DNA from: Geothrix sp.
GTDB lineage: Bacteria; Acidobacteriota; Holophagae; Holophagales; Holophagaceae
Assembly (NCBI GenBank): GCA_030681515.1
Contig: JAUXSE010000024.1
Coordinates: 62,001 to 126,000 of the forward strand
Direction: 5' to 3'
DNA length: 64,000 bases
Under the pieces are notes generated by a model. The model made no database searches and was not told the DNA's origin. It saw only the letters and a list, made by a program, of their open reading frames with translations. A program made the translations under genes and the position numbers. Below are positions 1 to 64,000 of this stretch, piece after piece. Each line of letters opens with the position of its first letter. The stretch's first letter is position 1.

Positions 1-560
1 TCGGGGGCGCTGGCCTTGCGGAAGGCCCGGAGCACGATGTTGAGGCGGGCGCCTTCGGGGCCCTCCTCCAGGCGGCCATCGCGCACGGCGAAGGGCAGCC
101 CGGATCCTTCCAGGTCAAGCATGAAGGCCTTGTGGTTGGCGTAGATTCCCAGAGCGACGAATTCCACTTCGACGGCTTCCAGATCCGTGCCGCGGGCGCC
201 TTCGCGGCTGGGCAGGCCGTACTTCACGGTCTGCAAGCGGAGCCCATGTTTCTGGGATAGTTCATGGAGGGTCTTGCTGAGGCTCCACTGGAGTTCGCCC
301 GCGGACCCCCGGGGCAGCCTCGCCTCCAGCTCGGCCAGGGTGTCGCGGCCCCGCCGGATGCGGTCGTCGAGCTGCTGGAGCTCCTGGAGCCGCTGCACCT
401 GCTGGTTGCGGTTCAACTCGGCTTCGCGCCTGGCCTTCAGCTTCTGGGAAAGCTGCTGGGAGGCGTCCGGAAGCAGGAAGGTGGCCACGCCAAGGCCGAG
501 GATCAATCCCAGGGCGCCCAGGCCCAGGCGGAGGCGGCTGGCGTGGAGGGCACTGATCAT
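1..560 (-). CDS. pilO: PilO-like type IV pilus assembly protein (3' end beyond window)
   Basis: I translated this directly; the frame stays open to the left edge, so the C-terminus is missing. It starts MISALHASRLRLGLGAL, with one hydrophobic segment at about residues 10-28, then a coiled-coil stretch rich in Gln, Leu and Arg (about 35-85), then an alpha/beta part. This is the PilO layout: short cytoplasmic N-terminus, one inner-membrane helix, periplasmic coiled coil, ferredoxin-like domain. PilO pairs with PilN in the alignment complex linking the pilus motor to the secretin. Its ATG overlaps the TGA of the upstream PilN-like gene (ATGA), so translation is probably coupled. The family call rests on layout and neighbours more than on strong sequence motifs. 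Confidence 0.72.
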   Translation of the reverse strand, partial: MISALHASRLRLGLGALGLILGLGVATFLLPDASQQLSQKLKARREAELNRNQQVQRLQELQQLDDRIRRGRDTLAELEARLPRGSAGELQWSLSKTLHELSQKHGLRLQTVKYGLPSREGARGTDLEAVEVEFVALGIYANHKAFMLDLEGSGLPFAVRDGRLEEGPEGARLNIVLRAFRKASAP

Positions 561-1408
561 CGGGGATTCCTCGCGTCGCGCAGATTGGGCCGGAGCCGGC
601 CTGGGGTCCGGCGATTCCCGCCCTCTTCGCGGCCCGGGGGCGCGGGACGGGATTGGATCCCCTCGGGAGCACCCGGAATCAGCGCGGGCGCGGGGCGGAG
701 GGGGGGCGGGGCGAGGGGCGAGGGGCCGCCGGCCGGCGCGGGCCCCCGGACCTGGGCTGGCGCGGGGGGCGCCGGGGCCGCGATCCGTGCGGGAAGGGCC
801 ACGGGAGCGCCGGGTTTCAGGGTCTTCGCCTGGAAGGGCGGCGGGATGGGCGCGGCGGGCAGGCTGATTTCGAAATCCCAGCCGCCCCCGGCGCGTTCGG
901 ATTCCCGTTCAAGCACGATCTGGGCGAACACTGGAGCCGCGCGAAGGGCGTCCACGAAGGCGGCTTCCGCCTGCCGGGTGCGGGCTTCGCCCTTGAGCTT
1001 GATCACGACCTGCTGGCCGCTGCTCCGGACCCGCTGCAGCGCCTTCAGGCGCATATCGGGCACCATGCACTGTTCCAGCTCGGCGGCGAGGCGCGACCAG
1101 GGCAGGCTCCGCTCCTGGAGGATCCGTTCCGCCAGCTTCCATCGGGCCTGTTCCCGCGTGGCGTCCATGTCCTGCAGGGAGGCCTGGATGGTCTGCTCCT
1201 GCCGGGCGGCCCGCCGGGTCTCCTCCGTGAGGCTGACGGCATCGCGCCCCGCGCGGTTGGCCTGGTGGTAGGCCCGCCAGGTGAAGCCGAGGGCTCCCAG
1301 GAGGAAGGCCATCCCCAGTCCGAGCGCGGCCCAGCCGAGAAGGGAATGGTTTTGCCGCCAGAGGCTCGGGCGCGGGGCCAGATTGAGAAGGAGGACCGGG
1401 ACGGCCAT
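557..1408 (-). CDS. pilN: PilN-like type IV pilus assembly protein
   Basis: About 283 residues. The N-terminus (MAVPVLLLNLAPRPS) is the short cytoplasmic strand that PilN uses to bind PilM. A membrane helix follows at about residues 22-42 (LLGWAALGLGMAFLLGALGF), then a coiled coil and a compact domain to about 170. The last 100 residues are almost all Pro, Ala, Gly and Arg, a low-complexity tail unusual for PilN. The ATG at 1408 shares one base with the TGA of the upstream PilM-like gene, and the stop overlaps the pilO start. The reading frame is open further upstream, but that part is antisense-like sequence inside pilM. Role: inner-membrane alignment complex of type IV pili. Confidence 0.75.
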   Translation of the reverse strand: MAVPVLLLNLAPRPSLWRQNHSLLGWAALGLGMAFLLGALGFTWRAYHQANRAGRDAVSLTEETRRAARQEQTIQASLQDMDATREQARWKLAERILQERSLPWSRLAAELEQCMVPDMRLKALQRVRSSGQQVVIKLKGEARTRQAEAAFVDALRAAPVFAQIVLERESERAGGGWDFEISLPAAPIPPPFQAKTLKPGAPVALPARIAAPAPPAPAQVRGPAPAGGPSPLAPPPLRPAPALIPGAPEGIQSRPAPPGREEGGNRRTPGRLRPNLRDARNPR

Positions 1409-2139
1409 CAGCGGGCCTCGCCGAGGGCAAACCGGTCTTCGAGGATGCGCGAAGGCAGGCCGCTTTCCGGCCAGGCCGGGGCGCCCCATACGAAAATCTG
1501 CTGAGGGGGGCGCGATTCGCGCTGAAGGAAGGCGGCGCTGGGCGCGATGCGCTCCTCGTTCCACCCCAGGGGATCCAGCGGCTCCGACCACTGGCGCAGC
1601 AGGCAGAGCGTGCGGCCCCAGGCCACGAGGGTGCCGGCGTAGCGCCCGTCCCCGGCCGGGCTCAGGGACAGCAGCAGGCCGGGCATATCGAGGGCCGGGG
1701 CCAGCAGGTTGTAGAGGTGCAGCCACCGCGGGGTGAGGCCATGGAGGGTGCGGTCCAGGCGCAGGCCGAGCTGGAGCAGGGATTCCCGAAAGTCCTCGCG
1801 GATGCCCGCCGCCAGCCAGGTTCCCGGTTCCACCTCCAGGGCCTGGACGAAGTGGGGAGCCTCCAGCGCCAGGGACTGGGCGAACCGCCAACGGAAGAAG
1901 GCCTCCTGCGCTTCGGCGCCCTTGGGGAGTTCGATCAGATCCCGGAGGAGGACGGAGGGCGCCCAGAGGTCATCAATCACCCAGCGGGTGGGGCCCTGGG
2001 GCAGGGCGGCGAGGGCCTGGGCCAGCTGGTCCTCGGTGGGAACCCCGCCGAGGGGCCGCCGGTGGGCGCCGGCCTGGATCCGATGGGCTTCCAGCCACAG
2101 CAGGGAAGTGTCTGGCGACTGGAGGATGGGAAGCTTCAC
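1408..2139 (-). CDS. pilM: PilM-like actin-fold protein, shortened
   Basis: About 243 residues from a GTG start, chosen because a GGGGAG ribosome site lies 8 bases upstream and the protein then opens with the beta-strand pattern VKLPILQSPDTSLLWLEAHR. PilM is normally about 350 residues, so this is a reduced version. The segment WVIDDLWAPSVLLRDLIELP and the following FFRWRFAQSLALE resemble the PilM region that precedes the subdomain binding PilN. No clear ATP-binding motif is visible. It is first in the pilMNO run, cytoplasmic by prediction, and divergent from smc across 288 bases. Identification depends heavily on the downstream pilN and pilO genes. Confidence 0.62.
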   Translation of the reverse strand: MKLPILQSPDTSLLWLEAHRIQAGAHRRPLGGVPTEDQLAQALAALPQGPTRWVIDDLWAPSVLLRDLIELPKGAEAQEAFFRWRFAQSLALEAPHFVQALEVEPGTWLAAGIREDFRESLLQLGLRLDRTLHGLTPRWLHLYNLLAPALDMPGLLLSLSPAGDGRYAGTLVAWGRTLCLLRQWSEPLDPLGWNEERIAPSAAFLQRESRPPQQIFVWGAPAWPESGLPSRILEDRFALGEAR

Positions 2140-2427
2140 GGCCAGGACTCCCCGCGACAGTGGCCCGCCAACGGCGCGGCTGGACGAAGCCTCCCAGGGC
2201 GAACCGCACGGCGCCGCCCGCAGCCATCGGCCGCGTGGTCGCACAGGGTGGCTCGGAGAGACGGCACTGGTGACTCCTGACTGGCCAGGGGAAAGAACCG
2301 ATTCTAGCGGGCTTCCCGCCGTTCCCCAAGGGGCCGGATCGCTCACGGATCCCGGGGTGGGATCCCACGCGTGGTATGGAATGATAGGGAGTGATGTTCC
2401 CACCGCCCTTCCTGGAAAGCTGACCGA

Positions 2428-5400
2428 GTGCGCCTGATCTCCCTCGAACTCCACGGTTTCAAGTCCTTCGCCGAGGCCCAGAAGCTCAGCTTCCCGGCCG
2501 GGATGACGGCCGTGGTGGGCCCGAACGGATGCGGGAAGTCCAATATTTCCGATAGCCTCGCCTGGGTGCTGGGCGAACAGCGGCCCTCCATGCTGCGGGG
2601 CTCCGAGATGGCGGATGTGATCTTCGGGGGTACGGCCCAGCGCCGACCCATGGGCATGACCGAGGTGAAGCTGGTCCTGGAGATGCCCGACCCCGCCCTG
2701 CCCGGGGCCACCCGCGAAGTCATCATCTCCCGGCGCCTCTACCGGGATACCGGCAGCGAGTACCGCATCAACGGCCGGGAAGCCCGGCTCAAGGATGTCC
2801 AGGATCTGCTGCTGGACACCGGCATGGGCACCCGCGCCTACAGCTTCATCCAGCAGGGCCAGATTGACCTGATCCTCAGCAGCAAGCCCAAGGACCGGCG
2901 CGTGCTGCTCGAGGAGGCGGCGGGCATCACGCGCTACAAGCTGCGCCGCGCCGACGCGGAAAAGCGCCTGGACGAGACGCGCGCCAACCTCCAGCGCCTC
3001 GATGACATCCTCTTCGAGCTGAACAAGCAGATGGATTCGCTCCGCCGCCAGGCCTCCCGGGCCCGGAAGGCCCGGGAACTGGATGTCGAGATCAAGGCCA
3101 CCCAGCGCATCCTGCTGGCGGGCAAGGCCGTGGAACTGGAGGCCGCCAAACAGCGGATTCTCGACCACCTGGACCACACGGAACGCCGGGTGGCGGAGCT
3201 CACCGCGCAAGTATCCGAAAAAGCCTCCGAGGTGGAGGCCCTGCGCCTGTCCGTGGACGAACAGCAACAGACCCAGGCCAGGCGCGCCAGCGCCATCCTG
3301 GGGCTGGATCAGCGGCTCCAGCTGGCGGACCAGGAACGCAGCTTCCAGGAGGACCGCCGCCAGGAGGCCCAGGGCCAGCGCAGCCGCCTGGAAGAGCACA
3401 TCCAGGCCCTGGCCGCCCGGCTGGCCGAATCCGGCGAGTCCTTCACGGAGCTCGAGTCGCGGCTGGGCGAGGCCGGTGAGCGGCTGGGCATCCGGGAGAC
3501 GGAGTTGGCCAAGGCCGAGGAAATCCTCGCCCTGGCCCAGGGCTCACTGCGCCACGAGGAGGCCGGACTCCTGGCCCTGCGGGAGCGCAAGGCCGAATCC
3601 CAGCAGGAGGCGCTCGCCCGCCAGAAACAGCGGCTGGGCTTCCAGAGCCAGATCGCCCAGCTGGAAGGCCGCCTGGATGCCCTGAATCACGAGGAGTCCG
3701 TGCGGGCCCCCCGCCTGGAAGGCCTGCAGTCCGAGGCCACCCAGGTGGAGCGCGCCCTGGAAGGCCTGCTTTCCCAGCTGGAACAGGCCGAAGAGGCGGC
3801 CCTGGACCAGCGCCGCCGGGCGGACCAGATGGAGGAGGCGCAGAGGGTTCTGGCCCAGGACCACCACCGGACCGGGGCGGAACTGGATGCCTCCGAGCGC
3901 CGCCTGCGGCAACTCTCCGACCTGCTCGCGAAGAGCTTCGGCGATGAAGAGCTTCAGAAGGGGCTCACCTGGCTGAAGGAACAGGGCGTCCGGCCTCTGG
4001 CGCTGGTGGAAGGCCTCACGGTGGACGAGGCCCTGAGGCCCGATCTGGAGCGCCTGCTGGGTGTCTGGCTCCAGACCCTGTCCGCCGATGCAGCCCTGGC
4101 CCTGCGGGCGGCGGAAGCCCCGGGGCATCTGCTGCTGGCCCTGGAATCCGACACGCCGCCGCCCCCCGCCCCCGGGGATTCAGAGCCCCTGCGTGCCCAC
4201 CTCCATTGGATCGGGGTCGAGCGTCCCCTCGGCGCCCTGCTGGATCGGGCCTTCCGCTGCTCCGATGCGGCGCTTCCGGCCCTGGCCCAGGCCCATCCTG
4301 ACCTGGCCTTCGTGTCTCCGGGGTTCGTCCGCCTGCCCTTCGGTCCCCTGCAGCTGGGCGTGTCCGCGCCCGCCGCCTCGCCGCTCAAGCTGCGGGCCGA
4401 GCAGGAGGAGGCCAAGGCCACCCGCGAGGCCCTGCTGGACCGGCTGGAGGATCTGGAGGCCCGGCGGGGCCAGGGCGGCGACGAAACCCGGGCCGCCCGG
4501 GAGCGCGCCACAGAGATAGACGAGGACCTCCGGGCCCTGCGCCGCCGCGTGGATACCCTGAAGGCGCAACAGACCTCGTTCCAGGGCCAGTTGTCGGAGA
4601 TTCACGCCGCCAGCGAGCGGGCGGACGCCCTGTGGGAGCAGAACGAGACCGAGATCAAGCGGCTCCAGGGCCTGCTCCGCGAGATCGAGGAACATCCGGA
4701 GGAGGCCGGGGACGCGGCCCTGGAAGCGGCCATCCAGCAGGCGGAAACCCTGGTCCGCGAGGCGCGCCACCGCCTGGACGACCGGCGCGACCAGCGGCTG
4801 GAGGCCGCCCGGAGCCGGGATGCCGCCTGGGCCGAGCGGGATGGCCATGAACGCCACCTTCATCTCGCCCAGCGGGGGCGCTTCGATCTGGAGGCCGAAC
4901 GCCAGCGGCTGGAAGTGGAGGCCGCCGAACAGCTGTCCCGGATGGAGGCCTGCGCCCACCGCCTGGCTGAGCTGGAATCCGAGACCCAGAACCTGCTGGG
5001 CGAGCGGGAGGGCGTGGTGGCCCTGGCCCAGGAGGCCCAGCCGAGGCTGGAACTGGACCAGGAGACGCTGCGGGTGCAGGAGCGGGAGGCCCGCGAATTC
5101 CAGGGGGCCCTGGAGAACGCCCGGCTCCAGCATCAGGAGGTCCTGATCCAGGGGGCCCAGGTGCAGGGCAGCCAGGAGGCCCTCTCCAAGGAAGTGGAAC
5201 TGGCGCTGAGCCTGGAAATCCCCGCTTTCCTCGCCGGCATCAGCGAGGCCGAGCGGGACGCCTGGGACGAGGGTGGACTGGTGCACCAGACCCGCCTGAA
5301 CGAACTGCAGGGCCGGCGCATGGAACTGGGCGGGGTGAATCCCCTGGCCATCCAGGAACTGGAGGAGGCGGAGACGCGGCTTGCGTTCATGGTCGAGCAG

Positions 5401-5937
5401 CGGGCGGATGTCACGGCGGCCATCGGGAACCTGGAATCAACCATCCTCGACATCAACGCCACCAGCGAAGAACGGTTCCGCGAGGCCTTCGATTTCGTGA
5501 ACCTGCGCTTCCAGGATGTCTTTCGCGAAGCCTTCGGGGGCGGCAGCGCCCACCTCAGCCTGGAGGATCCCAAGAACCTGCTGGAGTGCGGCATCGAGAT
5601 CACGGCCCAGCCCCCGGGGAAGAGCGCCAAGGCCCTCACGCTGCTCAGCGGCGGCGAGAAGGCGCTCACGGCCATCTCGCTGCTCTTCGCCATCTTCCAC
5701 TTCAAGCCCAGCCCCTTCTGCGTGCTGGATGAAGTGGACGCCCCCCTGGACGAGGCCAACGTGAGCCGCTTCGCCGCCATGGTGCAGAAGATGAAGGCCG
5801 ATACCCAGTTCATCGTCATCACGCACCAGAAGCCCACCATGGTCGCGGCGGACACCCTCTATGGCGTGACCATGGAGGAGGCCGGCTGTTCCCGGCTGGT
5901 CAGCGTCCAGCTCCGGGAGGCCGAGGCCCTGGTCTGA
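2428..5937 (+). CDS. smc: Chromosome segregation protein SMC
   Basis: 1169 residues, the usual length for bacterial SMC. It loads on DNA with ScpA and ScpB, organises the chromosome and helps segregate origins. The GTG start gives the canonical opening MRLISLELHGFKSFA. Walker A (GPNGCGKS) is at residues 31-38. A long coiled coil runs from about 170 to 500, a hinge sits at about 500-670, and the returning coil reaches about 1000. The ABC signature LLSGGEKAL is near 1072 and Walker B plus D-loop (VLDEVDAPLDEAN) near 1100. scpA and scpB are not in this window. The gene stands alone, divergent from pilM. Confidence 0.97.
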   Translation: MRLISLELHGFKSFAEAQKLSFPAGMTAVVGPNGCGKSNISDSLAWVLGEQRPSMLRGSEMADVIFGGTAQRRPMGMTEVKLVLEMPDPALPGATREVIISRRLYRDTGSEYRINGREARLKDVQDLLLDTGMGTRAYSFIQQGQIDLILSSKPKDRRVLLEEAAGITRYKLRRADAEKRLDETRANLQRLDDILFELNKQMDSLRRQASRARKARELDVEIKATQRILLAGKAVELEAAKQRILDHLDHTERRVAELTAQVSEKASEVEALRLSVDEQQQTQARRASAILGLDQRLQLADQERSFQEDRRQEAQGQRSRLEEHIQALAARLAESGESFTELESRLGEAGERLGIRETELAKAEEILALAQGSLRHEEAGLLALRERKAESQQEALARQKQRLGFQSQIAQLEGRLDALNHEESVRAPRLEGLQSEATQVERALEGLLSQLEQAEEAALDQRRRADQMEEAQRVLAQDHHRTGAELDASERRLRQLSDLLAKSFGDEELQKGLTWLKEQGVRPLALVEGLTVDEALRPDLERLLGVWLQTLSADAALALRAAEAPGHLLLALESDTPPPPAPGDSEPLRAHLHWIGVERPLGALLDRAFRCSDAALPALAQAHPDLAFVSPGFVRLPFGPLQLGVSAPAASPLKLRAEQEEAKATREALLDRLEDLEARRGQGGDETRAARERATEIDEDLRALRRRVDTLKAQQTSFQGQLSEIHAASERADALWEQNETEIKRLQGLLREIEEHPEEAGDAALEAAIQQAETLVREARHRLDDRRDQRLEAARSRDAAWAERDGHERHLHLAQRGRFDLEAERQRLEVEAAEQLSRMEACAHRLAELESETQNLLGEREGVVALAQEAQPRLELDQETLRVQEREAREFQGALENARLQHQEVLIQGAQVQGSQEALSKEVELALSLEIPAFLAGISEAERDAWDEGGLVHQTRLNELQGRRMELGGVNPLAIQELEEAETRLAFMVEQRADVTAAIGNLESTILDINATSEERFREAFDFVNLRFQDVFREAFGGGSAHLSLEDPKNLLECGIEITAQPPGKSAKALTLLSGGEKALTAISLLFAIFHFKPSPFCVLDEVDAPLDEANVSRFAAMVQKMKADTQFIVITHQKPTMVAADTLYGVTMEEAGCSRLVSVQLREAEALV

Positions 5938-6286
5938 AGGATCTGGTGTGAAGGAATGGTGGGACGGAAATGGGTTGACGGACCGGTTTTCGCCTGCCGC
6001 GGACCGGGATCCAAGGCCTTCTTCCCTGTCAATGCGAAAGAAAGCGGAAATTGTGGAAAACCCCCGAATGGGGCGGATCGGCAGAATCCGCCAACATCAT
6101 CAATCCAAGTATTGAATCTAAAGCATTAAGATTGATGCGATTTTGCCCTTTTGGCTCCAGGAACCCTATTTCTGGACAAGATTTAGAGCCCTGGGAAGGG
6201 GCCAATCCGCAGGCTTTTCCACAGGGCCCAGGTGCCCATTTGTAACTTACTGGAAACGCTTGGGTGACAACACTGTGACCAGAGTG
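5938..6286. other. Intergenic region between smc and the TPR gene
   Basis: 349 bases with no convincing gene. Its centre (about 6095-6180) is clearly richer in A and T than the surroundings. It contains an 8 bp inverted repeat CATCAATC (6098-6105) / GATTGATG (6131-6138). Two 9-mers TTTTCCACA lie in opposite orientation at 6052-6060 (minus) and 6215-6223 (plus), each one mismatch from the DnaA-box consensus. A bulged hairpin (GGGT..AACACT / AGTGTTACCC, 6261-6292) covers the stop codon of the TPR gene and may end its transcript. The genes on both sides end here (convergent), so promoters are not expected. Confidence 0.5.
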
Positions 6287-7828
6287 TTACCCCTGGGAAT
6301 CGGCCACCATGAAGTCCGGGCGCAGCCACTCCCGGAGGGTGTCCTCCCCGATGCCCAACTGGGCCAGGTGCTCTGCGGCCATCTTCACGCTCTGCCCCTC
6401 GTCGCGGCAGAGGAGGAAACGCTGCTTCCAGGCCTCGGTGGCCCGCTCACGCAGTTCGGGCTCGCCGTGGTTCATGCGCTTCTCGAGGACGAAACCGAGG
6501 TTGTTCGCGGCCTTGCGATGCTGGGGCTCCAGAGCCAGGGCCTTCTCGTAGGCCTCGGTGGCCTCCATCCAGCGGTCTGTGACTTCCAGGGCGACGCCCT
6601 TGGCGTTCCACACATCGGCATCCAGGGGCGCCAGCGCCATGGCCTGATCCACCATGCTCAACTGATCCTCGCGCCGGTTGGTGAAGCGGTAGACCTCGGA
6701 AAGGCCCAGATACGCGCTGTATTCGCCTGGGTCGAGTTCCAGGGCCTGCAGGAAGGCCTGCTCGGCGGCGGCGGTCTGGCGGGTCTCCACCAGCACATAG
6801 CCCAGCTGGACCTGGAGATCCGCGGCATCTGGCTCGCGCATCAGGGCCTCGCGATAGCAGCGCAGGGCGTCCTCCCAGCGGCTTTCCTCGCGGGCCATGT
6901 CACCCAGGGCAGCCCAGGGATTCGAGGCATCGGGATCGGTCTCGGTGGCGAGGCTGAAGTAGGACAGGGCGCCATCGCGGTCCCCCATGTCGCGCTTCAG
7001 TTCACCCAGCAGGGCCTGGGCCTCGGCCAGCACCGGCGCGGGGGGCGCCAGCAGCATGAGCGTGTGGAGCTGTCCCTGGGCCAGTTCCAGATGGCCCTGT
7101 TCGCTGAAGATCTCCGCGAGGATGAAGTAGCTGGCGGGATCGGAGACGTGCAGGCTGCGGGCCCGCTGGATGCAGCGCAGGCCTTCCGCCAGCTCTCCCC
7201 GATTCAGCAGCAGTTCGCCCAGGGCGTGCCAGCCCCAGTAGTAGGATTCCTCGGCGCGCAGCGCCGCCACCAGTTGGGCCTCGGCCCCCGCCAGGTCCCC
7301 CAGCTGTTCCATGGCGATGGCCATCAGGCGCAGGGTGCGCGGATCCTTCGGATTGAGGCTGAGGGCCTTCAGCAGCCAGGCCTTGCCTTCCGCGGAGTGG
7401 TTCAGGTGGAGCTGCACCAGCCCGGCGAGTTCGAGGGCCTTCGGATCCTGCCCGTTCAGGACCAGGGCCCGCTGAAGGGCCTGTTCCGCCCCATCGAGAT
7501 CCTGCATCAGCAGGCGCAGGTAACCGAGGTTCCGGAGATGGCCCCCATCGGTGGGATGCTCGTCGCGGAGGGATTCCAGCTGGCCCAGCAGCTCCAGTCC
7601 TTCCTCCTCGCCCGAGAGGTCGCTGAAGCAGAGCAGGCGCTCGAACCAGGCCTCCGCATGGGCGCGATCCTCCGCCAGCAGTTGATCCAGGATTTCCCGG
7701 GCCTCCTCATGGCGGGCGCGCCCGTTGAGGGCGCGGGCCAGGTCGAGCCGTTCCTGGAAGCCAAGGCCCACGGCCTTCTTGAGGGCCGTGAGGCCGGGAT
7801 CTAGCAGCTCGAGCCAGGGGCGTGCCAT
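6287..7828 (-). CDS. TPR-repeat protein
   Basis: 513 residues made almost entirely of tetratricopeptide repeats. Typical repeat cores are visible, such as ALALEPQHRKAANNLGFVLE near the C-terminus, AFLQALELDPGEYSAYLGLS, and ALSLNPKDPRTLRLMAIAME in the N-terminal half. There is no signal peptide or membrane helix, so it is probably a cytoplasmic scaffold or adaptor. I chose the ATG at 7828 (MARPWLELLDPGLTALKKAV) because the longer open frame upstream runs antisense-like into the neighbouring dehydrogenase. It lies 73 bases downstream of the 2-hydroxyacid dehydrogenase gene on the same strand. Specific function cannot be told from sequence. Confidence 0.85.
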   Translation of the reverse strand: MARPWLELLDPGLTALKKAVGLGFQERLDLARALNGRARHEEAREILDQLLAEDRAHAEAWFERLLCFSDLSGEEEGLELLGQLESLRDEHPTDGGHLRNLGYLRLLMQDLDGAEQALQRALVLNGQDPKALELAGLVQLHLNHSAEGKAWLLKALSLNPKDPRTLRLMAIAMEQLGDLAGAEAQLVAALRAEESYYWGWHALGELLLNRGELAEGLRCIQRARSLHVSDPASYFILAEIFSEQGHLELAQGQLHTLMLLAPPAPVLAEAQALLGELKRDMGDRDGALSYFSLATETDPDASNPWAALGDMAREESRWEDALRCYREALMREPDAADLQVQLGYVLVETRQTAAAEQAFLQALELDPGEYSAYLGLSEVYRFTNRREDQLSMVDQAMALAPLDADVWNAKGVALEVTDRWMEATEAYEKALALEPQHRKAANNLGFVLEKRMNHGEPELRERATEAWKQRFLLCRDEGQSVKMAAEHLAQLGIGEDTLREWLRPDFMVADSQG

Positions 7829-7901
7829 GGGATGCCTCGTGAGGGAGTCCAGGGTATCACCAGGGGAGCTTGTCCAAAGTTTTCGCGCGGGGCATTCCCA
7901 T

Positions 7902-8840
7902 TTACCTGGACGGGCTTCCGAGCGCGGTTGCGAGTCCCTCGCAGAGCAGGCGCGCCATCGTTTCGCGCGTCTCCACGGTGGCGGACCCGAGGTGGGGGAG
8001 CAGCACCGCGCGGGGTGCCTGGAACCAGCGCGGGTTGACGCGGGGCTCGCCCTCGTAGACATCCAGGCCCACGCCGCCAAGGCGGCCCGATTCCAGCAGG
8101 TCCACGGCGGCGTTCTCATCCATGAGCCCGCCCCGGGCGGTGTTGATGATCACGGCGCCCTTGGGCAGCTTCTCCAGCGCGGCGCGGTCCAGCAGGCCGC
8201 GGGTCTGGTCCGTGAGCGGGCAGTGGAGGGATAGCACGGCGCTGCGGGCAAGCAGGTCCGCCAGGGGCAGACGCGGGGCGCGGCCGGCGCCGAAATCCAC
8301 CTCGCCGCCGCGGCCTTCGCGGTCCCAGAAGACCGGTGTCATGCCCAGGGCCCAGGCGCGCCGCGCGAAGGCCAGGCCGATGGGGCCGCTGCCCAGGATG
8401 CCGCAGGCCTTGCCCGCGAGACCGGGGCCCAGCAGCTGATCCGGCGCCCAGCCCTTCCACGCGCCTGAACGCACCAGGGCCTCGCCCTCCGCCACGCGGC
8501 GCGTGAGCGCCAGCAGAAGGGCCAGGGCGAGGTCGGCGGTGGCGTCGGTCAGTACGCCCGGCGTGTTCACCACGGCGATGCCACGGGTTTGGCAGGCCTT
8601 CACGGGCAGGTGGTTCACGCCCACGGAGTAGGTGCCGATGGCCTTCAGCTTCGGGGCCGCTTCCAGATCGGCTTCGGCAATGGGTTCGGAAAGCAGCACC
8701 ACCAGCGCCTCGGCCTGGGGCAAGGCCGCGTGCCACTCCGGCGAGCGGAAGGAGGCGAGGCGCAGGTCCGGGAACCGCGCCCCGAGCTCCGCCAGGGCGG
8801 GGCCGACGAGGGGGGACGTGGAAAGAATGCGGGCGCTCAT
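7902..8840 (-). CDS. D-isomer-specific 2-hydroxyacid dehydrogenase
   Basis: 312 residues, normal for the family, which reduces 2-keto acids with NAD(P)H. Residues 1-100 form the catalytic-domain half; the substrate-binding motif region TYSVGVNHL is near 90. The Rossmann glycine motif GILGSGPIGLAFARRA is near 145, followed by the acidic residue in FWDREG that usually marks NAD preference. The catalytic Arg lies in NTARGG, Glu in DVYEGEP and His in LPHLGSATVETR, the complete triad. The ATG overlaps the ruvA stop (ATGA). The substrate (glyoxylate, hydroxypyruvate, phosphoglycerate or other) cannot be assigned. No ACT domain is present, so it is not a full-length SerA. Confidence 0.92.
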   Translation of the reverse strand: MSARILSTSPLVGPALAELGARFPDLRLASFRSPEWHAALPQAEALVVLLSEPIAEADLEAAPKLKAIGTYSVGVNHLPVKACQTRGIAVVNTPGVLTDATADLALALLLALTRRVAEGEALVRSGAWKGWAPDQLLGPGLAGKACGILGSGPIGLAFARRAWALGMTPVFWDREGRGGEVDFGAGRAPRLPLADLLARSAVLSLHCPLTDQTRGLLDRAALEKLPKGAVIINTARGGLMDENAAVDLLESGRLGGVGLDVYEGEPRVNPRWFQAPRAVLLPHLGSATVETRETMARLLCEGLATALGSPSR

Positions 8841-9424
8841 CGCTGCAGGGCCTTCAGGCAAAGGCGGATGGCTTCCACCAGGGGTGGTTTCGAGGCTCGA
8901 AGGTCGGCCACCACCGGCAACACCACATCCTCCTTGAACCCCAGATTCGTCAGGGCCGAGCGCAGGCTCTCCTCCCAGGGATCGCCGGACGGCACGCCGG
9001 AGAGACCGTCCAGGCCCGACAGCCCCCCCATCTTCTCCGACAGCTCGAAGCACATCTTTTCGGCGGTCTTCTTCCCCACCCCGGGGATGCGGGTGAGGAT
9101 CTTCACGTCGCGCCCGCGGAGGGCCTGCACGAGATCCTCCAGCGACAGCGCCCCCAGGGCCGCCAGGGCCAGCTTGGGCCCCACGCCATCCACCTTCACC
9201 AGCAGCCGGTACAGCTCGCGCTCCTGCGTGGCGTAGAACCCGAGCAGCGCGATCTCGTTCTCCCGCACCAGCAGTTCCGTGTGCAGCACCACGGTGGACC
9301 CGATCTCTGGAAGCAGCCCGTAGGTGGACAGGCTGATGGACGCGGCGTAGCCCACCCCCCCGCACTCGACGAGCGCCAGGTTCGGCAGCTTCTGGATGAG
9401 TTCCCCGCGCAGGCGTCCGATCAT
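8837..9424 (-). CDS. ruvA: Holliday junction branch migration protein RuvA
   Basis: 195 residues, the standard length. RuvA binds four-way junctions as a tetramer and directs the RuvB motor. The start MIGRLRGELIQKLPNLALVE is canonical for domain I (OB fold). The helix-hairpin-helix motifs of domain II are visible as VDGVGPKLALAALGAL and ILTRIPGVGKKTAEKM. The C-terminal domain III that contacts RuvB follows an acidic linker. ruvB and ruvC are not adjacent in this window; instead it is translationally coupled to a dehydrogenase gene. Confidence 0.97.
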   Translation of the reverse strand: MIGRLRGELIQKLPNLALVECGGVGYAASISLSTYGLLPEIGSTVVLHTELLVRENEIALLGFYATQERELYRLLVKVDGVGPKLALAALGALSLEDLVQALRGRDVKILTRIPGVGKKTAEKMCFELSEKMGGLSGLDGLSGVPSGDPWEESLRSALTNLGFKEDVVLPVVADLRASKPPLVEAIRLCLKALQR

Positions 9425-9454
9425 GCTTCAAGGATACTGGAATTGAATTTACAG

Positions 9455-9466
9455 TGGCTTAAGCCA
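9455..9466. promoter_or_regulatory. 12 bp perfect palindrome in the ruvA / acyl-CoA dehydrogenase divergent region
   Basis: TGGCTTAAGCCA is a perfect palindrome in the 125-base gap between the divergent ruvA and acyl-CoA dehydrogenase genes. Its position, 84 bases before the dehydrogenase ATG and 31 bases before the ruvA ATG, suits an operator for a dimeric repressor. No regulator gene is adjacent, and one palindrome of this length can occur by chance. Confidence 0.3.
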
Positions 9467-9549
9467 TGCTCGAGGGCCAAGGATCACCGCCCTCGCGTGG
9501 GTGGCATGGCAAATGAAGCTCTTTTCACGTTCTCCCTCCCGGAGGCCCC

Positions 9550-11385
9550 ATGAAGTACCTCGACGACGATCGTGATATCAGATTCAACCTATTGGAGTGG
9601 CTTGATCTGGATGCCGTGCTGAGTTCCGAGCACTACAGGGAGTTCGACCGGGATCAGCTGGCCATGGTGCTGGACGAGGCCCTGAAGGTGGCCAGAGGCA
9701 GCGTAGCGGCCTGCAACCAGGAGGGCGACCGCACCGGCGCCCGCTTCGAGAACGGGCGGGTCACGCTGCCCGAGGGCTTCGTCGCGGCCTACCGGGATCT
9801 TGCCACGGGGGGTTGGATCAGCTCTACCATGGCGCCGGAGTTCGGCGGCATGGGCCTGCCTGAATCCGTGGGAACGGGGATCAGCGAATTCATCATGGGA
9901 GCCAACACAGCCCTGGGCCTCCAGGTGCTGCTCACGCGCGGCGCCGCCCACCTGATCGAGACCTTCGGCAGCGAGGATCTCAAGGCCACCTACTGCGAAC
10001 GGATGTACACCGGGGAGTGGGCAGGCAGCATGTGCCTCACCGAAGCCGGTGCCGGCAGTGACCTGGGCGCGCTCACGACCAAGGCCGTGCGCCAGGGCGA
10101 CGGCTCCTACCTCATTACCGGGGAGAAGATCTTCATCACCAGCGGCGATCATGAGCTGACACCGAACATCATCCATGCCGTGCTGGCCCGGACTCCGGGC
10201 GCTCCCGCCGGACCCAAGGGCATCAGCCTCTTCGTCGTGCCCAAGGTGCGCGTGAATCCGGATGGGTCTCTGGGCGAAGCCAACGATGTCGCCTGCGCGG
10301 GCATCGAGCACAAGCTGGGCATCCACGGCTCGCCCACCTGCAGCCTCGTGTTCGGCACCAACAACGGCAGTCAGGGCTTCCTCCTGGGTCAGGAGGAACA
10401 GGGGCTCGTCCACATGTTCCAGATGATGAACGCCGCGCGCTGGGAAGTCGGCGTCCAGGGGCTGAGCAACGCCTCGGCGGCCCATCAGGCCGCGCTGGCC
10501 TATGCCCGGGAGCGGCTCCAGGGCCGCGGCCCCAGTGCGGGGAAGACCTCGGGCCAGTCCCTGATCATCGAGCATCCAGATGTGCGGCGGTCCCTGCTGC
10601 TCCAGTCCGCCTATGTGCAGGCCATGCGGGCCCTCGTGTCCTATACCGGGTGGTGCATGGACATGGCCCATGTCTCCCAGGGTGAGGAACGGGACCAGTG
10701 GCAGGGCCTCGTCGAGCTGTTCACGCCCATCAGCAAGGCGTGGTGCTCCGATTGGGGCTTCCGAGTGACCGAGTGGGCCCTCCAGGTCTATGGCGGCTAC
10801 GGCTACACCATGGACTATCCGGCCGAGCAGTACTTGCGGGACTGCAAGATCGCCTCGATCTACGAAGGCACCAATGGCATCCAGGCCCTGGATCTCGTGG
10901 GCCGGAAGTTCCGCATGCAGGAGGGCCGCCCCGTGAAGGCCCTGCTGAAGCTGGCCGCGGACGCGGCGCAATCCCTGGTGAGCGACCCGGTGCTCGGTGC
11001 CTCCGCCCGCCAGCTCGTGGACGCCGTGAAGGCCATGGACGCCGTGCTGACCCAGCTTCCCGCCCGGGAGAACGCGGGCCTGCTGACCCTCCTCAACGCC
11101 GTGCCCATCCTCGACATGCTGGGCCATGTGGTGGGCGGCTACCTGCTCCTCCAGCAGGCCGAGGTGGCCAAGGGCAAGGCCCAGATACTCATGGCCGAAC
11201 GCGGTGTGAATCCAGCGGATCCCGCCGCCCTCCGCGCCCACCTGGCGGGCAGCAAGGAGGCGGCCTTCTACCAGAACAAGGTGCAGGCCGCGATCCACTT
11301 CGCCCACCGGGGCTTGCCCCTGGTGGCCGCGCACGCCGTGGCCCTGCTGGCCGGGGAGACGGCGCCGATGGAGGCAGTGTTCTAA
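9550..11385 (+). CDS. Acyl-CoA dehydrogenase, long C-terminal-domain type
   Basis: 611 residues, longer than classical acyl-CoA dehydrogenases (about 380) because of an N-terminal extension and an extra C-terminal domain, as in the DmdC-like group. The enzyme oxidises an acyl-CoA at the alpha-beta position with FAD and passes electrons to ETF. The FAD/substrate motif MCLTEAGAGSDLGALTT is near residue 160. The segment IASIYEGTNGIQALDLVGR near 435 holds the expected catalytic Glu in YEGTNGIQ. A GGAGG ribosome site lies just before the ATG. The natural substrate is not determinable. No electron-transfer flavoprotein or thiolase gene is adjacent, and a terminator-like hairpin follows 20 bases after the stop. 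Confidence 0.93.
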   Translation: MKYLDDDRDIRFNLLEWLDLDAVLSSEHYREFDRDQLAMVLDEALKVARGSVAACNQEGDRTGARFENGRVTLPEGFVAAYRDLATGGWISSTMAPEFGGMGLPESVGTGISEFIMGANTALGLQVLLTRGAAHLIETFGSEDLKATYCERMYTGEWAGSMCLTEAGAGSDLGALTTKAVRQGDGSYLITGEKIFITSGDHELTPNIIHAVLARTPGAPAGPKGISLFVVPKVRVNPDGSLGEANDVACAGIEHKLGIHGSPTCSLVFGTNNGSQGFLLGQEEQGLVHMFQMMNAARWEVGVQGLSNASAAHQAALAYARERLQGRGPSAGKTSGQSLIIEHPDVRRSLLLQSAYVQAMRALVSYTGWCMDMAHVSQGEERDQWQGLVELFTPISKAWCSDWGFRVTEWALQVYGGYGYTMDYPAEQYLRDCKIASIYEGTNGIQALDLVGRKFRMQEGRPVKALLKLAADAAQSLVSDPVLGASARQLVDAVKAMDAVLTQLPARENAGLLTLLNAVPILDMLGHVVGGYLLLQQAEVAKGKAQILMAERGVNPADPAALRAHLAGSKEAAFYQNKVQAAIHFAHRGLPLVAAHAVALLAGETAPMEAVF

Positions 11386-11405
11386 AGACGCGAAGGGGAA
11401 AAGCA

Positions 11406-11437
11406 AAAGGGTTACAGACCCAAATCTGTAACCCTTT
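11406..11437. terminator. Intrinsic terminator, probably bidirectional
   Basis: A perfect 13 bp stem AAAGGGTTACAGA (11406-11418) / TCTGTAACCCTTT (11425-11437) with a 6-base loop. It lies between two converging genes, the acyl-CoA dehydrogenase (+) and the DUF3494 gene (-). The A-rich left arm and T-rich right arm fit termination in both directions, although the T run is only three bases. Confidence 0.7.
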
Positions 11438-11489
11438 CGCCATGACGGAACTGGGTGGGCGTTCAACCCACGAGTGAAGCGTGCGTCCT

Positions 11490-12233
11490 CTATTTGGCAG
11501 GCTCGGTAATCGCATTCATCTGAAGCGTGACCGCAGTCTGAGCCAACAGCCTGCCGTTCACCGAAGCTCCGGTGTTCACGGCAATCATGGTTTTGCCCAG
11601 TACGACGCCTTCAAAGTGCGCCGTAGTTCCAATGGTCACTGCACCAGCGACCTGCCAGAAGATGTTCTTGGGCAGTGCACCGCCGACTAGGGTCACCCGC
11701 GTGGCGTTGCCTTGGTTCAGTGTTCCCGCCACCTGGAAGATCCAGACATCGTTCGGGCCGCCCGAGAGCGTGACATCGGTGGTGATCATAACTCCTGTAC
11801 CCCACTTGTAGAGGCCAGGAGCGAGGGTCATCCCGCCGATCTCTCCAGCGCCCAGCTCAAGGAAATCGGGTGACAGTCGTCCGGCAGCGTCGTCGTAAGC
11901 AAATCCCATGTCGCCCACAGCCGAGGTCAGGAAGGATGGAGCAGTAAACGCGCAGGGGAGAGGACCAGCCGCGTCAACGGTGAAAATACTCCCCGACACT
12001 TCCCCGCACGTGAGAAGGAGCGCTGCACCAGTGATGGGGCTCGTTCCGACGTTCCCAACAATCGCGGATCGATAAACGTCGGTGATTCCGGTTTGGCTCA
12101 GAATCGTGAAAGAACCGGCTGAGCCGAGGCTTACAGGCACCGGACCATTGCCGGCAACAGCGGTCCCGGTCATGCAGACGCCGAGCAGTGCAGCCAGAAG
12201 CAGCTTTTTCGAAGAGTCTTGGTGATTCGTCAT
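11490..12233 (-). CDS. Secreted DUF3494 ice-binding-like protein
   Basis: 247 residues. A signal peptide (KKLLLAALLGVCMTGTAVAG, cleaved after about residue 29) is followed by one DUF3494 domain. Family-typical pieces are LGSAGSFTILSQTGITDV at the start of the beta-solenoid, SAIVGNVGTSPITG, LYKWGTGVMI, DVWIFQVAGTL and, at the end, FEGVVLGKTMIAVNTGASV with NGRLLAQTAVTL. Characterised members bind ice, but many DUF3494 proteins lie in non-polar bacteria and may act in adhesion or envelope functions. No PEP-CTERM or LPXTG anchor is visible, so release to the periplasm or outside is likely. The ATG at 12233 was chosen for its AAGGAGG ribosome site. An exact sigma-54 promoter lies about 87 bases upstream. 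Confidence 0.9.
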   Translation of the reverse strand: MTNHQDSSKKLLLAALLGVCMTGTAVAGNGPVPVSLGSAGSFTILSQTGITDVYRSAIVGNVGTSPITGAALLLTCGEVSGSIFTVDAAGPLPCAFTAPSFLTSAVGDMGFAYDDAAGRLSPDFLELGAGEIGGMTLAPGLYKWGTGVMITTDVTLSGGPNDVWIFQVAGTLNQGNATRVTLVGGALPKNIFWQVAGAVTIGTTAHFEGVVLGKTMIAVNTGASVNGRLLAQTAVTLQMNAITEPAK

Positions 12234-12319
12234 GAATGTGTCCCCTCCTTGAGGACTGGTAAATCGGGAAACGAGCAGTGGCAAACCTGATTGCCTGCCA
12301 CTTCATGGAGGGGTAAAGA

Positions 12320-12334
12320 GCAACGGACGTGCCA
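12320..12334 (-). promoter_or_regulatory. Sigma-54 (-24/-12) promoter of the DUF3494 gene
   Basis: On the minus strand the sequence reads TGGCACG-TCCG-TTGC, an exact match to the sigma-54 consensus TGGCACG-N4-TTGC, with the invariant GG and GC separated by 10 bases. Predicted transcription starts near 12308, leaving a leader of about 75 bases before the DUF3494 ATG. The upstream gene encodes a GAFTGS-containing sigma-54 activator, which supports the assignment. Confidence 0.85.
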
Positions 12335-12428
12335 GAGGGGAACTGCGAATATCGTGATTGTAAGTAGGTCATTTAACAATATTTAATTCAATACAAGATA
12401 CCGGGGGAAAGAAAAGCCGTCGAGGGCA

Positions 12429-12464
12429 CCCGTGACATTTCACGGAACCGCGAAATGTCACGGG
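12429..12464. promoter_or_regulatory. Palindromic upstream activator site for the sigma-54 promoter
   Basis: Two perfect 13-base arms, CCCGTGACATTTC (12429-12441) and GAAATGTCACGGG (12452-12464), separated by 10 bases. The centre lies about 138 bases upstream of the predicted sigma-54 transcription start, within the usual range for enhancer sites bound by NtrC-type activators. It also follows the stop of the activator gene by 40 bases, so it could alternatively form an RNA hairpin at the end of that transcript; there is no T run to make a good terminator. Confidence 0.65.
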
Positions 12465-12504
12465 CGTGAAGCGTGAAAGGTCTGTGAGTCTTGCGGAGTG
12501 TTCA

Positions 12505-14052
12505 TCATGGACGGCGCATGTGGTCTTTCCTCATCCGGCTGCGAAGCGTGCTGGGATTGAGGCCCAGCATTACCGCTGCGCCTTTGGCTCCCTCGATCCT
12601 CCACCCGGTTTTCTCGAGCGCCTGGAGGATATGTTCACGTTCGATATCGATAAGGACCTTGCAGTCCTGCGCCCCCTGTTCATAGGCCTTTGGGGAATTC
12701 ACGAACCGGTCCAGTATCTGCAGCCCGGTCCCCTGGCTCGTGATGACCGCCCTCTCGATGACACTCTCCAACTCGCGCACGTTCCCCGGCCAGTTGTATT
12801 GCTGGAGAATATTCAGGGTGTCTTTCGACACGGTCTCGATCCTCTTTCCCGTTTTCTTGTTGAATTTGGCGACAAAATAATCGACGAGAAACGGAATGTC
12901 CTCTCCGCGCTGGCGGAGCGGCGGGATCGTGATGGGGAACACATTCAGCCGGTAGAACAGGTCTTCCCGAAACCCGCCCTTCCGGATCTCTTCCTCCAGC
13001 TTCCGATTGGTGGATGCGATGATCCGGACATTGACCTTGATGGTCTTGGGGTTGCCCAGCCGCTCAAACTCGCCGTCCTGGATGACCCTGAGCAGCTTGC
13101 TCTGAAGGTCCATCGGCAATTCGCCGATCTCGTCGAGGAACAAGGTACCGTTATCGGCAAGTTCGAAGCGCCCCATCTGCCGGTCGTGGGAACCCGTGAA
13201 CGCGCCCTTTTCCCGCCCGAACAGTTCGCTTTCGATGAGATTCGCGGGGAGTGCCGAGCAGTTGACCGTTATCATGGGACGGTCCTTGCGGCTGCTCTTG
13301 CCGTGAATGGAGCGCGCAACTACTCCCTTCCCTGTGCCGGTCTCGCCAAGGAGCAGAACGGTGGCGTCCTGGGGTGCCACCTGTTCGACCTTGAAAAACA
13401 CATTCTCGAGCGCCTTGCTGCGTCCGATGATCTCGCCGAAGTTGAATTCCCGGTCGAGATCGGTGCGAAGGTAGATGTTCTCAGCCTGAAACCGGTCCTT
13501 TAACTGCTTGTTTTCCGCATAGGCGCCCTGGAGCGACGCTTCTGTTATCTTGCGTTCCACTATTTCCCGTGAAAGCTGCTCGTTTGCTCTGACCAGTTCT
13601 CCAGTCCGTTCCTGCACCGTCTGTTCCAGTATCTTGCTGTAGTCCTCCATTTTCTTATACAACAGGCGCACTTCCAGCATGTTGTGGATACGTGTCTTCA
13701 ATTCAGAAAGATCAAGCGGTTTGCTGATGAAGTCCTTCGCGCCGGCTCTGAGCGCCCGCAGTTTGAGTTCCGGTTGGGCCGTGATCACGAGGACCGGAAC
13801 ATAGCTGCCTGTTTCAATAGCTTTCAGGCCTTCCATCACCTGGAAGCCATCCATGTCGGGCATCTGCAGGTCGAGCAGAATCAGGTCAAAATTGTTATCG
13901 CGGTGCAGGTCGCAAACAGCACGGGGATCCATGGTTGACGAAATGCGCGTATAACCGGCGCTGCTCAGTGTTTTCTCAAGCAGCCGCACATTGGCCTCCT
14001 GATCGTCTACGATCAGAACCTTGGCGCCAAGAATTTCAAGTAAATCAAGCAT
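12505..14052 (-). CDS. NtrC-family sigma-54-dependent response regulator
   Basis: 515 residues. A receiver domain (1-125) has acidic residues at 16-17 (VDD) and phospho-acceptor Asp61 in [10 protein letters not shown]; the conserved Lys is in KPLD near 111. A coiled coil spans about 130-200. The AAA+ domain has Walker A GETGTGKG at 236-243, the sigma-54 contact loop GAFTGS at 283-288 and Walker B LFLDEIGE near 304. A Fis-type helix-turn-helix occupies about 472-508. It should activate sigma-54 RNA polymerase when phosphorylated. No histidine kinase is adjacent. Codon use is visibly less GC-biased than in the surrounding genes, suggesting acquisition together with the DUF3494 gene, its likely target. 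Confidence 0.94.
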
Positions 14053-14344
14053 TTATTGGCCATTCTTCATTTTTCATGACGCATCCTGGAATGGCGCGCT
14101 GAATGCGGGCGGGGCGGCCTGGCTCCCAATGGCCTCGATTGCGGCGTGCGGCAAACGAGGGGTGAGGGTCCGGTACCTACTCTACGCCCCTGCGCCCGGA
14201 GCACCTAATCGAGCAACCCAAGATGAAGGACCTCGATGCCCAGAGTCGATGGCAAACACCCTGATTCCGCGTGAGAAGGAAAACAGGTTTGCCCGATCAT
14301 TGCCCGGAATCGAGCCAGCATCTCTCGGCCATGCCGATAGAAAA
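14053..14344. other. Intergenic region between the response regulator and tRNA-Ala
   Basis: About 290 bases with no supported gene. It should contain the promoter of the minus-strand response regulator, but I see no clear -35/-10 pair. Near 14305-14330 the minus strand contains GGCTCGATTCC, one base from a tRNA T-arm consensus, which could be a chance match or a relic of an integration event at the neighbouring tRNA. Composition is mixed. Confidence 0.35.
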
Positions 14345-14372
14345 CCAAAAGCCCCCTGATTTCTCAGGAGGC
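14345..14372 (-). terminator. Intrinsic terminator of tRNA-Ala
   Basis: On the minus strand, directly after the tRNA CCA end, a 9 bp stem GCCTCCTGA / TCAGGGGGC with one G-T pair and a GAAA loop is followed by TTTTGGTTTT. This is a complete Rho-independent terminator. Confidence 0.85.
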
Positions 14373-14375
14373 GTT

Positions 14376-14451
14376 TGGTGGACCTGATCAGGATCGAACT
14401 GACGACCTCTGCATTGCGAACGCAGCGCTCTCCCAGCTGAGCTACAGGCCC
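14376..14451 (-). tRNA. tRNA-Ala (CGC)
   Basis: 76 bases including an encoded CCA. Acceptor GGGCCTG pairs with CAGGTCC (one G-T). The D-stem is GCTC/GAGC, the anticodon stem CTGCG/TGCAG with loop TTCGCAA (anticodon CGC, reading GCG), and the T-arm GTCAG-TTCGATC-CTGAT. It stands alone between the less GC-rich DUF3494 unit and korB; its 3' end faces that unit, the usual orientation for tRNA-targeted integration. Confidence 0.95.
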
Positions 14452-14500
14452 ACGAAGCTCCAGTCTAGCGTGGTGGCGGATTAGGTCAATGGCGGAGCCT

Positions 14501-14538
14501 TACGCAGAGGGCCGCCCATACGGGCGGCCCTCTGCGTA
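14501..14538. terminator. Perfect 17 bp hairpin after korB
   Basis: TACGCAGAGGGCCGCCC (14501-14517) and its exact complement (14522-14538) flank a four-base loop. It begins 12 bases after the korB stop and lies before the tRNA gene. There is no T run on the korB strand, so it may act as a transcript-stabilising hairpin or be a repeat rather than a classical terminator. Confidence 0.55.
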
Positions 14539-14549
14539 GGAAAGTACAA

Positions 14550-15587
14550 CTACATGAGCGACTGCATGATCTCGTCGAGCACCGCCGGACTGGGTTTCAG
14601 CACGCTTTCATCCAGGCTGGCCAGGGGCTCGTCCACGAGGTTCAGCACCTGGGGCAGGGGGGGCTGGGTGGGATTGATGTAGAGGAGGCCCGTGAGGAAC
14701 TCGCCCTTCGCCATGGATTCGTGGATGCCCTTCATGGCGCCGAAGCGGTCGGTGGGGTCGTAGTCCTCGTGGATGGCCTTGATGGAGACCTTGGAACCGT
14801 CGGGGAAGGTCACCACCTCGGTCGCGCCCGCGGGGATCTCCACATCCTCGACCTCGGAGTACTGGATGAAGCCCAGGTCGTGGAGGGGGAAATCGTGGTC
14901 CTTCACGTGCTTGTAGGAGCGCGTGGAAGCATCGTGATTATTGAAGGTGACGCAGGGGCTGATGATGTCCAGGACCACGGTGCCTTCGTAGGCGAAGGCG
15001 GCCTTGAGGATGGCATTCAGCTGCTTGGGGTTGCCGGAGAAGCAGCGGGCCACGAAGCCGCAACCCAGCTCGATGGCCAGGGTGCAGGGATCAATGGGAG
15101 GAAGGTCGTTCACGGCGCCGGACTTGAGGAAGGCGCCCTTGTCGGCGGTGGCGGAGAACTGGCCCTTGGTGAGGCCGTAGACACCGTTGTCCTCGATGAT
15201 GTAGATCATCGGGATGTTGCGGCGCACGGCGTGGACGAACTGGCCCATGCCGATGGACATGGAATCGCCATCGCCGGAGACGCCGATGTTGATGAGGTTC
15301 CGGTTGGCGAGCGAAGCGCCGGTGGCGATGGAGGGCATGCGGCCGTGCACGCTGTTGAAGCCCCAGCCCTGGTTCATGAAATAGGCGGGCGTTTTGGAGG
15401 AGCACCCGATGCCGGAGTACTTGGTGACGCGGTGGCCCTCGATGCTGGACTCGAAGGCGGCGTTGATGATCTGCGCCGTGATGGAGTCGTGGCCGCAGCC
15501 GGCACAGAGGGTGGATTTGGAGCCCACATAGTCCTGCTTGGTGAAGCCGAGCCTGTTGGTGGGAGCGGAAGGGGTGGCAGTAGACAT
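14550..15587 (-). CDS. korB: 2-oxoacid:ferredoxin oxidoreductase, beta subunit
   Basis: 345 residues. This subunit binds thiamine diphosphate and an iron-sulfur cluster and, with KorA, oxidatively decarboxylates a 2-oxoacid (probably 2-oxoglutarate) to the acyl-CoA with reduction of ferredoxin. The cysteine motif TLCAGCGHDS is at about 30; further cluster cysteines are in SGIGCSSKTP and CGFVARCF. The thiamine diphosphate motif GDGDSMSIGMGQF is near 105. I chose the ATG at 15587 for its GAGGAG ribosome site. It follows korA by 11 bases. Beta subunits of pyruvate and branched-chain enzymes look similar, so the exact substrate is inferred. Confidence 0.92.
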   Translation of the reverse strand: MSTATPSAPTNRLGFTKQDYVGSKSTLCAGCGHDSITAQIINAAFESSIEGHRVTKYSGIGCSSKTPAYFMNQGWGFNSVHGRMPSIATGASLANRNLINIGVSGDGDSMSIGMGQFVHAVRRNIPMIYIIEDNGVYGLTKGQFSATADKGAFLKSGAVNDLPPIDPCTLAIELGCGFVARCFSGNPKQLNAILKAAFAYEGTVVLDIISPCVTFNNHDASTRSYKHVKDHDFPLHDLGFIQYSEVEDVEIPAGATEVVTFPDGSKVSIKAIHEDYDPTDRFGAMKGIHESMAKGEFLTGLLYINPTQPPLPQVLNLVDEPLASLDESVLKPSPAVLDEIMQSLM

Positions 15588-15598
15588 GGATGGCTCCT

Positions 15599-17422
15599 CT
15601 ACTTCTGCTCGAAGGCGGTGATCTGGTCCACGATGCACTTGGCGTCAATGGCGTGGCCGTCGTAGTGGAGAACGCTCTTGAACTTGGTGGCGTACTCCGG
15701 ATAGATCTCGCGGAAGAGGTTGGCCATCTGGCCGTCACGGTTCTGCTCGACCACGTAGACCACCTTCTTCTCTTTCACGAAGGCGTCCACCTCGGCCGTG
15801 AAGGGCAGGGCGCGCAGGCGCAGGTAGTCGGTCTCCAGGCCCGCCGCGGCCAGGCCGTCCTGGGCCTCGATCACGGCGGGATCACTGGATCCGAAGGCCA
15901 GGACGCCCTTGTCCGAACCCAGGTTGCGGAACACGGGCCCGGGCACGTGGGCCTTGGCGGTTTCGTACTTCCGCTTCAGGCGGTCCATCACGGCGACATA
16001 GTCCTCGGGCTTTTCGGAGTACTGCGCGTAGTCGTTGTGACCCGAGCCGCGGGTGAAGTAGGCGCCCTTGCCGCCGGGGGTGCCAGGCAGGGTGCGATAG
16101 CAGATGCCGTCCCCATCCACGTCCTTGTAGCGGCCCCAGTCCTTCGCCTCGGCCAGCTGCTGCTGGTTGAGGACCTTGCCGCGGTCATAGGGCTTGGCGG
16201 GGTAGGCGAAGGGTTTCGACGACCAGTTCTGCATGCCGAGGTCGAGGTCGGTGACGACGAAGATGGGCGTCTGGAAGCGCTCGGCCAGATCAAAGGCGTC
16301 GTAGGAGAACTGGAAGCACTCCTCCATGGTTCCGGGGTAGAGGTTGATGTGCTGGGTGTCGCCGTGGCTGCACTTGGCGCAGAGCTCCACATCGGACTGC
16401 TGGGTGCGGGTAGGGAGGCCGGTGCTGGGGCCCGTGCGGGCGACGTTGAAGAACACGCCGGGCGCCTCGACGTAGTAGCCCAGGCCGATGAATTCGCTCA
16501 TCAGCGACACGCCCGGGCCCGAGGTGGAGGTCATGGAGCGGGCGCCAGCCCATCCGGCGGAGAGCACCACGCCGGCGGAGGCGAGTTCGTCCTCCATCTG
16601 CACGATCGCCACGGTGGACTTGCCCGTCTTGGGATCCTTGCGGTATTCCTCCGCGTACTCGATGAAGGTCTCGACCAGGCTGGAGGCGGGGGTGATGGGG
16701 TACCAGCCCACCACGGTGACACCGGCGAAGAGGGCGCCCAGGGCGCAGGCCTCGTTGCCGTCCACGATGATCAGGCCCTGGGTCTTGTCGTCGCGCACGA
16801 CTTTCACGCGGTCCTGGTCGGGCAGATTCTCCATGGCCCAGTCGTAGCCCGCCAGGGCTGCGTTCTGGTTGATCTCGACGGCCTTGACCTTGGCCTTCAG
16901 CTGCTTGGCGATGGCCTTCTTGACCTCGTCCATGTCCACGCCGAGCAGGCGGGAGGCCACGCCCACGTAGATCATGTTCTTCACAAGCTTGTGCAGCTTG
17001 GGCTCGGGGCAGGAGGCCGTCACGAGCTTCTGGAAGGGCACGGGGATGAAGGACAGATCCTCGCGAAGCTTGTCGAGTTGCAGGGGCTCGTCGTAGATCA
17101 CCAGGGCCCCGGCATCGGCCTTGGCGATGTCCTCCTTGGCGGTCTCGGGATTCATCAGGATCAGCATCTCGTTGCTGGCCTTGCGGGCCACGTAGCCCTT
17201 GGCGCTGGCTCGGATGGTGAACCAGGTGGGCAGCCCCGCGATGTTCGAGGGGAACAGATTCTTGCCGCTGACGAAGACGCCCATCTGGAAGATGGCCCGC
17301 AGGAGCACCGTGTTCGCCGTCTGGGAACCCGAGCCGTTGACCGTGGCCACCTGGATGGAAAAATCATTGATCCGGGTTTTCGCTCCGGCCGTGGGGGCAG
17401 GGGCGGCAAGACTGGCAGTCAT
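15599..17422 (-). CDS. korA: 2-oxoacid:ferredoxin oxidoreductase, fused gamma-alpha subunit
   Basis: 607 residues. The N-terminal 190 residues are the gamma domain (VATVNGSGSQTANTVLLRAI), followed by the alpha domain from about 210 (NEACALGALFAGVTVVGWYP with the typical YPITPASSLVE motif) to the C-terminal transketolase-like domain (AFGSSDPAVIEAQ). This gamma-alpha fusion is the usual KorA arrangement. The GAAAGGAG ribosome site six bases before the ATG at 17422 fixes the start; the open frame continues 19 codons further upstream without one. With korB it forms a two-gene operon, transcribed away from lexA. Together they provide a reversible ferredoxin-linked TCA-cycle step. Confidence 0.93.
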   Translation of the reverse strand: MTASLAAPAPTAGAKTRINDFSIQVATVNGSGSQTANTVLLRAIFQMGVFVSGKNLFPSNIAGLPTWFTIRASAKGYVARKASNEMLILMNPETAKEDIAKADAGALVIYDEPLQLDKLREDLSFIPVPFQKLVTASCPEPKLHKLVKNMIYVGVASRLLGVDMDEVKKAIAKQLKAKVKAVEINQNAALAGYDWAMENLPDQDRVKVVRDDKTQGLIIVDGNEACALGALFAGVTVVGWYPITPASSLVETFIEYAEEYRKDPKTGKSTVAIVQMEDELASAGVVLSAGWAGARSMTSTSGPGVSLMSEFIGLGYYVEAPGVFFNVARTGPSTGLPTRTQQSDVELCAKCSHGDTQHINLYPGTMEECFQFSYDAFDLAERFQTPIFVVTDLDLGMQNWSSKPFAYPAKPYDRGKVLNQQQLAEAKDWGRYKDVDGDGICYRTLPGTPGGKGAYFTRGSGHNDYAQYSEKPEDYVAVMDRLKRKYETAKAHVPGPVFRNLGSDKGVLAFGSSDPAVIEAQDGLAAAGLETDYLRLRALPFTAEVDAFVKEKKVVYVVEQNRDGQMANLFREIYPEYATKFKSVLHYDGHAIDAKCIVDQITAFEQK

Positions 17423-17601
17423 GGAGACTCCTTTCTCATTCAGGACGCAGGCGTCGAGGGGGGCGGAAAGAGGATGCATAGGGCGGGAAATACTGGACCC
17501 TCAAGGCCGTCTCTAAGTATGGCAGAGGCGGGGGAAGGGTTCCATCCAGGGTCACGGGACACGGGGATCCGGGAATCTGAAATAAAGCGAAAAAAAAGGG
17601 A

Positions 17602-17630
17602 TTGACGGCCTTTGCCTCAGATCCTACCTT
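17602..17630 (+). promoter_or_regulatory. lexA promoter, close to the start codon
   Basis: TTGACG (17602-17607), a 17-base spacer and TACCTT (17625-17630) form a good sigma-70-type pair. Because the lexA ATG is at 17638, only 8 bases after the -10, transcription would begin at or next to the start codon. No Shine-Dalgarno sequence fits between them. Confidence 0.5.
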
Positions 17631-17637
17631 GAAAGCC

Positions 17638-18312
17638 ATGAAAGCCAGCGATCTCACCAAGCGTCAGCAGGCCGTGCTGAGATTCATTCGTTCCTTCGTG
17701 CAGGGCGAAGGGCGGAGCCCCACCCTGGTGGAAATCGCCAAGGGCGTGGGTTCCAGCGCGGTGTCCACCATCCACAAGCATGTCCAGCACCTGATGGACA
17801 AGGGCTTCCTCGTCCGCAGCCACGGGAGGGGCAACAACCTGGTGGTGGCCACCGGAGCGGAAGACGAGGCAGGGCAGCCGCAGCCGGATCGGTCAGGCCG
17901 GAGCGATTCCCGGGCTGAGACGGCGTCCATCGTGCGGATCTTTCCGTTCTGCGGGGATGTGGCCGCGGGTTCGCCCATCCTGCCCGAAAGCCGGGCCCTC
18001 CCCATCGAGGTGCCCAACAGCATCCACCGGCAGCGGGATGAACTGTTCGTGCTGCGCGTCCGGGGGGATTCCATGGTGGAGGACGCCATCCTCGACGGGG
18101 ATCTGGTGGTGCTGCAGCGCAAGGGCGAGTACCGGAACGGGGATCGCGTGGTGGCCCTCATTGACCAGGAAGAGGTCACCCTCAAGGAATTCCGGCGGGA
18201 CACCAAGGGCGTGTGGCTCATCCCCCATAATCCCGAGCTCAAACCCCGCTGTTATCCCCCCCAGCAGATTGACATCCAGGGCGTCCTCGTCGGCGTCATG
18301 CGCAGCTGTTGA
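17638..18312 (+). CDS. lexA: LexA repressor (SOS response)
   Basis: 224 residues. The N-terminal winged helix-turn-helix (about 1-65, LTKRQQAVLRFIRSFV, SAVSTIHKHVQHLMDKGFL) binds SOS operators. The C-terminal S24 domain contains the self-cleavage site Ala110-Gly111 in VAAGSP, catalytic Ser145 in RGDSMVED and Lys183 in VTLKEF. The site-to-Ser spacing of 35 equals that of E. coli LexA. RecA filaments stimulate autocleavage and so derepress the regulon. A longer frame exists from a TTG at 17602, but that codon lies in the apparent -35 element. The linker between domains (about 70-97) is longer and more charged than usual. It is divergent from korA. Confidence 0.95.
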   Translation: MKASDLTKRQQAVLRFIRSFVQGEGRSPTLVEIAKGVGSSAVSTIHKHVQHLMDKGFLVRSHGRGNNLVVATGAEDEAGQPQPDRSGRSDSRAETASIVRIFPFCGDVAAGSPILPESRALPIEVPNSIHRQRDELFVLRVRGDSMVEDAILDGDLVVLQRKGEYRNGDRVVALIDQEEVTLKEFRRDTKGVWLIPHNPELKPRCYPPQQIDIQGVLVGVMRSC

Positions 18313-18357
18313 GTGCCGAGGGGCATTCAAGAAAAAGCTGAGAATCGAGATGCCTGC

Positions 18358-19386
18358 TTAGGTCAGCCGATCTCGAATGGCCTTGCCCATGGCAGCGGTA
18401 CTATGGGTGCCGCCGAGATCCCTCGTCTTCGCGCCGTTCGCCAAGGCGTCTGACACGGCCACCTCCAGGGCCCCGGCCTCCGGTTCCCACCCCAGGTGCC
18501 GGAAGAGCAGGGCCGTGCTGAGAATCATGCCCACGGGGTTCGCCCGTCCCTGCCCCGCGATATCCGGCGCTGAACCATGGACGGGCTCGGCCAGTGCCGC
18601 GCACCGGAAGGGGCGGTGGGGAGCCCAGCTGATGGAGGGCGCCACGCCCATGCCGCCGATGAAGGCCGCGCAGAGGTCGCTGATGAGATCGCCCAGGTAG
18701 TTGTCGGCCGCGATCACGCCGAAGGCGCCCGGATTCTGGACCAGGGCGCAAAGCAGGGCATCGGCGTGCATGGCGCGGGCCGTCACCTCGGGATGGGCTT
18801 TCCGCAGCTCCTCGAACACCCGCAGCCACAGCCCGTGTCCGTGCTTCAGCACGTTCGCCTTGTGGGCCAGGGTGAGGGGGCGGCGGCGCGCGGCTGCCCC
18901 CTGGAAAGCGGCCTCCAGCAGCCGCCGGACGGCGGGCTCCGTGTGGATGGCGAGATCCACCGCACGGCCCGGTTCCGTCGAACCCTCGAGACAGTACGGA
19001 CCTTCCGTGTTTTCCCGGAAGACCTCGATATCGAGGGCAGGCCCCGGTCCCGGTGCAAGGGCCCGGCAGGGGCGGAGGTTCACGGTCAGATCCAGACCCT
19101 GGCGCAACCTCAGGAGGATCTCCTCCGCGTGCCGGCCATCGGGAAGGCGCGGATCGCCCACGGCCCCGAAGAGAATGGCGTCGCACCCGTCGCGCAAGTC
19201 GGCGAAGGCGGAATCGGAGAGGGTCTCCCCGGTGGCCAGGAAGTGCTCCGCGCCGTAGGGGAGCGGCAGCAGCTCGACCTCCCGCCCCCGCGACCTCGCC
19301 CATTCCAGACAGGGGATGGCTTCGGCCATGACTTCGCCACCGGCGCCGTCGCCGGGGATGAGGGCGATGCTAACCGGAATGTCCAA
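18358..19386 (-). CDS. leuB: 3-isopropylmalate dehydrogenase (isocitrate/isopropylmalate family)
   Basis: 342 residues. The enzyme oxidatively decarboxylates 3-isopropylmalate in leucine synthesis. Visible features are IALIPGDGAGGEV at the N-terminus, AILFGAVGDPRLP near 85, NLRPCRAL, the substrate loop VFRENTEGPYCLEG near 130, the metal/substrate site ADALLCALV, AADNYLGDLISD, and EPVHGSAPDIAGQGRANP. The RENTEGPY loop resembles the actinobacterial LeuB type; related isocitrate or homoisocitrate enzymes cannot be excluded. I prefer the TTG at 19386, which has GGGAGGT eight bases upstream; a GTG at 19422 would add 12 residues. No other leucine genes are adjacent. Confidence 0.75.
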   Translation of the reverse strand: MDIPVSIALIPGDGAGGEVMAEAIPCLEWARSRGREVELLPLPYGAEHFLATGETLSDSAFADLRDGCDAILFGAVGDPRLPDGRHAEEILLRLRQGLDLTVNLRPCRALAPGPGPALDIEVFRENTEGPYCLEGSTEPGRAVDLAIHTEPAVRRLLEAAFQGAAARRRPLTLAHKANVLKHGHGLWLRVFEELRKAHPEVTARAMHADALLCALVQNPGAFGVIAADNYLGDLISDLCAAFIGGMGVAPSISWAPHRPFRCAALAEPVHGSAPDIAGQGRANPVGMILSTALLFRHLGWEPEAGALEVAVSDALANGAKTRDLGGTHSTAAMGKAIRDRLT

Positions 19387-19472
19387 CGCTGCCACCTCCC
19401 GCCGAAGAGCCGATGGTGCCACACTCCACCATCATTCCGGAGGACGCTGTGGAACGGAGATGGAGGGTCGGC

Positions 19473-19961
19473 ATGGGAATCATCGCGATGCTGGGGTGGG
19501 CTTCGGCGGCGGAGGTGACGGAAGGTGCCAAGGCCCCGGCCTTCGAGGCCCGGGACCAGCACGGCGCCCTGGTGCGCCTGGCGGATTTCCAGGGGAAGGC
19601 TGCGGTGGTGCTCTATTTTTATCCCAAGGACGATACGCCGGGCTGCACGGCCCAGGCCTGCAGCCTGCGGGACGGCTTCGCGGCGATCCAGGCCGCGGGG
19701 GCGGTGATCCTCGGCGTGAGCGCGGACACCAGCCAGAGCCACAAGGCCTTCGCGGAGAAATTCCACCTGCCCTTCAGCCTTCTCGCTGATCCGGACAAGC
19801 GCATCATCGGGGCCTATGGGGTGAAGATGCCCCTGCTTGGGTTTGCCAAGCGGGTCACCTTTCTCATTGATCGCCAGGGCATCGTCCGCAAGATCATCCG
19901 GGATACCCGCACGAAGGATCACGACCAGCAGGTACTCGCCCTCTTGAAGGGAATCTCCTAG
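19473..19961 (+). CDS. bcp: Peroxiredoxin, Bcp/PrxQ type, possibly exported
   Basis: 162 residues. This thiol peroxidase reduces hydrogen peroxide and organic peroxides. The peroxidatic Cys lies in the motif YPKDDTPGCTAQACSLRD and is followed five residues later by the second Cys, the arrangement of PrxQ enzymes. A short hydrophobic N-terminus (GIIAMLGWASAAEV) may be a minimal signal sequence, so a periplasmic location is possible but unsure. The ATG at 19473 was chosen for its GGAGGG site; an ATG at 19413 in the same frame would add 20 residues. It is divergent from leuB, and a terminator follows. Confidence 0.88.
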   Translation: MGIIAMLGWASAAEVTEGAKAPAFEARDQHGALVRLADFQGKAAVVLYFYPKDDTPGCTAQACSLRDGFAAIQAAGAVILGVSADTSQSHKAFAEKFHLPFSLLADPDKRIIGAYGVKMPLLGFAKRVTFLIDRQGIVRKIIRDTRTKDHDQQVLALLKGIS

Positions 19962-19991
19962 CCAGAGATTGGGAATCCGGCATTTGCATTG

Positions 19992-20022
19992 AGCCCGGGA
20001 GGAATTCCGGGCTAAACTTTTT
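19992..20022 (+). terminator. Intrinsic terminator after bcp
   Basis: A 7 bp stem AGCCCGG (19992-19998) / CCGGGCT (20007-20013) followed by AAACTTTTT, 30 bases after the bcp stop and before the mglA-like gene. Confidence 0.7.
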
Positions 20023-20041
20023 CATCCCAAGAGGTTCTGGA

Positions 20042-21394
20042 ATGGTGTTCTTCAACCACGCCACCCGGCAGATGACGGCGAAAATCGTCTACTACGGACC
20101 CGGTCTGTGCGGAAAGACCACCAACCTCAACACCATCTATGGAAAGACGAGCCAGAAGGCCCGGGGCGAGATGGTGAGCCTCAACACCGAAACGGACCGC
20201 ACCCTCTTCTTCGACCTCCTGCCCATGGACGTGGGCATGGTGGGCGGCTTCAAGACCAAGCTCCAGCTCTACACGGTGCCGGGCCAGGTGTTCTACAACA
20301 GCACCCGCAAGCTCGTGCTCAAGGGCGTGGACGGCATTGTGTTCGTGGTGGACAGCCAGACCCCCATGCTGGACGCCTGCAAGGAGAGCTACCTGAACCT
20401 TGAGGAGAACCTCCGCGAGCTGGGCCTGAACCTGGGGGATATCCCCACGGTCTTCCAGTGGAACAAGCGGGATCTCCGGAATGTGGTGTCCGTGGACGAA
20501 CTCGAAGCGGCCTTCAACCCCCGGGGGACCCCCAGCTTCCAGTCCGTGGCTTCGGATGGCACCGGCGTCTTTGAAACGCTTCGCGGCATCACGAAGCTGG
20601 CCCTGTCCCACATCAAGACCCACGTGCTGGGCGAGACGCACGCCCCGGTTGCCCCGGCTCCCGCGCCCCGGCCCGGGGTGGAGGCCCTCACCCTTTCCGA
20701 CCTCCCTTCGGTCACGGATCTGCTGGACATGGAGGGATCGTCCTCCGCGGGTCTGGCCGCGGGGTCCACGCCGCTTCCGGACGAGGACGATGATACGGGC
20801 CTCTTCATCGAGGCGCCGATGCTCCCCGAACCACCCGAAGCGGGCGATGATGACATCGCCTTCCTGGTGGACGACGAGGACCTGGCTGCCCCCCCCGCCG
20901 AACCGGAGGCCGTGGATCTGCCCGCCACGGGCTCCAGCGATCCTGGGCCCGGGGTGGAGCAGGAACCGGTCCTCATCTCGCCCGGAGCCGGCCTGACCTC
21001 GCCCGAAGCCGTCCTGGTGGCCGTCGAGACGGTGGCGCCGGCGGCTCCAGCCGCGATCCTTGCTCCCCGCCCTTTGAAGCCCATGGCCAAGGTGGATCCC
21101 CTGGCGGGCCTCTCCTCGCTGATGGTGGAGGCCAGACGGCCCGCGGCCAGGACCAAGGCCATAGACCACAAGGATGCGATCAACTCGCTCATGGGCGAAC
21201 TGACCCAGGTGGGGCGGTCCGGCGCCCCGTCGGTGCTGCGTCTGGAGGTGCCCTCCGAGGTGGACGGCCAGGACATCGAGGTGGTGGTCCAGTTGCGGCA
21301 CCAGGGCCAGGTCCTGGCCGAGGGGCAGATCCTCCGCCCCGCCCCCGCCCGGGGCAGCACCGCCAAGCTCAGTGTCGAACTGAAGCGCGGCTGA
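20042..21394 (+). CDS. MglA-like small GTPase with long acidic C-terminal extension
   Basis: 450 residues, whereas MglA polarity GTPases have about 195. The first 195 residues are a complete GTPase domain: P-loop GPGLCGKTT at 19-27, switch region NTETDRTLFFDLLP, DxxG-equivalent VPGQVFYNSTR near 78, base motif WNKRD near 140. MglA controls cell polarity and motility with MglB. Residues about 200-380 are low-complexity Pro, Ala, Glu and Asp (DEDDDTG, VDDEDLAAPP), probably disordered. The last 75 residues (IEVVVQLRHQGQVLAEGQIL) look like a small folded beta domain. No mglB is adjacent; a LolA-like gene follows after one base. Function is inferred from the GTPase domain only. Confidence 0.88.
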   Translation: MVFFNHATRQMTAKIVYYGPGLCGKTTNLNTIYGKTSQKARGEMVSLNTETDRTLFFDLLPMDVGMVGGFKTKLQLYTVPGQVFYNSTRKLVLKGVDGIVFVVDSQTPMLDACKESYLNLEENLRELGLNLGDIPTVFQWNKRDLRNVVSVDELEAAFNPRGTPSFQSVASDGTGVFETLRGITKLALSHIKTHVLGETHAPVAPAPAPRPGVEALTLSDLPSVTDLLDMEGSSSAGLAAGSTPLPDEDDDTGLFIEAPMLPEPPEAGDDDIAFLVDDEDLAAPPAEPEAVDLPATGSSDPGPGVEQEPVLISPGAGLTSPEAVLVAVETVAPAAPAAILAPRPLKPMAKVDPLAGLSSLMVEARRPAARTKAIDHKDAINSLMGELTQVGRSGAPSVLRLEVPSEVDGQDIEVVVQLRHQGQVLAEGQILRPAPARGSTAKLSVELKRG

Positions 21395-21395
21395 C

Positions 21396-21977
21396 ATGCG
21401 CCGTCTGGCCATCGTGCTGCTGGCCGCCTTTCCGGCCCTGGCCTCGATGCCTGGATGGTGGCTGGCCTTCTCCCGGATGCCCTCGCTGGAAAGCCGCTTC
21501 CGGCAGGAGAGCGACAGCCTGGTCTTCGGGAAGCTGGCCCGGGAAGGCCGACTCACCCTGGCCCGGGGGGGCCGCTTGCGCGTGGCCTACGAGGGCGGCC
21601 TGACCGTGGTCTGCGATGGGCGGAACCTGGTGCAGTACGACCCGGATACCCGCACGGCCCAGCGGGTGGAACTGGCCCGCGCCGTACGCGATTTCCCGCT
21701 GCTGGGCATCCTGCTGGATCCGGCCCGTCTCGAACGGCTCTACCGGGTCGAGTCCCTTGGCGGGGAGGCCCTGAAGCTCGCGCCCAGGGAGCCCGGCCTG
21801 CCGGAGTTGAAGGCCACCGGACGCAGGGGCCTGCTGCGCACCCTGGAATGGACCGATCCCACCGGGGCGCGGCAGAAGCTGGAGTTGCTGGATCCGAAGT
21901 CACCCGTCCCGCTGGCGCCCGGCACCTTCCGGTTGCAGGTTCCCGCAGGCACCCGCTGGGCTACTCCGAACGGCTGA
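21396..21977 (+). CDS. LolA-like outer-membrane lipoprotein carrier protein
   Basis: 193 residues. An N-terminal signal peptide (MRRLAIVLLAAFPALASMPG) precedes a LolA-type beta fold: SRMPSLESRFRQESDSLVFG at the start, then LAREGRLTLARGGRLRVAYE and VVCDGRNLVQYDPDTRTAQR, matching the family pattern in which the protein reads substrate-stripping strands in order. It would carry lipoproteins or glycolipids across the periplasm. It starts one base after the mglA-like stop, so the two are cotranscribed. Its 3' end overlaps the convergent HAD gene by 17 bases. Confidence 0.75.
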   Translation: MRRLAIVLLAAFPALASMPGWWLAFSRMPSLESRFRQESDSLVFGKLAREGRLTLARGGRLRVAYEGGLTVVCDGRNLVQYDPDTRTAQRVELARAVRDFPLLGILLDPARLERLYRVESLGGEALKLAPREPGLPELKATGRRGLLRTLEWTDPTGARQKLELLDPKSPVPLAPGTFRLQVPAGTRWATPNG

Positions 21978-22674
21978 AGGCATCGTACCGCTCGGGTTGG
22001 GGGAAGCGGATCCGAAGCCAGTGATCGAGTTCGGGCACCGTGTCGAAGATGATCTCCGCGCCGGCGGCGGCGAGCTCCTCGTGGCTTCCGTACCCCCAGC
22101 CCACGCCCATGGCCTCCAGGCCGTGGGCGCGGGCGGCCTTCATGTCCACGCCGCGGTCGCCGATGAACACCCCGCCGGGCCGGATGGTGCCGCGCTCGAC
22201 CAGGCCCGCCAGCACCTCGGTCTTGGGCTGCCATCGGCCCTTCAGGCTGCTCCCGAAGATATCGTCGAAGACGAGGTTCAGGTCGAACTGGTAGGCGATG
22301 CGCCGGGCGAAGAGGGTGGGCTTGGCGGACACGATGTAGATGCGGTGGCCCTGGCGCTTGAGCCGGTGCAGCAGGTGGAAGACGCCGGGGTAGAGCTCGT
22401 GCTCGAAGACGCCATCCTCGCGGTAGCGCTCCCAGTAGAACGCCAGCGCCTCTTCCATCCGCGCCGGGTCCTCCAGGCCCTTCAGCGTGGCCAGCGATTC
22501 GCGCATGCCGAAGCCGATCCAGCCCCGGATGGTGGCCTCGTCCGGCAGCTCCAGGCCGAAGGCTTCGCAGGTCTTCCGCAGGCCGTTTCGCACGCCGAGC
22601 AGGGGATCCACCAGGGTCCCATCCAGATCAAAGCAGACGGCCTCTGGGGCCGCCCCGGTGCCCACTTCCACCAC
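21961..22674 (-). CDS. HAD-family phosphatase (phosphoglycolate phosphatase-like)
   Basis: 237 residues. The catalytic motif I is FDLDGTLVD near residue 14, with both Asp residues. A helical cap follows (about 25-95), motif II is IVSAKP, motif III the Lys in RWQPKTEVL, and motif IV GDRGVDMKAA. This is the subfamily I cap layout of Gph-like phosphatases. The substrate may be phosphoglycolate or another small phosphate ester. The start is uncertain: GTG codons at 22674, 22671 and 22665 are all possible. The gene follows ppa closely, and may be cotranscribed with it. Confidence 0.85.
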   Translation of the reverse strand: MVEVGTGAAPEAVCFDLDGTLVDPLLGVRNGLRKTCEAFGLELPDEATIRGWIGFGMRESLATLKGLEDPARMEEALAFYWERYREDGVFEHELYPGVFHLLHRLKRQGHRIYIVSAKPTLFARRIAYQFDLNLVFDDIFGSSLKGRWQPKTEVLAGLVERGTIRPGGVFIGDRGVDMKAARAHGLEAMGVGWGYGSHEELAAAGAEIIFDTVPELDHWLRIRFPQPERYDAFSRSE

Positions 22675-22675
22675 C

Positions 22676-23200
22676 CTACTTCTTCTCCCGGTTGAAGGCC
22701 TCGATGGAGGCCCGCACGAAGGCGTGGGCCTCGGCCTTGCCGCCCCAGCCATCGCTGGAGACGGTCTTGCGCTCCAGATCCTTGTAGGTGAGGAAGAAGT
22801 GCTCCACCTCGAGCAGGAAGTGCGGGGGCAGGTCGGTGCGCGAGGTCACGTGGGCGTAGGTGGGGTCGTCCGTGGCGACGGCGAGGATCTTGGCGTCATG
22901 GCCCTTGTCGTCCGTCATGCGCAGCAGGGCGATGGGACGGGCGCGGATCACCACGCCGGGATAGGTGGAGCCGTTGATGAGCACGAGGATGTCCGCCGGA
23001 TCCCCGTCTTCGGCCAGGGTGCCGGGGATGAAGCCGTATTCCGCGGGGTAGTGGAAGGGTGAGAACAGCACGCGGTCCACATGGACCAGGCCCGTGTGGT
23101 GGTCAATCTCGTACTTGATGCGGGATCCCGTGGGGATCTCGATGATGGCGTTGACGGTTTCAGGCGCCTGCTTGCCGGGATCGAGGTCAATCAGGGACAT
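22676..23200 (-). CDS. ppa: Inorganic pyrophosphatase, family I
   Basis: 174 residues, the usual bacterial length. It hydrolyses pyrophosphate to phosphate, pulling biosynthetic reactions forward. Family I features include IEIPTGSRIKYEID, the FSPFHYPAEYGFIPGT block, and the metal-binding Asp cluster in DGDPADILVL. Further metal and substrate residues follow in ILAVATDDP and HFFLTYKDLE. Cytoplasmic hexamer by family. Confidence 0.97.
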   Translation of the reverse strand: MSLIDLDPGKQAPETVNAIIEIPTGSRIKYEIDHHTGLVHVDRVLFSPFHYPAEYGFIPGTLAEDGDPADILVLINGSTYPGVVIRARPIALLRMTDDKGHDAKILAVATDDPTYAHVTSRTDLPPHFLLEVEHFFLTYKDLERKTVSSDGWGGKAEAHAFVRASIEAFNREKK

Positions 23201-23246
23201 GGGCGCTCCGCGAAGGCATCCATATTCGCATGGCCTGTGACGGGCG

Positions 23247-24332
23247 TCACGCGATGGTGGCGGCGGCCAGCCTCAGGTGGACCGTGGTGCCCCGTCCCAC
23301 CTGGCTCTCGATGAAGAGCAGGCCGCCATGGGCCACGATGATGCGGTGGCAGACGGCGAGGCCGAGCCCCGTGCCCCCGCCGAAGGTGCTGAAGAAGGGG
23401 TCGAACACCTTCGACAGCGCCTCCTGGGGGATGCCGCGCCCATTGTCGGACAGGGTGAGATGCCAGCAGGGCCTGTCCTCCAGACGCTCCTCCGCCGCGG
23501 CGAGGACGATGCGCGGCGATGGCGCGTCCTCCATGGCCCGCGTGGCGTTCTGAAGCAGGTTCTGCGCGACCTGGCGCAACAGGTCGGGATCGCCCCGCCA
23601 GGTGGCGGTTTCGGGGATCTGGTTCTCCCAGGAGAGGGCCTCCAGGAGGGTGGTGCTTCGCAGGGCCTCTTCCCAGAAGGCCCGCAGCGTCACGGCGCCA
23701 TCCTTGGGATGGAGATCCCGGCTGAAGGCCAGGGTGTTGCCGACCACGCGGTTCAGGCGGCCGACGCCCTCCTGCATCTTGCGGGCGAGATCCAGGGGGC
23801 CGGCCTGATCCGCGAGATCCTCCACGAGCATGCCGGAGAAGAGGGCCAGACTGCCCAGGGGGTTGCGGATCTCGTGGGCCAGCTCCGCGGCCATGCGCCC
23901 CATGCCCGCGAGGCGATCCTCCCGCGTGGCCTGCTGGGCGCGGAGCACGGCTTCCGTGACATCCCGCAGGGTGACGATGGTCCCCCCGTGGGGGGCGGCA
24001 CGGCGTTCCTCTTCGAAGATCAGTTCCCGGCCTTCGGTGGTCTGGAACCGGCGCGGGCCCCCGGGGCTGCCGGATTCCCAGGGGGCGGGATCCTGGAGGA
24101 ACCGGCCTTCGAGCCCCTGGGGCCGGTTGGTGAACCGCAGGGAGCCATCCTCGGCCAGGACCCAGATGGCGAAGGGGACGGCCTCGATCACGGTCTGGAG
24201 CTCGCCCTGGAGCTGGCCGAGTTGGGCCTGCAGGGCTTCGTAGCGGGTCTGGAGGTGTTCCGAGGCCGCCGTGAAGGCTTCGAAGGCCTCCAGCAGTTGC
24301 CGGGGATCGGGATGGGCCTGCACGCCTGTCAC
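23247..24332 (-). CDS. PAS-domain sensor histidine kinase, NtrB-like and soluble
   Basis: 361 residues with no membrane segment. A coiled coil (about 10-45) leads into a PAS domain (about 46-130, AVPFAIWVLAEDGSLRFTNR). The HisKA motif is AAELAHEIRNPLGSLALF (phosphorylated His near 153). ATP-binding boxes follow: N-box QNLLQNATRAM, G1 LSDNGRGIP, G2 GTGLGLAVCHRI. Its GTG start overlaps the stop of the HEAT-repeat gene (GTGA), so it is the last member of a five-gene overlapping chain. No response regulator is adjacent; its partner is unknown. Confidence 0.92.
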   Translation of the reverse strand: MTGVQAHPDPRQLLEAFEAFTAASEHLQTRYEALQAQLGQLQGELQTVIEAVPFAIWVLAEDGSLRFTNRPQGLEGRFLQDPAPWESGSPGGPRRFQTTEGRELIFEEERRAAPHGGTIVTLRDVTEAVLRAQQATREDRLAGMGRMAAELAHEIRNPLGSLALFSGMLVEDLADQAGPLDLARKMQEGVGRLNRVVGNTLAFSRDLHPKDGAVTLRAFWEEALRSTTLLEALSWENQIPETATWRGDPDLLRQVAQNLLQNATRAMEDAPSPRIVLAAAEERLEDRPCWHLTLSDNGRGIPQEALSKVFDPFFSTFGGGTGLGLAVCHRIIVAHGGLLFIESQVGRGTTVHLRLAAATIA

Positions 24333-26617
24333 GGCTGCACCGGGGGTTCAAGCACCCGGCGAAGGGCTTCCCGCTCCTCCCCCCTGGGCTCGCTGTCCAC
24401 CACCCGCTGAAGCGCGGCGAAGGCCTCGGTGGTTCCGAGGGCCACCAGGGCCCGGGCCGCGGCCAGACGGACGCCGGCCGGCTCCCCGCCCCCGAAGAAT
24501 CCCTTCCGGCGCAGGCATTCCATAAGGATCGGCAGGGCCCTGGGGGAGCCGATGTGGCCGAGGGTGTCCAGGGCCTGGATCCGAAGCCGCTCCAGCACCC
24601 GCTTGTCCTGGGCCAGTTCCGCCACCTGGGGCAGGCTGCCTTCGGAACGCAGCTGGCCCAGGGCGAACAGGATTTCCTGCAGCGTCTCCCCGTCCGTATC
24701 CTTCATCCGGGCGAGGAGATGGGGTTCGGCGCCCGGGCCGCCCAGCTTCCAGAGGGCTCGCACGGCCGTGCGGCGCACCCGGGGTTCGGGGTGGCGGAGC
24801 ATGGGCAGGATGGCCTGGACGCAGCCGGCATCGCCCAGGTCGGACAGGAGGGTCAGGGCGTTGCGCACCAGGTACCAGGCGGGCGAGGCCAGGGTTTCCA
24901 TCAGGGCGGGCAGCGCGGCGGGTCCCATGCTCCGGACCGCCTCGACCAGGCGCCCCCGGCGGGTCCGATCCGTCTCCTCCCCCAGGCGGCCCACCAGGTG
25001 CCGGGCCATGGGATCCCCGAGGAATTCCAGGAAGGGATGCACCTCCTGGATCATCTGGTCGCGTTCCAGGGTGAAGGCGCGGGTGATCGTGGCATCCAGG
25101 AGCTGGGGCCGGAGGAGGGCGGCGCGCAGCCGGACGAGCGCATCGTTCCGCCAGGGATGCTGTTCTTCCAGGAAGGCGCAGAGCCCCTCGAGTTCCTGGA
25201 TGTCCGAGATGACGGGTCCGAGGTCCCCGCGGTGGATCAGGGCCGCCAGCAGGGATTCCAGGGCCTCGGTGGTCCAGCGGTGGATAGGAGGATCGGGCTC
25301 CCAGGCGAAATGCGCGCGCAGGGCCCCGGCGAGGGGACCCTCGCCCCCGGGCGGCAACCCGGGGTCCTGGGCCCAGCGCGACAGACCCGCCAGGGTCTGG
25401 GCGGCCTTGAGGCGCAGCTCTGGCGGATCCCCGCGCAGGCCGTCGAGGAGCAAGTCCTGGATCCGGAGGAATTCATCGTGGCGACGGAGGTCCAGCAGCT
25501 CCCGGAGGAACGCCAGGCGCTGCTCCAGGCTGAGCTCGCAGAGGTGGCCCTCCTCGAGCACCTTGAGGAGCTTGGCTTCGAGGCTGAGTGCGTCCCAGTC
25601 CAGGCGCCGCAGGATGGCCTCGGCCTGGGACGCGTCCTGGCCCGAGGCGCGGAGGTGCGCCGACAGGGCGCGGACCAGGGATGCCCGGTCGGCAAGGGGG
25701 CGGAGGATGTCCTGGAGGGGGCCCTTGAGCTGGGTCCAGGAGGCCCCCTTCGCCAGGGCCGAACTGGTGGCCACGGAAAGGATCTCGCCAGCCAGGGCCT
25801 TGACGCCCAGGGCCAGGCCGGCCGGGTGCTCGGGCAGGCTGGCGAGGCCCGCGAGGAGTCCCAGCTGCACCTCGGGGGTCAATCCCATGAGCACCTGGCG
25901 GAGGGTTCCCAGCTGGGCCGGGGTGGGCATCCCGTCCCCGAGGCCGAGTTCCCGTCCGAGGGGGCCCAGGCCGCTGAGGTCCGCCGGATGGAATCCCCTC
26001 AGAAAACCGGGTTCCCCCGCGTCCACGCCCCCGCCGGCGGAGCCCTCCGGGGGGGTGGCGCCCTTGGCCAGGGTGGCCAGCAGCGCCTCCCGGATGAACT
26101 TGACGAGGTTATCCGGGGACCGGGTGGGTGGCGGGTCCGCTGGGGCGGGGGAGAAGGCAGGGGCCCTGTCATCGGATCCCGGGGCCTCCCCCTCCCGCAC
26201 CTCCTGGTAGCGGGTCTGGGCGACCTTGATGCATCGCACGCCGGCCGCCCGGAGCAGGGCCTCGAACCCGCCCTGTTCCTCGAGTTTCGGGGGCTTGATC
26301 GCGAGACCTTCCAGGAAGGCAAGGAGCTCCCCGGGCGTCACCCCCCGTTCGAAGACGAAGCCGCTGACGGCGCGCTCCGATACCAGCCGCACCAGGGCCA
26401 CGACATGGGGACTCCTCGTATCCTGGACCTGGCCATCCACGAAGGCCCTGGGCCCGGACACCACGAACTGGAGGCGGTCCTGCTCCGCCAGCCACCGTTC
26501 GAGCACCGCGTGGGCGGTGGCGAGGGATTCCTGGGCCCGCGGGTGGACAGCGGTGTACATCTGCAGCGCCTTGAGGGCCACGGCCAGGCTCTGGGCGAGC
26601 TGCAGGAAGTCGTTCAT
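24329..26617 (-). CDS. Large HEAT-repeat protein
   Basis: 762 residues. The N-terminal 130 residues (NDFLQLAQSLAVALKALQMY, then VLERWLAEQDRLQFVVSGPR) form a distinct alpha/beta unit. A Pro-rich linker spans about 150-200. The C-terminal part from about 490 has HEAT repeats: ALPALMETLASPAWYLVRNA, AILPMLRHPEPRVRRTAVRAL, LPQVAELAQDKRVLERLRIQ, LPILMECLRRKGFFGGGEPAG. Such proteins act as binding scaffolds. The start ATG at 26617 overlaps the HD-domain gene stop; the longer frame upstream is antisense-like sequence. Coupling to a histidine kinase suggests a signalling role, but this is inference. Confidence 0.82.
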   Translation of the reverse strand: MNDFLQLAQSLAVALKALQMYTAVHPRAQESLATAHAVLERWLAEQDRLQFVVSGPRAFVDGQVQDTRSPHVVALVRLVSERAVSGFVFERGVTPGELLAFLEGLAIKPPKLEEQGGFEALLRAAGVRCIKVAQTRYQEVREGEAPGSDDRAPAFSPAPADPPPTRSPDNLVKFIREALLATLAKGATPPEGSAGGGVDAGEPGFLRGFHPADLSGLGPLGRELGLGDGMPTPAQLGTLRQVLMGLTPEVQLGLLAGLASLPEHPAGLALGVKALAGEILSVATSSALAKGASWTQLKGPLQDILRPLADRASLVRALSAHLRASGQDASQAEAILRRLDWDALSLEAKLLKVLEEGHLCELSLEQRLAFLRELLDLRRHDEFLRIQDLLLDGLRGDPPELRLKAAQTLAGLSRWAQDPGLPPGGEGPLAGALRAHFAWEPDPPIHRWTTEALESLLAALIHRGDLGPVISDIQELEGLCAFLEEQHPWRNDALVRLRAALLRPQLLDATITRAFTLERDQMIQEVHPFLEFLGDPMARHLVGRLGEETDRTRRGRLVEAVRSMGPAALPALMETLASPAWYLVRNALTLLSDLGDAGCVQAILPMLRHPEPRVRRTAVRALWKLGGPGAEPHLLARMKDTDGETLQEILFALGQLRSEGSLPQVAELAQDKRVLERLRIQALDTLGHIGSPRALPILMECLRRKGFFGGGEPAGVRLAAARALVALGTTEAFAALQRVVDSEPRGEEREALRRVLEPPVQP

Positions 26618-27291
26618 GGCGGCGTCATCTCCATGGGATCCGACCACTCGCGCCGCAGCTGGGCGTAGTGGGCCTCGATGAAGGCCAGGCGGCGGCGTCC
26701 CTCCTGGCGCGCGGGCTCGGTGTTGAAGCTGGCGGTGATGCCCCGGGCCAGCTCCAGCCAGGCCGTGCCACGGCGCAGGATCTCGGCGGTGGTGATGGGC
26801 TGGAAGGCGCCGCTGATGCAGCCGAAGTGGATGAGGCTCGCCGCCCCGATCTTGCTGAGCTTGTCGCAGTCCCACAGGCAGGCGGCCTCGATGGGCTCCA
26901 GCCGCTTCGTGAGCCGCAGGCCCACATGGTGTTCGATGGCGTGGCGCACCGCCGGGATCTTCTCCGGCGGGAAGTCCGTGCCCGCGAGGAGGTCCGCCAC
27001 CCGCGCCGAGGCGTCCAGGGCGTGGGTGTCCTTCGCGCGAGGATCCTTCAGGCGCTTTTCCACATCGTGCAGCCAGGCGGCGCACTCGACCACCTCCGCG
27101 TCCGCGCCCACCTCCGGGGCCAGCCAGCGGGCCAGCAGCACGGCCGCGTAGGTGTGCTCGAAGCGGTAGTTGAAGATGGGCTGGGGGGTTCCTTCCACCT
27201 CGTGGCCGAGGCCCCAGAACCGGATGGCGTCGGCGTCCGAGAAGCGCCGCAACGCCTGTTCGCAGGCGGTTCGCCAGGGGGTGGGGGTCAT
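26614..27291 (-). CDS. HD-domain phosphohydrolase
   Basis: 225 residues. The HD signature is present: a first His in RFEHTYAAVLLARWLAPE, then CAAWLHDVEKRL (the HD pair), a later His in HAIEHHVG and Asp in LWDCDKLSK. This is a complete metal-binding set, so hydrolase activity on a nucleotide or other phosphate is plausible. Start ATG at 27291 overlaps the hutH stop (ATGA). The substrate is not determinable. The neighbouring genes in the coupled chain do not form a known pathway. Confidence 0.85.
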   Translation of the reverse strand: MTPTPWRTACEQALRRFSDADAIRFWGLGHEVEGTPQPIFNYRFEHTYAAVLLARWLAPEVGADAEVVECAAWLHDVEKRLKDPRAKDTHALDASARVADLLAGTDFPPEKIPAVRHAIEHHVGLRLTKRLEPIEAACLWDCDKLSKIGAASLIHFGCISGAFQPITTAEILRRGTAWLELARGITASFNTEPARQEGRRRLAFIEAHYAQLRREWSDPMEMTPP

Positions 27292-28778
27292 GGACGGGTT
27301 TCCTCGTAGGCGCGGAGGGCGCCGAGGGTGGCGTGGATTTCCTCGAACATCGCCCGATCCGCCCAGGGGGCGCAAGCCTTCGCGAGACAGTCCATCAGGG
27401 GTTGCAGTCCGGCGGCCGGGGCCAGTCCGATGATGCGCAGGCCTTCGAGCGCCATGCGGGCCTCGATGGCCAGCACCTGCTCCAGGGCGTCCACGGCGCG
27501 AAGCAGCTTGCGGGCGGCGATGGGGCCCATGCTCACGTGATCCTCCTTGCCGGCGCTGGTGGGGATGGTATCCACGCAGGCGGGATGAGCCATGCCCTTC
27601 ATCTCGCTGACCAGGGCCGCGGAGGTGACATGGGCCATCATGAAGCCGGATTCGAGGCCGCCGTTCTGGGTGAGGAAGGCCGGAAGGTCGCTGTAGGCCG
27701 GATTCACCAGGCGCTCCTGCCGGCGTTCGGAGATGCTGGCGAGGTCCGCCGCGGCGATGGCCAGCACGTCGCAGGCGAAGGCAGGGTACTGGCCATGGAA
27801 GTTGCCACCGGAACGGGACTCCTGGGTGTCTGAGAAGATCATCGGGTTATCCGTGGCGCTGTTGAGTTCCCGCTCCAGGATGGCCCCGGCGAAGCCCAGG
27901 GCATCCCGCGTCACCCCATGCACCTGGGGGATGCAGCGCAGGCTGTAGGCGTCCTGCACCCGGTGGCAGTCCCGGTGGCTATCGGCGATGGCGCTGGTAT
28001 CGCCCAGAAGCTCGCGCATGTGTCCGGCCACGGCGATCTGGCCGGGATGGGGACGGGCGGCGTGGATGCGGGGGTCGAAGGCGGCGCGGGTGCCACGCAG
28101 GGCCTCCAGGCTGAGGCCGGCGATTTCGTCCGCCAGGTCCGCCAGGCGGGTGAATTTCTCCACCGCCAGATTGCCCAGGGCGGTGATGAGCTGGGTGCCG
28201 TTGATGAGGGCGAGCCCCTCCTTGGCCTGGAGGATCACGGGCGAGAGACCGGCCTTGGCCAGCGCCTGACCTCCCGGCATGGGTCGCTCATCCGACCAGG
28301 CCAGCCCCTCGCCCACCAGCAGCAGCGCCATGTGGGCCAGGGGGGCCAGATCGCCACTGGCACCCACGCTGCCCTGGCAGGGCACCACGGGCACCACGTC
28401 GCGGTTCAGGCACGCGGTGAGCAGATGGACGGGTTCGGGCCGGATGCCGCTGTGGGCCTTCAGGAGGCAGTTGATGCGGGCGGCCATGAGGGCCCGGGTC
28501 TGGTCCCTGGGCAGGGGATCGCCCACGCCGGCGGCGTGGCTGCGGATGAGGTTGAGCTGGAGCAGCTGGAGCTGGTCCGGGGGGATCACCACGGTGGCGA
28601 ACTGGCCGAAGCCGGTGTTGATGCCGTAGACCGTGCGGCCTTCGGCCACGATGCGGTCCACCACCGCCCGGTTTTCGGCCACCCGGTCCAGGGCCCCTTC
28701 ATCCAGGGCGACGCCTTCCCCGGCGGCGATGCGCGCGAGCAGGGGCGCGGTCAGGGAACGTCCATCGAGGCGGATCAT
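27288..28778 (-). CDS. hutH: Histidine ammonia-lyase
   Basis: 496 residues. It removes ammonia from L-histidine to give urocanate. The Ala-Ser-Gly triad that cyclises to the MIO group lies in GSVGASGDLAPLAHM near residue 145. The active-site Tyr is in VYGINTGFGQ, and NLIRSHAAGVGDPLP carries the Ser-His pair typical of histidine-specific rather than tyrosine-specific lyases. FHGQYPAFACD and the ERRQERLVNP region also match. No hutU, hutI or hutG gene is present nearby, so either these are elsewhere or the enzyme serves another purpose. The start overlaps the MFS gene stop. Confidence 0.92.
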   Translation of the reverse strand: MIRLDGRSLTAPLLARIAAGEGVALDEGALDRVAENRAVVDRIVAEGRTVYGINTGFGQFATVVIPPDQLQLLQLNLIRSHAAGVGDPLPRDQTRALMAARINCLLKAHSGIRPEPVHLLTACLNRDVVPVVPCQGSVGASGDLAPLAHMALLLVGEGLAWSDERPMPGGQALAKAGLSPVILQAKEGLALINGTQLITALGNLAVEKFTRLADLADEIAGLSLEALRGTRAAFDPRIHAARPHPGQIAVAGHMRELLGDTSAIADSHRDCHRVQDAYSLRCIPQVHGVTRDALGFAGAILERELNSATDNPMIFSDTQESRSGGNFHGQYPAFACDVLAIAAADLASISERRQERLVNPAYSDLPAFLTQNGGLESGFMMAHVTSAALVSEMKGMAHPACVDTIPTSAGKEDHVSMGPIAARKLLRAVDALEQVLAIEARMALEGLRIIGLAPAAGLQPLMDCLAKACAPWADRAMFEEIHATLGALRAYEETRP

Positions 28779-30043
28779 CGGATTTCCTTGCGGGAGAGCG
28801 TCAGGGCGAGCAGCAGGGCCAGGGCCAGGGTGAGGCCCGCCACGGTGTAGGTGGCCTGGCCGCCCCAGCGGGCGAAGGTGAAGGTGCCCACGGCGGGGCC
28901 GATGATGCGCCCCATGCCGGTCATGGCGTTGATCACCCCGAAGAGGCTGCCCTGGTCCTCGGGCGGCGTGAGCCTGCTGGCCAGCGCCGTGCCCGCGGTG
29001 GTGCCCATGCCGCTGCCCCAGGAAAGGGGGATCAAAAGGAGCACGAAGGGCCACATCCAGGCGGCCTTCGGCAACAGCGGCAGCGCCAGGGCCATGAGCA
29101 GGATGCCGGTGATGAGGGCCGCGCGCTCGGGAAGGCGCCTGGCCACCACCCGGACCAGGCCGCCCTGGTAGATCACCATCAGCACGCCGATGCCCGCGAA
29201 GAGGAAGCCGACCTCGCGCTGATGGAAATTGAAGCGCTGGTGGACCAGCAGGGCGAAGGTGCCCTCCATCATGGCGAATCCCGCCATGGCCAGCAGGGAT
29301 ACGCCCAGGATCTGGGGCATCCCGGGGCGCTTGATGGCCTTCACCAGGGCGTGGCCCCGGCTTTCATGGGAACGGGCCCTGGCGCGCACTTCGTCCGTGA
29401 GGGTTTCCGGCAGCCAGACCAGCACCATCAGCGAGGCGGTCAGCGACAGGCCGGCCGCCACGAAGAAGGGCAGGTGCCAGCCCCGGGTCGCCAGCAGGTG
29501 GTGGCCGAAATCGCTGCCGCCGAGGATGCCCGCCATGGCCGGGCCCAGCACGAAGCCCAGACCGAAGGCGGCGCCGATCATGCCCATGGCCTTGGAGCGT
29601 TCCTCGGGTTCCGAACTGTCCGCCATGGCCGCCTGGGCCACGGCGATATTGCCGCCGGTGATGCCGTCCAGGATCCGGGCCGCGAGAATCCATTCGAAAC
29701 GGCTGGTGAGCGCCAGCATCAGGTAGCCAATGGCCGTGCCGATGAGGCTCACCCATAGCACGGGCTTGCGGCCCACCAGATCGGATACCCGGCCCAGGAT
29801 GGGCGAGGCGATGAACTGCATGAGGCTGAAACTGAGGAAGGCCACGCCGGCCCAGAAGGCGCCGGGTGTCGTTCCCGCCCCGCCGAGGCCCAGGAAATGA
29901 TTGACGCTTTCCATCCAGTGGCTGGGATGATCGGCGATGGCCTGCGCGTAGAGCGGAAGAATCGGGATGACGATGCCGAAGCCCAGCAGGTCCACGAAGA
30001 CCGTGAGGAAGATGGCCATCCGGGCGCGTTTGGAAGACTGCAT
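28775..30043 (-). CDS. MFS transporter, TetA-like drug:H+ antiporter family
   Basis: 422 residues with about 12 hydrophobic segments. The N-terminal ARMAIFLTVFVDLLGFGIVI is characteristic of the TetA/DHA1 group. The conserved loop 2-3 motif appears as GRVSDLVGRKPVL. Motif C-like GAAFGLGFVLGPAMAG lies in helix 5, the mark of antiporters. An insertion (about 40-60) between helices 1 and 2 is typical of this branch. It heads the five-gene chain with hutH; since it looks like an exporter rather than a histidine importer, a link to histidine use is not evident. Confidence 0.9.
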   Translation of the reverse strand: MQSSKRARMAIFLTVFVDLLGFGIVIPILPLYAQAIADHPSHWMESVNHFLGLGGAGTTPGAFWAGVAFLSFSLMQFIASPILGRVSDLVGRKPVLWVSLIGTAIGYLMLALTSRFEWILAARILDGITGGNIAVAQAAMADSSEPEERSKAMGMIGAAFGLGFVLGPAMAGILGGSDFGHHLLATRGWHLPFFVAAGLSLTASLMVLVWLPETLTDEVRARARSHESRGHALVKAIKRPGMPQILGVSLLAMAGFAMMEGTFALLVHQRFNFHQREVGFLFAGIGVLMVIYQGGLVRVVARRLPERAALITGILLMALALPLLPKAAWMWPFVLLLIPLSWGSGMGTTAGTALASRLTPPEDQGSLFGVINAMTGMGRIIGPAVGTFTFARWGGQATYTVAGLTLALALLLALTLSRKEIR

Positions 30044-30328
30044 GGGGCTCTCCAGCCCCCCAGTGTAGCCCGTTGGCCCCTTCGGCCATTCGGCAGCCTC
30101 AACCTAGCATCTTGAAGGTTCTTCAATGCCTCCACGAAGGCCACGAAGAGAAAAGCATCAGGACACGAAGGCATGTCCTATCACCCCGGCGTTGGACCAT
30201 CCGGGCCTGCGGCCCCCGCACCGAAAAGAAGGATCCCGGGTGGGCCAACGCCCCTTCGTGGCCCTTCCTGCGCCCGCAGGGCGTATTCGTGTGCTTCGTG
30301 GAGGGCTTTTCTGGCTGGACCAGCCGGC
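30044..30328. repeat. Intergenic region with CACGAAG-type dispersed repeats
   Basis: Between the MFS gene and the ABC-2 permease. Several copies of the short word CCACGAAG or its complement CTTCGTGG occur: at about 30126-30135 and 30136-30143 on one side, and near 30255 and 30295 inverted. A GCGCCCGCAGGGCG hairpin lies between. The same word family (CACGAAG, CACAAAG) recurs at 32650-32770 and 46780-46870. No gene is supported here. Confidence 0.55.
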
Positions 30329-31384
30329 TCAGGCCCAGCGGAACCGCTTGACCGCCAGGAGGAAGGCCGCGAGGCCCCAGGCGGCCACGATGGTCAGGCC
30401 GAGGCCATGACCGGCCAGGCTGCCCCCATCGTTGAACACCGCGCGCAGGGCCCGGAGGAAGGGCGCGAGCGGCATCACGGCCACCGCGTGCTGGAGCCAG
30501 ACCGGGGCCGCGTCCAGCGTGAAGTAGACGCCGCTGAGCATCATGAGCGGGAAGAACACCAGGTTCGAGATGGCGGCGTAGCCTTCGGAGGTTTCCGCAA
30601 AGCCGCTGAGGGCGAAACCGAAGGCCATGAAGCAGCCCGTGCCCAGGGTCATGATGAGCAGCAGGTCCAGGAAGGAACCCTGGTTCTGGATGCCGAAGGC
30701 CAGGAATCCCACCAGCAGCAGGATGACGGCCTGGGCCACGGTGACGGTGAGCCGGTGCAGCACCTGGCCCAGCAGGAAGACCCACTTGGGCAGCGGCGTC
30801 ACGGCCAGGCGCCGGAACTTGCCCTTCTCCCGGTAGGACACGTTCACCATGCCCACGCTGAAGAGCCCCATGCTGACGAGGTTCAGGCCCAGCAGGCCCG
30901 GCAGCAGGAAAGAGGCGTAGTTGGTGGACCGCTTGTGGCCGGGGCTTTCCACCTGCACGGGGATGCGCTGGGGTTCGGGGGCGCCGCTCAGGCGCGCCTG
31001 GGCCATGAGCCAGGCCTGGTTCACCAGCCCCGCCGTGGCGCCGGCCTGGGCCATGAGGTAGCTGTTCAGGCGCAGGCGGTAGCCGTCACCGTCCGGTTCC
31101 AGCTGGGCGGCGGTCTCCCCCTTGGACCAGCGGGCCTCGGCTTCCGCCTTGGAGAGGGACTGGACCTTGAGATGCAGGTCCGTGAGAGCCTGATCCAGGG
31201 CCACGTCCTTCGGCGAGCTCGCCTGGGCCTGCACCCGCACCACTGAAAGCCTGGGCCCGGACTCGTTCCGGAAGATCGTTCCGAAGCCCAGCAGGAGAAG
31301 CACCGGGAAGGCCATGGTCCAGAACATGGCCACGCGGTCGCGGGCGTAGAGCCGCCATTCCATCGCGAATTGCCGCCAGAGCAT
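30329..31384 (-). CDS. ABC-2 type transporter permease
   Basis: 351 residues. One N-terminal membrane helix (VAMFWTMAFPVLLLLGFGTI) is followed by a large extracytoplasmic domain (about 40-165) and five C-terminal helices, as in YhhJ/DrrB-like ABC-2 permeases. The motif in LPGLLGLNLVSMGLFSVGMV and the loop YREKGKFRRLAVTPLPKW are typical. It works with the ATPase encoded upstream, exporting an unknown compound. The ATG at 31384 has its AGAGG ribosome site inside the terminal repeat of the inserted 269 bp element. Confidence 0.9.
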   Translation of the reverse strand: MLWRQFAMEWRLYARDRVAMFWTMAFPVLLLLGFGTIFRNESGPRLSVVRVQAQASSPKDVALDQALTDLHLKVQSLSKAEAEARWSKGETAAQLEPDGDGYRLRLNSYLMAQAGATAGLVNQAWLMAQARLSGAPEPQRIPVQVESPGHKRSTNYASFLLPGLLGLNLVSMGLFSVGMVNVSYREKGKFRRLAVTPLPKWVFLLGQVLHRLTVTVAQAVILLLVGFLAFGIQNQGSFLDLLLIMTLGTGCFMAFGFALSGFAETSEGYAAISNLVFFPLMMLSGVYFTLDAAPVWLQHAVAVMPLAPFLRALRAVFNDGGSLAGHGLGLTIVAAWGLAAFLLAVKRFRWA

Positions 31385-31388
31385 CCTA

Positions 31389-31657
31389 GGGCCTCTTTTC
31401 AAAGTGGGGTGTGGCCGCGACGCCGGCCAGCCGCGCAACTGGCAAGGCGCCGGCCGCAGGGCGATGCGGGACATCGTTCAAGGCCGGCAACGCCGCCAGA
31501 GGTGCGGCTGGCCACGTCCCGAAGGGCAAGGGGCGACGCCCGGCGCGATACCGCGTCGAACGCCTCGCCAATAGTGCCGCTATTGCCATCGTCGTTCTCC
31601 TTGTCTCGCTTGGGCGGCGCCCCTTGCGCGACCGCACCCCACTTTGAAAACAGGCCC
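31389..31657. mobile_element. MITE-like element with about 30-base terminal inverted repeats
   Basis: The left end GGGCCTCTTTTCAAAG plus TGGGGTG (31389-31411) matches the complement of the right end (31635-31657) at 22 of 23 positions; similarity continues inward for about 7 more bases with two mismatches. The 269 bp element fills almost the whole gap between the ABC ATPase and permease genes, ending 3 and 4 bases from their stop and start. The interior is GC-rich with frames open on both strands but no recognisable protein, and includes a small AATAG/CTATT hairpin. I see no clear target-site duplication. It could alternatively be a structured RNA. Confidence 0.6.
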
Positions 31658-31660
31658 ACG

Positions 31661-32581
31661 TCACTCCCTCAGGCTCCGGCCCGTGCGGTGCAGGAAGACA
31701 TCTTCCAGCGTGGCCCGCCGGATGTGGACCTGCTGGAAGGGGACGGCGGCGGCTTCGGCGGATTCCAATAGCCTAGGCAGCAGGGCCTTGGGATCGGGCG
31801 TGGGGATCTCCCACAGATCCGTCCGCCGCTCCACGGCTTGTCCCAGGGCGGCGGCGAAGGCCGCGGGATCCGGCGCGGCGCCGTCGAAGGTCAGTTCCAC
31901 CACGCTGGGGATGGCCAGATCCGCGATGAGCGATGCCGGCGTGCCCGTGGCGATCACCTTTCCGTGGTCCATGATGGCCAGGCGGTCGCAGAGGGCCTCG
32001 GCCTCGTCCATGTAGTGCGTCGTCAGAACGATGGTCCGGCCCTCGCCCTTCATGCGGCGCACCACATCCCAGAGGCTGCGGCGGGCCTGGGGATCGAGCC
32101 CCGTGGTGGGCTCATCCAGGAACACCAGCTCGGGATCATTCACCAGGGCCAGCGCCAGGGCCAGCCGCTGCTGCTGCCCGCCGCTGAGGGTGATGTGGTA
32201 GGAGTCCGCCTTCTCCTGGAGTTGCACCAGGTCCAGGAGTTCCGCGGTGCTCCGGCGCTTCGGGTAGTAGCTGCCGTAGAGGTCCAGGGCCTCCCGCGGG
32301 GTGATCTTGTTGAAGAGGCTGGTGCTCTGGAGCTGAACGCCGATGCGGGAGCGGATCTCCTGGCCCTGCTTCGCCCAGGTCAGGCCCAGGATTTCGATCT
32401 CGCCGCTGTCGGCCGTGGTGAGGCCCTCGATGATTTCAAGCGTGGTCGTCTTGCCCGCGCCGTTGGGCCCCAGCAGCCCGAAGACCTCCCCCCGGGCCAC
32501 CTCCAGATCCACGCCGGCCACGGCGAGGACCTTGGGGAAGGTCTTGCGGAGGCCGCGGATGCGGAGGGCGGGAGTCAACAT
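31661..32581 (-). CDS. ABC-2 transporter ATP-binding protein
   Basis: 306 residues. Walker A GPNGAGKTTTLEII is near 40, the Q-loop in GVQLQSTSLFNKIT near 85, signature LSGGQQQRLALALAL near 132, Walker B LVFLDEPTTGLDP near 155, switch His in LTTHYMDEAE near 190. The C-terminal 80 residues are the extra domain of DrrA-like exporter ATPases. It energises the permease encoded downstream. The two genes are separated by a 269 bp repeat element where such pairs normally abut. Confidence 0.94.
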   Translation of the reverse strand: MLTPALRIRGLRKTFPKVLAVAGVDLEVARGEVFGLLGPNGAGKTTTLEIIEGLTTADSGEIEILGLTWAKQGQEIRSRIGVQLQSTSLFNKITPREALDLYGSYYPKRRSTAELLDLVQLQEKADSYHITLSGGQQQRLALALALVNDPELVFLDEPTTGLDPQARRSLWDVVRRMKGEGRTIVLTTHYMDEAEALCDRLAIMDHGKVIATGTPASLIADLAIPSVVELTFDGAAPDPAAFAAALGQAVERRTDLWEIPTPDPKALLPRLLESAEAAAVPFQQVHIRRATLEDVFLHRTGRSLRE

Positions 32582-32636
32582 GGGAACCTCAATGGCTTTC
32601 AGAGAATGGGATGCCCGCAGGGAGGCGCCGAGTTCT

Positions 32637-32770
32637 TCATTTGCCGCATTTTTGTGTTCTTTGTGTTCTTTGTGTTCTTTGTGGCCAATTTTTCTTTTCC
32701 AACAAATGTTGCGGTGAAGGGGGCAAAAGGATTTGCCACAAAGGGCACAAAAGACACAAAAAAATGATGG
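32637..32770. repeat. CACAAAG-type dispersed repeat block
   Basis: TTTGTGTTC is repeated three times at about 32653-32680 (TTTGTGTTCTTTGTGTTCTT pattern), followed by TTTGTGGCC. Near 32735-32765 the complementary words CACAAAGG and CACAAAAG occur, so the block is roughly an inverted repeat about 130 bases long. It lies between ispE and the ABC ATPase gene. It shares word content with the blocks at 30044-30328 and 46775-46870. Confidence 0.6.
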
Positions 32771-32804
32771 AAGAGTTGGAGGGAGCTACCGGCCTCCGTG
32801 GGAG

Positions 32805-33641
32805 CTAGACTGCCCAGATCCGCCACTCACCATGCTCTGCGGAAAGGTGGCTCCCTGCGGCATCTCTTTCTGTGGTGGAAGCGTACCGGGCGGCCCAGCA
32901 GCTGCCGGAGCCGCAGAGCAGGGGCTCGCCGCCGGTGTCCCGAAGGGCATCGCGGACCTCGCCCAGGGGCGGGCACACCCACAGGGCCGCGCCGGTCAGA
33001 TCGTTGCGCCAGGGCGGAGTGGTGCCCTCGGGCAGAGAGCCCAGGGCCTCGGGAAAGGCATATCCCACGTCCTGCAGGGCCCGGTACACGCCAGGCGTTC
33101 CCACGTACAGGCCAGGATGCACGAGCAGGATGGGCTCCAGCGGGATGGGACGGAGAGGGAACACGCGCTCACCGCGATCCAGGCCCAGCACCGTGCCGCC
33201 CAGGAGGAACAGGGGCACATCGCTGCCCAGCCGCGCGGCCTGGCGCAGCAGGAAGCCGTCCTCCAGCCCCAGGTCGAACATCCGGTTCCCCAGGCGCAGG
33301 GCCGCGGCCGCATCGCTGCTGCCACCCCCGAGTCCCGCCCCGTGGGGGATGCGCTTCTCCAGGCACAGGGCGGCGGGGAGGGGCCGCTTCGCCGCTTCCT
33401 CCAGCAGGCGCCAGGCGCGGAGCACGAGGTTGGATTCGTCGGCCGCGAGCCCTTCGCCGGTGGGGCCGGTGATGACGAGGGACAGTTCCGCAGCGGGTTC
33501 CGCTGAGAGCGTGTCCGTAAGGTCCGGCACACCTTCCAGCACCGTGCTGACCAGTTCCAGCTCGTGGAAGCCATCGGCCCGGCGCCCGAGGACGGCGAGG
33601 AAGCGGTTGAGTTTGGCGGGCGCACCGATCGAGAAAACCAT
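32805..33641 (-). CDS. ispE: 4-diphosphocytidyl-2-C-methyl-D-erythritol kinase
   Basis: 278 residues. It phosphorylates CDP-methylerythritol in the MEP route to isoprenoids. GHMP-kinase motifs are clear: APAKLNRFLAVLGRRADGFH at the N-terminus and the ATP loop PHGAGLGGGSSDAAAAL near 95, with the catalytic Asp region LGSDVPLFLLGG near 137. The C-terminal glycine motif appears as LLCGSGSCWAARY. The ATG at 33641 gives the family-like opening MVFSIGAPAKLN. It follows map by 5 bases. A second MEP gene, ispH, lies at the right end of the window. Confidence 0.94.
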   Translation of the reverse strand: MVFSIGAPAKLNRFLAVLGRRADGFHELELVSTVLEGVPDLTDTLSAEPAAELSLVITGPTGEGLAADESNLVLRAWRLLEEAAKRPLPAALCLEKRIPHGAGLGGGSSDAAAALRLGNRMFDLGLEDGFLLRQAARLGSDVPLFLLGGTVLGLDRGERVFPLRPIPLEPILLVHPGLYVGTPGVYRALQDVGYAFPEALGSLPEGTTPPWRNDLTGAALWVCPPLGEVRDALRDTGGEPLLCGSGSCWAARYASTTERDAAGSHLSAEHGEWRIWAV

Positions 33642-33646
33642 CGCCC

Positions 33647-34438
33647 CTACAGCCCGTCTTCCAGTTCGAATTCCGCATCCGGGATGGACAGGATCTCCGG
33701 GCCGTCCTTGGTGATGGCGATATCGTGCTCGAACTGGGCGGAGAGGCCACCGTCCTTGGTCCGGACGGTCCACCCATCGGCTTCCACCAGGCATCTGTGG
33801 CTGCCCGTGTTCAGGATCGGCTCGATGGTGATGGTCATGCCCGGCTCCATGCGGAACCCGGTGCCCGGCTTCTGATCGGCGTACAGCACCTGGGGATCCT
33901 CGTGCAGATCGCGGCCCAGGCCGTGGCCGATGTACTCGCGCACGATGGAGTAGCCGCGCTCTTCCGCGAAGGTCTGCACGGCCGTGGCCATATCGCCCAT
34001 GCGAAAGCCGGGACGGCAGTACTCGATCCCCACGAACATGGCCAGCTGGGCGGTCTGGATGAGCATCCGGGCCTGGTCGCTGATCTTCCCCACGCCCACG
34101 GTGAGGCATGTATCGCCGTGGAAGCCGTCCAGCTTCGCCCCGCAGTCTATGGCGAGGACATCGCCTTCCTGAAGCATGTATTTCGTGGGAATGCCATGCA
34201 CCACCTTGTCGTTCACCGAGGTGCAGAGGGTGCCCGGAAAGCCGTGGTAGCCCTTGAAACTGGGGGTGGCGCCCTGCTGGCGGATGTAGGTTTCGGCGAT
34301 GCGATCCAGCTCCAGCAGGCTCACGCCAGGCCGCGCGGCCCGGGCGGCGATGCGCAGGGCGTTGGCGGCCAACCGGCAAGCCTCCCGCAGCTTGTCTATC
34401 TCCTTGCGGCTCTTGTATCGGATCTGTTCACGGATCAG
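33647..34438 (-). CDS. map: Methionine aminopeptidase, type I
   Basis: About 263 residues. It removes the initiator Met from new proteins. Metal ligands are visible as Asp in LAIDCGAKLDGFHGDTC (two Asp), His in EYIGHGLGRDLHEDP, Glu in MTITIEPIL and Glu in AQFEHDIAI. The N-terminus is unusual: in this frame no ATG, GTG or TTG lies near the conserved start RYKSRKEIDKLREACRLAAN. A GAGGGGGG ribosome site is seven bases before a CTG at 34438, which I take as the likely start. An upstream ATG in frame would run across the divergent lipoprotein gene. Protein identity is certain, the start is not. Confidence 0.9.
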   Translation of the reverse strand: MIREQIRYKSRKEIDKLREACRLAANALRIAARAARPGVSLLELDRIAETYIRQQGATPSFKGYHGFPGTLCTSVNDKVVHGIPTKYMLQEGDVLAIDCGAKLDGFHGDTCLTVGVGKISDQARMLIQTAQLAMFVGIEYCRPGFRMGDMATAVQTFAEERGYSIVREYIGHGLGRDLHEDPQVLYADQKPGTGFRMEPGMTITIEPILNTGSHRCLVEADGWTVRTKDGGLSAQFEHDIAITKDGPEILSIPDAEFELEDGL

Positions 34439-34491
34439 GACCAGGCCCCCCTCGACCTCCAGTCTAACGGGTAGACGGGTAGAATGTCGGC

Positions 34492-34845
34492 ATGGCGCGA
34501 CCTTCGACGATCCGAGTGATGACATGGGTTCTGGCGGGGCTCCTCGCGGGATGCGGGGGCGTTCCGTCCCGTCCAACCTCTGTGCCCCCCGAGGCCGTCT
34601 GGAGCGGCGAAGGCGATCAGGGGGTCTTCCTCATGATCGGTGGGCATCAGGGCACCCTCTGGCAGCTGGAGGTCTGGGACCGGAAGGGCCGGTTGCTGGG
34701 TTCGGGCCCCTTTCGCCTGCGTGGTTTTGCGAAGGCCCAGATCATTCCCGAGGAGGTGCTGGCCTGGGAGAACGGCGCCCTCCATCTGAAGGACGGCACC
34801 TGGCTGGTGCCGGAGCCTCCGACACCCCAGGGGGCGGCGCGCTGA
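34492..34845 (+). CDS. Small lipoprotein of unknown function
   Basis: 117 residues. The N-terminus MARPSTIRVMTWVLAGLLAGCGG is a signal peptide ending in the lipobox LLAGC, so the mature protein is lipid-anchored at Cys20. The remainder is a short beta-rich domain (VFLMIGGHQGTLWQLEVWDR) with no family I recognise. It is divergent from map with only 53 bases between the starts. The stop overlaps the next ATG by one base (TGATG), so it is cotranscribed with the following gene. Confidence 0.8.
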   Translation: MARPSTIRVMTWVLAGLLAGCGGVPSRPTSVPPEAVWSGEGDQGVFLMIGGHQGTLWQLEVWDRKGRLLGSGPFRLRGFAKAQIIPEEVLAWENGALHLKDGTWLVPEPPTPQGAAR

Positions 34846-35468
34846 TGCCCTACACCCGGGAGGAGAAGGACTGGCTGGAGCGCGAATGGGCCTTCCGGGC
34901 CTGGGGCCGCGCCGGGCTGCTCAGCACCGACGACTATCGGCAGGTGCTGGCCTGGGAGGCCGCCGCCGTGCCCATGGACCTGGTGATATCGGCCCTCAAC
35001 GCCTTTTTCGACCGCCGGGAGAAGCGCGAGAAACCCCGCACCTTCGTGGCCCTCAAGCATCTGGACCGGGACGTGGCCAAGGCCGTGAAGCTGCGGGAGG
35101 CTCTGCTGCGCGCAGGCCCCGAGTTGGATGCCGGCAAGGACTGGGCCCAGGTGCAAACGCCCCTGCGGGACGATCCCGCCGCCAGGGCCGCCTTCGAGGC
35201 CTGGCGGCGCCTCCGGGCCTCGGCGCCCTCTCCGGAATCCGCGGGCTACCTCGCCCATCACGATCAGGAGCGCGAAGCCCGCGCCGCCCTGCTGGCCCTG
35301 GCCGAGGCGGCGCTGGGAGCGCGTGCCGAAACCCTTCGCGCGGACCTCCGCCAGCGCCTCGAAGCCTCGGACATGAAAGAGGGCAGCCTCGTGTGGAAAC
35401 GCGCCTGGTCCCACCACTGGGCCCGCCTGGTGGCCACCGCCTGGGATCTTCCGCTGGAGGGGGCGTGA
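34845..35468 (+). CDS. Hypothetical protein, alpha-helical
   Basis: 207 residues, not recognised. It opens MPYTREEKDWLEREWAFRAW and is mainly helical and charged, with segments such as DAGKDWAQVQTPLRDDPAAR and AALGARAETLRADLRQRLEA. There is no signal peptide or membrane helix. Codon use and GC match the neighbourhood, and the start is coupled to the lipoprotein stop, so it is very likely a real gene. The early part (RAGLLSTDDYRQVLAWE, AFFDRREKREKPRTFVALKH) faintly resembles a DNA-binding or replication-related helical bundle, but I would not assign a function. Confidence 0.72.
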   Translation: MPYTREEKDWLEREWAFRAWGRAGLLSTDDYRQVLAWEAAAVPMDLVISALNAFFDRREKREKPRTFVALKHLDRDVAKAVKLREALLRAGPELDAGKDWAQVQTPLRDDPAARAAFEAWRRLRASAPSPESAGYLAHHDQEREARAALLALAEAALGARAETLRADLRQRLEASDMKEGSLVWKRAWSHHWARLVATAWDLPLEGA

Positions 35469-35557
35469 CGGAGCACTCCAAAGAACTAATTCACCATCAG
35501 GATCCCATGCCGGGCATCTCGGCTCCTGGGTTGGGACGAATAGCTGAACTGCCATTA

Positions 35558-35760
35558 GCCGGTGATGGACAGCGATACACAGCGATAGGGACGCATGAAG
35601 GTAGCCTGGGCTCCACCCAGGGGCGCCGTCACCGCGCCTTCTGGGCGGCGCGATGGCGGCGCCCCTGGGTGACTTCCGGCCTCAACCGGAAGCCGCCGAA
35701 GGCGGGCCCAGGCGGGATTTCCCCCTGCTCTATCACCGTCCATCACCGTTCATCACCGGC
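35558..35760. repeat. Palindromic intergenic element (203 bp) with nested hairpins
   Basis: The ends are inverted: GCCGGTGATG (35558-35567) and CATCACCGGC (35751-35760). In the centre a long hairpin, CACCCAGGGGCGCCG at about 35614 paired with CGGCGCCCCTGGGTG ending near 35671, extends by about 10 more pairs with two mismatches that are G-T compatible in RNA. A third hairpin, TTCCGG/CCGGAA, follows. The right edge has three near-copies of the 10-mer CATCACCGTT. It separates two unrelated hypothetical genes; the rest of 35469-35801 shows nothing else. It is likely a repeat of the REP/MITE kind or a structured RNA. Confidence 0.6.
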
Positions 35761-35801
35761 AATGATTTGTTGTCTTCGCTCTTTTCAAAGGCCGATTCCC
35801 C

Positions 35802-37112
35802 ATGTCAGTTGAATCCCGCTGGCAGCAGGCGTTGGAGACCCCCACGGCCGGTTTCTTTGAGGCCTTCGCGGCGTGTGTGGCAGAGCCTGACGGCGTGCGC
35901 AACGCGATCCGGGAGGCGGTGAAGACGCTCATCCCCCGCCTGGACTGGGAGGCCTACCTGCCCCATGTTCCCCACGGCATCCTCGGCTTGCGTTCGGTGT
36001 TGCGGTTGCGGCCGCTGCTGGACGACCGGAGCTTCCACCGGGCCCTGGCCATCCAACTGCACATGGCCGCCCATGAGGGGCGGCGATCTCCCCAGGCCCT
36101 GGCCCAGGTGCTGGCGGCCAAGGGCAGCGGCCAGTGGCGGAATCTGGAGGCCTTCATCCAGTCCCGCAGGCCCGGCCTGGCCTATGCGGAAGCCCAGGGT
36201 TTTGAACTGCCGGAGGCCGGGGATTTCCAGCGCCTCGGACAACTGACGGAGCTGGATATGGCCAATGTCGGCCACAAGGCCGTGGTGTGCGACCACTTCG
36301 CCGACCTGCATGACCGCCTGGAGCATCCGAAGGCCACGGGCCGACGCCTGTTCGGCCTTGCCGCCTGGGTGGCGGCCACGCCCGAAGACACCTTCTGGGC
36401 CCGCCGCGCCGCCAAGCGCCTGGTGGGTGCGGACGTGGCCGTGCCCTGGACCGAGGCATCCCTGGACGAGGAGGCCCTGACCTCCCAGGTGCGCGATATC
36501 TGCGATCTGGGCCTGGTGGCCCTGCTGGACCGCTTCACGGGGTATCTGAAGGCCGGGCAGGGGGCCGGGGACACGCTGGCGGCGCTGGTGATGGCCGCCG
36601 CAGAGAAACAACTGGATGCCCGCCGCGACCTGGAAGGCAAGACCGCCTGGACCTTCGCCTACCTGGCCACCCTCGCCCGAACCCGTCCGGTGGATCCCCG
36701 CATCTGGTGCCAGGCCGCGGCCCTGGTGAACCTCTTCCCCACGGACGAGCCCGAGAATCGCGTCGTGCCTTCGGCTGCCCTCGAACCCAGTCCCGAAGCC
36801 CTCCTGGACGCGGTGCTGGATCTTGAACCCGCCCTCGCCATGGGCCATGCCCAGGGCCTGGCGCGCACCGGACGGGGCGAAGTCGCCCTGGCGGCCCTGG
36901 CCGAGGCCGCCACCCGCAACGACCCCACCTTCAACCACGCCCATCAGCTCCTCGCCGTGGCCGCCGCCGCGGACCTGCTGCCCCATCTGCCGCCCGTCGC
37001 CCAGGAAGCCCTGCTCGTGGCCCTGGCCAAGAACCTCGCCAACAGCCAGGGCAGCGGGGATCTGGGGCGGTTGGCGGCGAAGGCCCTGGACTGCCTCAGC
37101 CGGAAGGAATAG
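35802..37112 (+). CDS. Hypothetical protein, 436 residues
   Basis: Not recognised. It starts MSVESRWQQALETPTAGFFE and is predicted almost entirely helical. Segments such as GRRLFGLAAWVAATPEDTFW, TAWTFAYLATLARTRPVDPR and GEVALAALAEAATRNDPTFN suggest helical repeats of the TPR/HEAT kind. No signal peptide or transmembrane helix is visible. GC and codon use fit the genome. It stands alone between two repeat-rich intergenic regions, so context gives no clue to its role. Confidence 0.75.
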   Translation: MSVESRWQQALETPTAGFFEAFAACVAEPDGVRNAIREAVKTLIPRLDWEAYLPHVPHGILGLRSVLRLRPLLDDRSFHRALAIQLHMAAHEGRRSPQALAQVLAAKGSGQWRNLEAFIQSRRPGLAYAEAQGFELPEAGDFQRLGQLTELDMANVGHKAVVCDHFADLHDRLEHPKATGRRLFGLAAWVAATPEDTFWARRAAKRLVGADVAVPWTEASLDEEALTSQVRDICDLGLVALLDRFTGYLKAGQGAGDTLAALVMAAAEKQLDARRDLEGKTAWTFAYLATLARTRPVDPRIWCQAAALVNLFPTDEPENRVVPSAALEPSPEALLDAVLDLEPALAMGHAQGLARTGRGEVALAALAEAATRNDPTFNHAHQLLAVAAAADLLPHLPPVAQEALLVALAKNLANSQGSGDLGRLAAKALDCLSRKE

Positions 37113-37565
37113 TCGCCCTGAAGGCCAGCCTCCTCCGAAAACCAGGCCCTGAATGCAGGTTGAGCCTGACCCGAAGCAAAGCCATGCCTCATCGTGGCTG
37201 GAAACCTCTTTGACAACCTGGATCAAGGCCGCACAGGGTCTGCGGAGCCCTCCCGCATGCCCATTCCGGACCAGGCCTGGCCAGAAATCCATCCTCACCA
37301 TTTGAGGCGCAACCCCCAGCGCGTCAAAATGGAGCCTTTGAATTCCCTATCCACGCGAAACCGTGACCAACTTCCCCATGCCACGGGCCCGCCCCGTGCC
37401 GCGCTGGACCGTCGCAGCCCTTCCGGCCGTAAAAGATGGCCGCCTGATCATGGGCGGCCTGGTGGAGCACACCCGCGGCCCCCTGGTGATCGGCGCGGGC
37501 TACCTGGATCACCGCGCCTTCGGCATCGTGGGAGCACGCTGGTAGAATCCAACCTGGAGGCCGCC
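37113..37565 (+). other. Long intergenic region with one doubtful small frame
   Basis: 453 bases between a hypothetical gene and the DUF5678 operon. A 60-codon frame at 37363-37545, from a GTG (TNFPMPRARPVPRWTVAAL to GYLDHRAFGIVGARW), ends 20 bases before the next gene and could be a small protein or the tail of a decayed gene; I see no ribosome site. The rest (37113-37360) holds nothing I can identify. Composition falls from GC-rich to more balanced toward the right. Confidence 0.35.
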
Positions 37566-37778
37566 ATGCCCGCCAAGCAAGACTCCGCCGCAAAGGCGCC
37601 AACCAAGAAAAAGCAGAATGCCCTTGAGAAAGTCGGAGGTGAGCTGCGTTGGACAGAAAAAGGCCTGCACTTGTTCTTTCCTGCGGCCATCGTGGGCCAC
37701 TGGACAGCGTTGTCCATGGAAGTGAACGACGACATTATCATCCTGAAGAAGCGTGAGCCAAAAAAGGCGGCAAAATGA
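37566..37778 (+). CDS. Small hypothetical protein, 70 residues
   Basis: Starts MPAKQDSAAKAPTKKKQNAL after a GGAGG ribosome site. A lysine-rich N-terminus is followed by a compact part, GELRWTEKGLHLFFPAAIVG and MEVNDDIIILKKREPKKAAK, with strand-like patterns. It has no family I can name. Its stop overlaps the next start (ATGA), so it belongs to a three-gene operon with a DUF5678-like protein and a retropepsin-like protein. Composition is less GC-rich than that of the surrounding genes, which may reflect acquisition. Confidence 0.65.
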   Translation: MPAKQDSAAKAPTKKKQNALEKVGGELRWTEKGLHLFFPAAIVGHWTALSMEVNDDIIILKKREPKKAAK

Positions 37779-38161
37779 GGCTGACTCTCGACACCGAACG
37801 TAAGACTGAAACGCAAGCGATGATGCTGAAACCGAGTAAAGGCTTCAGACCTTCGGCCCCGTTCTCCATGCATACTTCACGATCCGTGGCGCGATATCCG
37901 GCAGCGACCGGGATGACCGTCCGAACCCCTCCAACAACCAAGGATCTGAATCTGGAATTCCTAAAGTCAGCCCCAAAGAAATACGCAGGAGAGTGGGTTC
38001 TTCTCCTGGATGGCAAGCCAATCGGATCCGGGAAAACCATGGTTGACGCGCTCCAAAGAAGCGAAACAAGCAGGCATTCCAGCAATGGAAACCTGATGAT
38101 GTGCTATGTCCCGACAGCGAGTGAGCGCAGAAAGAAGCGGGTCGCGGAGTTGCTCTGGTGA
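37775..38161 (+). CDS. DUF5678-like small protein
   Basis: 128 residues from the coupled ATG; an internal ATG at about 37911 (MTVRTPPTTKDLNLEFLKS) would give an 83-residue protein closer to the family size. The core YAGEWVLLLDGKPIGSGKTM matches the DUF5678 pattern, in which a Tyr-Ala-Gly-x-Trp-Val strand is followed by a second strand and a helix with regularly spaced residues (VDALQRSETSR). Function of the family is unknown to me. It overlaps the genes on both sides (ATGA, then GTGA) and is followed by an aspartic protease-like gene, a pairing that often recurs in bacteria. Confidence 0.65.
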   Translation: MRLTLDTERKTETQAMMLKPSKGFRPSAPFSMHTSRSVARYPAATGMTVRTPPTTKDLNLEFLKSAPKKYAGEWVLLLDGKPIGSGKTMVDALQRSETSRHSSNGNLMMCYVPTASERRKKRVAELLW

Positions 38162-38595
38162 GCGTAACGATTGAGACTCAGCGGAACCTGATAGTCCAAA
38201 CTCCCATTGGATCGCAGCGCCTTCACTATGCGGTTCACATCGCACCCCAGCCCCAGGGGAGCAAAGCACCCTCCATGCTTATTCCGTTCCTCCTGGACAC
38301 TGGTTCTGAACTGACAGTCCTGGATGCGTCCACGGCGCTTCTCCACGGGCTGGCACCATTCAATAAAGCCGGAAAGGTGCCTCTGAACACTCGTCTTGGG
38401 CAGTTCCAGGGGCACATAATCAAGTGCCGATTCACCATCAAGGGACTTGGCGGAAGCGTCTCATGGGATGGTGAGGCCTGGGTGTGTGACACCTGGACCG
38501 GACCAAACATCCTCGGAATGAAGGGCGGCCTTGAGCACCTGAAGACCTGCCTGGATCCACGGAATGGCTTGGCCTCTTTCGCCTTGAGCCGGTAG
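38158..38595 (+). CDS. Retropepsin-like aspartic protease domain protein
   Basis: 145 residues from a GTG that overlaps the previous stop. The motif IPFLLDTGSELTVLDAS near residue 43 is the aspartic protease active-site signature (Asp-Thr-Gly-Ser). A second hydrophobic-hydrophobic-Gly element appears as NILGMKGGLEHL near 120. One Asp-Thr-Gly per chain implies a homodimer, like retroviral proteases. No signal peptide. Target unknown; the small DUF5678 partner may be substrate or regulator, which is inference. Composition is less GC-rich than the surroundings. Confidence 0.78.
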   Translation: MSVTIETQRNLIVQTPIGSQRLHYAVHIAPQPQGSKAPSMLIPFLLDTGSELTVLDASTALLHGLAPFNKAGKVPLNTRLGQFQGHIIKCRFTIKGLGGSVSWDGEAWVCDTWTGPNILGMKGGLEHLKTCLDPRNGLASFALSR

Positions 38596-38675
38596 GCCAA
38601 GCGGCACGCTCCCAGTATCCACCGACCTCATGGCCAAGGAGCTCAAGCTATCCACATCCACTTATTGATAGGGCT

Positions 38676-40913
38676 TTATGCGGGCCGATTTTGTTTCGCC
38701 ACGGTCAGGGCCAGGTCCACCGTCTCCAGGAACTCGGTGACCTTGATCGGTTTGGTGAGATACCGGAAGAAGCCTGCCTCCAGGCCCAGCTCGATGTCGC
38801 GGAGCAGCGCATTGGCACTGATCGCCACCACGGGAATGTGCGCGGTGGTGGGGCCCTCCGTCAGGATTTTCAACGCCTCGATACCGCTGATGCCAGGCAG
38901 ACTGATGTCCATCAGGATGATGTCCGGCTGGGCAGTGCGCGCGATCTCGATGCCGCGGGTGCCATCCGTGGCGCTCAGCAACCGGAGATCGGGACGGCGC
39001 GCCAGGATCTCCTCGACCAGCATCAGATTGGCCGGGTTGTCCTCGACGTAGAGCAGGGTTTGCAACCGGGCGGGTCCGGCCTCCTGCGCCGGGGAGAGCG
39101 CCGCGGGTTCGGTGACAGCGGCGGCCGTTTTGGGTGCGGCCGACAAGTCGAGTTCGATCCAGAACACACTGCCCTTCCCGACGGTGCTTTCCACACCGAT
39201 GACGCCCCGCATCAATTCGACCAGCCGCTTGCAGACCACCAGGCCGATGCCGGTGCCCTCAACCGCGCCCTCAACCGTGCCCTCTCTTTGCTCAAGGCGA
39301 TTGAAGGGTTGGAACAGCTGGGCGATCTGCTCCGGGGCCAGCCCCGCACCGGTGTCCTGGATGCAGATGCGCAGGCGTCCAGGCGCGCTCCCGAGGCAGG
39401 ACACCTCGACCTTGCCACCCACCTGGTTGTACTTGATCACATTGGAAAGCAGGTTGACGAGGATCTGCTTCAACCGCTTCTGGTCGGCCTGGACAAAGGT
39501 GGGGAGGCCGAACTGGGGATAGGTCATGCTGACGCTGCGCTTTTCGGCCTGGGCTTCAACCAGGTACCGGCAGTCCTGCATGACTTCCGCCAGGGAAATC
39601 GGTTCCAGTGACAGTGCCAGCTTGCCGGACTCGATTTTCGCGAGATCGAGAATTTCGTTGATCAATTCGAGCAGGTACCAACCAGCCTTGAGGATCTGAT
39701 CAACGCCCAGCTTCTGGGTGGGGGTCGGCGGCGGGGTCCCGGCATCCAGGAGCTGGGCAAACCCGAGGATCGCGCCAAGCGGCGTGCGCAGTTCATGGCT
39801 CATGCTGGACAGGAATTCCGATTTGGCGAGGTTGGCCTTTTCCGCCACGACCTTGGCGTATTCGAGATCGGCGTTCCGGTCCTCGAGAGCCTGGTTGAGG
39901 GTGGCCCGCTCGGCTTCGATCTGTTTTTGCGCCGTGTTGTCGGTGCCGATCAGAAGGTACCCGATGATGTTGGTTTGGCCATCGCGCAGCGCCGAGACCG
40001 AGAGCACCATCGGGAGCCGCCCGCCATCTTGACGAATGCAGGTCAGCTCGTAGATGTCCTCAATGCCGCGCGAGGCCTTGAACACCAGCGCCTCGAACCC
40101 TGGGGCCACTGGCCGCGCCAGCGCGACGCTCATCACCTTGGCCCGGGCGATCACTTCCTCGGGATCGGCAAGGTCGAATGGCGTGAGCTTGTTCATCACG
40201 TCAGCGGCCCGATAGCCCAACATGCTTTCTGCACCCACATTGAAGAGCTGAATGACGCCTTTCGCATCCGTGGCGATGCTCAGGAATTTGGCGCTGTTGA
40301 AAATGGCGCTATGCAAGGCGCCCTCTTTGACCAGCGCCGCTTCAGCCTCCTTGCGTGCGCTGACATCGCTCAACACGAAGCGCAGGGTCGGCGTGCCCGC
40401 TTCATCGAGCGCCGCGGTGGCTTCCAGGTGAGCCCAGAAGGGCGTTCCATCCGGTTTCACCATCCGCAGGTCCCAGGCCTGCGGGTCACCGGTTTCAAGA
40501 AGCCGCTTGCGGTGCAGGTAGTAAATGTCCTGATCGGCACGGAGGACGAAACGGCTCATGGGCCGCTCGACCAGCTCACTCCGGGTGACGCCCAGCAGGA
40601 GGGCGGCCGTGAGGTTGGTTTGCAGGATCATCCCTTGCTCGTCTAGCGTGCAGTAGCCCATGGGAGCCAGGTCATACAGATCGAAATAGCGCGCCCGGGT
40701 GGTCTCCAGTTCCAACTGGGCCCGGCGCAGCTCCTCATTCTGCATTTCCAGCTCGATTTGATGGACCCGGAGCTCGTGGAGCGTTTGCCGCACGAACGGG
40801 AGCGACAGGTCCCCGATGTCTTCCTCCAGCAGGCTGGCCTTCTCCCGGGCGAGATCTTCAGCTCGCTCCCGCAGTTCGGCGGCGTCAAGGGTCCGGTTAT
40901 TCGGGTCGGCCAT
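38676..40913 (-). CDS. Hybrid sensor histidine kinase with two PAS domains and receiver
   Basis: 745 residues with no membrane segment. An N-terminal coiled coil (about 1-75) leads into PAS1 (about 77-195, LAPMGYCTLDEQG) and PAS2 (about 205-330). HisKA is SEFLSSMSHELRTPLGAILG near 370. ATP boxes are NLLSNVIKYN, IQDTGAGLA and GTGIGLVVCKRL. The C-terminal receiver (about 625-740) has the acceptor Asp in PDIILMDISLPG. Phosphate may be passed from His to its own receiver and on to another protein. Its start overlaps the end of the frameshifted CheB-CheR-PAS gene by 17 bases, so both are one operon and probably one pathway. Confidence 0.93.
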   Translation of the reverse strand: MADPNNRTLDAAELRERAEDLAREKASLLEEDIGDLSLPFVRQTLHELRVHQIELEMQNEELRRAQLELETTRARYFDLYDLAPMGYCTLDEQGMILQTNLTAALLLGVTRSELVERPMSRFVLRADQDIYYLHRKRLLETGDPQAWDLRMVKPDGTPFWAHLEATAALDEAGTPTLRFVLSDVSARKEAEAALVKEGALHSAIFNSAKFLSIATDAKGVIQLFNVGAESMLGYRAADVMNKLTPFDLADPEEVIARAKVMSVALARPVAPGFEALVFKASRGIEDIYELTCIRQDGGRLPMVLSVSALRDGQTNIIGYLLIGTDNTAQKQIEAERATLNQALEDRNADLEYAKVVAEKANLAKSEFLSSMSHELRTPLGAILGFAQLLDAGTPPPTPTQKLGVDQILKAGWYLLELINEILDLAKIESGKLALSLEPISLAEVMQDCRYLVEAQAEKRSVSMTYPQFGLPTFVQADQKRLKQILVNLLSNVIKYNQVGGKVEVSCLGSAPGRLRICIQDTGAGLAPEQIAQLFQPFNRLEQREGTVEGAVEGTGIGLVVCKRLVELMRGVIGVESTVGKGSVFWIELDLSAAPKTAAAVTEPAALSPAQEAGPARLQTLLYVEDNPANLMLVEEILARRPDLRLLSATDGTRGIEIARTAQPDIILMDISLPGISGIEALKILTEGPTTAHIPVVAISANALLRDIELGLEAGFFRYLTKPIKVTEFLETVDLALTVAKQNRPA

Positions 40914-41796
40914 CGGACGCCCCTGCGGTTCGAATCATCTTGGATTCTCTTGGCCGTTCCGTGGTGGCAATCGCGTACATCTGCCCAGCCTCATTCATCA
41001 AAGCGGTGGAGATGATCGAGACCTTCAGGATAGACCCATCCTTGGTCATCCGCTGGGCCAGATACGGCTCCAGGATTTCGGCCTGGCTCAGCTTGCGCAA
41101 CAGGGCCAACGCCTCCTTGCGCAGCTCCTCGGGGATCCGGTCGCGGACGTTCATCGCCAGCGCTTCGGCTTCACTCCAGCCGTACAGCCTCACGGCGCCG
41201 GGGTTCCACGCGAGGATGCGGCCCTCCAGGTCCTGCACGGTGATGGCATCGTGGGCGTCCCGCACCACCACCGCCAGCCGGAGCAGGTCGTTGGTTTTTT
41301 GCAGCGCCTCCTGCGCGTGCTTCATCTCCGTGATGTCCACGAAGGTGATCACCGCGCCCTCGATCACGTTGTCGAGCGTGCGGTAGGGCAGGATGCGCAT
41401 CGTGTACCACCTGCCCTCCGTGGTCTGGACCTCCACCTCTTTGGGAATCAGCGAGTCCAGCACGGCGCGCGTGTCCGCCACCAGGCCGTCATAGCCGACC
41501 AGGTTGGAGACGAGGTGGCCCACAGGCCGTCCCACATCGCTCAGGATCAGGTTGATCATTCGGGTGGCGGTCGGGGTGAAGCGCAGGATGCGCAGCTGGT
41601 AATCCAGAAAGACCGTGCCGATGCCCGTGCCCGCCATCAGGTTGTTCATATCGTTGTTGGCCCGCGACAGATCCAGCACCTTGGTCTGCAGCTCGGCATT
41701 GACCGTAGCCAGTTCCTCGTTGACCGATTGCAGTTCCTCCTTGGAGGTCTCCAGCTCTTCGTTGGTGGATTGCAATTCCTCGTTCACGGACTGCAT
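40897..41796 (-). pseudogene. C-terminal PAS part of frameshifted CheB-CheR-PAS fusion
   Basis: 299 residues if started at the in-frame ATG at 41796. It begins in the heptad coiled coil (MQSVNEELQSTNEELETSKE) that in this family joins CheR to the PAS domains. Two PAS domains follow (GTGIGTVFLDYQLRILRFTP and AWNPGAVRLYGWSEAEALAM). It is the direct continuation of the CheB-CheR gene upstream, in another frame after a one-base insertion at 41825-41827. It may be translated separately if ribosomes reinitiate, or be part of a single product if the shift is a sequence error. It overlaps the next kinase gene by 17 bases. Confidence 0.82.
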
Positions 41797-41821
41797 TTCC
41801 TCATTGGAGGATTTGAGCTCT

Positions 41822-44014
41822 TCATTTGGAGGTCTCCAGTTCCTCGTTGGCCGTCTGGAGATACTCTTCCTTGGCCCGCAGCTCCTGCTTGAGCGCGGCG
41901 ATGCGCGCGTCGGTGTCCGGGTCGATGTCCGGGCCAGCCGCGCCAGCCGGGGGGTGCGGGGCGATCGGCGGTGCCTGGTCAGGATCGAAGGATGTGGGGG
42001 AGGATGCCTCCGCCAGGATGACCAGGTACAGGGGGGCCCCAAGGCTGGCGGCCTGGCCTGAGGTCACCGGATGAATGCTCAGATCTACGCAGGTGAAGTG
42101 GCCATTGGTTTTGACCCGCAGGTTTTGGCAGAACACGGCTTCTTTTGTAGCCGACACCTTGTGCAGGGCGGTGGCGAGTTCGCGCCGCAACCCATCGCGG
42201 GCCATCTTCAGGATGTTGTTGATGCCAGCTTCGCCGGGCGCCGGTTCCAGGTACATCCCGGTACGCCCGTGCAGGTAGAGGATGTCCCCGTGGCCGTTGA
42301 CGAGCGCGCCGGTCGGAGCAACCTGCTGCAGAAGGGCCTGCTCGGTCAGTTCGCGCAGCGGCAGTTTCACCGGCGAGGCCGTTTTCGCCGTCCCCCGCCG
42401 GGGTGCCACATCCCCCTCGATCGTAGGTGTGAGGAAGCGGCCCAGGGCCATGCGCTGCATTCCCTGGAAATCCTCCTTGCGCTGGTACAGCTTCAGCTTG
42501 CGATCCAGCACCGCATAGAGATCGCCGAACTCCCCCACGGTTTCCGAAGTGCCAAGGAAAAGGAATCCCTGGGGATTCAGCGCGTAATGGAACACGGGAA
42601 TGAGCTTTTTCTGCAGATCGCCACCCATGTAGATCATGAGGTTGCGGCAACTGATCAGATCGAGCTTGGAGAAAGGTGGGTCCTTGATCACGTTCTGCTC
42701 GGAGAAGATCAGCATGTCACGGATGCCTTTGTGGATCCGGTAGGCGCTGCCATCGGGCTCGGCGGTGAAAAAGCGGGCCAGGCGTTCCGGGGACACATCG
42801 GCGGCGAGGCTGGCTGGATAGAGACCGACGCGGGCCGCGGCAATCGCCTGGCTGTCTATGTCCGTGGCAAACACCTGCACGGTGTAGCTTTGCTTGAGCG
42901 CCTCCATGCGCTCCACCAGGAGGATGGCCAGGGAATAGGCCTCCTCGCCCGTGGAACATCCCGGCGACCAGACGCGAACGGTGGCGCCCGCCGGTTTGCC
43001 CTCGAATATTTTGGGAATGATCTGTGTTTCGAGCGCCTGGAAGGCCTCCGGGTCGCGGAAAAAGTTGGTCACGCCGATCAGCAGATCGCGGAACAGCGCC
43101 TCGACCTCGGCAGGCGTCTGCTGAAGGTATTTCACATACCCCTCCAGCCCCTCGATCTGGTGCACGGCCATGCGCCGCTCGATGCGGCGATGGATAGTGC
43201 TCGGCTTGTATTGGGAAAAGTCGTGACCAGTCTGAACGCGGAGCAGGATGAAGATCTTCTTTAGTGCATTTTCGGTCTTGGGCGCCGGAAGGATGACGGG
43301 GCGGGGCGACCGGCCGAAGGCGTGCGAGGCATACGCGATCAGCTCAGCGGGCATCTCGGCGGGCGGCAGCACGTAGTCCACCAGGCCGGTGGAGATGGCG
43401 CTGCGCGGCATGCCGTCGTACTCGGTGGATTCGGGGTTCTGGGCCATGACCATGCCGCCCTCGGCCTTGATGGCGCGCACCCCCAGGGTGCCGTCGCTGC
43501 CCGTGCCGGAAAGCACGATGCAGATGGCCCGCTCGCGCTGGTCCTGGGCCAGTGACCGGAAGAAGAAGTCTATGGGCAGCCGGTGGCCGTGGGGCGCCGT
43601 GGGTTCCAACAGTTGCAGCGTGCCATTCAGAAAGGCCATGTCCCGGCCCGGCGGGATGATGTAGGCGCAGTTGGGCTGGACCGTCATCCCATCCTCGACC
43701 TCGAAGACCTGCATCCGGGTGTAACGACGGATGAGGTCGGTGAGGATGCTCTTGTGATCCGGGGCCAGATGCTGCACCAGTACGAACGCCATGTCGGGAT
43801 CTACCTCGGCAGGCATCCCCGAAAAGAAGGCTTCGAAGGCCCCCAGCCCGCCCGCGGAAGCACCGATACCGACAATGGAAAGGGGCCTCGCTGGCTGTGG
43901 GGCTGATGCTTCCGAATCGACGCCCTCTCCCGGTGGTGACGAGGTGAGCGGCTCGGGGGGGTGCGCCTGGATCTTCCGCTTCCGATCCTGATGATCCGTT
44001 TTCGTTCGGTTCAT
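41822..44014 (-). CDS. CheB-CheR methylesterase/methyltransferase fusion, cut by frameshift
   Basis: 730 residues. Residues about 45-235 are a CheB methylesterase domain with the full triad: Ser53 (GASAGG), His82 (QHLAPDH), Asp174 (SGTGSDGTLG). There is no CheB receiver. Residues about 250-510 are CheR methyltransferase: FSQYKPSTIHRRIERRM at the start, NFFRDPEAFQAL, then the SAM-binding VWSPGCSTGEEAYSLAILL and DLISCRNLMIYM. A PAS-like segment follows (about 575-680). The frame then ends in the coiled coil at ELETSK-stop, where an extra A shifts it; the rest is encoded at 40897-41796. Such fusions drive sensory adaptation or RNA polymerase-linked signalling. Confidence 0.9.
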   Translation of the reverse strand: MNRTKTDHQDRKRKIQAHPPEPLTSSPPGEGVDSEASAPQPARPLSIVGIGASAGGLGAFEAFFSGMPAEVDPDMAFVLVQHLAPDHKSILTDLIRRYTRMQVFEVEDGMTVQPNCAYIIPPGRDMAFLNGTLQLLEPTAPHGHRLPIDFFFRSLAQDQRERAICIVLSGTGSDGTLGVRAIKAEGGMVMAQNPESTEYDGMPRSAISTGLVDYVLPPAEMPAELIAYASHAFGRSPRPVILPAPKTENALKKIFILLRVQTGHDFSQYKPSTIHRRIERRMAVHQIEGLEGYVKYLQQTPAEVEALFRDLLIGVTNFFRDPEAFQALETQIIPKIFEGKPAGATVRVWSPGCSTGEEAYSLAILLVERMEALKQSYTVQVFATDIDSQAIAAARVGLYPASLAADVSPERLARFFTAEPDGSAYRIHKGIRDMLIFSEQNVIKDPPFSKLDLISCRNLMIYMGGDLQKKLIPVFHYALNPQGFLFLGTSETVGEFGDLYAVLDRKLKLYQRKEDFQGMQRMALGRFLTPTIEGDVAPRRGTAKTASPVKLPLRELTEQALLQQVAPTGALVNGHGDILYLHGRTGMYLEPAPGEAGINNILKMARDGLRRELATALHKVSATKEAVFCQNLRVKTNGHFTCVDLSIHPVTSGQAASLGAPLYLVILAEASSPTSFDPDQAPPIAPHPPAGAAGPDIDPDTDARIAALKQELRAKEEYLQTANEELETSK
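41825..41827 (-). other. One-base frameshift site in CheB-CheR-PAS gene
   Basis: Minus strand reads ACC TCC AAA TGA where the repeated coiled-coil motif ET-SNEEL-KSS requires ACC TCC AAT GAA GAG. Removing one A from the three-base run restores the frame from 44014 to 40897 without any other change. The downstream frame shows no decay. Confidence 0.85.
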
Positions 44015-44259
44015 GGCGGGGCTCCACTACCTGGAATGATGCGCCTAGTGCCCAGGATCTCCTCCAACTCAAACTGAAGTCCCATGAAGGCGCGGAAGCG
44101 GGTTCGTCCAGCGAATGTCACCAGCACATCAACGTCACTGCCCGGTCCTGCCTCGTCCCTAGCCACGGATCCGAAGACGGCCAAGTCCTGAATGCCAAAA
44201 CGCTCCCGGCGCTCCGGCAGGGCTTCGTGGAGAATCTGCATCACTTCCTGGCGGTTCAT
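44011..44259 (-). CDS. MNT-type nucleotidyltransferase domain protein, truncated
   Basis: 82 residues. The nucleotidyltransferase motif AVFGSVARDEAGPGSDVDVL near 32-51 has both catalytic Asp residues in the Asp-x-Asp pair. Family members (MntA antitoxins of HEPN/MNT systems) usually continue after LEEILG with a strand holding a third Asp and about 20 more residues; here the sequence reads EILGTRRIIPGSGAPP and stops, so the end looks cut off or replaced. No HEPN partner gene is adjacent. Its stop overlaps the start of the CheB-CheR gene (ATGA). Probably a remnant. Confidence 0.72.
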   Translation of the reverse strand: MNRQEVMQILHEALPERRERFGIQDLAVFGSVARDEAGPGSDVDVLVTFAGRTRFRAFMGLQFELEEILGTRRIIPGSGAPP

Positions 44260-44322
44260 GGCTAGCCTCGGCACCATTGTGGGGCGAACACGTCCCTACG
44301 ACAAAGGCGATCCAGCAGGGCG

Positions 44323-44868
44323 TCACCCGAGCGTGATGGTCAGCCTTCCCCCCAGCAGGCCGACCTGTCCACCCCAGGCCACGCGGGCGGTTTCCTGGTA
44401 GCGTCCGGCTTCCAGGCGGAGCAGTACGGCGACGCCTTCATCCGGGTTGACGATGAGGTATTCCGGAACCCCGGCTGCTTCATAGGCCCATCGTTTGTGG
44501 GTCCAATCCTTCTGGGCGGTGCCTGGGCTGAGGATCTCCACCACCAGATCGGGGGCGCCTTCGATGCCTCGGGGCGTTTGTTTGGCTGGATCGCACACGA
44601 CCATGATGTCGGGGATGAAAATGCCCGTTCCGAGATAGAGATCCACCGGGGCGTGGAACATGTCGCAGCCGCCGCCCCCGAATTTTTGCCTGGCCTCACC
44701 CAGCGCGGCATCCAGGGCTCGCTCCAGGGTATGGCTGACTTTGTAGTGTTCCAGGGAAGGCGAGGGGGTCATGTCGTAGGCCACGCCGTTGATGAGCTCC
44801 CAGCCTCCTTCCCAGGTCTTCCAGTCTTCCAGGGTGTATCCGGGGTGTTTCAGCTCGGGAATGCTCAT
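44323..44868 (-). CDS. Uma2-family (DUF820) protein
   Basis: 181 residues. Uma2 proteins adopt a restriction-endonuclease-like fold and are abundant in some bacteria; their function is not established. The motif order is complete: YTLEDWKTWEGGWELINGVA (conserved Glu), then FIPDIMVVCDPAKQ (Asp), then PDLVVEILSPGTAQKDWTHK (Glu, Lys). A second, clearly related copy is encoded at 57391-57939 with the same blocks, including RGIEGAPDLVVEILSP. It stands alone, with a 54-residue gap from the nucleotidyltransferase remnant. Role here unknown. Confidence 0.88.
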   Translation of the reverse strand: MSIPELKHPGYTLEDWKTWEGGWELINGVAYDMTPSPSLEHYKVSHTLERALDAALGEARQKFGGGGCDMFHAPVDLYLGTGIFIPDIMVVCDPAKQTPRGIEGAPDLVVEILSPGTAQKDWTHKRWAYEAAGVPEYLIVNPDEGVAVLLRLEAGRYQETARVAWGGQVGLLGGRLTITLG

Positions 44869-44996
44869 GGCTCACTCCGTTGATTCGCGGGTGTTGTTTC
44901 ATGATATCCGCTCCGGGCACGACGCCTGGACGATCCGCCCGACGCTCCGTGATGCATCCGTTGCGATGGACGCCGGCCTGGGTTTGAGCGGGCGGA

Positions 44997-45470
44997 TCAA
45001 CGCGCCGGTTTCCGGTAGTTCGGCATGGCCTTGCTCTTGGCGCATTCGAAGATGAGGCTGGTCTGGATGTGGGCCACTTCGGAGCGGGTGGTGAAGGCGT
45101 CCAGGGCCAGATCCCGCAGGTGGTGGGCGTCCCGCACGGCCACATGGACCTGGAAGTCGTGGGTGCCCGCCACGTGGAAGACCGCGAGGACTTCGGGCAG
45201 CCCCAGGACGTGCTTCCAGAAGGCCTTCACCTGGGCGCGGCTGTGCTGGCGGAGTTGCACGGCGATGAGGGCCTGGAGGCCGATCCCGAGGGCATCGGGA
45301 TCCACTTCGGCGTGGGCGCCCTTCAGCACCCCTTCGGTCCGCAGGCGCTGCACCCGGGCCAGGCAGGAGGAGGGCGCCAGACCCACGGCGGCGGCCAGTT
45401 CCTTGTTGGACAGCCGAGCATCCTTCTGGAGAAGCTCGATCAGTTCGCAGTCAATTCGGTCAAGGTCCAT
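44997..45470 (-). CDS. Lrp/AsnC-family transcriptional regulator
   Basis: 157 residues. The helix-turn-helix is in LDRIDCELIELLQKDARLSN and NKELAAAVGLAPSSCLARVQ (residues 1-50). The C-terminal RAM ligand-binding domain has LPEVLAVFHVAGTHDFQVHV, the typical sensor strand. Such regulators bind an amino acid and often control a divergent gene. I chose the ATG at 45470 (MDLDRIDCELIELL) over one at 45479. A perfect 12-base-arm palindrome lies 20 bases upstream, between this gene and the PLP lyase, which is probably its target. Confidence 0.93.
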   Translation of the reverse strand: MDLDRIDCELIELLQKDARLSNKELAAAVGLAPSSCLARVQRLRTEGVLKGAHAEVDPDALGIGLQALIAVQLRQHSRAQVKAFWKHVLGLPEVLAVFHVAGTHDFQVHVAVRDAHHLRDLALDAFTTRSEVAHIQTSLIFECAKSKAMPNYRKPAR

Positions 45471-45489
45471 AAACAACATCTTTTCACGA

Positions 45490-45518
45490 AATCAATTCGG
45501 CAGGGCGCCGAATTGATT
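45490..45518. promoter_or_regulatory. Probable Lrp-type operator
   Basis: AATCAATTCGGC (45490-45501) and its exact complement GCCGAATTGATT (45507-45518) are separated by 5 bases. It is centred in the 79-base gap between the divergent Lrp-family regulator and the PLP lyase. AT-rich ends and its place over both promoters fit control of both genes, including autoregulation. Confidence 0.75.
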
Positions 45519-45549
45519 GAACCTACATTGGATGCAGGAGACCTCCACC

Positions 45550-46758
45550 ATGGCCAAATCCCTCGCCTCGACTTCGCTGGAAACCCAGGCCGTGCATGCG
45601 GGCCGCGAGGTGCTGCACGAGCAGGGCATCCACGCGTTGCCCATTGATCTCAGCAGCACCTACCCCGTGCGCGATCTGGAGGAGGGCGGCCGCAGCCTCG
45701 AAGCCCTGGCCATGGGCGGCCTGCCCATCGGCAGCCCGGTCTATTCCCGCCTCTACAACCCCACGGTGGCCCGCTACGAGCAGGCCCTGGCCCTGCTCGA
45801 AGGCACCGAGGAGGCCGTGGCCTTCGCTTCGGGCATGGCCGCGGTGACGGCCTGTCTCATGGCCGCCAGGCAGCGCGGCAACCACATCGTGGCCGTGCGC
45901 CCCGTCTACGGCGGCACGGACCACCTGCTGGCCTCGGGGATGCTGGGCCTGGAAGTGACCTGGGCCGAGGCCGATGGCATCGCCGCGGCGATCCGCCCGG
46001 ATACCGCCATGATCATCGTGGAGACGCCGGCCAATCCCACCCTGGCCCTGCTGGATCTGGACGATGTGGTCCGCCAGGCGGGCCCGGTGCCCGTGATGGT
46101 GGATAACACCTTCGCCACGCCCATCCTCCAGAACCCCGTCAAGCACGGCGTGACCCTGGTCCTGCACAGCGCGACGAAGTTCCTGGGCGGCCACGGCGAT
46201 GTGCTGGCGGGCCTGGTGGCCACCAACCACGATTGGGCCACGGAACTGCGCAAGGTGCGCGTCATCACCGGCAACGTGCTGCACCCGCTGGCGGCCTACC
46301 TGCTGCACCGCGGCCTTCCCACGCTGCCCCTGCGCGTGCGGGCCCAGCAGGAGGGCGCCCAGGTCCTCGCCGGGCGGCTGGCCAAGCATCCCGCCGTGTC
46401 CTCCGTCTACTTCCCCGGCCTTGAAGGCCAGGATCCCAAGGGTCTGCTGGGCCGGCAGATGAAGGGCCCCGGCTCCCTCATGGCCTTCGAGCTGAAGGGC
46501 GGTTTCGAGGCTGCTTCCACGGTGATGGCCGAGGTGAAACTCATGACGCCCGCCGTATCCCTGGGCAGCGTGGATACCCTCATCCAGCACCCCGCCGCCC
46601 TGACCCATCGCGTGGTGAACGCCGAAGCCCGCGAACACAGCGGCGTCTCCCAGTCCCTCCTGCGCCTGTCCGTGGGCCTCGAAAGCCCTGATGATCTCTG
46701 GGCCGATCTGGAGCAGGCCCTGGCCAAGGCCATGGCCCGCACCGCCGCGCACGTCTGA
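45550..46758 (+). CDS. Cys/Met-metabolism PLP enzyme, methionine gamma-lyase-like
   Basis: 402 residues. PLP-dependent trans-sulfuration family: the PLP phosphate site is near SRLYNPTVARYEQALALLEG and ASGMAAVTACLMAA, and the Schiff-base Lys lies in VLHSATKFLGGHGDVL near 212. SPVYSRLYNPT carries the active-site Tyr. Methionine gamma-lyase, cystathionine gamma-lyase and gamma-synthase share this pattern and cannot be separated by eye. A divergent Lrp-type regulator argues for a catabolic lyase responding to an amino acid. The ATG at 45550 has a CAGGAGA ribosome site. Confidence 0.9.
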   Translation: MAKSLASTSLETQAVHAGREVLHEQGIHALPIDLSSTYPVRDLEEGGRSLEALAMGGLPIGSPVYSRLYNPTVARYEQALALLEGTEEAVAFASGMAAVTACLMAARQRGNHIVAVRPVYGGTDHLLASGMLGLEVTWAEADGIAAAIRPDTAMIIVETPANPTLALLDLDDVVRQAGPVPVMVDNTFATPILQNPVKHGVTLVLHSATKFLGGHGDVLAGLVATNHDWATELRKVRVITGNVLHPLAAYLLHRGLPTLPLRVRAQQEGAQVLAGRLAKHPAVSSVYFPGLEGQDPKGLLGRQMKGPGSLMAFELKGGFEAASTVMAEVKLMTPAVSLGSVDTLIQHPAALTHRVVNAEAREHSGVSQSLLRLSVGLESPDDLWADLEQALAKAMARTAAHV

Positions 46759-46774
46759 TAACAAATCACTTTTC

Positions 46775-46870
46775 AAAAAGAATCACCACGAAGACACGAA
46801 GAAAGAAAAAGTAGCCACAAAGAACACAAAGGGCACAAAAAAGGTCTGGGTTCTTGGCGACAACGACTTT
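46775..46870. repeat. CACGAAG / CACAAAG dispersed repeat block
   Basis: Reads ACCACGAAGACACGAAGAAA, then GCCACAAAGAACACAAAGGG and CACAAAAAAGG, with complementary words (TTTGTGTCCTTGTTGTGG) near 46868-46885. The same word family occurs at 30044-30328 and 32637-32770. It lies between the PLP lyase and recG; the remaining bases up to 46984 show no other feature. Confidence 0.6.
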
Positions 46871-46984
46871 GTGTCCTTGTTGTGGCGAGAACGCCCGCGG
46901 AGAGAGGGCTTTGCCCTGTGGCCCTTGGCCGTGGAGGCTGGATGGTGAACCCATGCTGGGTGCGGCTAGGCTGAGAGGTCCGCC

Positions 46985-49309
46985 ATGTCCCTCGCCCCGC
47001 TCCCCCTTTCCTCCAAGGTCACGGTCCTCCGGGGCCTGGGACCGGCGCGGGCGGCGGCCCTGCAGGAGGCGGGCCTGGACAGCCTGCGCGACCTGCTCTG
47101 GAGCCTGCCCTACCGCTATGTGGATCGGGGCAGCCTGCGGCCCCTCGGCAGCCTGGAGATGCGGGGGCTCGAGGCCCAGGATCCCGGCCTCGTCACGGTG
47201 CTCGGCACCATCCAGGATCTGCGCCAGAGCACCACCCGGGTCCAGCACATGGCCCTCACGGAGGCGCTGTTGGCGGATGGCACCGGCACCCTGCGTCTGG
47301 TCTGGTTCAACCAGCCCTACCTGGGCCGGACCCTGAAGGTGGGTGACCGCCTCCTGGTGTTCGGATCGTTGTTTCTGGGGCGCCACGGCCTGGAGATGCG
47401 GGGGCCCCAGTTCGAGATCATGGAACGCAGCGGGGATATCGGCTGGGTCCGTCGCTACCTGCCCCTCTATCGGAAACTGGGCCCGCTCACGGGGCGGGCG
47501 CGGCAGAAGCTGGTGGCCGAGGCCCTGGCGCGCGCCCACCTGGTCGAGGACTGGTTGCCCTTGGATCTGTCGAAGGACCTGCCGGACACCCTGACGGCCC
47601 TGCGGCTGCTGCACGAGCCCCCGGACGAAAGCGATCCCCAGGCCCTGGACACGGGCACCACGCCCGCCCACCGCCGGCTGGCCTCGGAGGAACTTTTCGC
47701 TTTTTCCCTGGGCATCGCCCTGCGCCGGGCCGGCCGCATGAAGCGGAAGGGCCTGATCGTGCCGACCTCACCGGAGCTTCGCGAACGCCTGAAATCCTTT
47801 CTGCCTTTCCCCCTGACCGGAGCGCAGCGCCGGGCCTTCAAGGAGATCGTGGACGATCTCACCTCGGGCCGGGTCATGAACCGCCTCCTCCAGGGCGATG
47901 TGGGCAGCGGCAAGACGCTGGTGGCGCTGCTATCCATGGCCATGGTCGCCGAAACGGGCGGGCAGGGCGCGCTGCTGGTGCCGACGGAGGTGCTGGCCCG
48001 GCAGCACGCCGCCAGCTTCCAGCGCGACCTGGGAGACCAGGCGGGATCCATGCAGTTGCTGCTGGGCGGCATGAAGGCCGCGGAGAAACGGGCGGCCCTG
48101 GCCCGCATCGCCAGCGGCGAGGCCCGCTACGTGGTGGGCACCCACGCCCTGTTCCAGGAGGCGGTGGCCTTTCATCAGCTGCAACTGGTGGTGGTGGATG
48201 AGCAGCATCGCTTCGGCGTGAAACAGCGCGAGGCCCTGAAGGAGAAGGGCGGCGATCCCCACTGGCTGGTGATGAGCGCCACGCCCATCCCCCGCTCGCT
48301 GGCCCTGGCGGTCTTCGGGGATCTGGATCAGAGCGTGCTGGATGAGCTGCCCCCGGGCCGCCAGCCCATCACCACGAAGCTCTTCAAGCCCGAGTCCGCG
48401 GAGCGGGCCTGGGAGCAGATGCGCCGCGAACTGGCCGGGGGCCGCCAGGCTTTCGTGGTGAGCCCAAGCATTGACCCTTCCGATGGAGGCTCCATCTCCG
48501 GGAGCCAGGGGCGACCAGGAGACGCGCGGAGCGCGGCGTTCAATAGAGGCTCCATCTCCGGGAGCCAGGGGCGACCGGGAGACGCGCGGAGCGCGGCGTT
48601 CGATAGAGGCTCCATCTCCGGGAGCCAGGGGCGACCGGGAGACGCGCGGAGCGCGGCGTTCGATAGAGGCTCCATCTCCGGGAGCCAGGGGCGACCGGGA
48701 GACGCGCGGAGCGCGGCGTTCGATGGAGGCAAGGTGCAGCTCCGCGACATCCAGGCCATGGAAGCGCTGCTGCGGGGCATCTACCCGGACGAGGCCATCG
48801 AGGTGGTCCATGGCCGCCTGAAGGCCGATGACATGGCCGCCCGCATGGGCCGCTTCGTGGCGGGCGAGGCGCGGATCCTGCTGGCCACCACCGTGATTGA
48901 GGTGGGGGTGGATGTGCCCAACGCCACGGTGATGGTGGTGGATCATGCCGAGCGCTTCGGCCTCAGCCAGCTCCACCAGCTGCGGGGCCGCGTGGGCCGG
49001 GGCATTCACCGCAGCCACTTCCTCATGATCAGCGGTTCCGAAACCGAACGGCTGCAGACCCTGGTGGAAACCCAGGATGGCTTCCGCATCGCCCAGCGCG
49101 ATCTGGAACTGCGCGGTCCCGGTGAATTCTTCGGGGTGAAGCAGGCGGGCCTCCCCGATTTCCAGGTGGCCAGCCTCGTACGCGACCGCGCCCTGCTCCA
49201 GCGCTGCCGCGAGGCCGCCGACCGCGCCCTGGCCCTGGGTCTCAGCGAAGCGCAGACCGAATGGCTGAAGCGGGAACAGGCACGGCTGAAGCTGGCGGAG
49301 ATCAGCTGA
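46985..49309 (+). CDS. recG: ATP-dependent DNA helicase RecG with in-frame repeat insertion
   Basis: 774 residues, about 80 more than usual. RecG remodels stalled forks and Holliday junctions. The wedge/OB domain spans about 1-220. Helicase motif I GDVGSGKTLVAL is near 305, motif II VVDEQHRFGVKQRE near 400, motif III VMSATPIPRS near 430, motif V VIEVGVDVPNATVMVV near 640, and motif VI QLHQLRGRVGRG near 665. Between AFVVSPSID (about 498) and KVQLRDIQAMEALLRGIYPD (about 583) lie four 20-residue repeats GSISGSQGRPGDARSAAF. This is in the variable loop before motif IV, so the enzyme may stay active. Confidence 0.95.
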   Translation: MSLAPLPLSSKVTVLRGLGPARAAALQEAGLDSLRDLLWSLPYRYVDRGSLRPLGSLEMRGLEAQDPGLVTVLGTIQDLRQSTTRVQHMALTEALLADGTGTLRLVWFNQPYLGRTLKVGDRLLVFGSLFLGRHGLEMRGPQFEIMERSGDIGWVRRYLPLYRKLGPLTGRARQKLVAEALARAHLVEDWLPLDLSKDLPDTLTALRLLHEPPDESDPQALDTGTTPAHRRLASEELFAFSLGIALRRAGRMKRKGLIVPTSPELRERLKSFLPFPLTGAQRRAFKEIVDDLTSGRVMNRLLQGDVGSGKTLVALLSMAMVAETGGQGALLVPTEVLARQHAASFQRDLGDQAGSMQLLLGGMKAAEKRAALARIASGEARYVVGTHALFQEAVAFHQLQLVVVDEQHRFGVKQREALKEKGGDPHWLVMSATPIPRSLALAVFGDLDQSVLDELPPGRQPITTKLFKPESAERAWEQMRRELAGGRQAFVVSPSIDPSDGGSISGSQGRPGDARSAAFNRGSISGSQGRPGDARSAAFDRGSISGSQGRPGDARSAAFDRGSISGSQGRPGDARSAAFDGGKVQLRDIQAMEALLRGIYPDEAIEVVHGRLKADDMAARMGRFVAGEARILLATTVIEVGVDVPNATVMVVDHAERFGLSQLHQLRGRVGRGIHRSHFLMISGSETERLQTLVETQDGFRIAQRDLELRGPGEFFGVKQAGLPDFQVASLVRDRALLQRCREAADRALALGLSEAQTEWLKREQARLKLAEIS
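48481..48730 (+). repeat. Four in-frame 60 bp tandem repeats inside recG
   Basis: Units at 48481-48540, 48541-48600, 48601-48660 and 48661-48720, plus the first 10 bases of a fifth. The last three differ by only one or two bases; the first has three differences. Each unit contains a hairpin GGCTCC/GGGAGCC and a CG-rich tract CGCGCGGAGCGCGGCG. The period is a multiple of three, so recG stays open. There are no unique spacers, so this is not CRISPR. It resembles protein-coding palindromic elements such as the RPEs of Rickettsia. Confidence 0.95.
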
Positions 49310-49805
49310 GGGGACTAAATCCTGCCACCTTCCCCAGCCGCCCCGCGATGCGCTCCCGCAGAGTGTCCGGGACGAGTTCGGAGAGGTTGCCGCCCATGCT
49401 GCCGATCTCGCGGACGAGGCGGCTGCTCACGGCGCTGTACTTTTCCTTGGGCATGAGGAAGACGGTCTCCAGTTCCGGCGCCAGCTTGCGGTTCATGAGG
49501 GCCATCTGGAACTCGTATTCGAAGTCGCTGAAAGCGCGCACGCCGCGCACGATGAACTGGGCACCCTGGGATTTGGCGAAGTCCACCAGCAGGCCATGGA
49601 AGCTGGTGATCTCGATGACCGGATGATCGCCCGCCAGTTCCCGCAGCATGGCCACCCGCTCCTCCACGCTGAAGGCGGGGGTCTTGGAGGGATTGTGCAG
49701 TACCGCCACGACGAGCCGGTCCACCAGCTTTTCGGCCCGCTGGATGATGTCCCAGTGGCCGAGGGTCACGGGATCAAATGAGCCTGGATAGATGGCCGTC
49801 CGCAC
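49302..49805 (-). CDS. coaD: Phosphopantetheine adenylyltransferase
   Basis: 167 residues from a GTG. The enzyme makes dephospho-CoA from ATP and 4'-phosphopantetheine. The nucleotidyl-transferase motif AIYPGSFDPVTLGHWDIIQR holds the T/HxGH-type His, and the second ATP motif is KYSAVSSRLVREI. VRGVRAFSDFEYEFQMA is also family-typical. The GTG at 49805 gives the usual short N-terminus with CTGGAG seven bases upstream; an ATG at 49826 would add seven residues. The 3' end overlaps recG by 8 bases (convergent). It is divergent from ddl. Confidence 0.94.
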   Translation of the reverse strand: MRTAIYPGSFDPVTLGHWDIIQRAEKLVDRLVVAVLHNPSKTPAFSVEERVAMLRELAGDHPVIEITSFHGLLVDFAKSQGAQFIVRGVRAFSDFEYEFQMALMNRKLAPELETVFLMPKEKYSAVSSRLVREIGSMGGNLSELVPDTLRERIAGRLGKVAGFSPLS

Positions 49806-49872
49806 AGGATGCTCCAGAGTTTCCATCAGCGTACCCGATTCCACCTGGAATCGTTGGCGATACAGTGGAGCC

Positions 49873-50964
49873 ATGCACAAGACACTGAGCGTCGGCCTTC
49901 TCTTCGGCGGGGAATCCCCCGAGCACGAAGTCTCCATCGTCACAGCCCGTGCCATCCGGGAGCACCTGGATCCAGCACGGTTCACGGTGCGGCCCATGGG
50001 GCTCGCGCGCAACGGCGTGTGGGCGGTGACGGGTGATCCCTTCGCGCGGCTGGGAGCCGGGGAGCGGCCGGAACGCGGGGCTCACCCCTTCCTGCCCCTG
50101 GAAAAGGGGGCCGAGGCGACGCCGCTGCCGGACCTCTTCTTCAACGCGCTGCACGGCGCGGGTGGCGAGGATGGCCAGATCCAGGGCTACCTCGAGTTGC
50201 TGCACCGGCCCTACACGGGGGCCGGACTGCTGGCCATGGCGGCGGGCATGGACAAATGGATCACCAAGCGGCTCTGGGAATCCGAAGGGCTGCCCGTGGT
50301 TCCCTATGTCGGTCTTACCGAAGAACGGTGGAACCGGGAACGCGGGGTCTGCATCGCTGAATGCGCCAAGCTGGGCCTGCCCCTCTTCGTGAAGCCCGCC
50401 AACCTGGGCAGCAGCATCGGCGTGGAAAAGGTGAAGCGCGCCGAGGACTTGGCCCCGGCCCTGGACCGGGCCTTCACCTTCGACCGGCGCGTGCTGGTGG
50501 AGCAGGGGCTGGATATCCGCGAGATCGAGGTGGCGGTGCTGGGGGGCGACGAGCCCCTGGTGTCGAAGCCGGGCGAGGTGATCGTGGCCGGGGAGTTCTA
50601 CACCTTCGAGGACAAGTACCTCGACGGGAAGAGCCGCACGGAAATTCCGGCCCAGATCCCCGACGAGCTGGCGGACCTGGTGCGCAAGCTGGCGGCCAAG
50701 GCCTTCGCCGCTTCGGATGGCTATGGCATGGCCCGGGTGGACCTCTTCCTGGAGCGGCGGACGGGGCGCGTGTTCCTCAACGAGCTGAACTTCATCCCTG
50801 GCTTCACCAGCATCTCCATGTATCCCAAGATGATGGCCGCCAGCGGGGTGCCCTACGGCGAGCTGCTGACCCGCCTGATAGACCTGGCCCTGGCCCGCCA
50901 CGCCCAGATCGCCGCCAAGCAGAAGGAATTCCAGTCCGGCAGCGACTGGTTCCGAAGCCCATGA
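49873..50964 (+). CDS. ddl: D-alanine--D-alanine ligase
   Basis: 363 residues, the family length for the longer ligases. It joins two D-Ala for peptidoglycan precursors. The N-terminus VGLLFGGESPEHEVSIVTAR is canonical. The ATP-grasp core includes LFVKPANLGSSIGVEKV near 172 and the metal ligands in RVDLFLE and FLNELNFIPGFTSISMYPKM. NALHGAGGEDGQIQGYLELL is the typical substrate region (Glu-Asp-Gly). Start ATG at 49873 was chosen for the GTGGAG site. No other cell-wall genes are adjacent. Confidence 0.96.
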   Translation: MHKTLSVGLLFGGESPEHEVSIVTARAIREHLDPARFTVRPMGLARNGVWAVTGDPFARLGAGERPERGAHPFLPLEKGAEATPLPDLFFNALHGAGGEDGQIQGYLELLHRPYTGAGLLAMAAGMDKWITKRLWESEGLPVVPYVGLTEERWNRERGVCIAECAKLGLPLFVKPANLGSSIGVEKVKRAEDLAPALDRAFTFDRRVLVEQGLDIREIEVAVLGGDEPLVSKPGEVIVAGEFYTFEDKYLDGKSRTEIPAQIPDELADLVRKLAAKAFAASDGYGMARVDLFLERRTGRVFLNELNFIPGFTSISMYPKMMAASGVPYGELLTRLIDLALARHAQIAAKQKEFQSGSDWFRSP

Positions 50965-51005
50965 AAACCAGTAAAGTCTGCCCCGGGGTCTGCCGATGAA
51001 GCCCC

Positions 51006-51323
51006 ATGGACGTCGTCGGCATCGCACTCTCTGGTCTTCGCGCCTCCAGCGCCGGGCTGGCCGTGCGGGCCAACAACGTGGCCAACCAGCAGTCGGACGG
51101 ATTCAAGGCCAAGCGCGTTGACCTGGTGGCTGAAGCCTCGGGGGGGGTGCGGGTGTCGGGTCTCACGGAAGATCCCACACCCGCCGGCCCCGGGACCTCG
51201 AATGTGGACCTCGCCTCCGAAACCGTGCAGGGCATGGCTTTCGATCTCATGTACAAGGCCAACCTGAAGGTCCTCAAAACCGAGGACGAGCTGATGAAGG
51301 CCACCCTGGATCTGAAGGCTTGA
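51006..51323 (+). CDS. Flagellar basal-body rod-like small protein
   Basis: 105 residues. The N-terminus VVGIALSGLRASSAGLAVRANNVANQQSDGFKA is the flagellar rod signature shared by FlgB, FlgC, FlgF and FlgG (Ala-rich helix, then the conserved NNVANxxSxGFKA). The C-terminus MAFDLMYKANLKVLKTEDEL matches the second helix of the rod/hook coiled coil. It is shorter than FlgC (about 140), lacking most of the middle region. No other flagellar genes are in the window, so it may be an isolated paralogue or a relic with an independent role. Confidence 0.75.
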   Translation: MDVVGIALSGLRASSAGLAVRANNVANQQSDGFKAKRVDLVAEASGGVRVSGLTEDPTPAGPGTSNVDLASETVQGMAFDLMYKANLKVLKTEDELMKATLDLKA

Positions 51324-51381
51324 GGCTTGCTGATAGCTGATAGCTGACAGCCAAAAGCCCTTTCCTCGTACACTGTCCCCC

Positions 51382-52545
51382 ATGCACGCTCGCACCTGGC
51401 TCTCGCTTCTATCGCTTCCTTTGGTGGCCGCCTTCACCGTGCCGGTGGTGCAGCAGGGCAACCCGCCCAAACCGCCGCCGAAACCAGGGGTCAAGGCTGC
51501 CCCCCAGGATCCGCTCGCGGGTCTGGCGGACATCCAGGATGTGCTGTCCCTGGTGCAGCAGAACTACGTGGATCCCCCGGATATGGAAAAGGTCGTTTCG
51601 GGCGGCGTCCAGGCCGTGCTGGAGCGGTCCCATCCGCTGAACGCCTACCTGTCGGCGGAGGATCTGCGCCTGCCCGATCCCGGCCCCGCCGAGGCGGGCC
51701 TGGTGGTCGTGAAGCGGGGCATCTATGCCTCGGTGGTGGCGGTGACCCCCGGAGGGCCCGCGGCCAAGGCGGGCATCCAGGCCGGCGACGTGATCCGCAA
51801 GGTGGATGGCGATTCCGTGGGCCGGCTCAGCACCTGGGCCCTGGAGCGCAAGCTGCGCGGTCCCGAGGGCGCCTCGCTGGATCTGTACCGCTACAACGCG
51901 ACGCGGGATCTCACCAAGACCACCCTGCGGCTGCAGCGGATCGCGCCGGGCTCGATCGCCCTCAAGCAGGCCGCAGGCGCGCTGCTGGCGTCCCTGCCGG
52001 ACCTGAATCCGGGACGGTCGGAGGAACTCAAGAAGGTCCTGGCCGACGCGGACAGGCATCAGACCCTGGTGCTGGATCTGCGCCAGTGCCAGCGGGGCTC
52101 CATGGAGGAGGCCGCCGCCGTGGCGGGCCTGCTGGGTGCGAGGGGATCCTTCGGGACCCTGCAGGAGGCCGGCAAGCCGGACCGCATCATCCCCGTGGCC
52201 GGTACCGGAACGCCCTTCACCCGCCAGGCCCTGCTGATGGGGCGTTCGACCCTCGGGGCCTCGGAGGTCCTGGCTGCCTGCCTCAAGAAGGGCGGCGCCA
52301 AGGCCTTCGGTGAACGGACCCCGGGTCTCGGCGTCGAGCGCACCCGCTTTGCCCTGAAGCAGGGCGGGGCCGTGGAGCTGGTTTCCAGGCGCTGGATCGG
52401 GCTGGGCGGCGAGAAGCTGGACCGTCAGGGTGTGGCGCCGGACCAGGTGCTTCGCATCGCCGAGACGGAGGATCCGCTGGCCAAGGTGCTGACGGCCCTG
52501 CAGGCCCCGGCCCCCGCCACGCCTGCTCCCGCGAAAGCCTCCTGA
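51382..52545 (+). CDS. S41 (CtpA-like) protease homologue lacking the catalytic dyad
   Basis: 387 residues. A signal sequence (LSLLSLPLVAAFTVPVVQQG) leads to a periplasmic protein. A PDZ domain occupies about 110-185 (VVVKRGIYASVVAVTPGGPA, AGIQAGDVIRKVDGDSV). The C-terminal peptidase fold has TLVLDLRQCQRGSMEEAA near 237 but the catalytic segments are altered: the usual GSASASE is GRSTLGASE, with Gly where the Ser nucleophile belongs, and GE-x-TFGKG is GERTPGLG, with Leu for the Lys. It is probably inactive and may act as a scaffold. The next gene starts after one base and encodes a divergent deacetylase, the usual partner of CtpA. Confidence 0.82.
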   Translation: MHARTWLSLLSLPLVAAFTVPVVQQGNPPKPPPKPGVKAAPQDPLAGLADIQDVLSLVQQNYVDPPDMEKVVSGGVQAVLERSHPLNAYLSAEDLRLPDPGPAEAGLVVVKRGIYASVVAVTPGGPAAKAGIQAGDVIRKVDGDSVGRLSTWALERKLRGPEGASLDLYRYNATRDLTKTTLRLQRIAPGSIALKQAAGALLASLPDLNPGRSEELKKVLADADRHQTLVLDLRQCQRGSMEEAAAVAGLLGARGSFGTLQEAGKPDRIIPVAGTGTPFTRQALLMGRSTLGASEVLAACLKKGGAKAFGERTPGLGVERTRFALKQGGAVELVSRRWIGLGGEKLDRQGVAPDQVLRIAETEDPLAKVLTALQAPAPATPAPAKAS

Positions 52546-52546
52546 C

Positions 52547-53461
52547 TTGGCGCGAGGCAGGGGGAAACGCGTCTCGACCCTGGCCCTGGTGGGCTGGGCT
52601 GTTCTCACGCTGGCCCTGGGCCTGGCCGTTGGATTGATGCTGGGACAGCAGGGCTGCGGCAAGCGCGAAGCCCCCGCGAAGCGCGAAGCCCCCAAACCCG
52701 AACCGAAAAAGCCCGAAAAGAAAATGGCTGAGCCGAAGGCGAAGCCTACCTCCGAGGCCGTCAGGCCTCGGAGCCCGGAACCGGAACGGAAGCTCCCCCG
52801 CCTCGCCCTGGTCATTGACGACCTCGGCTACGTGCCGCCGGAACTGGTGACGCGGCTGTGCAGCCTGCCCGTGGCCTTCAGCGTGGCCGTGCTGCCCTAC
52901 CTGGAACACACGCGGGAAAGTGCCGAGGTGGCGCATCGCCTGGGCAAGGAGGTGATGCTGCACCTGCCCATGGAGCCCATCGGCTATCCGGGTCCGGGCC
53001 GCGACCCGGGCCTCAACGCCATCCTCTACGATCTGCCGGAAACAGAGGTCCGGCGACGGGTGCGGATGGCCATGGACGAGATCCCCCATCGCGCCGGCGT
53101 GAACAACCACATGGGCAGCCGCATCACGCCGGACCGCACGCGCATGGGCTGGGTGCTCCAGGAGATCAAGGCGCGGAAGTTCTTCTTCGTGGACAGCCGC
53201 ACGGAGAAGGACAGCGTGGCCTACGATGTGGCGGAACGGCTGGGCATTCCGGCCGTGGAGCGGCACGTCTTCCTGGACGATGACAAGGCTTTCCCGGAAA
53301 TGGAAAAGCAGTGGGAGCGGGCCCTCAAGCTGGCGGAGAAGGACGGCTCCGTCCTCATCATCGGCCACATCTACCCTGAGACCGTCGAGGCCCTTGAAAA
53401 GCTGATCCCCCGCAGCAAGGGGCAGGTGCGCTTCGTGAAGGCGGGTGACCTGGCTCGCTGA
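52547..53461 (+). CDS. Divergent polysaccharide deacetylase (YibQ-like)
   Basis: 304 residues from a TTG start next to the previous stop. An N-terminal membrane anchor (LALVGWAVLTLALGLAVGLM) precedes a Lys/Pro/Glu linker (about 40-78). The domain opens LALVIDDLGYVP, with the Asp-Asp metal pair, and continues AVLPYLEHTRESAEVAHRLG, VMLHLPMEPIG (a His), NNHMGSRIT and a final GSVLIIGHIYPETV (His). Close relatives follow CtpA genes in envelope operons and are linked to cell-wall or lipoprotein remodelling; the substrate is uncertain. Here it is paired with an apparently inactive CtpA homologue. Confidence 0.88.
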   Translation: MARGRGKRVSTLALVGWAVLTLALGLAVGLMLGQQGCGKREAPAKREAPKPEPKKPEKKMAEPKAKPTSEAVRPRSPEPERKLPRLALVIDDLGYVPPELVTRLCSLPVAFSVAVLPYLEHTRESAEVAHRLGKEVMLHLPMEPIGYPGPGRDPGLNAILYDLPETEVRRRVRMAMDEIPHRAGVNNHMGSRITPDRTRMGWVLQEIKARKFFFVDSRTEKDSVAYDVAERLGIPAVERHVFLDDDKAFPEMEKQWERALKLAEKDGSVLIIGHIYPETVEALEKLIPRSKGQVRFVKAGDLAR

Positions 53462-53469
53462 TACGCTGG

Positions 53470-53542
53470 GACCTGGCGATGGCGTCCGCCCCATAACCGC
53501 CTGGAAGGCTGATGACGCCTGTGGATCCTGGAGGACACAGGC
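53470..53542 (+). promoter_or_regulatory. Fluoride riboswitch controlling crcB by ribosome-site exposure
   Basis: All three aptamer helices match the crcB motif: GGCG (53475-53478)/CGCC (53487-53490), the long-range GGCGTC (53481-53486)/GACGCC (53514-53519), and GCC (53499-53501)/GGC (53507-53509), with the conserved GATG and CTGATG joints. The switch can also be read: GCCTGTG (53517-53523) pairs with CACAGGC (53536-53542), putting the GGAGG ribosome site in the loop. That hairpin shares bases 53517-53519 with the aptamer, so fluoride binding should free the ribosome site and turn on crcB. Confidence 0.93.
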
Positions 53543-53929
53543 ATGGGCATTTATGCTTTTCTCGCGGTCGGTGTGGGGGCGGCGCTGGGCGCGTGGCTGC
53601 GCTGGGGGCTCGGCGCCCTTCTGAATCCGCTGGTGCCATCGCTGCCCTTCGGAACCCTGGCGGCGAACCTGCTGGGGGGCTACCTGGTGGGCCTGGCCGT
53701 CGCCGTCTTCGCCCAGCATCCCGGCCTGGCGCCCGAAGCGAGGCTGCTCATCATCACGGGCTTCCTGGGGGGGCTCACCACCTTTTCGACGTTTTCCGCC
53801 GAGGCGGTGCATCTGCTGACCCGCGGGGAGTACGCGTGGGCTGGGGCCCACATGGCCTCCCATTTGGCGGGCTCACTGGTCATGACGCTGCTGGGATTGC
53901 TGACGGTCAAGGTCTTCATGAAGGCGTGA
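53543..53929 (+). CDS. crcB: Fluoride ion channel CrcB/Fluc
   Basis: 128 residues with four membrane helices. It exports fluoride as a dual-topology homodimer. The family motifs are [13 protein letters not shown] near the N-terminus, [16 protein letters not shown] (with the conserved Asn), and [13 protein letters not shown], whose Phe and Thr line the fluoride path. Its translation is governed by the fluoride riboswitch directly upstream. It is followed after 13 bases by a DUF190 gene, a known companion. Confidence 0.97.
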
Positions 53930-53942
53930 AGGGGGAGGTGTC

Positions 53943-54272
53943 ATGAGAGGCACGCACCTGATTCTGTATGTCCAGGAAGACCGGACCCACCACGGGATCC
54001 TGATTTACGAATGGCTGTTACAACAGGCCCACCGGTTGGGGCTGAAAGGCGGGACGGCCTTCAAGGCCATCGCTGGGTTCGGCCGCCATGGACACATCCA
54101 CGCGGACCACTTCATCGAGTTGGCGGGCGATCTGCCGGTGGAAGTGACCTTCATGGCCACCGACGAAGAGGCCGAACGCCTCCTGGCCTCCATCGAAGCC
54201 GAGGGCCTGTCCATGTTCTACGTGCGGATGCCCGCCGAGTGCGGCGTGATCAACGAGCCGGCCAAACATTAG
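53943..54272 (+). CDS. DUF190 protein of the fluoride-resistance operon
   Basis: 109 residues. It is a PII-like fold family often encoded beside crcB. The typical segments are LILYVQEDRTHHGILIYEWL, GGTAFKAIAGFGRHGHIHAD and LPVEVTFMATDEEAERLLAS. GGGGGAGG precedes the ATG. It may sense a ligand or modulate CrcB; the function is not established. Immediately after its stop lies a fragment of a transporter on the other strand, which suggests a recombination junction. Confidence 0.92.
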   Translation: MRGTHLILYVQEDRTHHGILIYEWLLQQAHRLGLKGGTAFKAIAGFGRHGHIHADHFIELAGDLPVEVTFMATDEEAERLLASIEAEGLSMFYVRMPAECGVINEPAKH

Positions 54273-54440
54273 TGCCCGCACCAGCACGGCCGAGGCCACC
54301 TCGATGAAGCTGCCGGCGCCGAAGCCGAAGAGGGCCACGGAGTCGTCAGCCCAGCCGAAGGCCATGGATACGGCGCCTTCCGCCAGGTTGTAGATGATGG
54401 TCAGCGCCGCGAGCCAGAGGGCCCGGCGGCGCCAGTCCGC
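54273..54440 (-). pseudogene. N-terminal fragment of a TMEM163/CDF-type cation transporter
   Basis: The minus strand encodes NQADWRRRALWLAALTII, YNLAEGAVSMAFGWADDS and VALFGFGAGSFIEVASAVLV, the first two helices and metal-site region (with the DDS and D/GSFIE motifs) of a cation-efflux-like family. The similarity stops at about 54285, right where the DUF190 gene ends, and no start codon is clear beyond 54440. It probably followed the anti-sigma gene before the fluoride locus was joined here. Confidence 0.62.
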
Positions 54441-54445
54441 CTGGT

Positions 54446-54886
54446 TTACGGGTGGGGCTCGCGCACCTTGCGGGCCTTGACCAGTACCAGGGTGGAGCCC
54501 TGGGGAGTGCGCTCCATGTGCACCTCATCCATGACCTGGCGCATGAAGAACACGCCGCGCCCTCCCGGTTTCAGAAGGTTCTCGGGCAGGTTCGGGTCAG
54601 GCAAGGCTTCCAGGTCCACGCCGGGGCCCCGGTCCTCGATGCGGATTTCGAAGCGGTCCACCCGGGGCGTGAAGGTCACCTTGACGGGCTTGTCCTTGTC
54701 CAGCTTGTTGCCGTGGCGCATGGCGTTGGCGATGCCTTCCTGGATGGCCAGCCAAAGGCGTTCGCCGTCCTCCTGGGTGAAGCTGAGGTGCTTGAGGAAT
54801 TCGGCGCCCACGACCTGGATCAGGTCAATGAAGCGCAGATCCGTGTTGCAGGTCAGGACGACGGGCAGTAGGGCGGGATGGGCCAT
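54446..54886 (-). CDS. Anti-sigma factor/serine kinase of RsbW type
   Basis: 146 residues of HATPase_c fold. N-box is GERLWLAIQEGIANAMRHGN (Glu, Asn), G1 box IRIEDRGPGVD, G2 box GRGVFFMRQVMDEV. This is the RsbW/SpoIIAB layout, in which the kinase phosphorylates an anti-anti-sigma protein and sequesters a sigma factor. Neither partner is adjacent. The long frame upstream is antisense to norZ and not real. Start ATG at 54886 gives MAHPALLPVVLTCNTDLRFI. The transporter fragment follows it. Confidence 0.88.
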   Translation of the reverse strand: MAHPALLPVVLTCNTDLRFIDLIQVVGAEFLKHLSFTQEDGERLWLAIQEGIANAMRHGNKLDKDKPVKVTFTPRVDRFEIRIEDRGPGVDLEALPDPNLPENLLKPGGRGVFFMRQVMDEVHMERTPQGSTLVLVKARKVREPHP

Positions 54887-55013
54887 GGACGGGAAATCCC
54901 TTTCAGAGATCAGGGGAACCAACGTCAAGGTACTTGGAATCCCGGCCCCGGGGCCAGAGGTTTTGCCAGGGGCCCACCGTCGTCCGGGCCCGGAGCAGGG
55001 GGCGTGCCCGAGA

Positions 55014-55056
55014 TCACAATTAAGAATAACAGATCTTAAATATTGAATAATTGTGA
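55014..55056. promoter_or_regulatory. Inverted-repeat region upstream of the nitric oxide reductase
   Basis: TCACAATTA (55014-55022) and TAATTGTGA (55048-55056) are inverted 9-mers. Nested inside are TTAAGA (55020-55025) and TCTTAA (55034-55039). This AT-rich block stands out from the GC-rich surroundings and lies 47 bases upstream of the norZ ATG. It does not match FNR/Dnr, NorR or NsrR consensus well enough to name the regulator. Confidence 0.5.
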
Positions 55057-55102
55057 AACACTGCTTCCCGGCACCCAGTGTGGCCATTCCAGGAGGTATT
55101 CG

Positions 55103-57334
55103 ATGAAGGCAAGGTGGTGGCTGCTGTTGCTGGTGCTCCTCGCGGGCTTCGGCGTATTGGGCATGGGAGGGCGACAGATCGCCCAGAACGCGCCCCCGAT
55201 TCCGCAGCGGGTGGTGGCCGAGGACGGCACCCTGCTGGTGGGCCCCGGGCAGATCCTCGAAGGCCAGGTCAGCTACCTGGGCCATGGGGGGCAGCACATC
55301 GGGTCCATCTGGGGCCACGGCGCCTATCTCGCGCCCGACTGGTCCGCCAAGGCGCTGCACCAGTGGGCCGCGCACACCCTCGATGGCGTGAAAGCCCAGG
55401 GCGGGTCCACCGCGGACGCCAAGGCCAGCACCGTATCCATATTTCAGGGCAATCGGTATGAATCTTCCACGGGCACGCTGACCCTTGGGACCGCCCAGGC
55501 GGCCGCCTATCTGCAGACCCGCACCGAACTGGCGAAGATCGCGGTGGAGGGCGACAAGAGTGCCGCCATCCCCGCCCGCTGGATTCCCACGATGCAGGAG
55601 GGCGAGCGCGTGGCCGACTTCTGGCTCTGGACGGCCTGGTCCGCCGCAGCCCGCCGGCCCGGCGCGGACCACAGCTACACCCAGAACTGGCCCCAGGAAC
55701 CCCTGGTGGGCAACACCATCACGCCCATCAGCCACCTCTGGAGCATCCTGTCCATCATCCTGCTGATCCTGGGCGTGGGCCTCATGGTCTGGCATCACGC
55801 CAACCAGCCCGCCGAGGCCTTCCCGGATCCCCAGCCCATCCCCGCGGCACCGGCCACCCCCAGCCAGCGCTGGTCGGCCCTCTACTTCGCCGTGGCCATG
55901 GCCCTGTTCCTGGTGCAGATCGGCATGGGCGTCCTGACGGCCCACGACGCGGTGGAAGGCAACGGACTCTACGGTCTGGATCTCTCCCGGATCCTGCCCT
56001 ACGCGGCTTCCCGCACCTGGCACCTGCAGCTGGCCGTCTTCTGGATCGCCACCTGCTGGCTGGCCACGGGCCTCTACCTGGGGCCCAAGCTCAGTGCCAA
56101 GGAACCCAAGGGCCAGTGGTTGGGCGTGGCGGGCCTGCTCGTCGCGCTCGTGGTGGTGGTGGTCGGCGCCCTGGCGGGCAGTCACCAGGCCATCCTGGGC
56201 AAGCTGTCCGGTTCCTTCATGCTGGGCCACCAGGGCTATGAGTACGTGGAACTGGGCCGCCTTTGGCAGATCCTCCTGACCGTGGGCATGATCGGCTGGC
56301 TGGTGCTGGTGTTCCGCGCGCTGATTCCCGCACTGAAGGGCGAGGCCGGCCGCGTGGGCCTGCTCAAGCTCTTCGTGCTGTCCGCCGTCGCCATTCCGCT
56401 GTTCTACTCCGCGGGCTTCATGTACACCCGCGAGACGCACATCGCCATGGCCGAGTACTGGCGCTGGTGGGTGGTCCACCTCTGGGTGGAGGGCTTCTTC
56501 GAAGTCTTCGCCACCGTCGCCATCGCGCTGCTCTCCACCCGCATGGGCCTGCTGCGCGAAAGCACCGCGCTGCGCGCCGTGAGCCTCTCCATGGGCCTCT
56601 TCCTGGGCAGCGGCGTCATCGGCACCTTCCACCACCTCTACTACACGGGTTCCCCGGCCTCCATCGCGGCCCTGGGCTCCGTGTTCAGCGCCCTGGAGAT
56701 CGTGCCCCTCACCATCGTGGGCTTCGAGATCGCCATGAGCCTGAAGGCCGGCAAGGCCATCGGCAGCGGCTACGAATGGCCCTTCAAGTTCTTCGCGGCC
56801 GTGTGCTTCTGGAACCTCATCGGCGCGGGCGTCTTCGGCATGCTCATCAATCCGCCGTCGGTCCTCTACTTCGGCCAGGGCCTCAACACCACGCCCATCC
56901 ACAGCCACGCCGCGCTGTTCGGCGTCTACGGCTTCCTCGCCATCTCGCTCATGCTCTTCTCCCTGCGGGGCATGACGCCGGACAAGGCCTGGGACGAGAA
57001 GTGGCTGCGCTTCGGCTTCTGGGGCCTGAACCTGGGCCTGGTCCTGATGCTGGTGTTGTCGCTGATCCCCAGTGGCTTCTACCAGATCGCCCAGAGCCTG
57101 GAACACGGCACCTGGTACGCCCGCAGCGCCGAGGTGGTGCAAAGCCCCCTCATGCGCACCTTCATCTGGATGCGCATGCCCGGCGACGTGCTCTTCGGCC
57201 TCGGCGCCCTCGCCGTCATCCTCTTCACCGTCAAGGCCGTCATCGGCGCCTGGGGCTGGAGGACGATCGAGGAAACCGCCCCGGTCCGCAAGGGCACGGA
57301 AGCGGCACCTGCTTTCGCGGTGGCCGAGGACTGA
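55103..57334 (+). CDS. norZ: Quinol-dependent nitric oxide reductase (qNOR)
   Basis: 743 residues with 14 hydrophobic segments. It reduces 2 NO to N2O with quinol electrons. The N-terminal half (about 30-230) is the periplasmic cytochrome c-like domain without CXXCH, typical of qNOR; GHGGQHIGSIWGHGAYLAPD is conserved. The catalytic subunit part has the heme and FeB ligands: SRTWHLQLAVFW near 310, WWVVHLWVEGFFEVFATV with the conserved Glu near 465, TFHHLYYTGSP near 512, NTTPIHSHAALFGVYG near 610. AGGAGG before the ATG at 55103 fixes the start. It stands alone, which suggests NO detoxification rather than full denitrification. Confidence 0.95.
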   Translation: MKARWWLLLLVLLAGFGVLGMGGRQIAQNAPPIPQRVVAEDGTLLVGPGQILEGQVSYLGHGGQHIGSIWGHGAYLAPDWSAKALHQWAAHTLDGVKAQGGSTADAKASTVSIFQGNRYESSTGTLTLGTAQAAAYLQTRTELAKIAVEGDKSAAIPARWIPTMQEGERVADFWLWTAWSAAARRPGADHSYTQNWPQEPLVGNTITPISHLWSILSIILLILGVGLMVWHHANQPAEAFPDPQPIPAAPATPSQRWSALYFAVAMALFLVQIGMGVLTAHDAVEGNGLYGLDLSRILPYAASRTWHLQLAVFWIATCWLATGLYLGPKLSAKEPKGQWLGVAGLLVALVVVVVGALAGSHQAILGKLSGSFMLGHQGYEYVELGRLWQILLTVGMIGWLVLVFRALIPALKGEAGRVGLLKLFVLSAVAIPLFYSAGFMYTRETHIAMAEYWRWWVVHLWVEGFFEVFATVAIALLSTRMGLLRESTALRAVSLSMGLFLGSGVIGTFHHLYYTGSPASIAALGSVFSALEIVPLTIVGFEIAMSLKAGKAIGSGYEWPFKFFAAVCFWNLIGAGVFGMLINPPSVLYFGQGLNTTPIHSHAALFGVYGFLAISLMLFSLRGMTPDKAWDEKWLRFGFWGLNLGLVLMLVLSLIPSGFYQIAQSLEHGTWYARSAEVVQSPLMRTFIWMRMPGDVLFGLGALAVILFTVKAVIGAWGWRTIEETAPVRKGTEAAPAFAVAED

Positions 57335-57350
57335 AGGCGCCGGAACCAAG

Positions 57351-57382
57351 ACAAGGCCCCCTCCGGGAGGTGGGGGCCTTGT
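57351..57382. terminator. Strong hairpin after norZ
   Basis: An 11 bp stem ACAAGGCCCCC (57351-57361)/GGGGGCCTTGT (57372-57382) lies between convergent norZ and the Uma2 gene, 17 bases after the norZ stop. The T tract is short (TTGTT), so bidirectional termination is likely but not certain. Confidence 0.7.
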
Positions 57383-57390
57383 TCATGCCA

Positions 57391-57939
57391 TCACGCCAGC
57401 GTCACGCTTACCCGCCCGCCAAGCAGGTTCAGGATGCCGCCCCATTCGGTGCGGGCGGTGGTCTGGTAGATGCGGTCGGGGCCGAGGGTCAGCCGCTCGG
57501 CCCGGCGCTCCTCAGGGTAGACGAGAAGGTATTCGGGCGCCCCGGCGAATTCGTAGAGCCAGCGTTTGGTGGTGAGATCCTTCTGGCCCGTCGTGGGACT
57601 GAGGATCTCCACCACCAGATCCGGCGCGCCCTCGATGCCCCGGGGGCTGATCTTGGCGGGGTCGCACACGATCAGCAGATCGGGCTGCACGACCCCCGAT
57701 TCCAGAAACACATCCGTGGGTGCCGCGAACACCTGGCAGTCGCCCCCACCGCCACTCCGCTTGGCCTCATCCAGGGCCGCGAAGATACGCGACGCCAGCG
57801 CCATGCTGATCCGCTGGTGTTCCGTGGACGGGGCCGGGGTCATGTCATAGGCCACGCCGCGAATGAGTTCCCAGCGTCCATCCCACTGGCTCCAGTCCTC
57901 GATCGTGTAACCCGGATGCTGTGGGTGCGGGAGGTTCAT
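57391..57939 (-). CDS. Uma2-family (DUF820) protein, second copy
   Basis: 182 residues from MNLPHPQHPGYTIEDWSQWD. It parallels the copy at 44323-44868: WELIRGVAYDMTPAPSTEH, VVQPDLLIVCDPAKISPRGI, PDLVVEILSPTTGQKDLTTK, with the same putative endonuclease-fold acidic residues. The two differ mostly in the middle. An upstream ATG at 57966 would add 9 residues. Like the first copy it is a single gene with no recognisable partner. Function unknown. Confidence 0.87.
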   Translation of the reverse strand: MNLPHPQHPGYTIEDWSQWDGRWELIRGVAYDMTPAPSTEHQRISMALASRIFAALDEAKRSGGGGDCQVFAAPTDVFLESGVVQPDLLIVCDPAKISPRGIEGAPDLVVEILSPTTGQKDLTTKRWLYEFAGAPEYLLVYPEERRAERLTLGPDRIYQTTARTEWGGILNLLGGRVSVTLA

Positions 57940-58022
57940 GGCGTCCTCGGGGTTCCGCTCCATCATAGGCCGGTAAGGGCCGGTGAGGGAGCGCCCCCCG
58001 GATCACCGTTCCAGCCTGTTCC

Positions 58023-58445
58023 TCACCGGCCCAGTCTGGCGGGCTTCACGGGCCCGAGCCCGCGCCAGGCAAGGGCGGTGAGGGACACCCACACCAGCGT
58101 TCGCAGGCTCATGGCGGCCACCGTGCGCGGCAGGTAGGCGCCACCGGCATAGATATGCACGCCGAGAGCCGCGAAGGTGAGCGCAGTCGTCCCGGCGATG
58201 GCAGCGGCCAGCCAGACAGCCCAGCGCTGCTGCAGCCACAACCCGATTCCGGCGGCGACATAGGCGAAGCCCGCCCAGAAATTGAACCAGAGCACGAACG
58301 GCACATAGTTTCCGGCCGCCGTGCGCGTTGCCTCGCCGCCGAACAGGATGGCGCCGCCTTCCTTGATGGAGAGCAGACCGAAGCCGACCGCCACCAGGGC
58401 CATGGCCCAGACCCGGAATCCGCGTGGGTGTTTGGAAGTATTCAT
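58023..58445 (-). CDS. Four-helix membrane protein of unknown function
   Basis: 140 residues with four hydrophobic segments: FRVWAMALVAVGFGLLSIK, VPFVLWFNFWAGFAYVAAGI, WAVWLAAAIAGTTALTFAAL and SLRTLVWVSLTALAWRGLGP. The sequence has no family I can name. It starts MNTSKHPRGFRVW and follows the cytochrome c gene by 34 bases on the same strand, so both may be cotranscribed. A role in the same redox chain is only inference. Confidence 0.7.
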   Translation of the reverse strand: MNTSKHPRGFRVWAMALVAVGFGLLSIKEGGAILFGGEATRTAAGNYVPFVLWFNFWAGFAYVAAGIGLWLQQRWAVWLAAAIAGTTALTFAALGVHIYAGGAYLPRTVAAMSLRTLVWVSLTALAWRGLGPVKPARLGR

Positions 58446-58479
58446 GGGAACGCTCCTGAGTTTTCGACGGGGCCAACGA

Positions 58480-58932
58480 TCAATGGACGGCGGCTTTCTT
58501 GCCGTAGAAATGCGCCACGAAGGGCTCGCGGAATTCGCTGTGGCAGTTGTTGCAGCTGGCCTGGAGGTGCTGGAAGGCCAGGGTGACGCCTGGGCCATCC
58601 TTGGCTTTTGCCGCCTTGCCCACCGCCTGCGCCTGTTTGTGGGTTTCGCCGTCATAGGCCTTGAACTTGCCCAGGCGGGTGCCGACAAAGCTGAGGATGC
58701 GCCTTTTCTCCGCGAAGGGCGGTTTGGGATGATCGGCGATCATGGGTGCGGTTTTTTCCACCAGATCCCAGTCCCCACGAGCAATCCCGTCCGTGATGGT
58801 CTGCATGTGTCTTTCCAGATCCTTCATGACCTTCTGCAGGGCGAGGGGCTCCGCGCCTCGTGCGCCGATCGCGGCGAACAGCAGGCAGGAAGCCGCCAGG
58901 AGTTTGAACACAGCCGTGCGGGGATTTTTCAT
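58480..58932 (-). CDS. Periplasmic cytochrome c, class II (c'-like)
   Basis: 150 residues. A signal peptide (FKLLAASCLLFAAIGARGAEP) is cleaved near residue 26. The heme-binding motif CNNCH lies near the C-terminus (HLQASCNNCHSEFREPFVAH), the usual position in class II four-helix-bundle cytochromes. Helical segments upstream (LQKVMKDLERHMQTITDGIA, then RRILSFVGTRLGKFKAYDGE) fit that fold. Cytochromes c' bind NO, which would suit the nearby qNOR, but they are not in one operon. Start MKNPRTAVFK at 58932. Confidence 0.86.
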   Translation of the reverse strand: MKNPRTAVFKLLAASCLLFAAIGARGAEPLALQKVMKDLERHMQTITDGIARGDWDLVEKTAPMIADHPKPPFAEKRRILSFVGTRLGKFKAYDGETHKQAQAVGKAAKAKDGPGVTLAFQHLQASCNNCHSEFREPFVAHFYGKKAAVH

Positions 58933-59005
58933 GTGATGCCATCCTTTTCCGTGTGCGATTCGAGACCGGACCTGTTTGGGGGCAACAGCAGGGACAGGGA
59001 GATGC

Positions 59006-59737
59006 CTACGCGATCTCCCGCCCCTCTCCGGCCTCCTCGAAGGTCTGGCCATCCCGGATCCGGTAGATCCGCTTGAAGGTGGGAATGATCTTTTCGTCAT
59101 GGGTGACCACGATGATGGCGGTCTGGTACTGGTGGGCCATGTCGTGGAGGATGCGCATCACGGTGAGGGCGCGCTCGCTGTCCAGGGGGGCCGTGGGCTC
59201 GTCGGCCAGGATGACCGGGGGCCGGTTGGCCAGGGCCCGGGCGATGGCGACGCGCTGTTGTTCGCCGCCGGAAAGGGTGGAGGGCTCGGCCTGGGCCCGG
59301 TGGGAGACATCCATGGCCTGGAGCAGCTCCCGGGCCCGCTCCCGGGCCTGATCGTTGGGGTGTCCCGCCAGCATGGGCAGCAGGGCCACATTGTCGGTGA
59401 CATCCAGGAAGGGGATCAGGTACGGGGCCTGGAACACGAAGCCGATGCGGTCCCGGCGGAGCGTGCGCAGATCCTTGATCTTCCAGCCGGCGTCGTAGAT
59501 GACCTCCCCGCCCAGGATCATGCGGCCCCGGGTGGGCTCGATGACGGCCCCCAGGCATTTCAGGAGGGTGGTCTTGCCCGAGCCGCTGGGGCCGATGAGG
59601 CCCACCACTTCCCCCGGGGCGACGGTCATGTCCACGCCCTTGAGCGCATCCACCGCGGCGTCCCCTTCGCCGTAGCGCTTCCACAGCCCTTCGATCCGGA
59701 TGCCCTGTCCCTGTCCCTGTCCCGGCCCCTGGTCCAT
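59006..59737 (-). CDS. ABC transporter ATPase, DevA/LolD type
   Basis: 243 residues. Walker A GLIGPSGSGKTTLLKCLG near 50, Q-loop GFVFQAPYLIPFLDV near 100, signature LSGGEQQRVAIARALA near 150, Walker B VILADEPTAPLDSERAL near 172, switch His VVTHDEK near 205. It powers a MacB/DevC-type permease. The ATG at 59737 has GGAGG 5-9 bases upstream; the permease stop lies one base before it. Third gene of an exporter operon in the order membrane fusion protein, permease, ATPase. Confidence 0.94.
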   Translation of the reverse strand: MDQGPGQGQGQGIRIEGLWKRYGEGDAAVDALKGVDMTVAPGEVVGLIGPSGSGKTTLLKCLGAVIEPTRGRMILGGEVIYDAGWKIKDLRTLRRDRIGFVFQAPYLIPFLDVTDNVALLPMLAGHPNDQARERARELLQAMDVSHRAQAEPSTLSGGEQQRVAIARALANRPPVILADEPTAPLDSERALTVMRILHDMAHQYQTAIIVVTHDEKIIPTFKRIYRIRDGQTFEEAGEGREIA

Positions 59738-59738
59738 G

Positions 59739-60932
59739 TCAGCCTCCAATGGCCGTGGCGGGGTCTACGTTGAGCGCCGCGCGGATGGCCACCGTGCTGG
59801 CCAGGGCGCACACGGCCATCATGATGATGAAGCCCCAGACGGCATCCCCGGGGAGCAGCAGCACATACTTGGGGAAGGCCGGGGCCCAGAGGGTGGCGGC
59901 GACCTTGCCCACCAGGAAACCGATGACCCCGAGCCCGAGGGCCTGCTGAAGGATCATGGAGGCGATGGTGCGGTTCTGGGTGCCGATGAGCTTCAGCACC
60001 GCGATCTCCCGGATCTTGCCGAGGGTGAGCGTGTAGATGATGAAGGCCACGATGGCGGCGCTCACGATGGCCAGGATGGCCAGGAACATCCCGATCTGCT
60101 TGGCGGCGGTGGCGATGAGCTTGGCGATGAGGATGTCCTCCATCTCCTTGCGGTCGTAGGCCTGGAGGTGCTTCCAGCGCCGGATGGTCTGGGCCACGGT
60201 GGTTGGATCCTGGCCTTCGGCCACCTTCACCAGCACGGCGTTGACGCTGTGGTTGCTGGTCTGGGAGGCGTTGATGGCGTCCAGGAGCCCCGGCACGCCG
60301 GGACGGTTGAGGGCGGGATTGGCGGCGTTGCGCGCGCGGCCGGCCACGATGGCATCGTTGTCCTTCAGGAACTGGGCCTCCTGGGCATCCTTCAGGGGGA
60401 TGAACACCATGGGGTCGCCCCCCGAAGACACCATGCGGCGGGTGATCCCCACCACGGTGTAGTCCTGGCGACGGATGCGAATGCGATCCCCCACCTTGAA
60501 CCGCGTCATCTGATCCGCCACGGCCTCATAGTGACTGCGCGTGATCTGGCGGCCCGAGGTCAGGAAGCCCGGCGCCCCGGGCTGGCCCGGCTTGAACCCC
60601 ACCACCATGGCGCGCACATCGGTATCGCCCTTGCGCACCTGCATGGTGAGGTAGGTGACATTGGCGGCCTGGGCCACGCCGGGCAGGGCGAGGATGCCGC
60701 GGTAGAGATCGTCGGGCAGGCTGGAAGGTTCGGCATAGGGGCCCAGGGTGTCCTTCTGGACCACCCACAGATCCGCGCCGCTGTTCTGAAGCAGCACCTC
60801 GGCGTCGTCCACCATGCCCCGGTAGACCCCCGCCATGGTGAGGGTGGCGCCGATGAGCAGACCCAGCCCCAGGCCCGTCAGCACGAACTTGCTCCAGGAG
60901 TGGAGGATGTCGCGTCCCGCGAGGCTGATCAT
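59739..60932 (-). CDS. ABC transporter permease, DevC/MacB (FtsX-like) type
   Basis: 397 residues with one N-terminal helix (WSKFVLTGLGLGLLIGATLT), a large periplasmic MacB-PCD domain (about 40-255) and three C-terminal helices: IGMFLAILAIVSAAIVAFII, LQQALGLGVIGFLVGKVAAT and VWGFIIMMAVCALASTVAIR. The FtsX motif TLGKIREIAVLKLIGTQNR is the cytoplasmic loop between helices. DevC-type proteins export with an HlyD-like adaptor. The ATG overlaps the adaptor gene stop (ATGA). The substrate is unknown. Confidence 0.92.
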   Translation of the reverse strand: MISLAGRDILHSWSKFVLTGLGLGLLIGATLTMAGVYRGMVDDAEVLLQNSGADLWVVQKDTLGPYAEPSSLPDDLYRGILALPGVAQAANVTYLTMQVRKGDTDVRAMVVGFKPGQPGAPGFLTSGRQITRSHYEAVADQMTRFKVGDRIRIRRQDYTVVGITRRMVSSGGDPMVFIPLKDAQEAQFLKDNDAIVAGRARNAANPALNRPGVPGLLDAINASQTSNHSVNAVLVKVAEGQDPTTVAQTIRRWKHLQAYDRKEMEDILIAKLIATAAKQIGMFLAILAIVSAAIVAFIIYTLTLGKIREIAVLKLIGTQNRTIASMILQQALGLGVIGFLVGKVAATLWAPAFPKYVLLLPGDAVWGFIIMMAVCALASTVAIRAALNVDPATAIGG

Positions 60933-62113
60933 CGCCGGCGGCCCTCCAGGCTCTTCACCACCCGGACCTTGTCGTCCACTTCCAGGTCCCGCTCGGAATA
61001 CACCAGGACCTCGTCCCCCTCCTTCAATCCCTGGAGGATCTCCACATCGCCATCGGCCCCCTCGGCCCCCACCTGCACGGGTGCGAACCGGAGACGGCCG
61101 CCCGCCCGCACCCACACGCCCCGCTTCGCGCCGAGGGAGCGCAGGCTGGCATTGGGGACGGTGAGCGCCTGGGGCGTGGGTGGAATCCGGATGGTCGTGT
61201 CCGCCATTTCGTGGGTGGTGGTCCCGGGGGGGATCGCGTCGAAAGTGACCCGGGCGATGCGCTCCTCCGTGATGCTGTCGCTGATGGGTTCCACGCGGGC
61301 CACATGCCCCGGGAAGGACTGGTTGGGCCGGGAGCGGAGGACGATTTCCGCGGGAAGGCCGGCCTTCAGCCCCGCCGAACGGTCCTGGTCCAGGCGAACC
61401 GTCACCCACAGGCTGTCCGGATCCTCCAGCCGCAGCACCGCCTGGCCGGCGATCACCGTGGACCCGGGCTCGGCTTCCCGGGAGGTCACGCGGCCGGCGC
61501 CGGTGGCGAAGAGGCGCAGGCTGTTCCGCTGCTTCCGCTGCCCCCCGAGGTCCGCTGAAAGCCGTTCCAGATCCTTCCCGGCCGCGGACAGGGTGGCCTC
61601 CGCCGCAGTGACCAGGGATTCGGCGGAAGTCCGTTCCAGCAGCTTGGCGTCCAGGAGGCTCTGGCTGACGATGCCCCCCCGGGCCAGATCCAGGTGGCGC
61701 TGGGCCTCAAGGCGCGCGAGATCCCGCCGCTTCAGGGCATCGCGGAGCTGGGCTTCGGCCGTGACCACGGTACTGCGGCCCCGCTCCGAGGCCGCCGCGC
61801 TGGAAACCACCCGGGCATCCAGATCCACGGGATCCAGGTCCGCCAGCAGCTGCCCGGTCCGCACCCGATCCCCCACATCCACATAGAGGGCCCGGACCCG
61901 GGCGGGAGCGGTGGGGCCGATCAGGAAGGCCCGCCGGGCCTCCACGGTTCCGATGCCGAAGAGGGCCGGGGCGACCTCCTTGCGGGTCACCCGGGCCACC
62001 GTGACGCGAATGGGCGCCATGGGGCCGCTGTTCAGCACCACCCAGCCCAGGACCGCCAGGCCCAGCGCCACCGAGGCGTAGATGATGGTTTTCCGCGAGA
62101 ACGGGAGATTCAT
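60929..62113 (-). CDS. HlyD-family membrane fusion protein, DevB-like
   Basis: 394 residues. An N-terminal membrane anchor (TIIYASVALGLAVLGWVVLN) is followed by a lipoyl-half (ALFGIGTVEARRAFLIGPTA, VRALYVDVGDRVRTGQLLAD), an alpha-hairpin (about 100-190), the second lipoyl-half (GAGRVTSREAEPGSTVIAGQ) and a beta-barrel to the C-terminus (AGLPAEIVLRSRPNQSFPGH). It bridges the permease to an outer-membrane channel, which is not encoded here. ATG at 62113 with a GGAGTCC site is preferred. It leads the exporter operon, and a palindrome 54 bases upstream may control it. Confidence 0.92.
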   Translation of the reverse strand: MNLPFSRKTIIYASVALGLAVLGWVVLNSGPMAPIRVTVARVTRKEVAPALFGIGTVEARRAFLIGPTAPARVRALYVDVGDRVRTGQLLADLDPVDLDARVVSSAAASERGRSTVVTAEAQLRDALKRRDLARLEAQRHLDLARGGIVSQSLLDAKLLERTSAESLVTAAEATLSAAGKDLERLSADLGGQRKQRNSLRLFATGAGRVTSREAEPGSTVIAGQAVLRLEDPDSLWVTVRLDQDRSAGLKAGLPAEIVLRSRPNQSFPGHVARVEPISDSITEERIARVTFDAIPPGTTTHEMADTTIRIPPTPQALTVPNASLRSLGAKRGVWVRAGGRLRFAPVQVGAEGADGDVEILQGLKEGDEVLVYSERDLEVDDKVRVVKSLEGRRR

Positions 62114-62441
62114 GGGACTCCGAGGGGATTGATCAAGCCGAAGAGGGAAGGGGCCTTCCATCAAATTTCAACACTTGTTGAATAATAGGAACTATTTTCA
62201 GACCCGCAAGCCCTTTTTTGACCCGGTCCCGAACTCTTCGGTTGGTTCCGAGGTTGGGGGAAGACCACTGCGACCATGGCAATCCAGCCGGGTGCTATCC
62301 ACCCTCCACCACAGCTCCGGCGCACCCTTGATGCCCCGGGGATTCCAGTGGATGGTTTTTGCCATCCCGCCCCGTGCGTCAGCGCGGCGCGGGGGCTATG
62401 ATGGTTAACCTGACCAACCCGGTCGGGATTCTGGGGCTGCC
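62114..62441. other. Divergent promoter region of exporter operon and ispH
   Basis: 328 bases between the HlyD gene and ispH. An AT-rich block (62160-62220) faces the exporter and contains TTCAACA-CT-TGTTGAA (62167-62182), an operator-like inverted repeat, and a smaller AATAG/CTATT hairpin. Toward ispH the sequence becomes GC-rich; a CGCGGCGCGGGGGCTATGATGG stretch just before 62400 includes TATGAT (62397-62402), a plausible -10 for ispH. No gene is present. Confidence 0.5.
62167..62182. promoter_or_regulatory. Candidate operator of the HlyD-ABC exporter operon
   Basis: Two perfect 7-base arms, TTCAACA and TGTTGAA, with a two-base centre, 54 bases before the HlyD-family ATG. Position and form suit a TetR- or MarR-type repressor, but no regulator gene is next to it. 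Confidence 0.45.
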
Positions 62442-64000
62442 ATGAAAGTCATCGTCGCCAAGACCGCGGGGTTCTGCTGGGGCGTGAAGCGCGCCATGGA
62501 CGCGGTGCTGGAGGCTTCGCTGCGGAACGATGGCCGCCCGGTGCAGACCCTGGGGCCGCTCATCCACAATCCGCAGGCGCTGGAGCTCATCGGCAAGCGG
62601 GGCGTGGCGGTGGCGGCGACGCCGGACCAGGTGCAGGACGGCACGGTGGTGATCCGCGCCCACGGCATCCCCATCCAGGATCTGCGCGGCCTCAAGGAGC
62701 GCCAGGCCCGGGGCGAGGTGAGGATCGTGAATGCCACTTGCCCGGAGGTGGCCAAGGTCCACCACAAGATCAAGAAGTGGAGCCCCAGGGGCTACTTCAC
62801 GGTGATCCTGGGCAGCCACGGCCACGCGGAAAGCGTGGCGCACCGCAGCTTCGCCGACAGTGGTTCGGTCATCGTGGCGAACATGGCCGAGGCCGAGGCG
62901 CTCAGCGACGAACAGCTGAAGAAGGTGCTGGTGGTGGCCCAGACCACCTTCACGGTGAAGGACTACCATGCCATCTCGGAGTACCTCCGCGCCCGGGCGG
63001 GGGACGCGGTCTTCGAGAACACCATCTGCGAAGACACCTGGATGCGCCAGGACGAGGCCAAGAAACTGGCCCAGACCGTGGACACGGTGATCGTCGTGGG
63101 CGGCAAGGCCTCCAGCAACACCAAGCATCTGGCCGAGCTGGCCCGGCACCACGGCAAGCCCGTGCAGTATGTGGAAACGGCCTCGGAACTGGATCTCGGC
63201 GGCTTCACGGGGAAGGAGACCGTGGGTGTGCTGGCGGGGGCTTCCACGCCCACCTGGCTGGTGGACGAGGTGGTGGATGTGCTGGAGCAGCTGGGCGGCG
63301 GCCCCAGCCGCTGGCGCAGCTTCATGCAGGCGGCCTACGGCAGCTCGTCCCTGATGGCCCTGGGCGCGGGCCTGATGACCCTGGGTGTGCACAAGTGGCT
63401 CGGCCTGCCCTTGGGCTGGCGGTATCCCACCCTGACGGCGACCTACGTGCTGGCCATGTACCTGCTCAGCCCCTTCCTGGATCCCCTGGGCCTCGGGACG
63501 AAAGGCCCGGCCCGGGCCCGGTTCCTGGAACGCCACCGGCGGATCCTGCTGATTTCCGCCATCGCCGCCCTGGCGCTCACCCTGGGTCTGGCGGCAAGCC
63601 TGGGCGTGAAGGTGCTGGCGGTCGTGACGGGCGCCTCCCTGGTGGGCGCGTCCTACAAGCGCCGGTTCCAGGTGGGCGGCCGCGAATGGAGCCTGAGGCA
63701 CATTCCGGGATCCAAGGACGTGGTGGTGTCGCTGGCCCTGGCCACGGTGGCGGTCCTCACGCCGGTCTGGCAGGAGGGCCGGGCCTGGGATCTGCGGGCC
63801 TTCGCGGCGGTCTTCCTGGTGGGCGTCCTGGCCTTCGTCCGCACGGTGATCTACGAGATCCGCGATATGCAGAACGATCAGATCGTGGGCAAGGAGACTC
63901 TGCCGATCCTCATGGGCAAGCGGGCCACCAAGGTCGTGCTCGTCGGCCTGCTGGGCATCCTGCTGGCGGGCACCCTCTGGCTGACCTTCGAGAACCGGAG
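62442..64000 (+). CDS. ispH: IspH fused to a UbiA-like membrane prenyltransferase domain (3' end beyond window)
   Basis: I translated this from the ATG at 62442; the frame stays open to the right edge (519+ codons). Residues 1-285 are IspH, the last MEP enzyme, which makes isopentenyl and dimethylallyl diphosphate. All three cluster cysteines are present: TAGFCWGVKRA, NATCPEVAKVHHKIK and FENTICEDTW; GSHGHAES and QTTFTV are also conserved. From about 290 the protein becomes hydrophobic with at least six helices and ends in YEIRDMQNDQIVGKETLPIL, the second Asp-rich motif of UbiA prenyltransferases. The first Asp-rich motif (NDxxDxxxD) is not visible; SLVGASYKRRFQVGGREWSL occurs in its place. 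Confidence 0.9.
   Translation, partial: MKVIVAKTAGFCWGVKRAMDAVLEASLRNDGRPVQTLGPLIHNPQALELIGKRGVAVAATPDQVQDGTVVIRAHGIPIQDLRGLKERQARGEVRIVNATCPEVAKVHHKIKKWSPRGYFTVILGSHGHAESVAHRSFADSGSVIVANMAEAEALSDEQLKKVLVVAQTTFTVKDYHAISEYLRARAGDAVFENTICEDTWMRQDEAKKLAQTVDTVIVVGGKASSNTKHLAELARHHGKPVQYVETASELDLGGFTGKETVGVLAGASTPTWLVDEVVDVLEQLGGGPSRWRSFMQAAYGSSSLMALGAGLMTLGVHKWLGLPLGWRYPTLTATYVLAMYLLSPFLDPLGLGTKGPARARFLERHRRILLISAIAALALTLGLAASLGVKVLAVVTGASLVGASYKRRFQVGGREWSLRHIPGSKDVVVSLALATVAVLTPVWQEGRAWDLRAFAAVFLVGVLAFVRTVIYEIRDMQNDQIVGKETLPILMGKRATKVVLVGLLGILLAGTLWLTFENR

Follow-up and report, generated by a model that had tools for sequence, protein, structure and literature searches.

An IspH–UbiA fusion conserved in Holophagaceae, with a predicted membrane half whose prenyltransferase site is altered

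IspH is the HMBPP reductase that performs the last step of the MEP pathway; it is an essential enzyme and a drug target, and is normally studied as a soluble protein. In the soil bacterium Geothrix, one reading frame was seen to join IspH to a UbiA-like membrane domain, which raises the question of whether this second half acts as enzyme or as anchor.

The architecture itself is already known, since IspH–UbiA fusions were described by Rao et al. in 2015, 47 in number and mostly from Desulfobacterales (PMC4746011). In that study an active prenyltransferase was assumed because both DxxxD motifs were present, the protein yield was modest and mostly truncated, and local IPP/DMAPP supply, membrane location or sensing were proposed as roles, with supply being favoured (PMC4746011). 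No subsequent functional work on IspH–UbiA was found in the literature searched. The sequence-only reading of the locus, which knew of no characterised fusion, overlooked a published architecture; its suggestion of either channelling or membrane anchoring agrees with two of the published roles. As far as literature searches show, what is added here is the occurrence throughout the Holophagaceae and the way in which the active site varies from lineage to lineage.

The fusion gene and its two halves

In the window, i.e. the whole analysed stretch of 64,000 nucleotides, the frame starts with ATG at position 62442 and is open at the window end, with 519 amino acids inside (open reading frame analysis). 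The contig was followed past position 64000 in the window's own genome (G000, contig C46; 3.2 Mb, 99.5% complete), where the C-terminus was reached at 573 amino acids with zero internal stops, including between the domains, as expected from the single uninterrupted frame noticed at first. Features were located as follows:

62442..63998, plus strand: IspH–UbiA fusion gene, in-window part (519 of 573 codons; about 160 bases more past the window)
62442..63293, plus strand: IspH (LytB) domain, residues 1–284 (PF02401, TIGR00216)
62475..62477, plus strand: cluster cysteine C12 (from sequence; invariant in 80 fusions)
62739..62741, plus strand: cluster cysteine C100 (from sequence; invariant in 80 fusions)
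63027..63029, plus strand: cluster cysteine C196 (from sequence; invariant in 80 fusions)
63309..63998, plus strand: UbiA-fold membrane half, residues 290–519 of 290–573 (PF01040, AlphaFold, VIA-align Z 17.9 to 4od5)
63468..63482, plus strand: degenerate first Asp-rich motif, S343 (AfUbiA N68 position) to D347 (D72 position) (motif alignment)
63654..63656, plus strand: Y405, at the position of AfUbiA Y139, the near-universal Tyr of UbiAs (HMM alignment to 4tq3)
63714..63716, plus strand: K425 of the subfamily-specific IPxSKD motif (IPxSK-type motif in 77/80 fusions, 0 separate UbiAs checked)
63864..63878, plus strand: second Asp-rich motif D475xxxD479 (alignment to AfUbiA D198/D202)

The IspH domain was complete, as first proposed: Pfam LYTB (PF02401) matched residues 3–281 (E 1.6e-79), and TIGR00216 gave a whole-domain match at residues 2–283 (253.9 bits, cut-off 187.9). 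The three [4Fe-4S] cysteines and the equivalents of E. coli H41, H124, E126 and T167 were invariant in 80 distinct fusions, and the Geothrix IspH half is predicted to be an HMBPP reductase, converting HMBPP to IPP and DMAPP. It is the only IspH in G000.

After a linker of only about 6 residues follows the UbiA-fold half, in which Pfam UbiA (PF01040) matched residues 369–548 (48.7 bits, gathering cut-off 34.2); UbiA was found by profiles only, a phmmer search of a single UbiA half against the PDB having given no UbiA match. The AlphaFold model was that of a homologue 91% identical to the window protein (L008; 30 aligned sequences, mean pLDDT 83), with 8–9 membrane-type helices from residue 290 onward, where at least six hydrophobic ones had been counted from the letters. 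Its IspH half matched E. coli IspH (Z about 33), and its UbiA half matched ApUbiA (4od5; Z 17.9 over 249 residues, rmsd 3.3 Å) and AfUbiA (4tq3; Z 16.3). Soluble prenyl synthases of a related helical bundle came close behind (Z about 15); function therefore does not follow from the fold by itself. A membrane location of the protein is predicted.

Two further features of the window were recorded: an ABC exporter set divergent from the fusion gene (59006–62164, minus strand; ATPase, MacB/FtsX-type permease, HlyD-type adaptor) and a frame resembling, by eye, a quinol-type nitric oxide reductase (55043–57334, plus strand).

Occurrence and origin of the fusion

The closest named records belong to Geothrix (Acidobacteriota, Holophagae). 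The taxonomic range was mapped in 396 acidobacterial genomes. A full-length match was obtained in 39/39 Holophagaceae genomes, some of them single-contig, leaving none of these close relatives without the fusion, and in 6/6 genomes of a second family of the same class (f2); four further acidobacterial families held few cases, and most other genomes matched over the IspH part only. The fusion was also found in most of 24 sampled genomes of Nitrospinota (the phylum label of L054). In nearly all members of the window's family it was the sole IspH. As a stand-alone protein, this UbiA subfamily gave only two weak matches in 28 genomes in which no full-length fusion had been detected, and no further relatives, Desulfobacterota included, were found in viral contigs and plasmids.

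An IspH tree of 36 fusions and 17 separate IspHs required two state changes, with two unfused IspHs (L161, L163) nested inside the fusion group, a pattern that one fusion and one later loss would explain; these two have probably lost the UbiA half secondarily. A single origin of the fusion is most likely, its UbiA half going back to a functional UbiA-type prenyltransferase; the spread across phyla could have been vertical or by transfer.

Three cases were located on MAG contigs of 9–39 kb and could be misbinned: the single-genome occurrences in G280 and G306, which fall outside the core clades, and the second copy of G276. Second fusions of this kind, diverged and shorter (517 and 525 amino acids), stand beside the usual one in G308 (L095) and G276 (L097, contig C73); both retain the IspH cysteines and have lost Tyr, Lys and Asn in the UbiA half. 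Because the G308 genome consists of one contig, misbinning of L095 is less likely.

Active-site residues and gene neighbourhoods

In AfUbiA, N68, D72, D198 and D202 bind Mg2+ and prenyl diphosphate; GPP binding is abolished in N68, D72, R22 or K146 mutants and weakened 45- and 21-fold in D198A and D202A, respectively, with alanine as the replacement at all four Mg2+-site residues, and E. coli MenA function requires the equivalents of N68, D72, D198, D202 and Y139 (PMC4106721). Y139, D198 and D202 were mapped onto the window protein by profile alignment, N68 and D72 by ungapped motif alignment, which gave S343 for N68, D347 for D72, Y405 for Y139, D475 for D198 and D479 for D202 as predicted equivalents. 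The second motif (D475-MQN-D479) and the active-site Tyr are thus present, in keeping with the UbiA-type second motif read at the outset. The first motif, suspected there to be degenerate, reads S343-PFL-D347-PLG-L351: the Asn is missing, one Asp remains, Leu occupies the third acidic position, and the NDxxDxxxD of UbiA enzymes is absent. At the Mg2+ site itself, the protein differs at one of four residues.

The same comparison was extended to the 80 distinct fusions, with separate UbiAs from the window's own and other fusion-bearing genomes as controls (L122, L128 and L136 were excluded as wrong-frame picks). NxxxDxxxD occurred in 0/80 fusions vs 24/27 correctly read separate UbiAs, and N, D, D, D at all four positions in 13/80 fusions. 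In Holophagaceae the Asn is replaced by Ser, Thr or Ala (by one of the first two in most members), and D347, Y405, K425 and motif II are retained in nearly all members. In other lineages with the fusion, the D72 position holds R, N, S or A and the D198 position V, I, N, S or A: Nitrospinota group 2 has Arg or Asn for Asp72, both motif-II Asp are gone from acidobacterial family f20, and families f9, f27 and f28 have lost the first of these, f27 and f28 together with Asp72. On the UbiA-half tree, the label intact or altered changed at least 5 times, 3 of these changes being forced by well-supported branches. The dN/dS ratio in Holophagaceae was about 0.26 for the UbiA half vs 0.13 for the IspH half, a sign of purifying selection, and the best-kept UbiA-half sites include P441, D479, G483, Y405, G402, P422 and K425; together these values indicate that the UbiA half is not decaying at random.

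Nitrospinota group 1 retains all four Mg2+-site residues and carries an O-methyltransferase-type gene downstream of the fusion at five loci; in four cases it overlaps the fusion gene or lies no more than about 20 bases away. Each is of Methyltransf_2 type and lies downstream of a fusion with intact Mg2+ site:

L055, 6741–7787: Methyltransf_2-type O-methyltransferase
L056, 6737–7753: Methyltransf_2-type O-methyltransferase
L186, 5716–6774: Methyltransf_2-type O-methyltransferase
L187, 6769–7770: Methyltransf_2-type O-methyltransferase
L057, 3710–4060: Methyltransf_2-type O-methyltransferase

The two genes possibly form an operon and offer a clue to a product, and on account of the intact residues and this neighbour, group 1 appears to be the best candidate for an active UbiA half. 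At Nitrospinota loci with altered first motif (L151–L157, L190), parA- and parB-like genes were seen by eye after the fusion.

Separate UbiA genes, searched for in G000, comprised an MqnP-like, a heme O synthase-like and a third one, and MqnA/MqnD-type genes were present as well. Given the MqnP-like prenyltransferase and the MqnA/MqnD-type genes, quinone synthesis should not depend on the fused half, and the initial idea of channelling into quinones became less likely. A menaquinone or heme O prenyltransferase was rejected as the likely role of the fused half, both having separate genes. The third separate UbiA (L005; G000:C20:112789-113487, minus strand) gave weak NCBIfam matches only and has an unusual second motif; the frame upstream contains a Cys-rich stretch resembling DUF116 by eye.

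The UbiA half could be active in Geothrix too, taking DMAPP or another prenyl diphosphate fed locally by IspH to prenylate some acceptor, with Ser343 in place of the Asn ligand. Ser and Thr can act as Mg2+ ligands in other isoprenoid enzymes, and since only one of the four residues differs, the window protein may have residual or full activity. The residues kept in nearly all Holophagaceae, the purifying selection and the intact site beside an O-methyltransferase gene in Nitrospinota group 1, which points to a real product there, are in line with such activity, as is the supply role favoured by Rao et al. (PMC4746011). It is opposed by the family-wide loss of NxxxDxxxD, by fusions that persist with D72 and D198 substituted, and by the neighbourhoods, in which no conserved informative isoprenoid or operon partner was seen in Holophagaceae and housekeeping genes were found in other lineages. 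An active enzyme in Geothrix is a serious but second-placed explanation.

Tethering of IspH as the preferred reading

We consider it about an even chance (roughly 0.5) that the protein is a membrane-tethered IspH whose tail has a diphosphate-type pocket and is perhaps no canonical prenyltransferase any more. The sole cellular IspH would be held at the cytoplasmic face of the membrane by the C-terminal UbiA-fold module, a single fusion having been inherited or transferred together with IspH. For the window's lineage, this module would be mainly a tether, and a diphosphate-type pocket of Tyr405, Lys425, Asp475 and Asp479 would be kept at the place of IPP and DMAPP release. Since most members of the family have Ser or Thr for the first-motif Asn, prenyl transfer of the canonical, Mg2+-dependent kind has probably become weaker or disappeared. 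As the IspH half is intact everywhere and the canonical UbiA site is repeatedly altered, canonical prenyl transfer is unlikely to be the reason why several lineages retain the fusion; what all fusions have in common is the membrane fold with a remnant pocket, and the motif data across lineages lean towards an anchor or binding module. A pure anchor would leave the conservation of Tyr405, Lys425 and Asp479 needless. The wider proposal, that a prenyltransferase domain was captured once by IspH, repeatedly lost its Mg2+-diphosphate site and is now a membrane-docking, perhaps product-binding, module, which would make IspH an integral membrane protein in several lineages, is put forward more tentatively.

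Less probable by some distance is a sensor or new chemistry, in which the module would bind a lipid or isoprenoid diphosphate via Lys425, Asp479 and Tyr405 and regulate IspH or catalyse a reaction other than prenyl transfer. The IPxSKD signature, present in 77/80 fusions and in none of the separate UbiAs checked, and the strong conservation beside motif II are compatible with this role, but the signature could simply be an IspH–UbiA contact. Chance read-through or an assembly artefact without function is very improbable, as the three possibly misbinned cases on short MAG contigs stand against all 39 sampled family genomes, all of f2 and most sampled Nitrospinota, and for the window's family it is refuted by conservation and selection.

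If tethering holds, a whole family has its sole IspH at the membrane, which bears on the electron supply of IspH and on the route of IPP and DMAPP to membrane-bound users of prenyl diphosphates. As the fusion family contains both intact and altered active sites, it allows a direct test of the question from 2015.

Compared with the 'Rosetta stone' fusions of Rao et al., the Geothrix protein is likewise a complete IspH followed in the same chain by a UbiA-like C-terminal half with about nine helices, with separate UbiA/MenA genes in the genome (PMC4746011). Two DxxxD motifs are reported for that set, here compared by its description, whereas the Geothrix fusion has the second only, the first being reduced here to S/T/A-xxx-D/E/N without the third acid; the text names neither Acidobacteria nor Geothrix (PMC4746011). 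With the prenyltransferases of the UbiA superfamily (ApUbiA 4od5, AfUbiA 4tq3, MenA, MqnP), the Geothrix half shares the fold, the DxxxDxxxGxxTxP second motif and the active-site Tyr; unlike these, it is devoid of NDxxDxxxD, carries the IPxSKD signature and is fused to IspH. IspH–RPS1 fusions also combine IspH with a C-terminal partner, which is ribosomal protein S1 in that case and not a membrane protein as here (PMC4746011).
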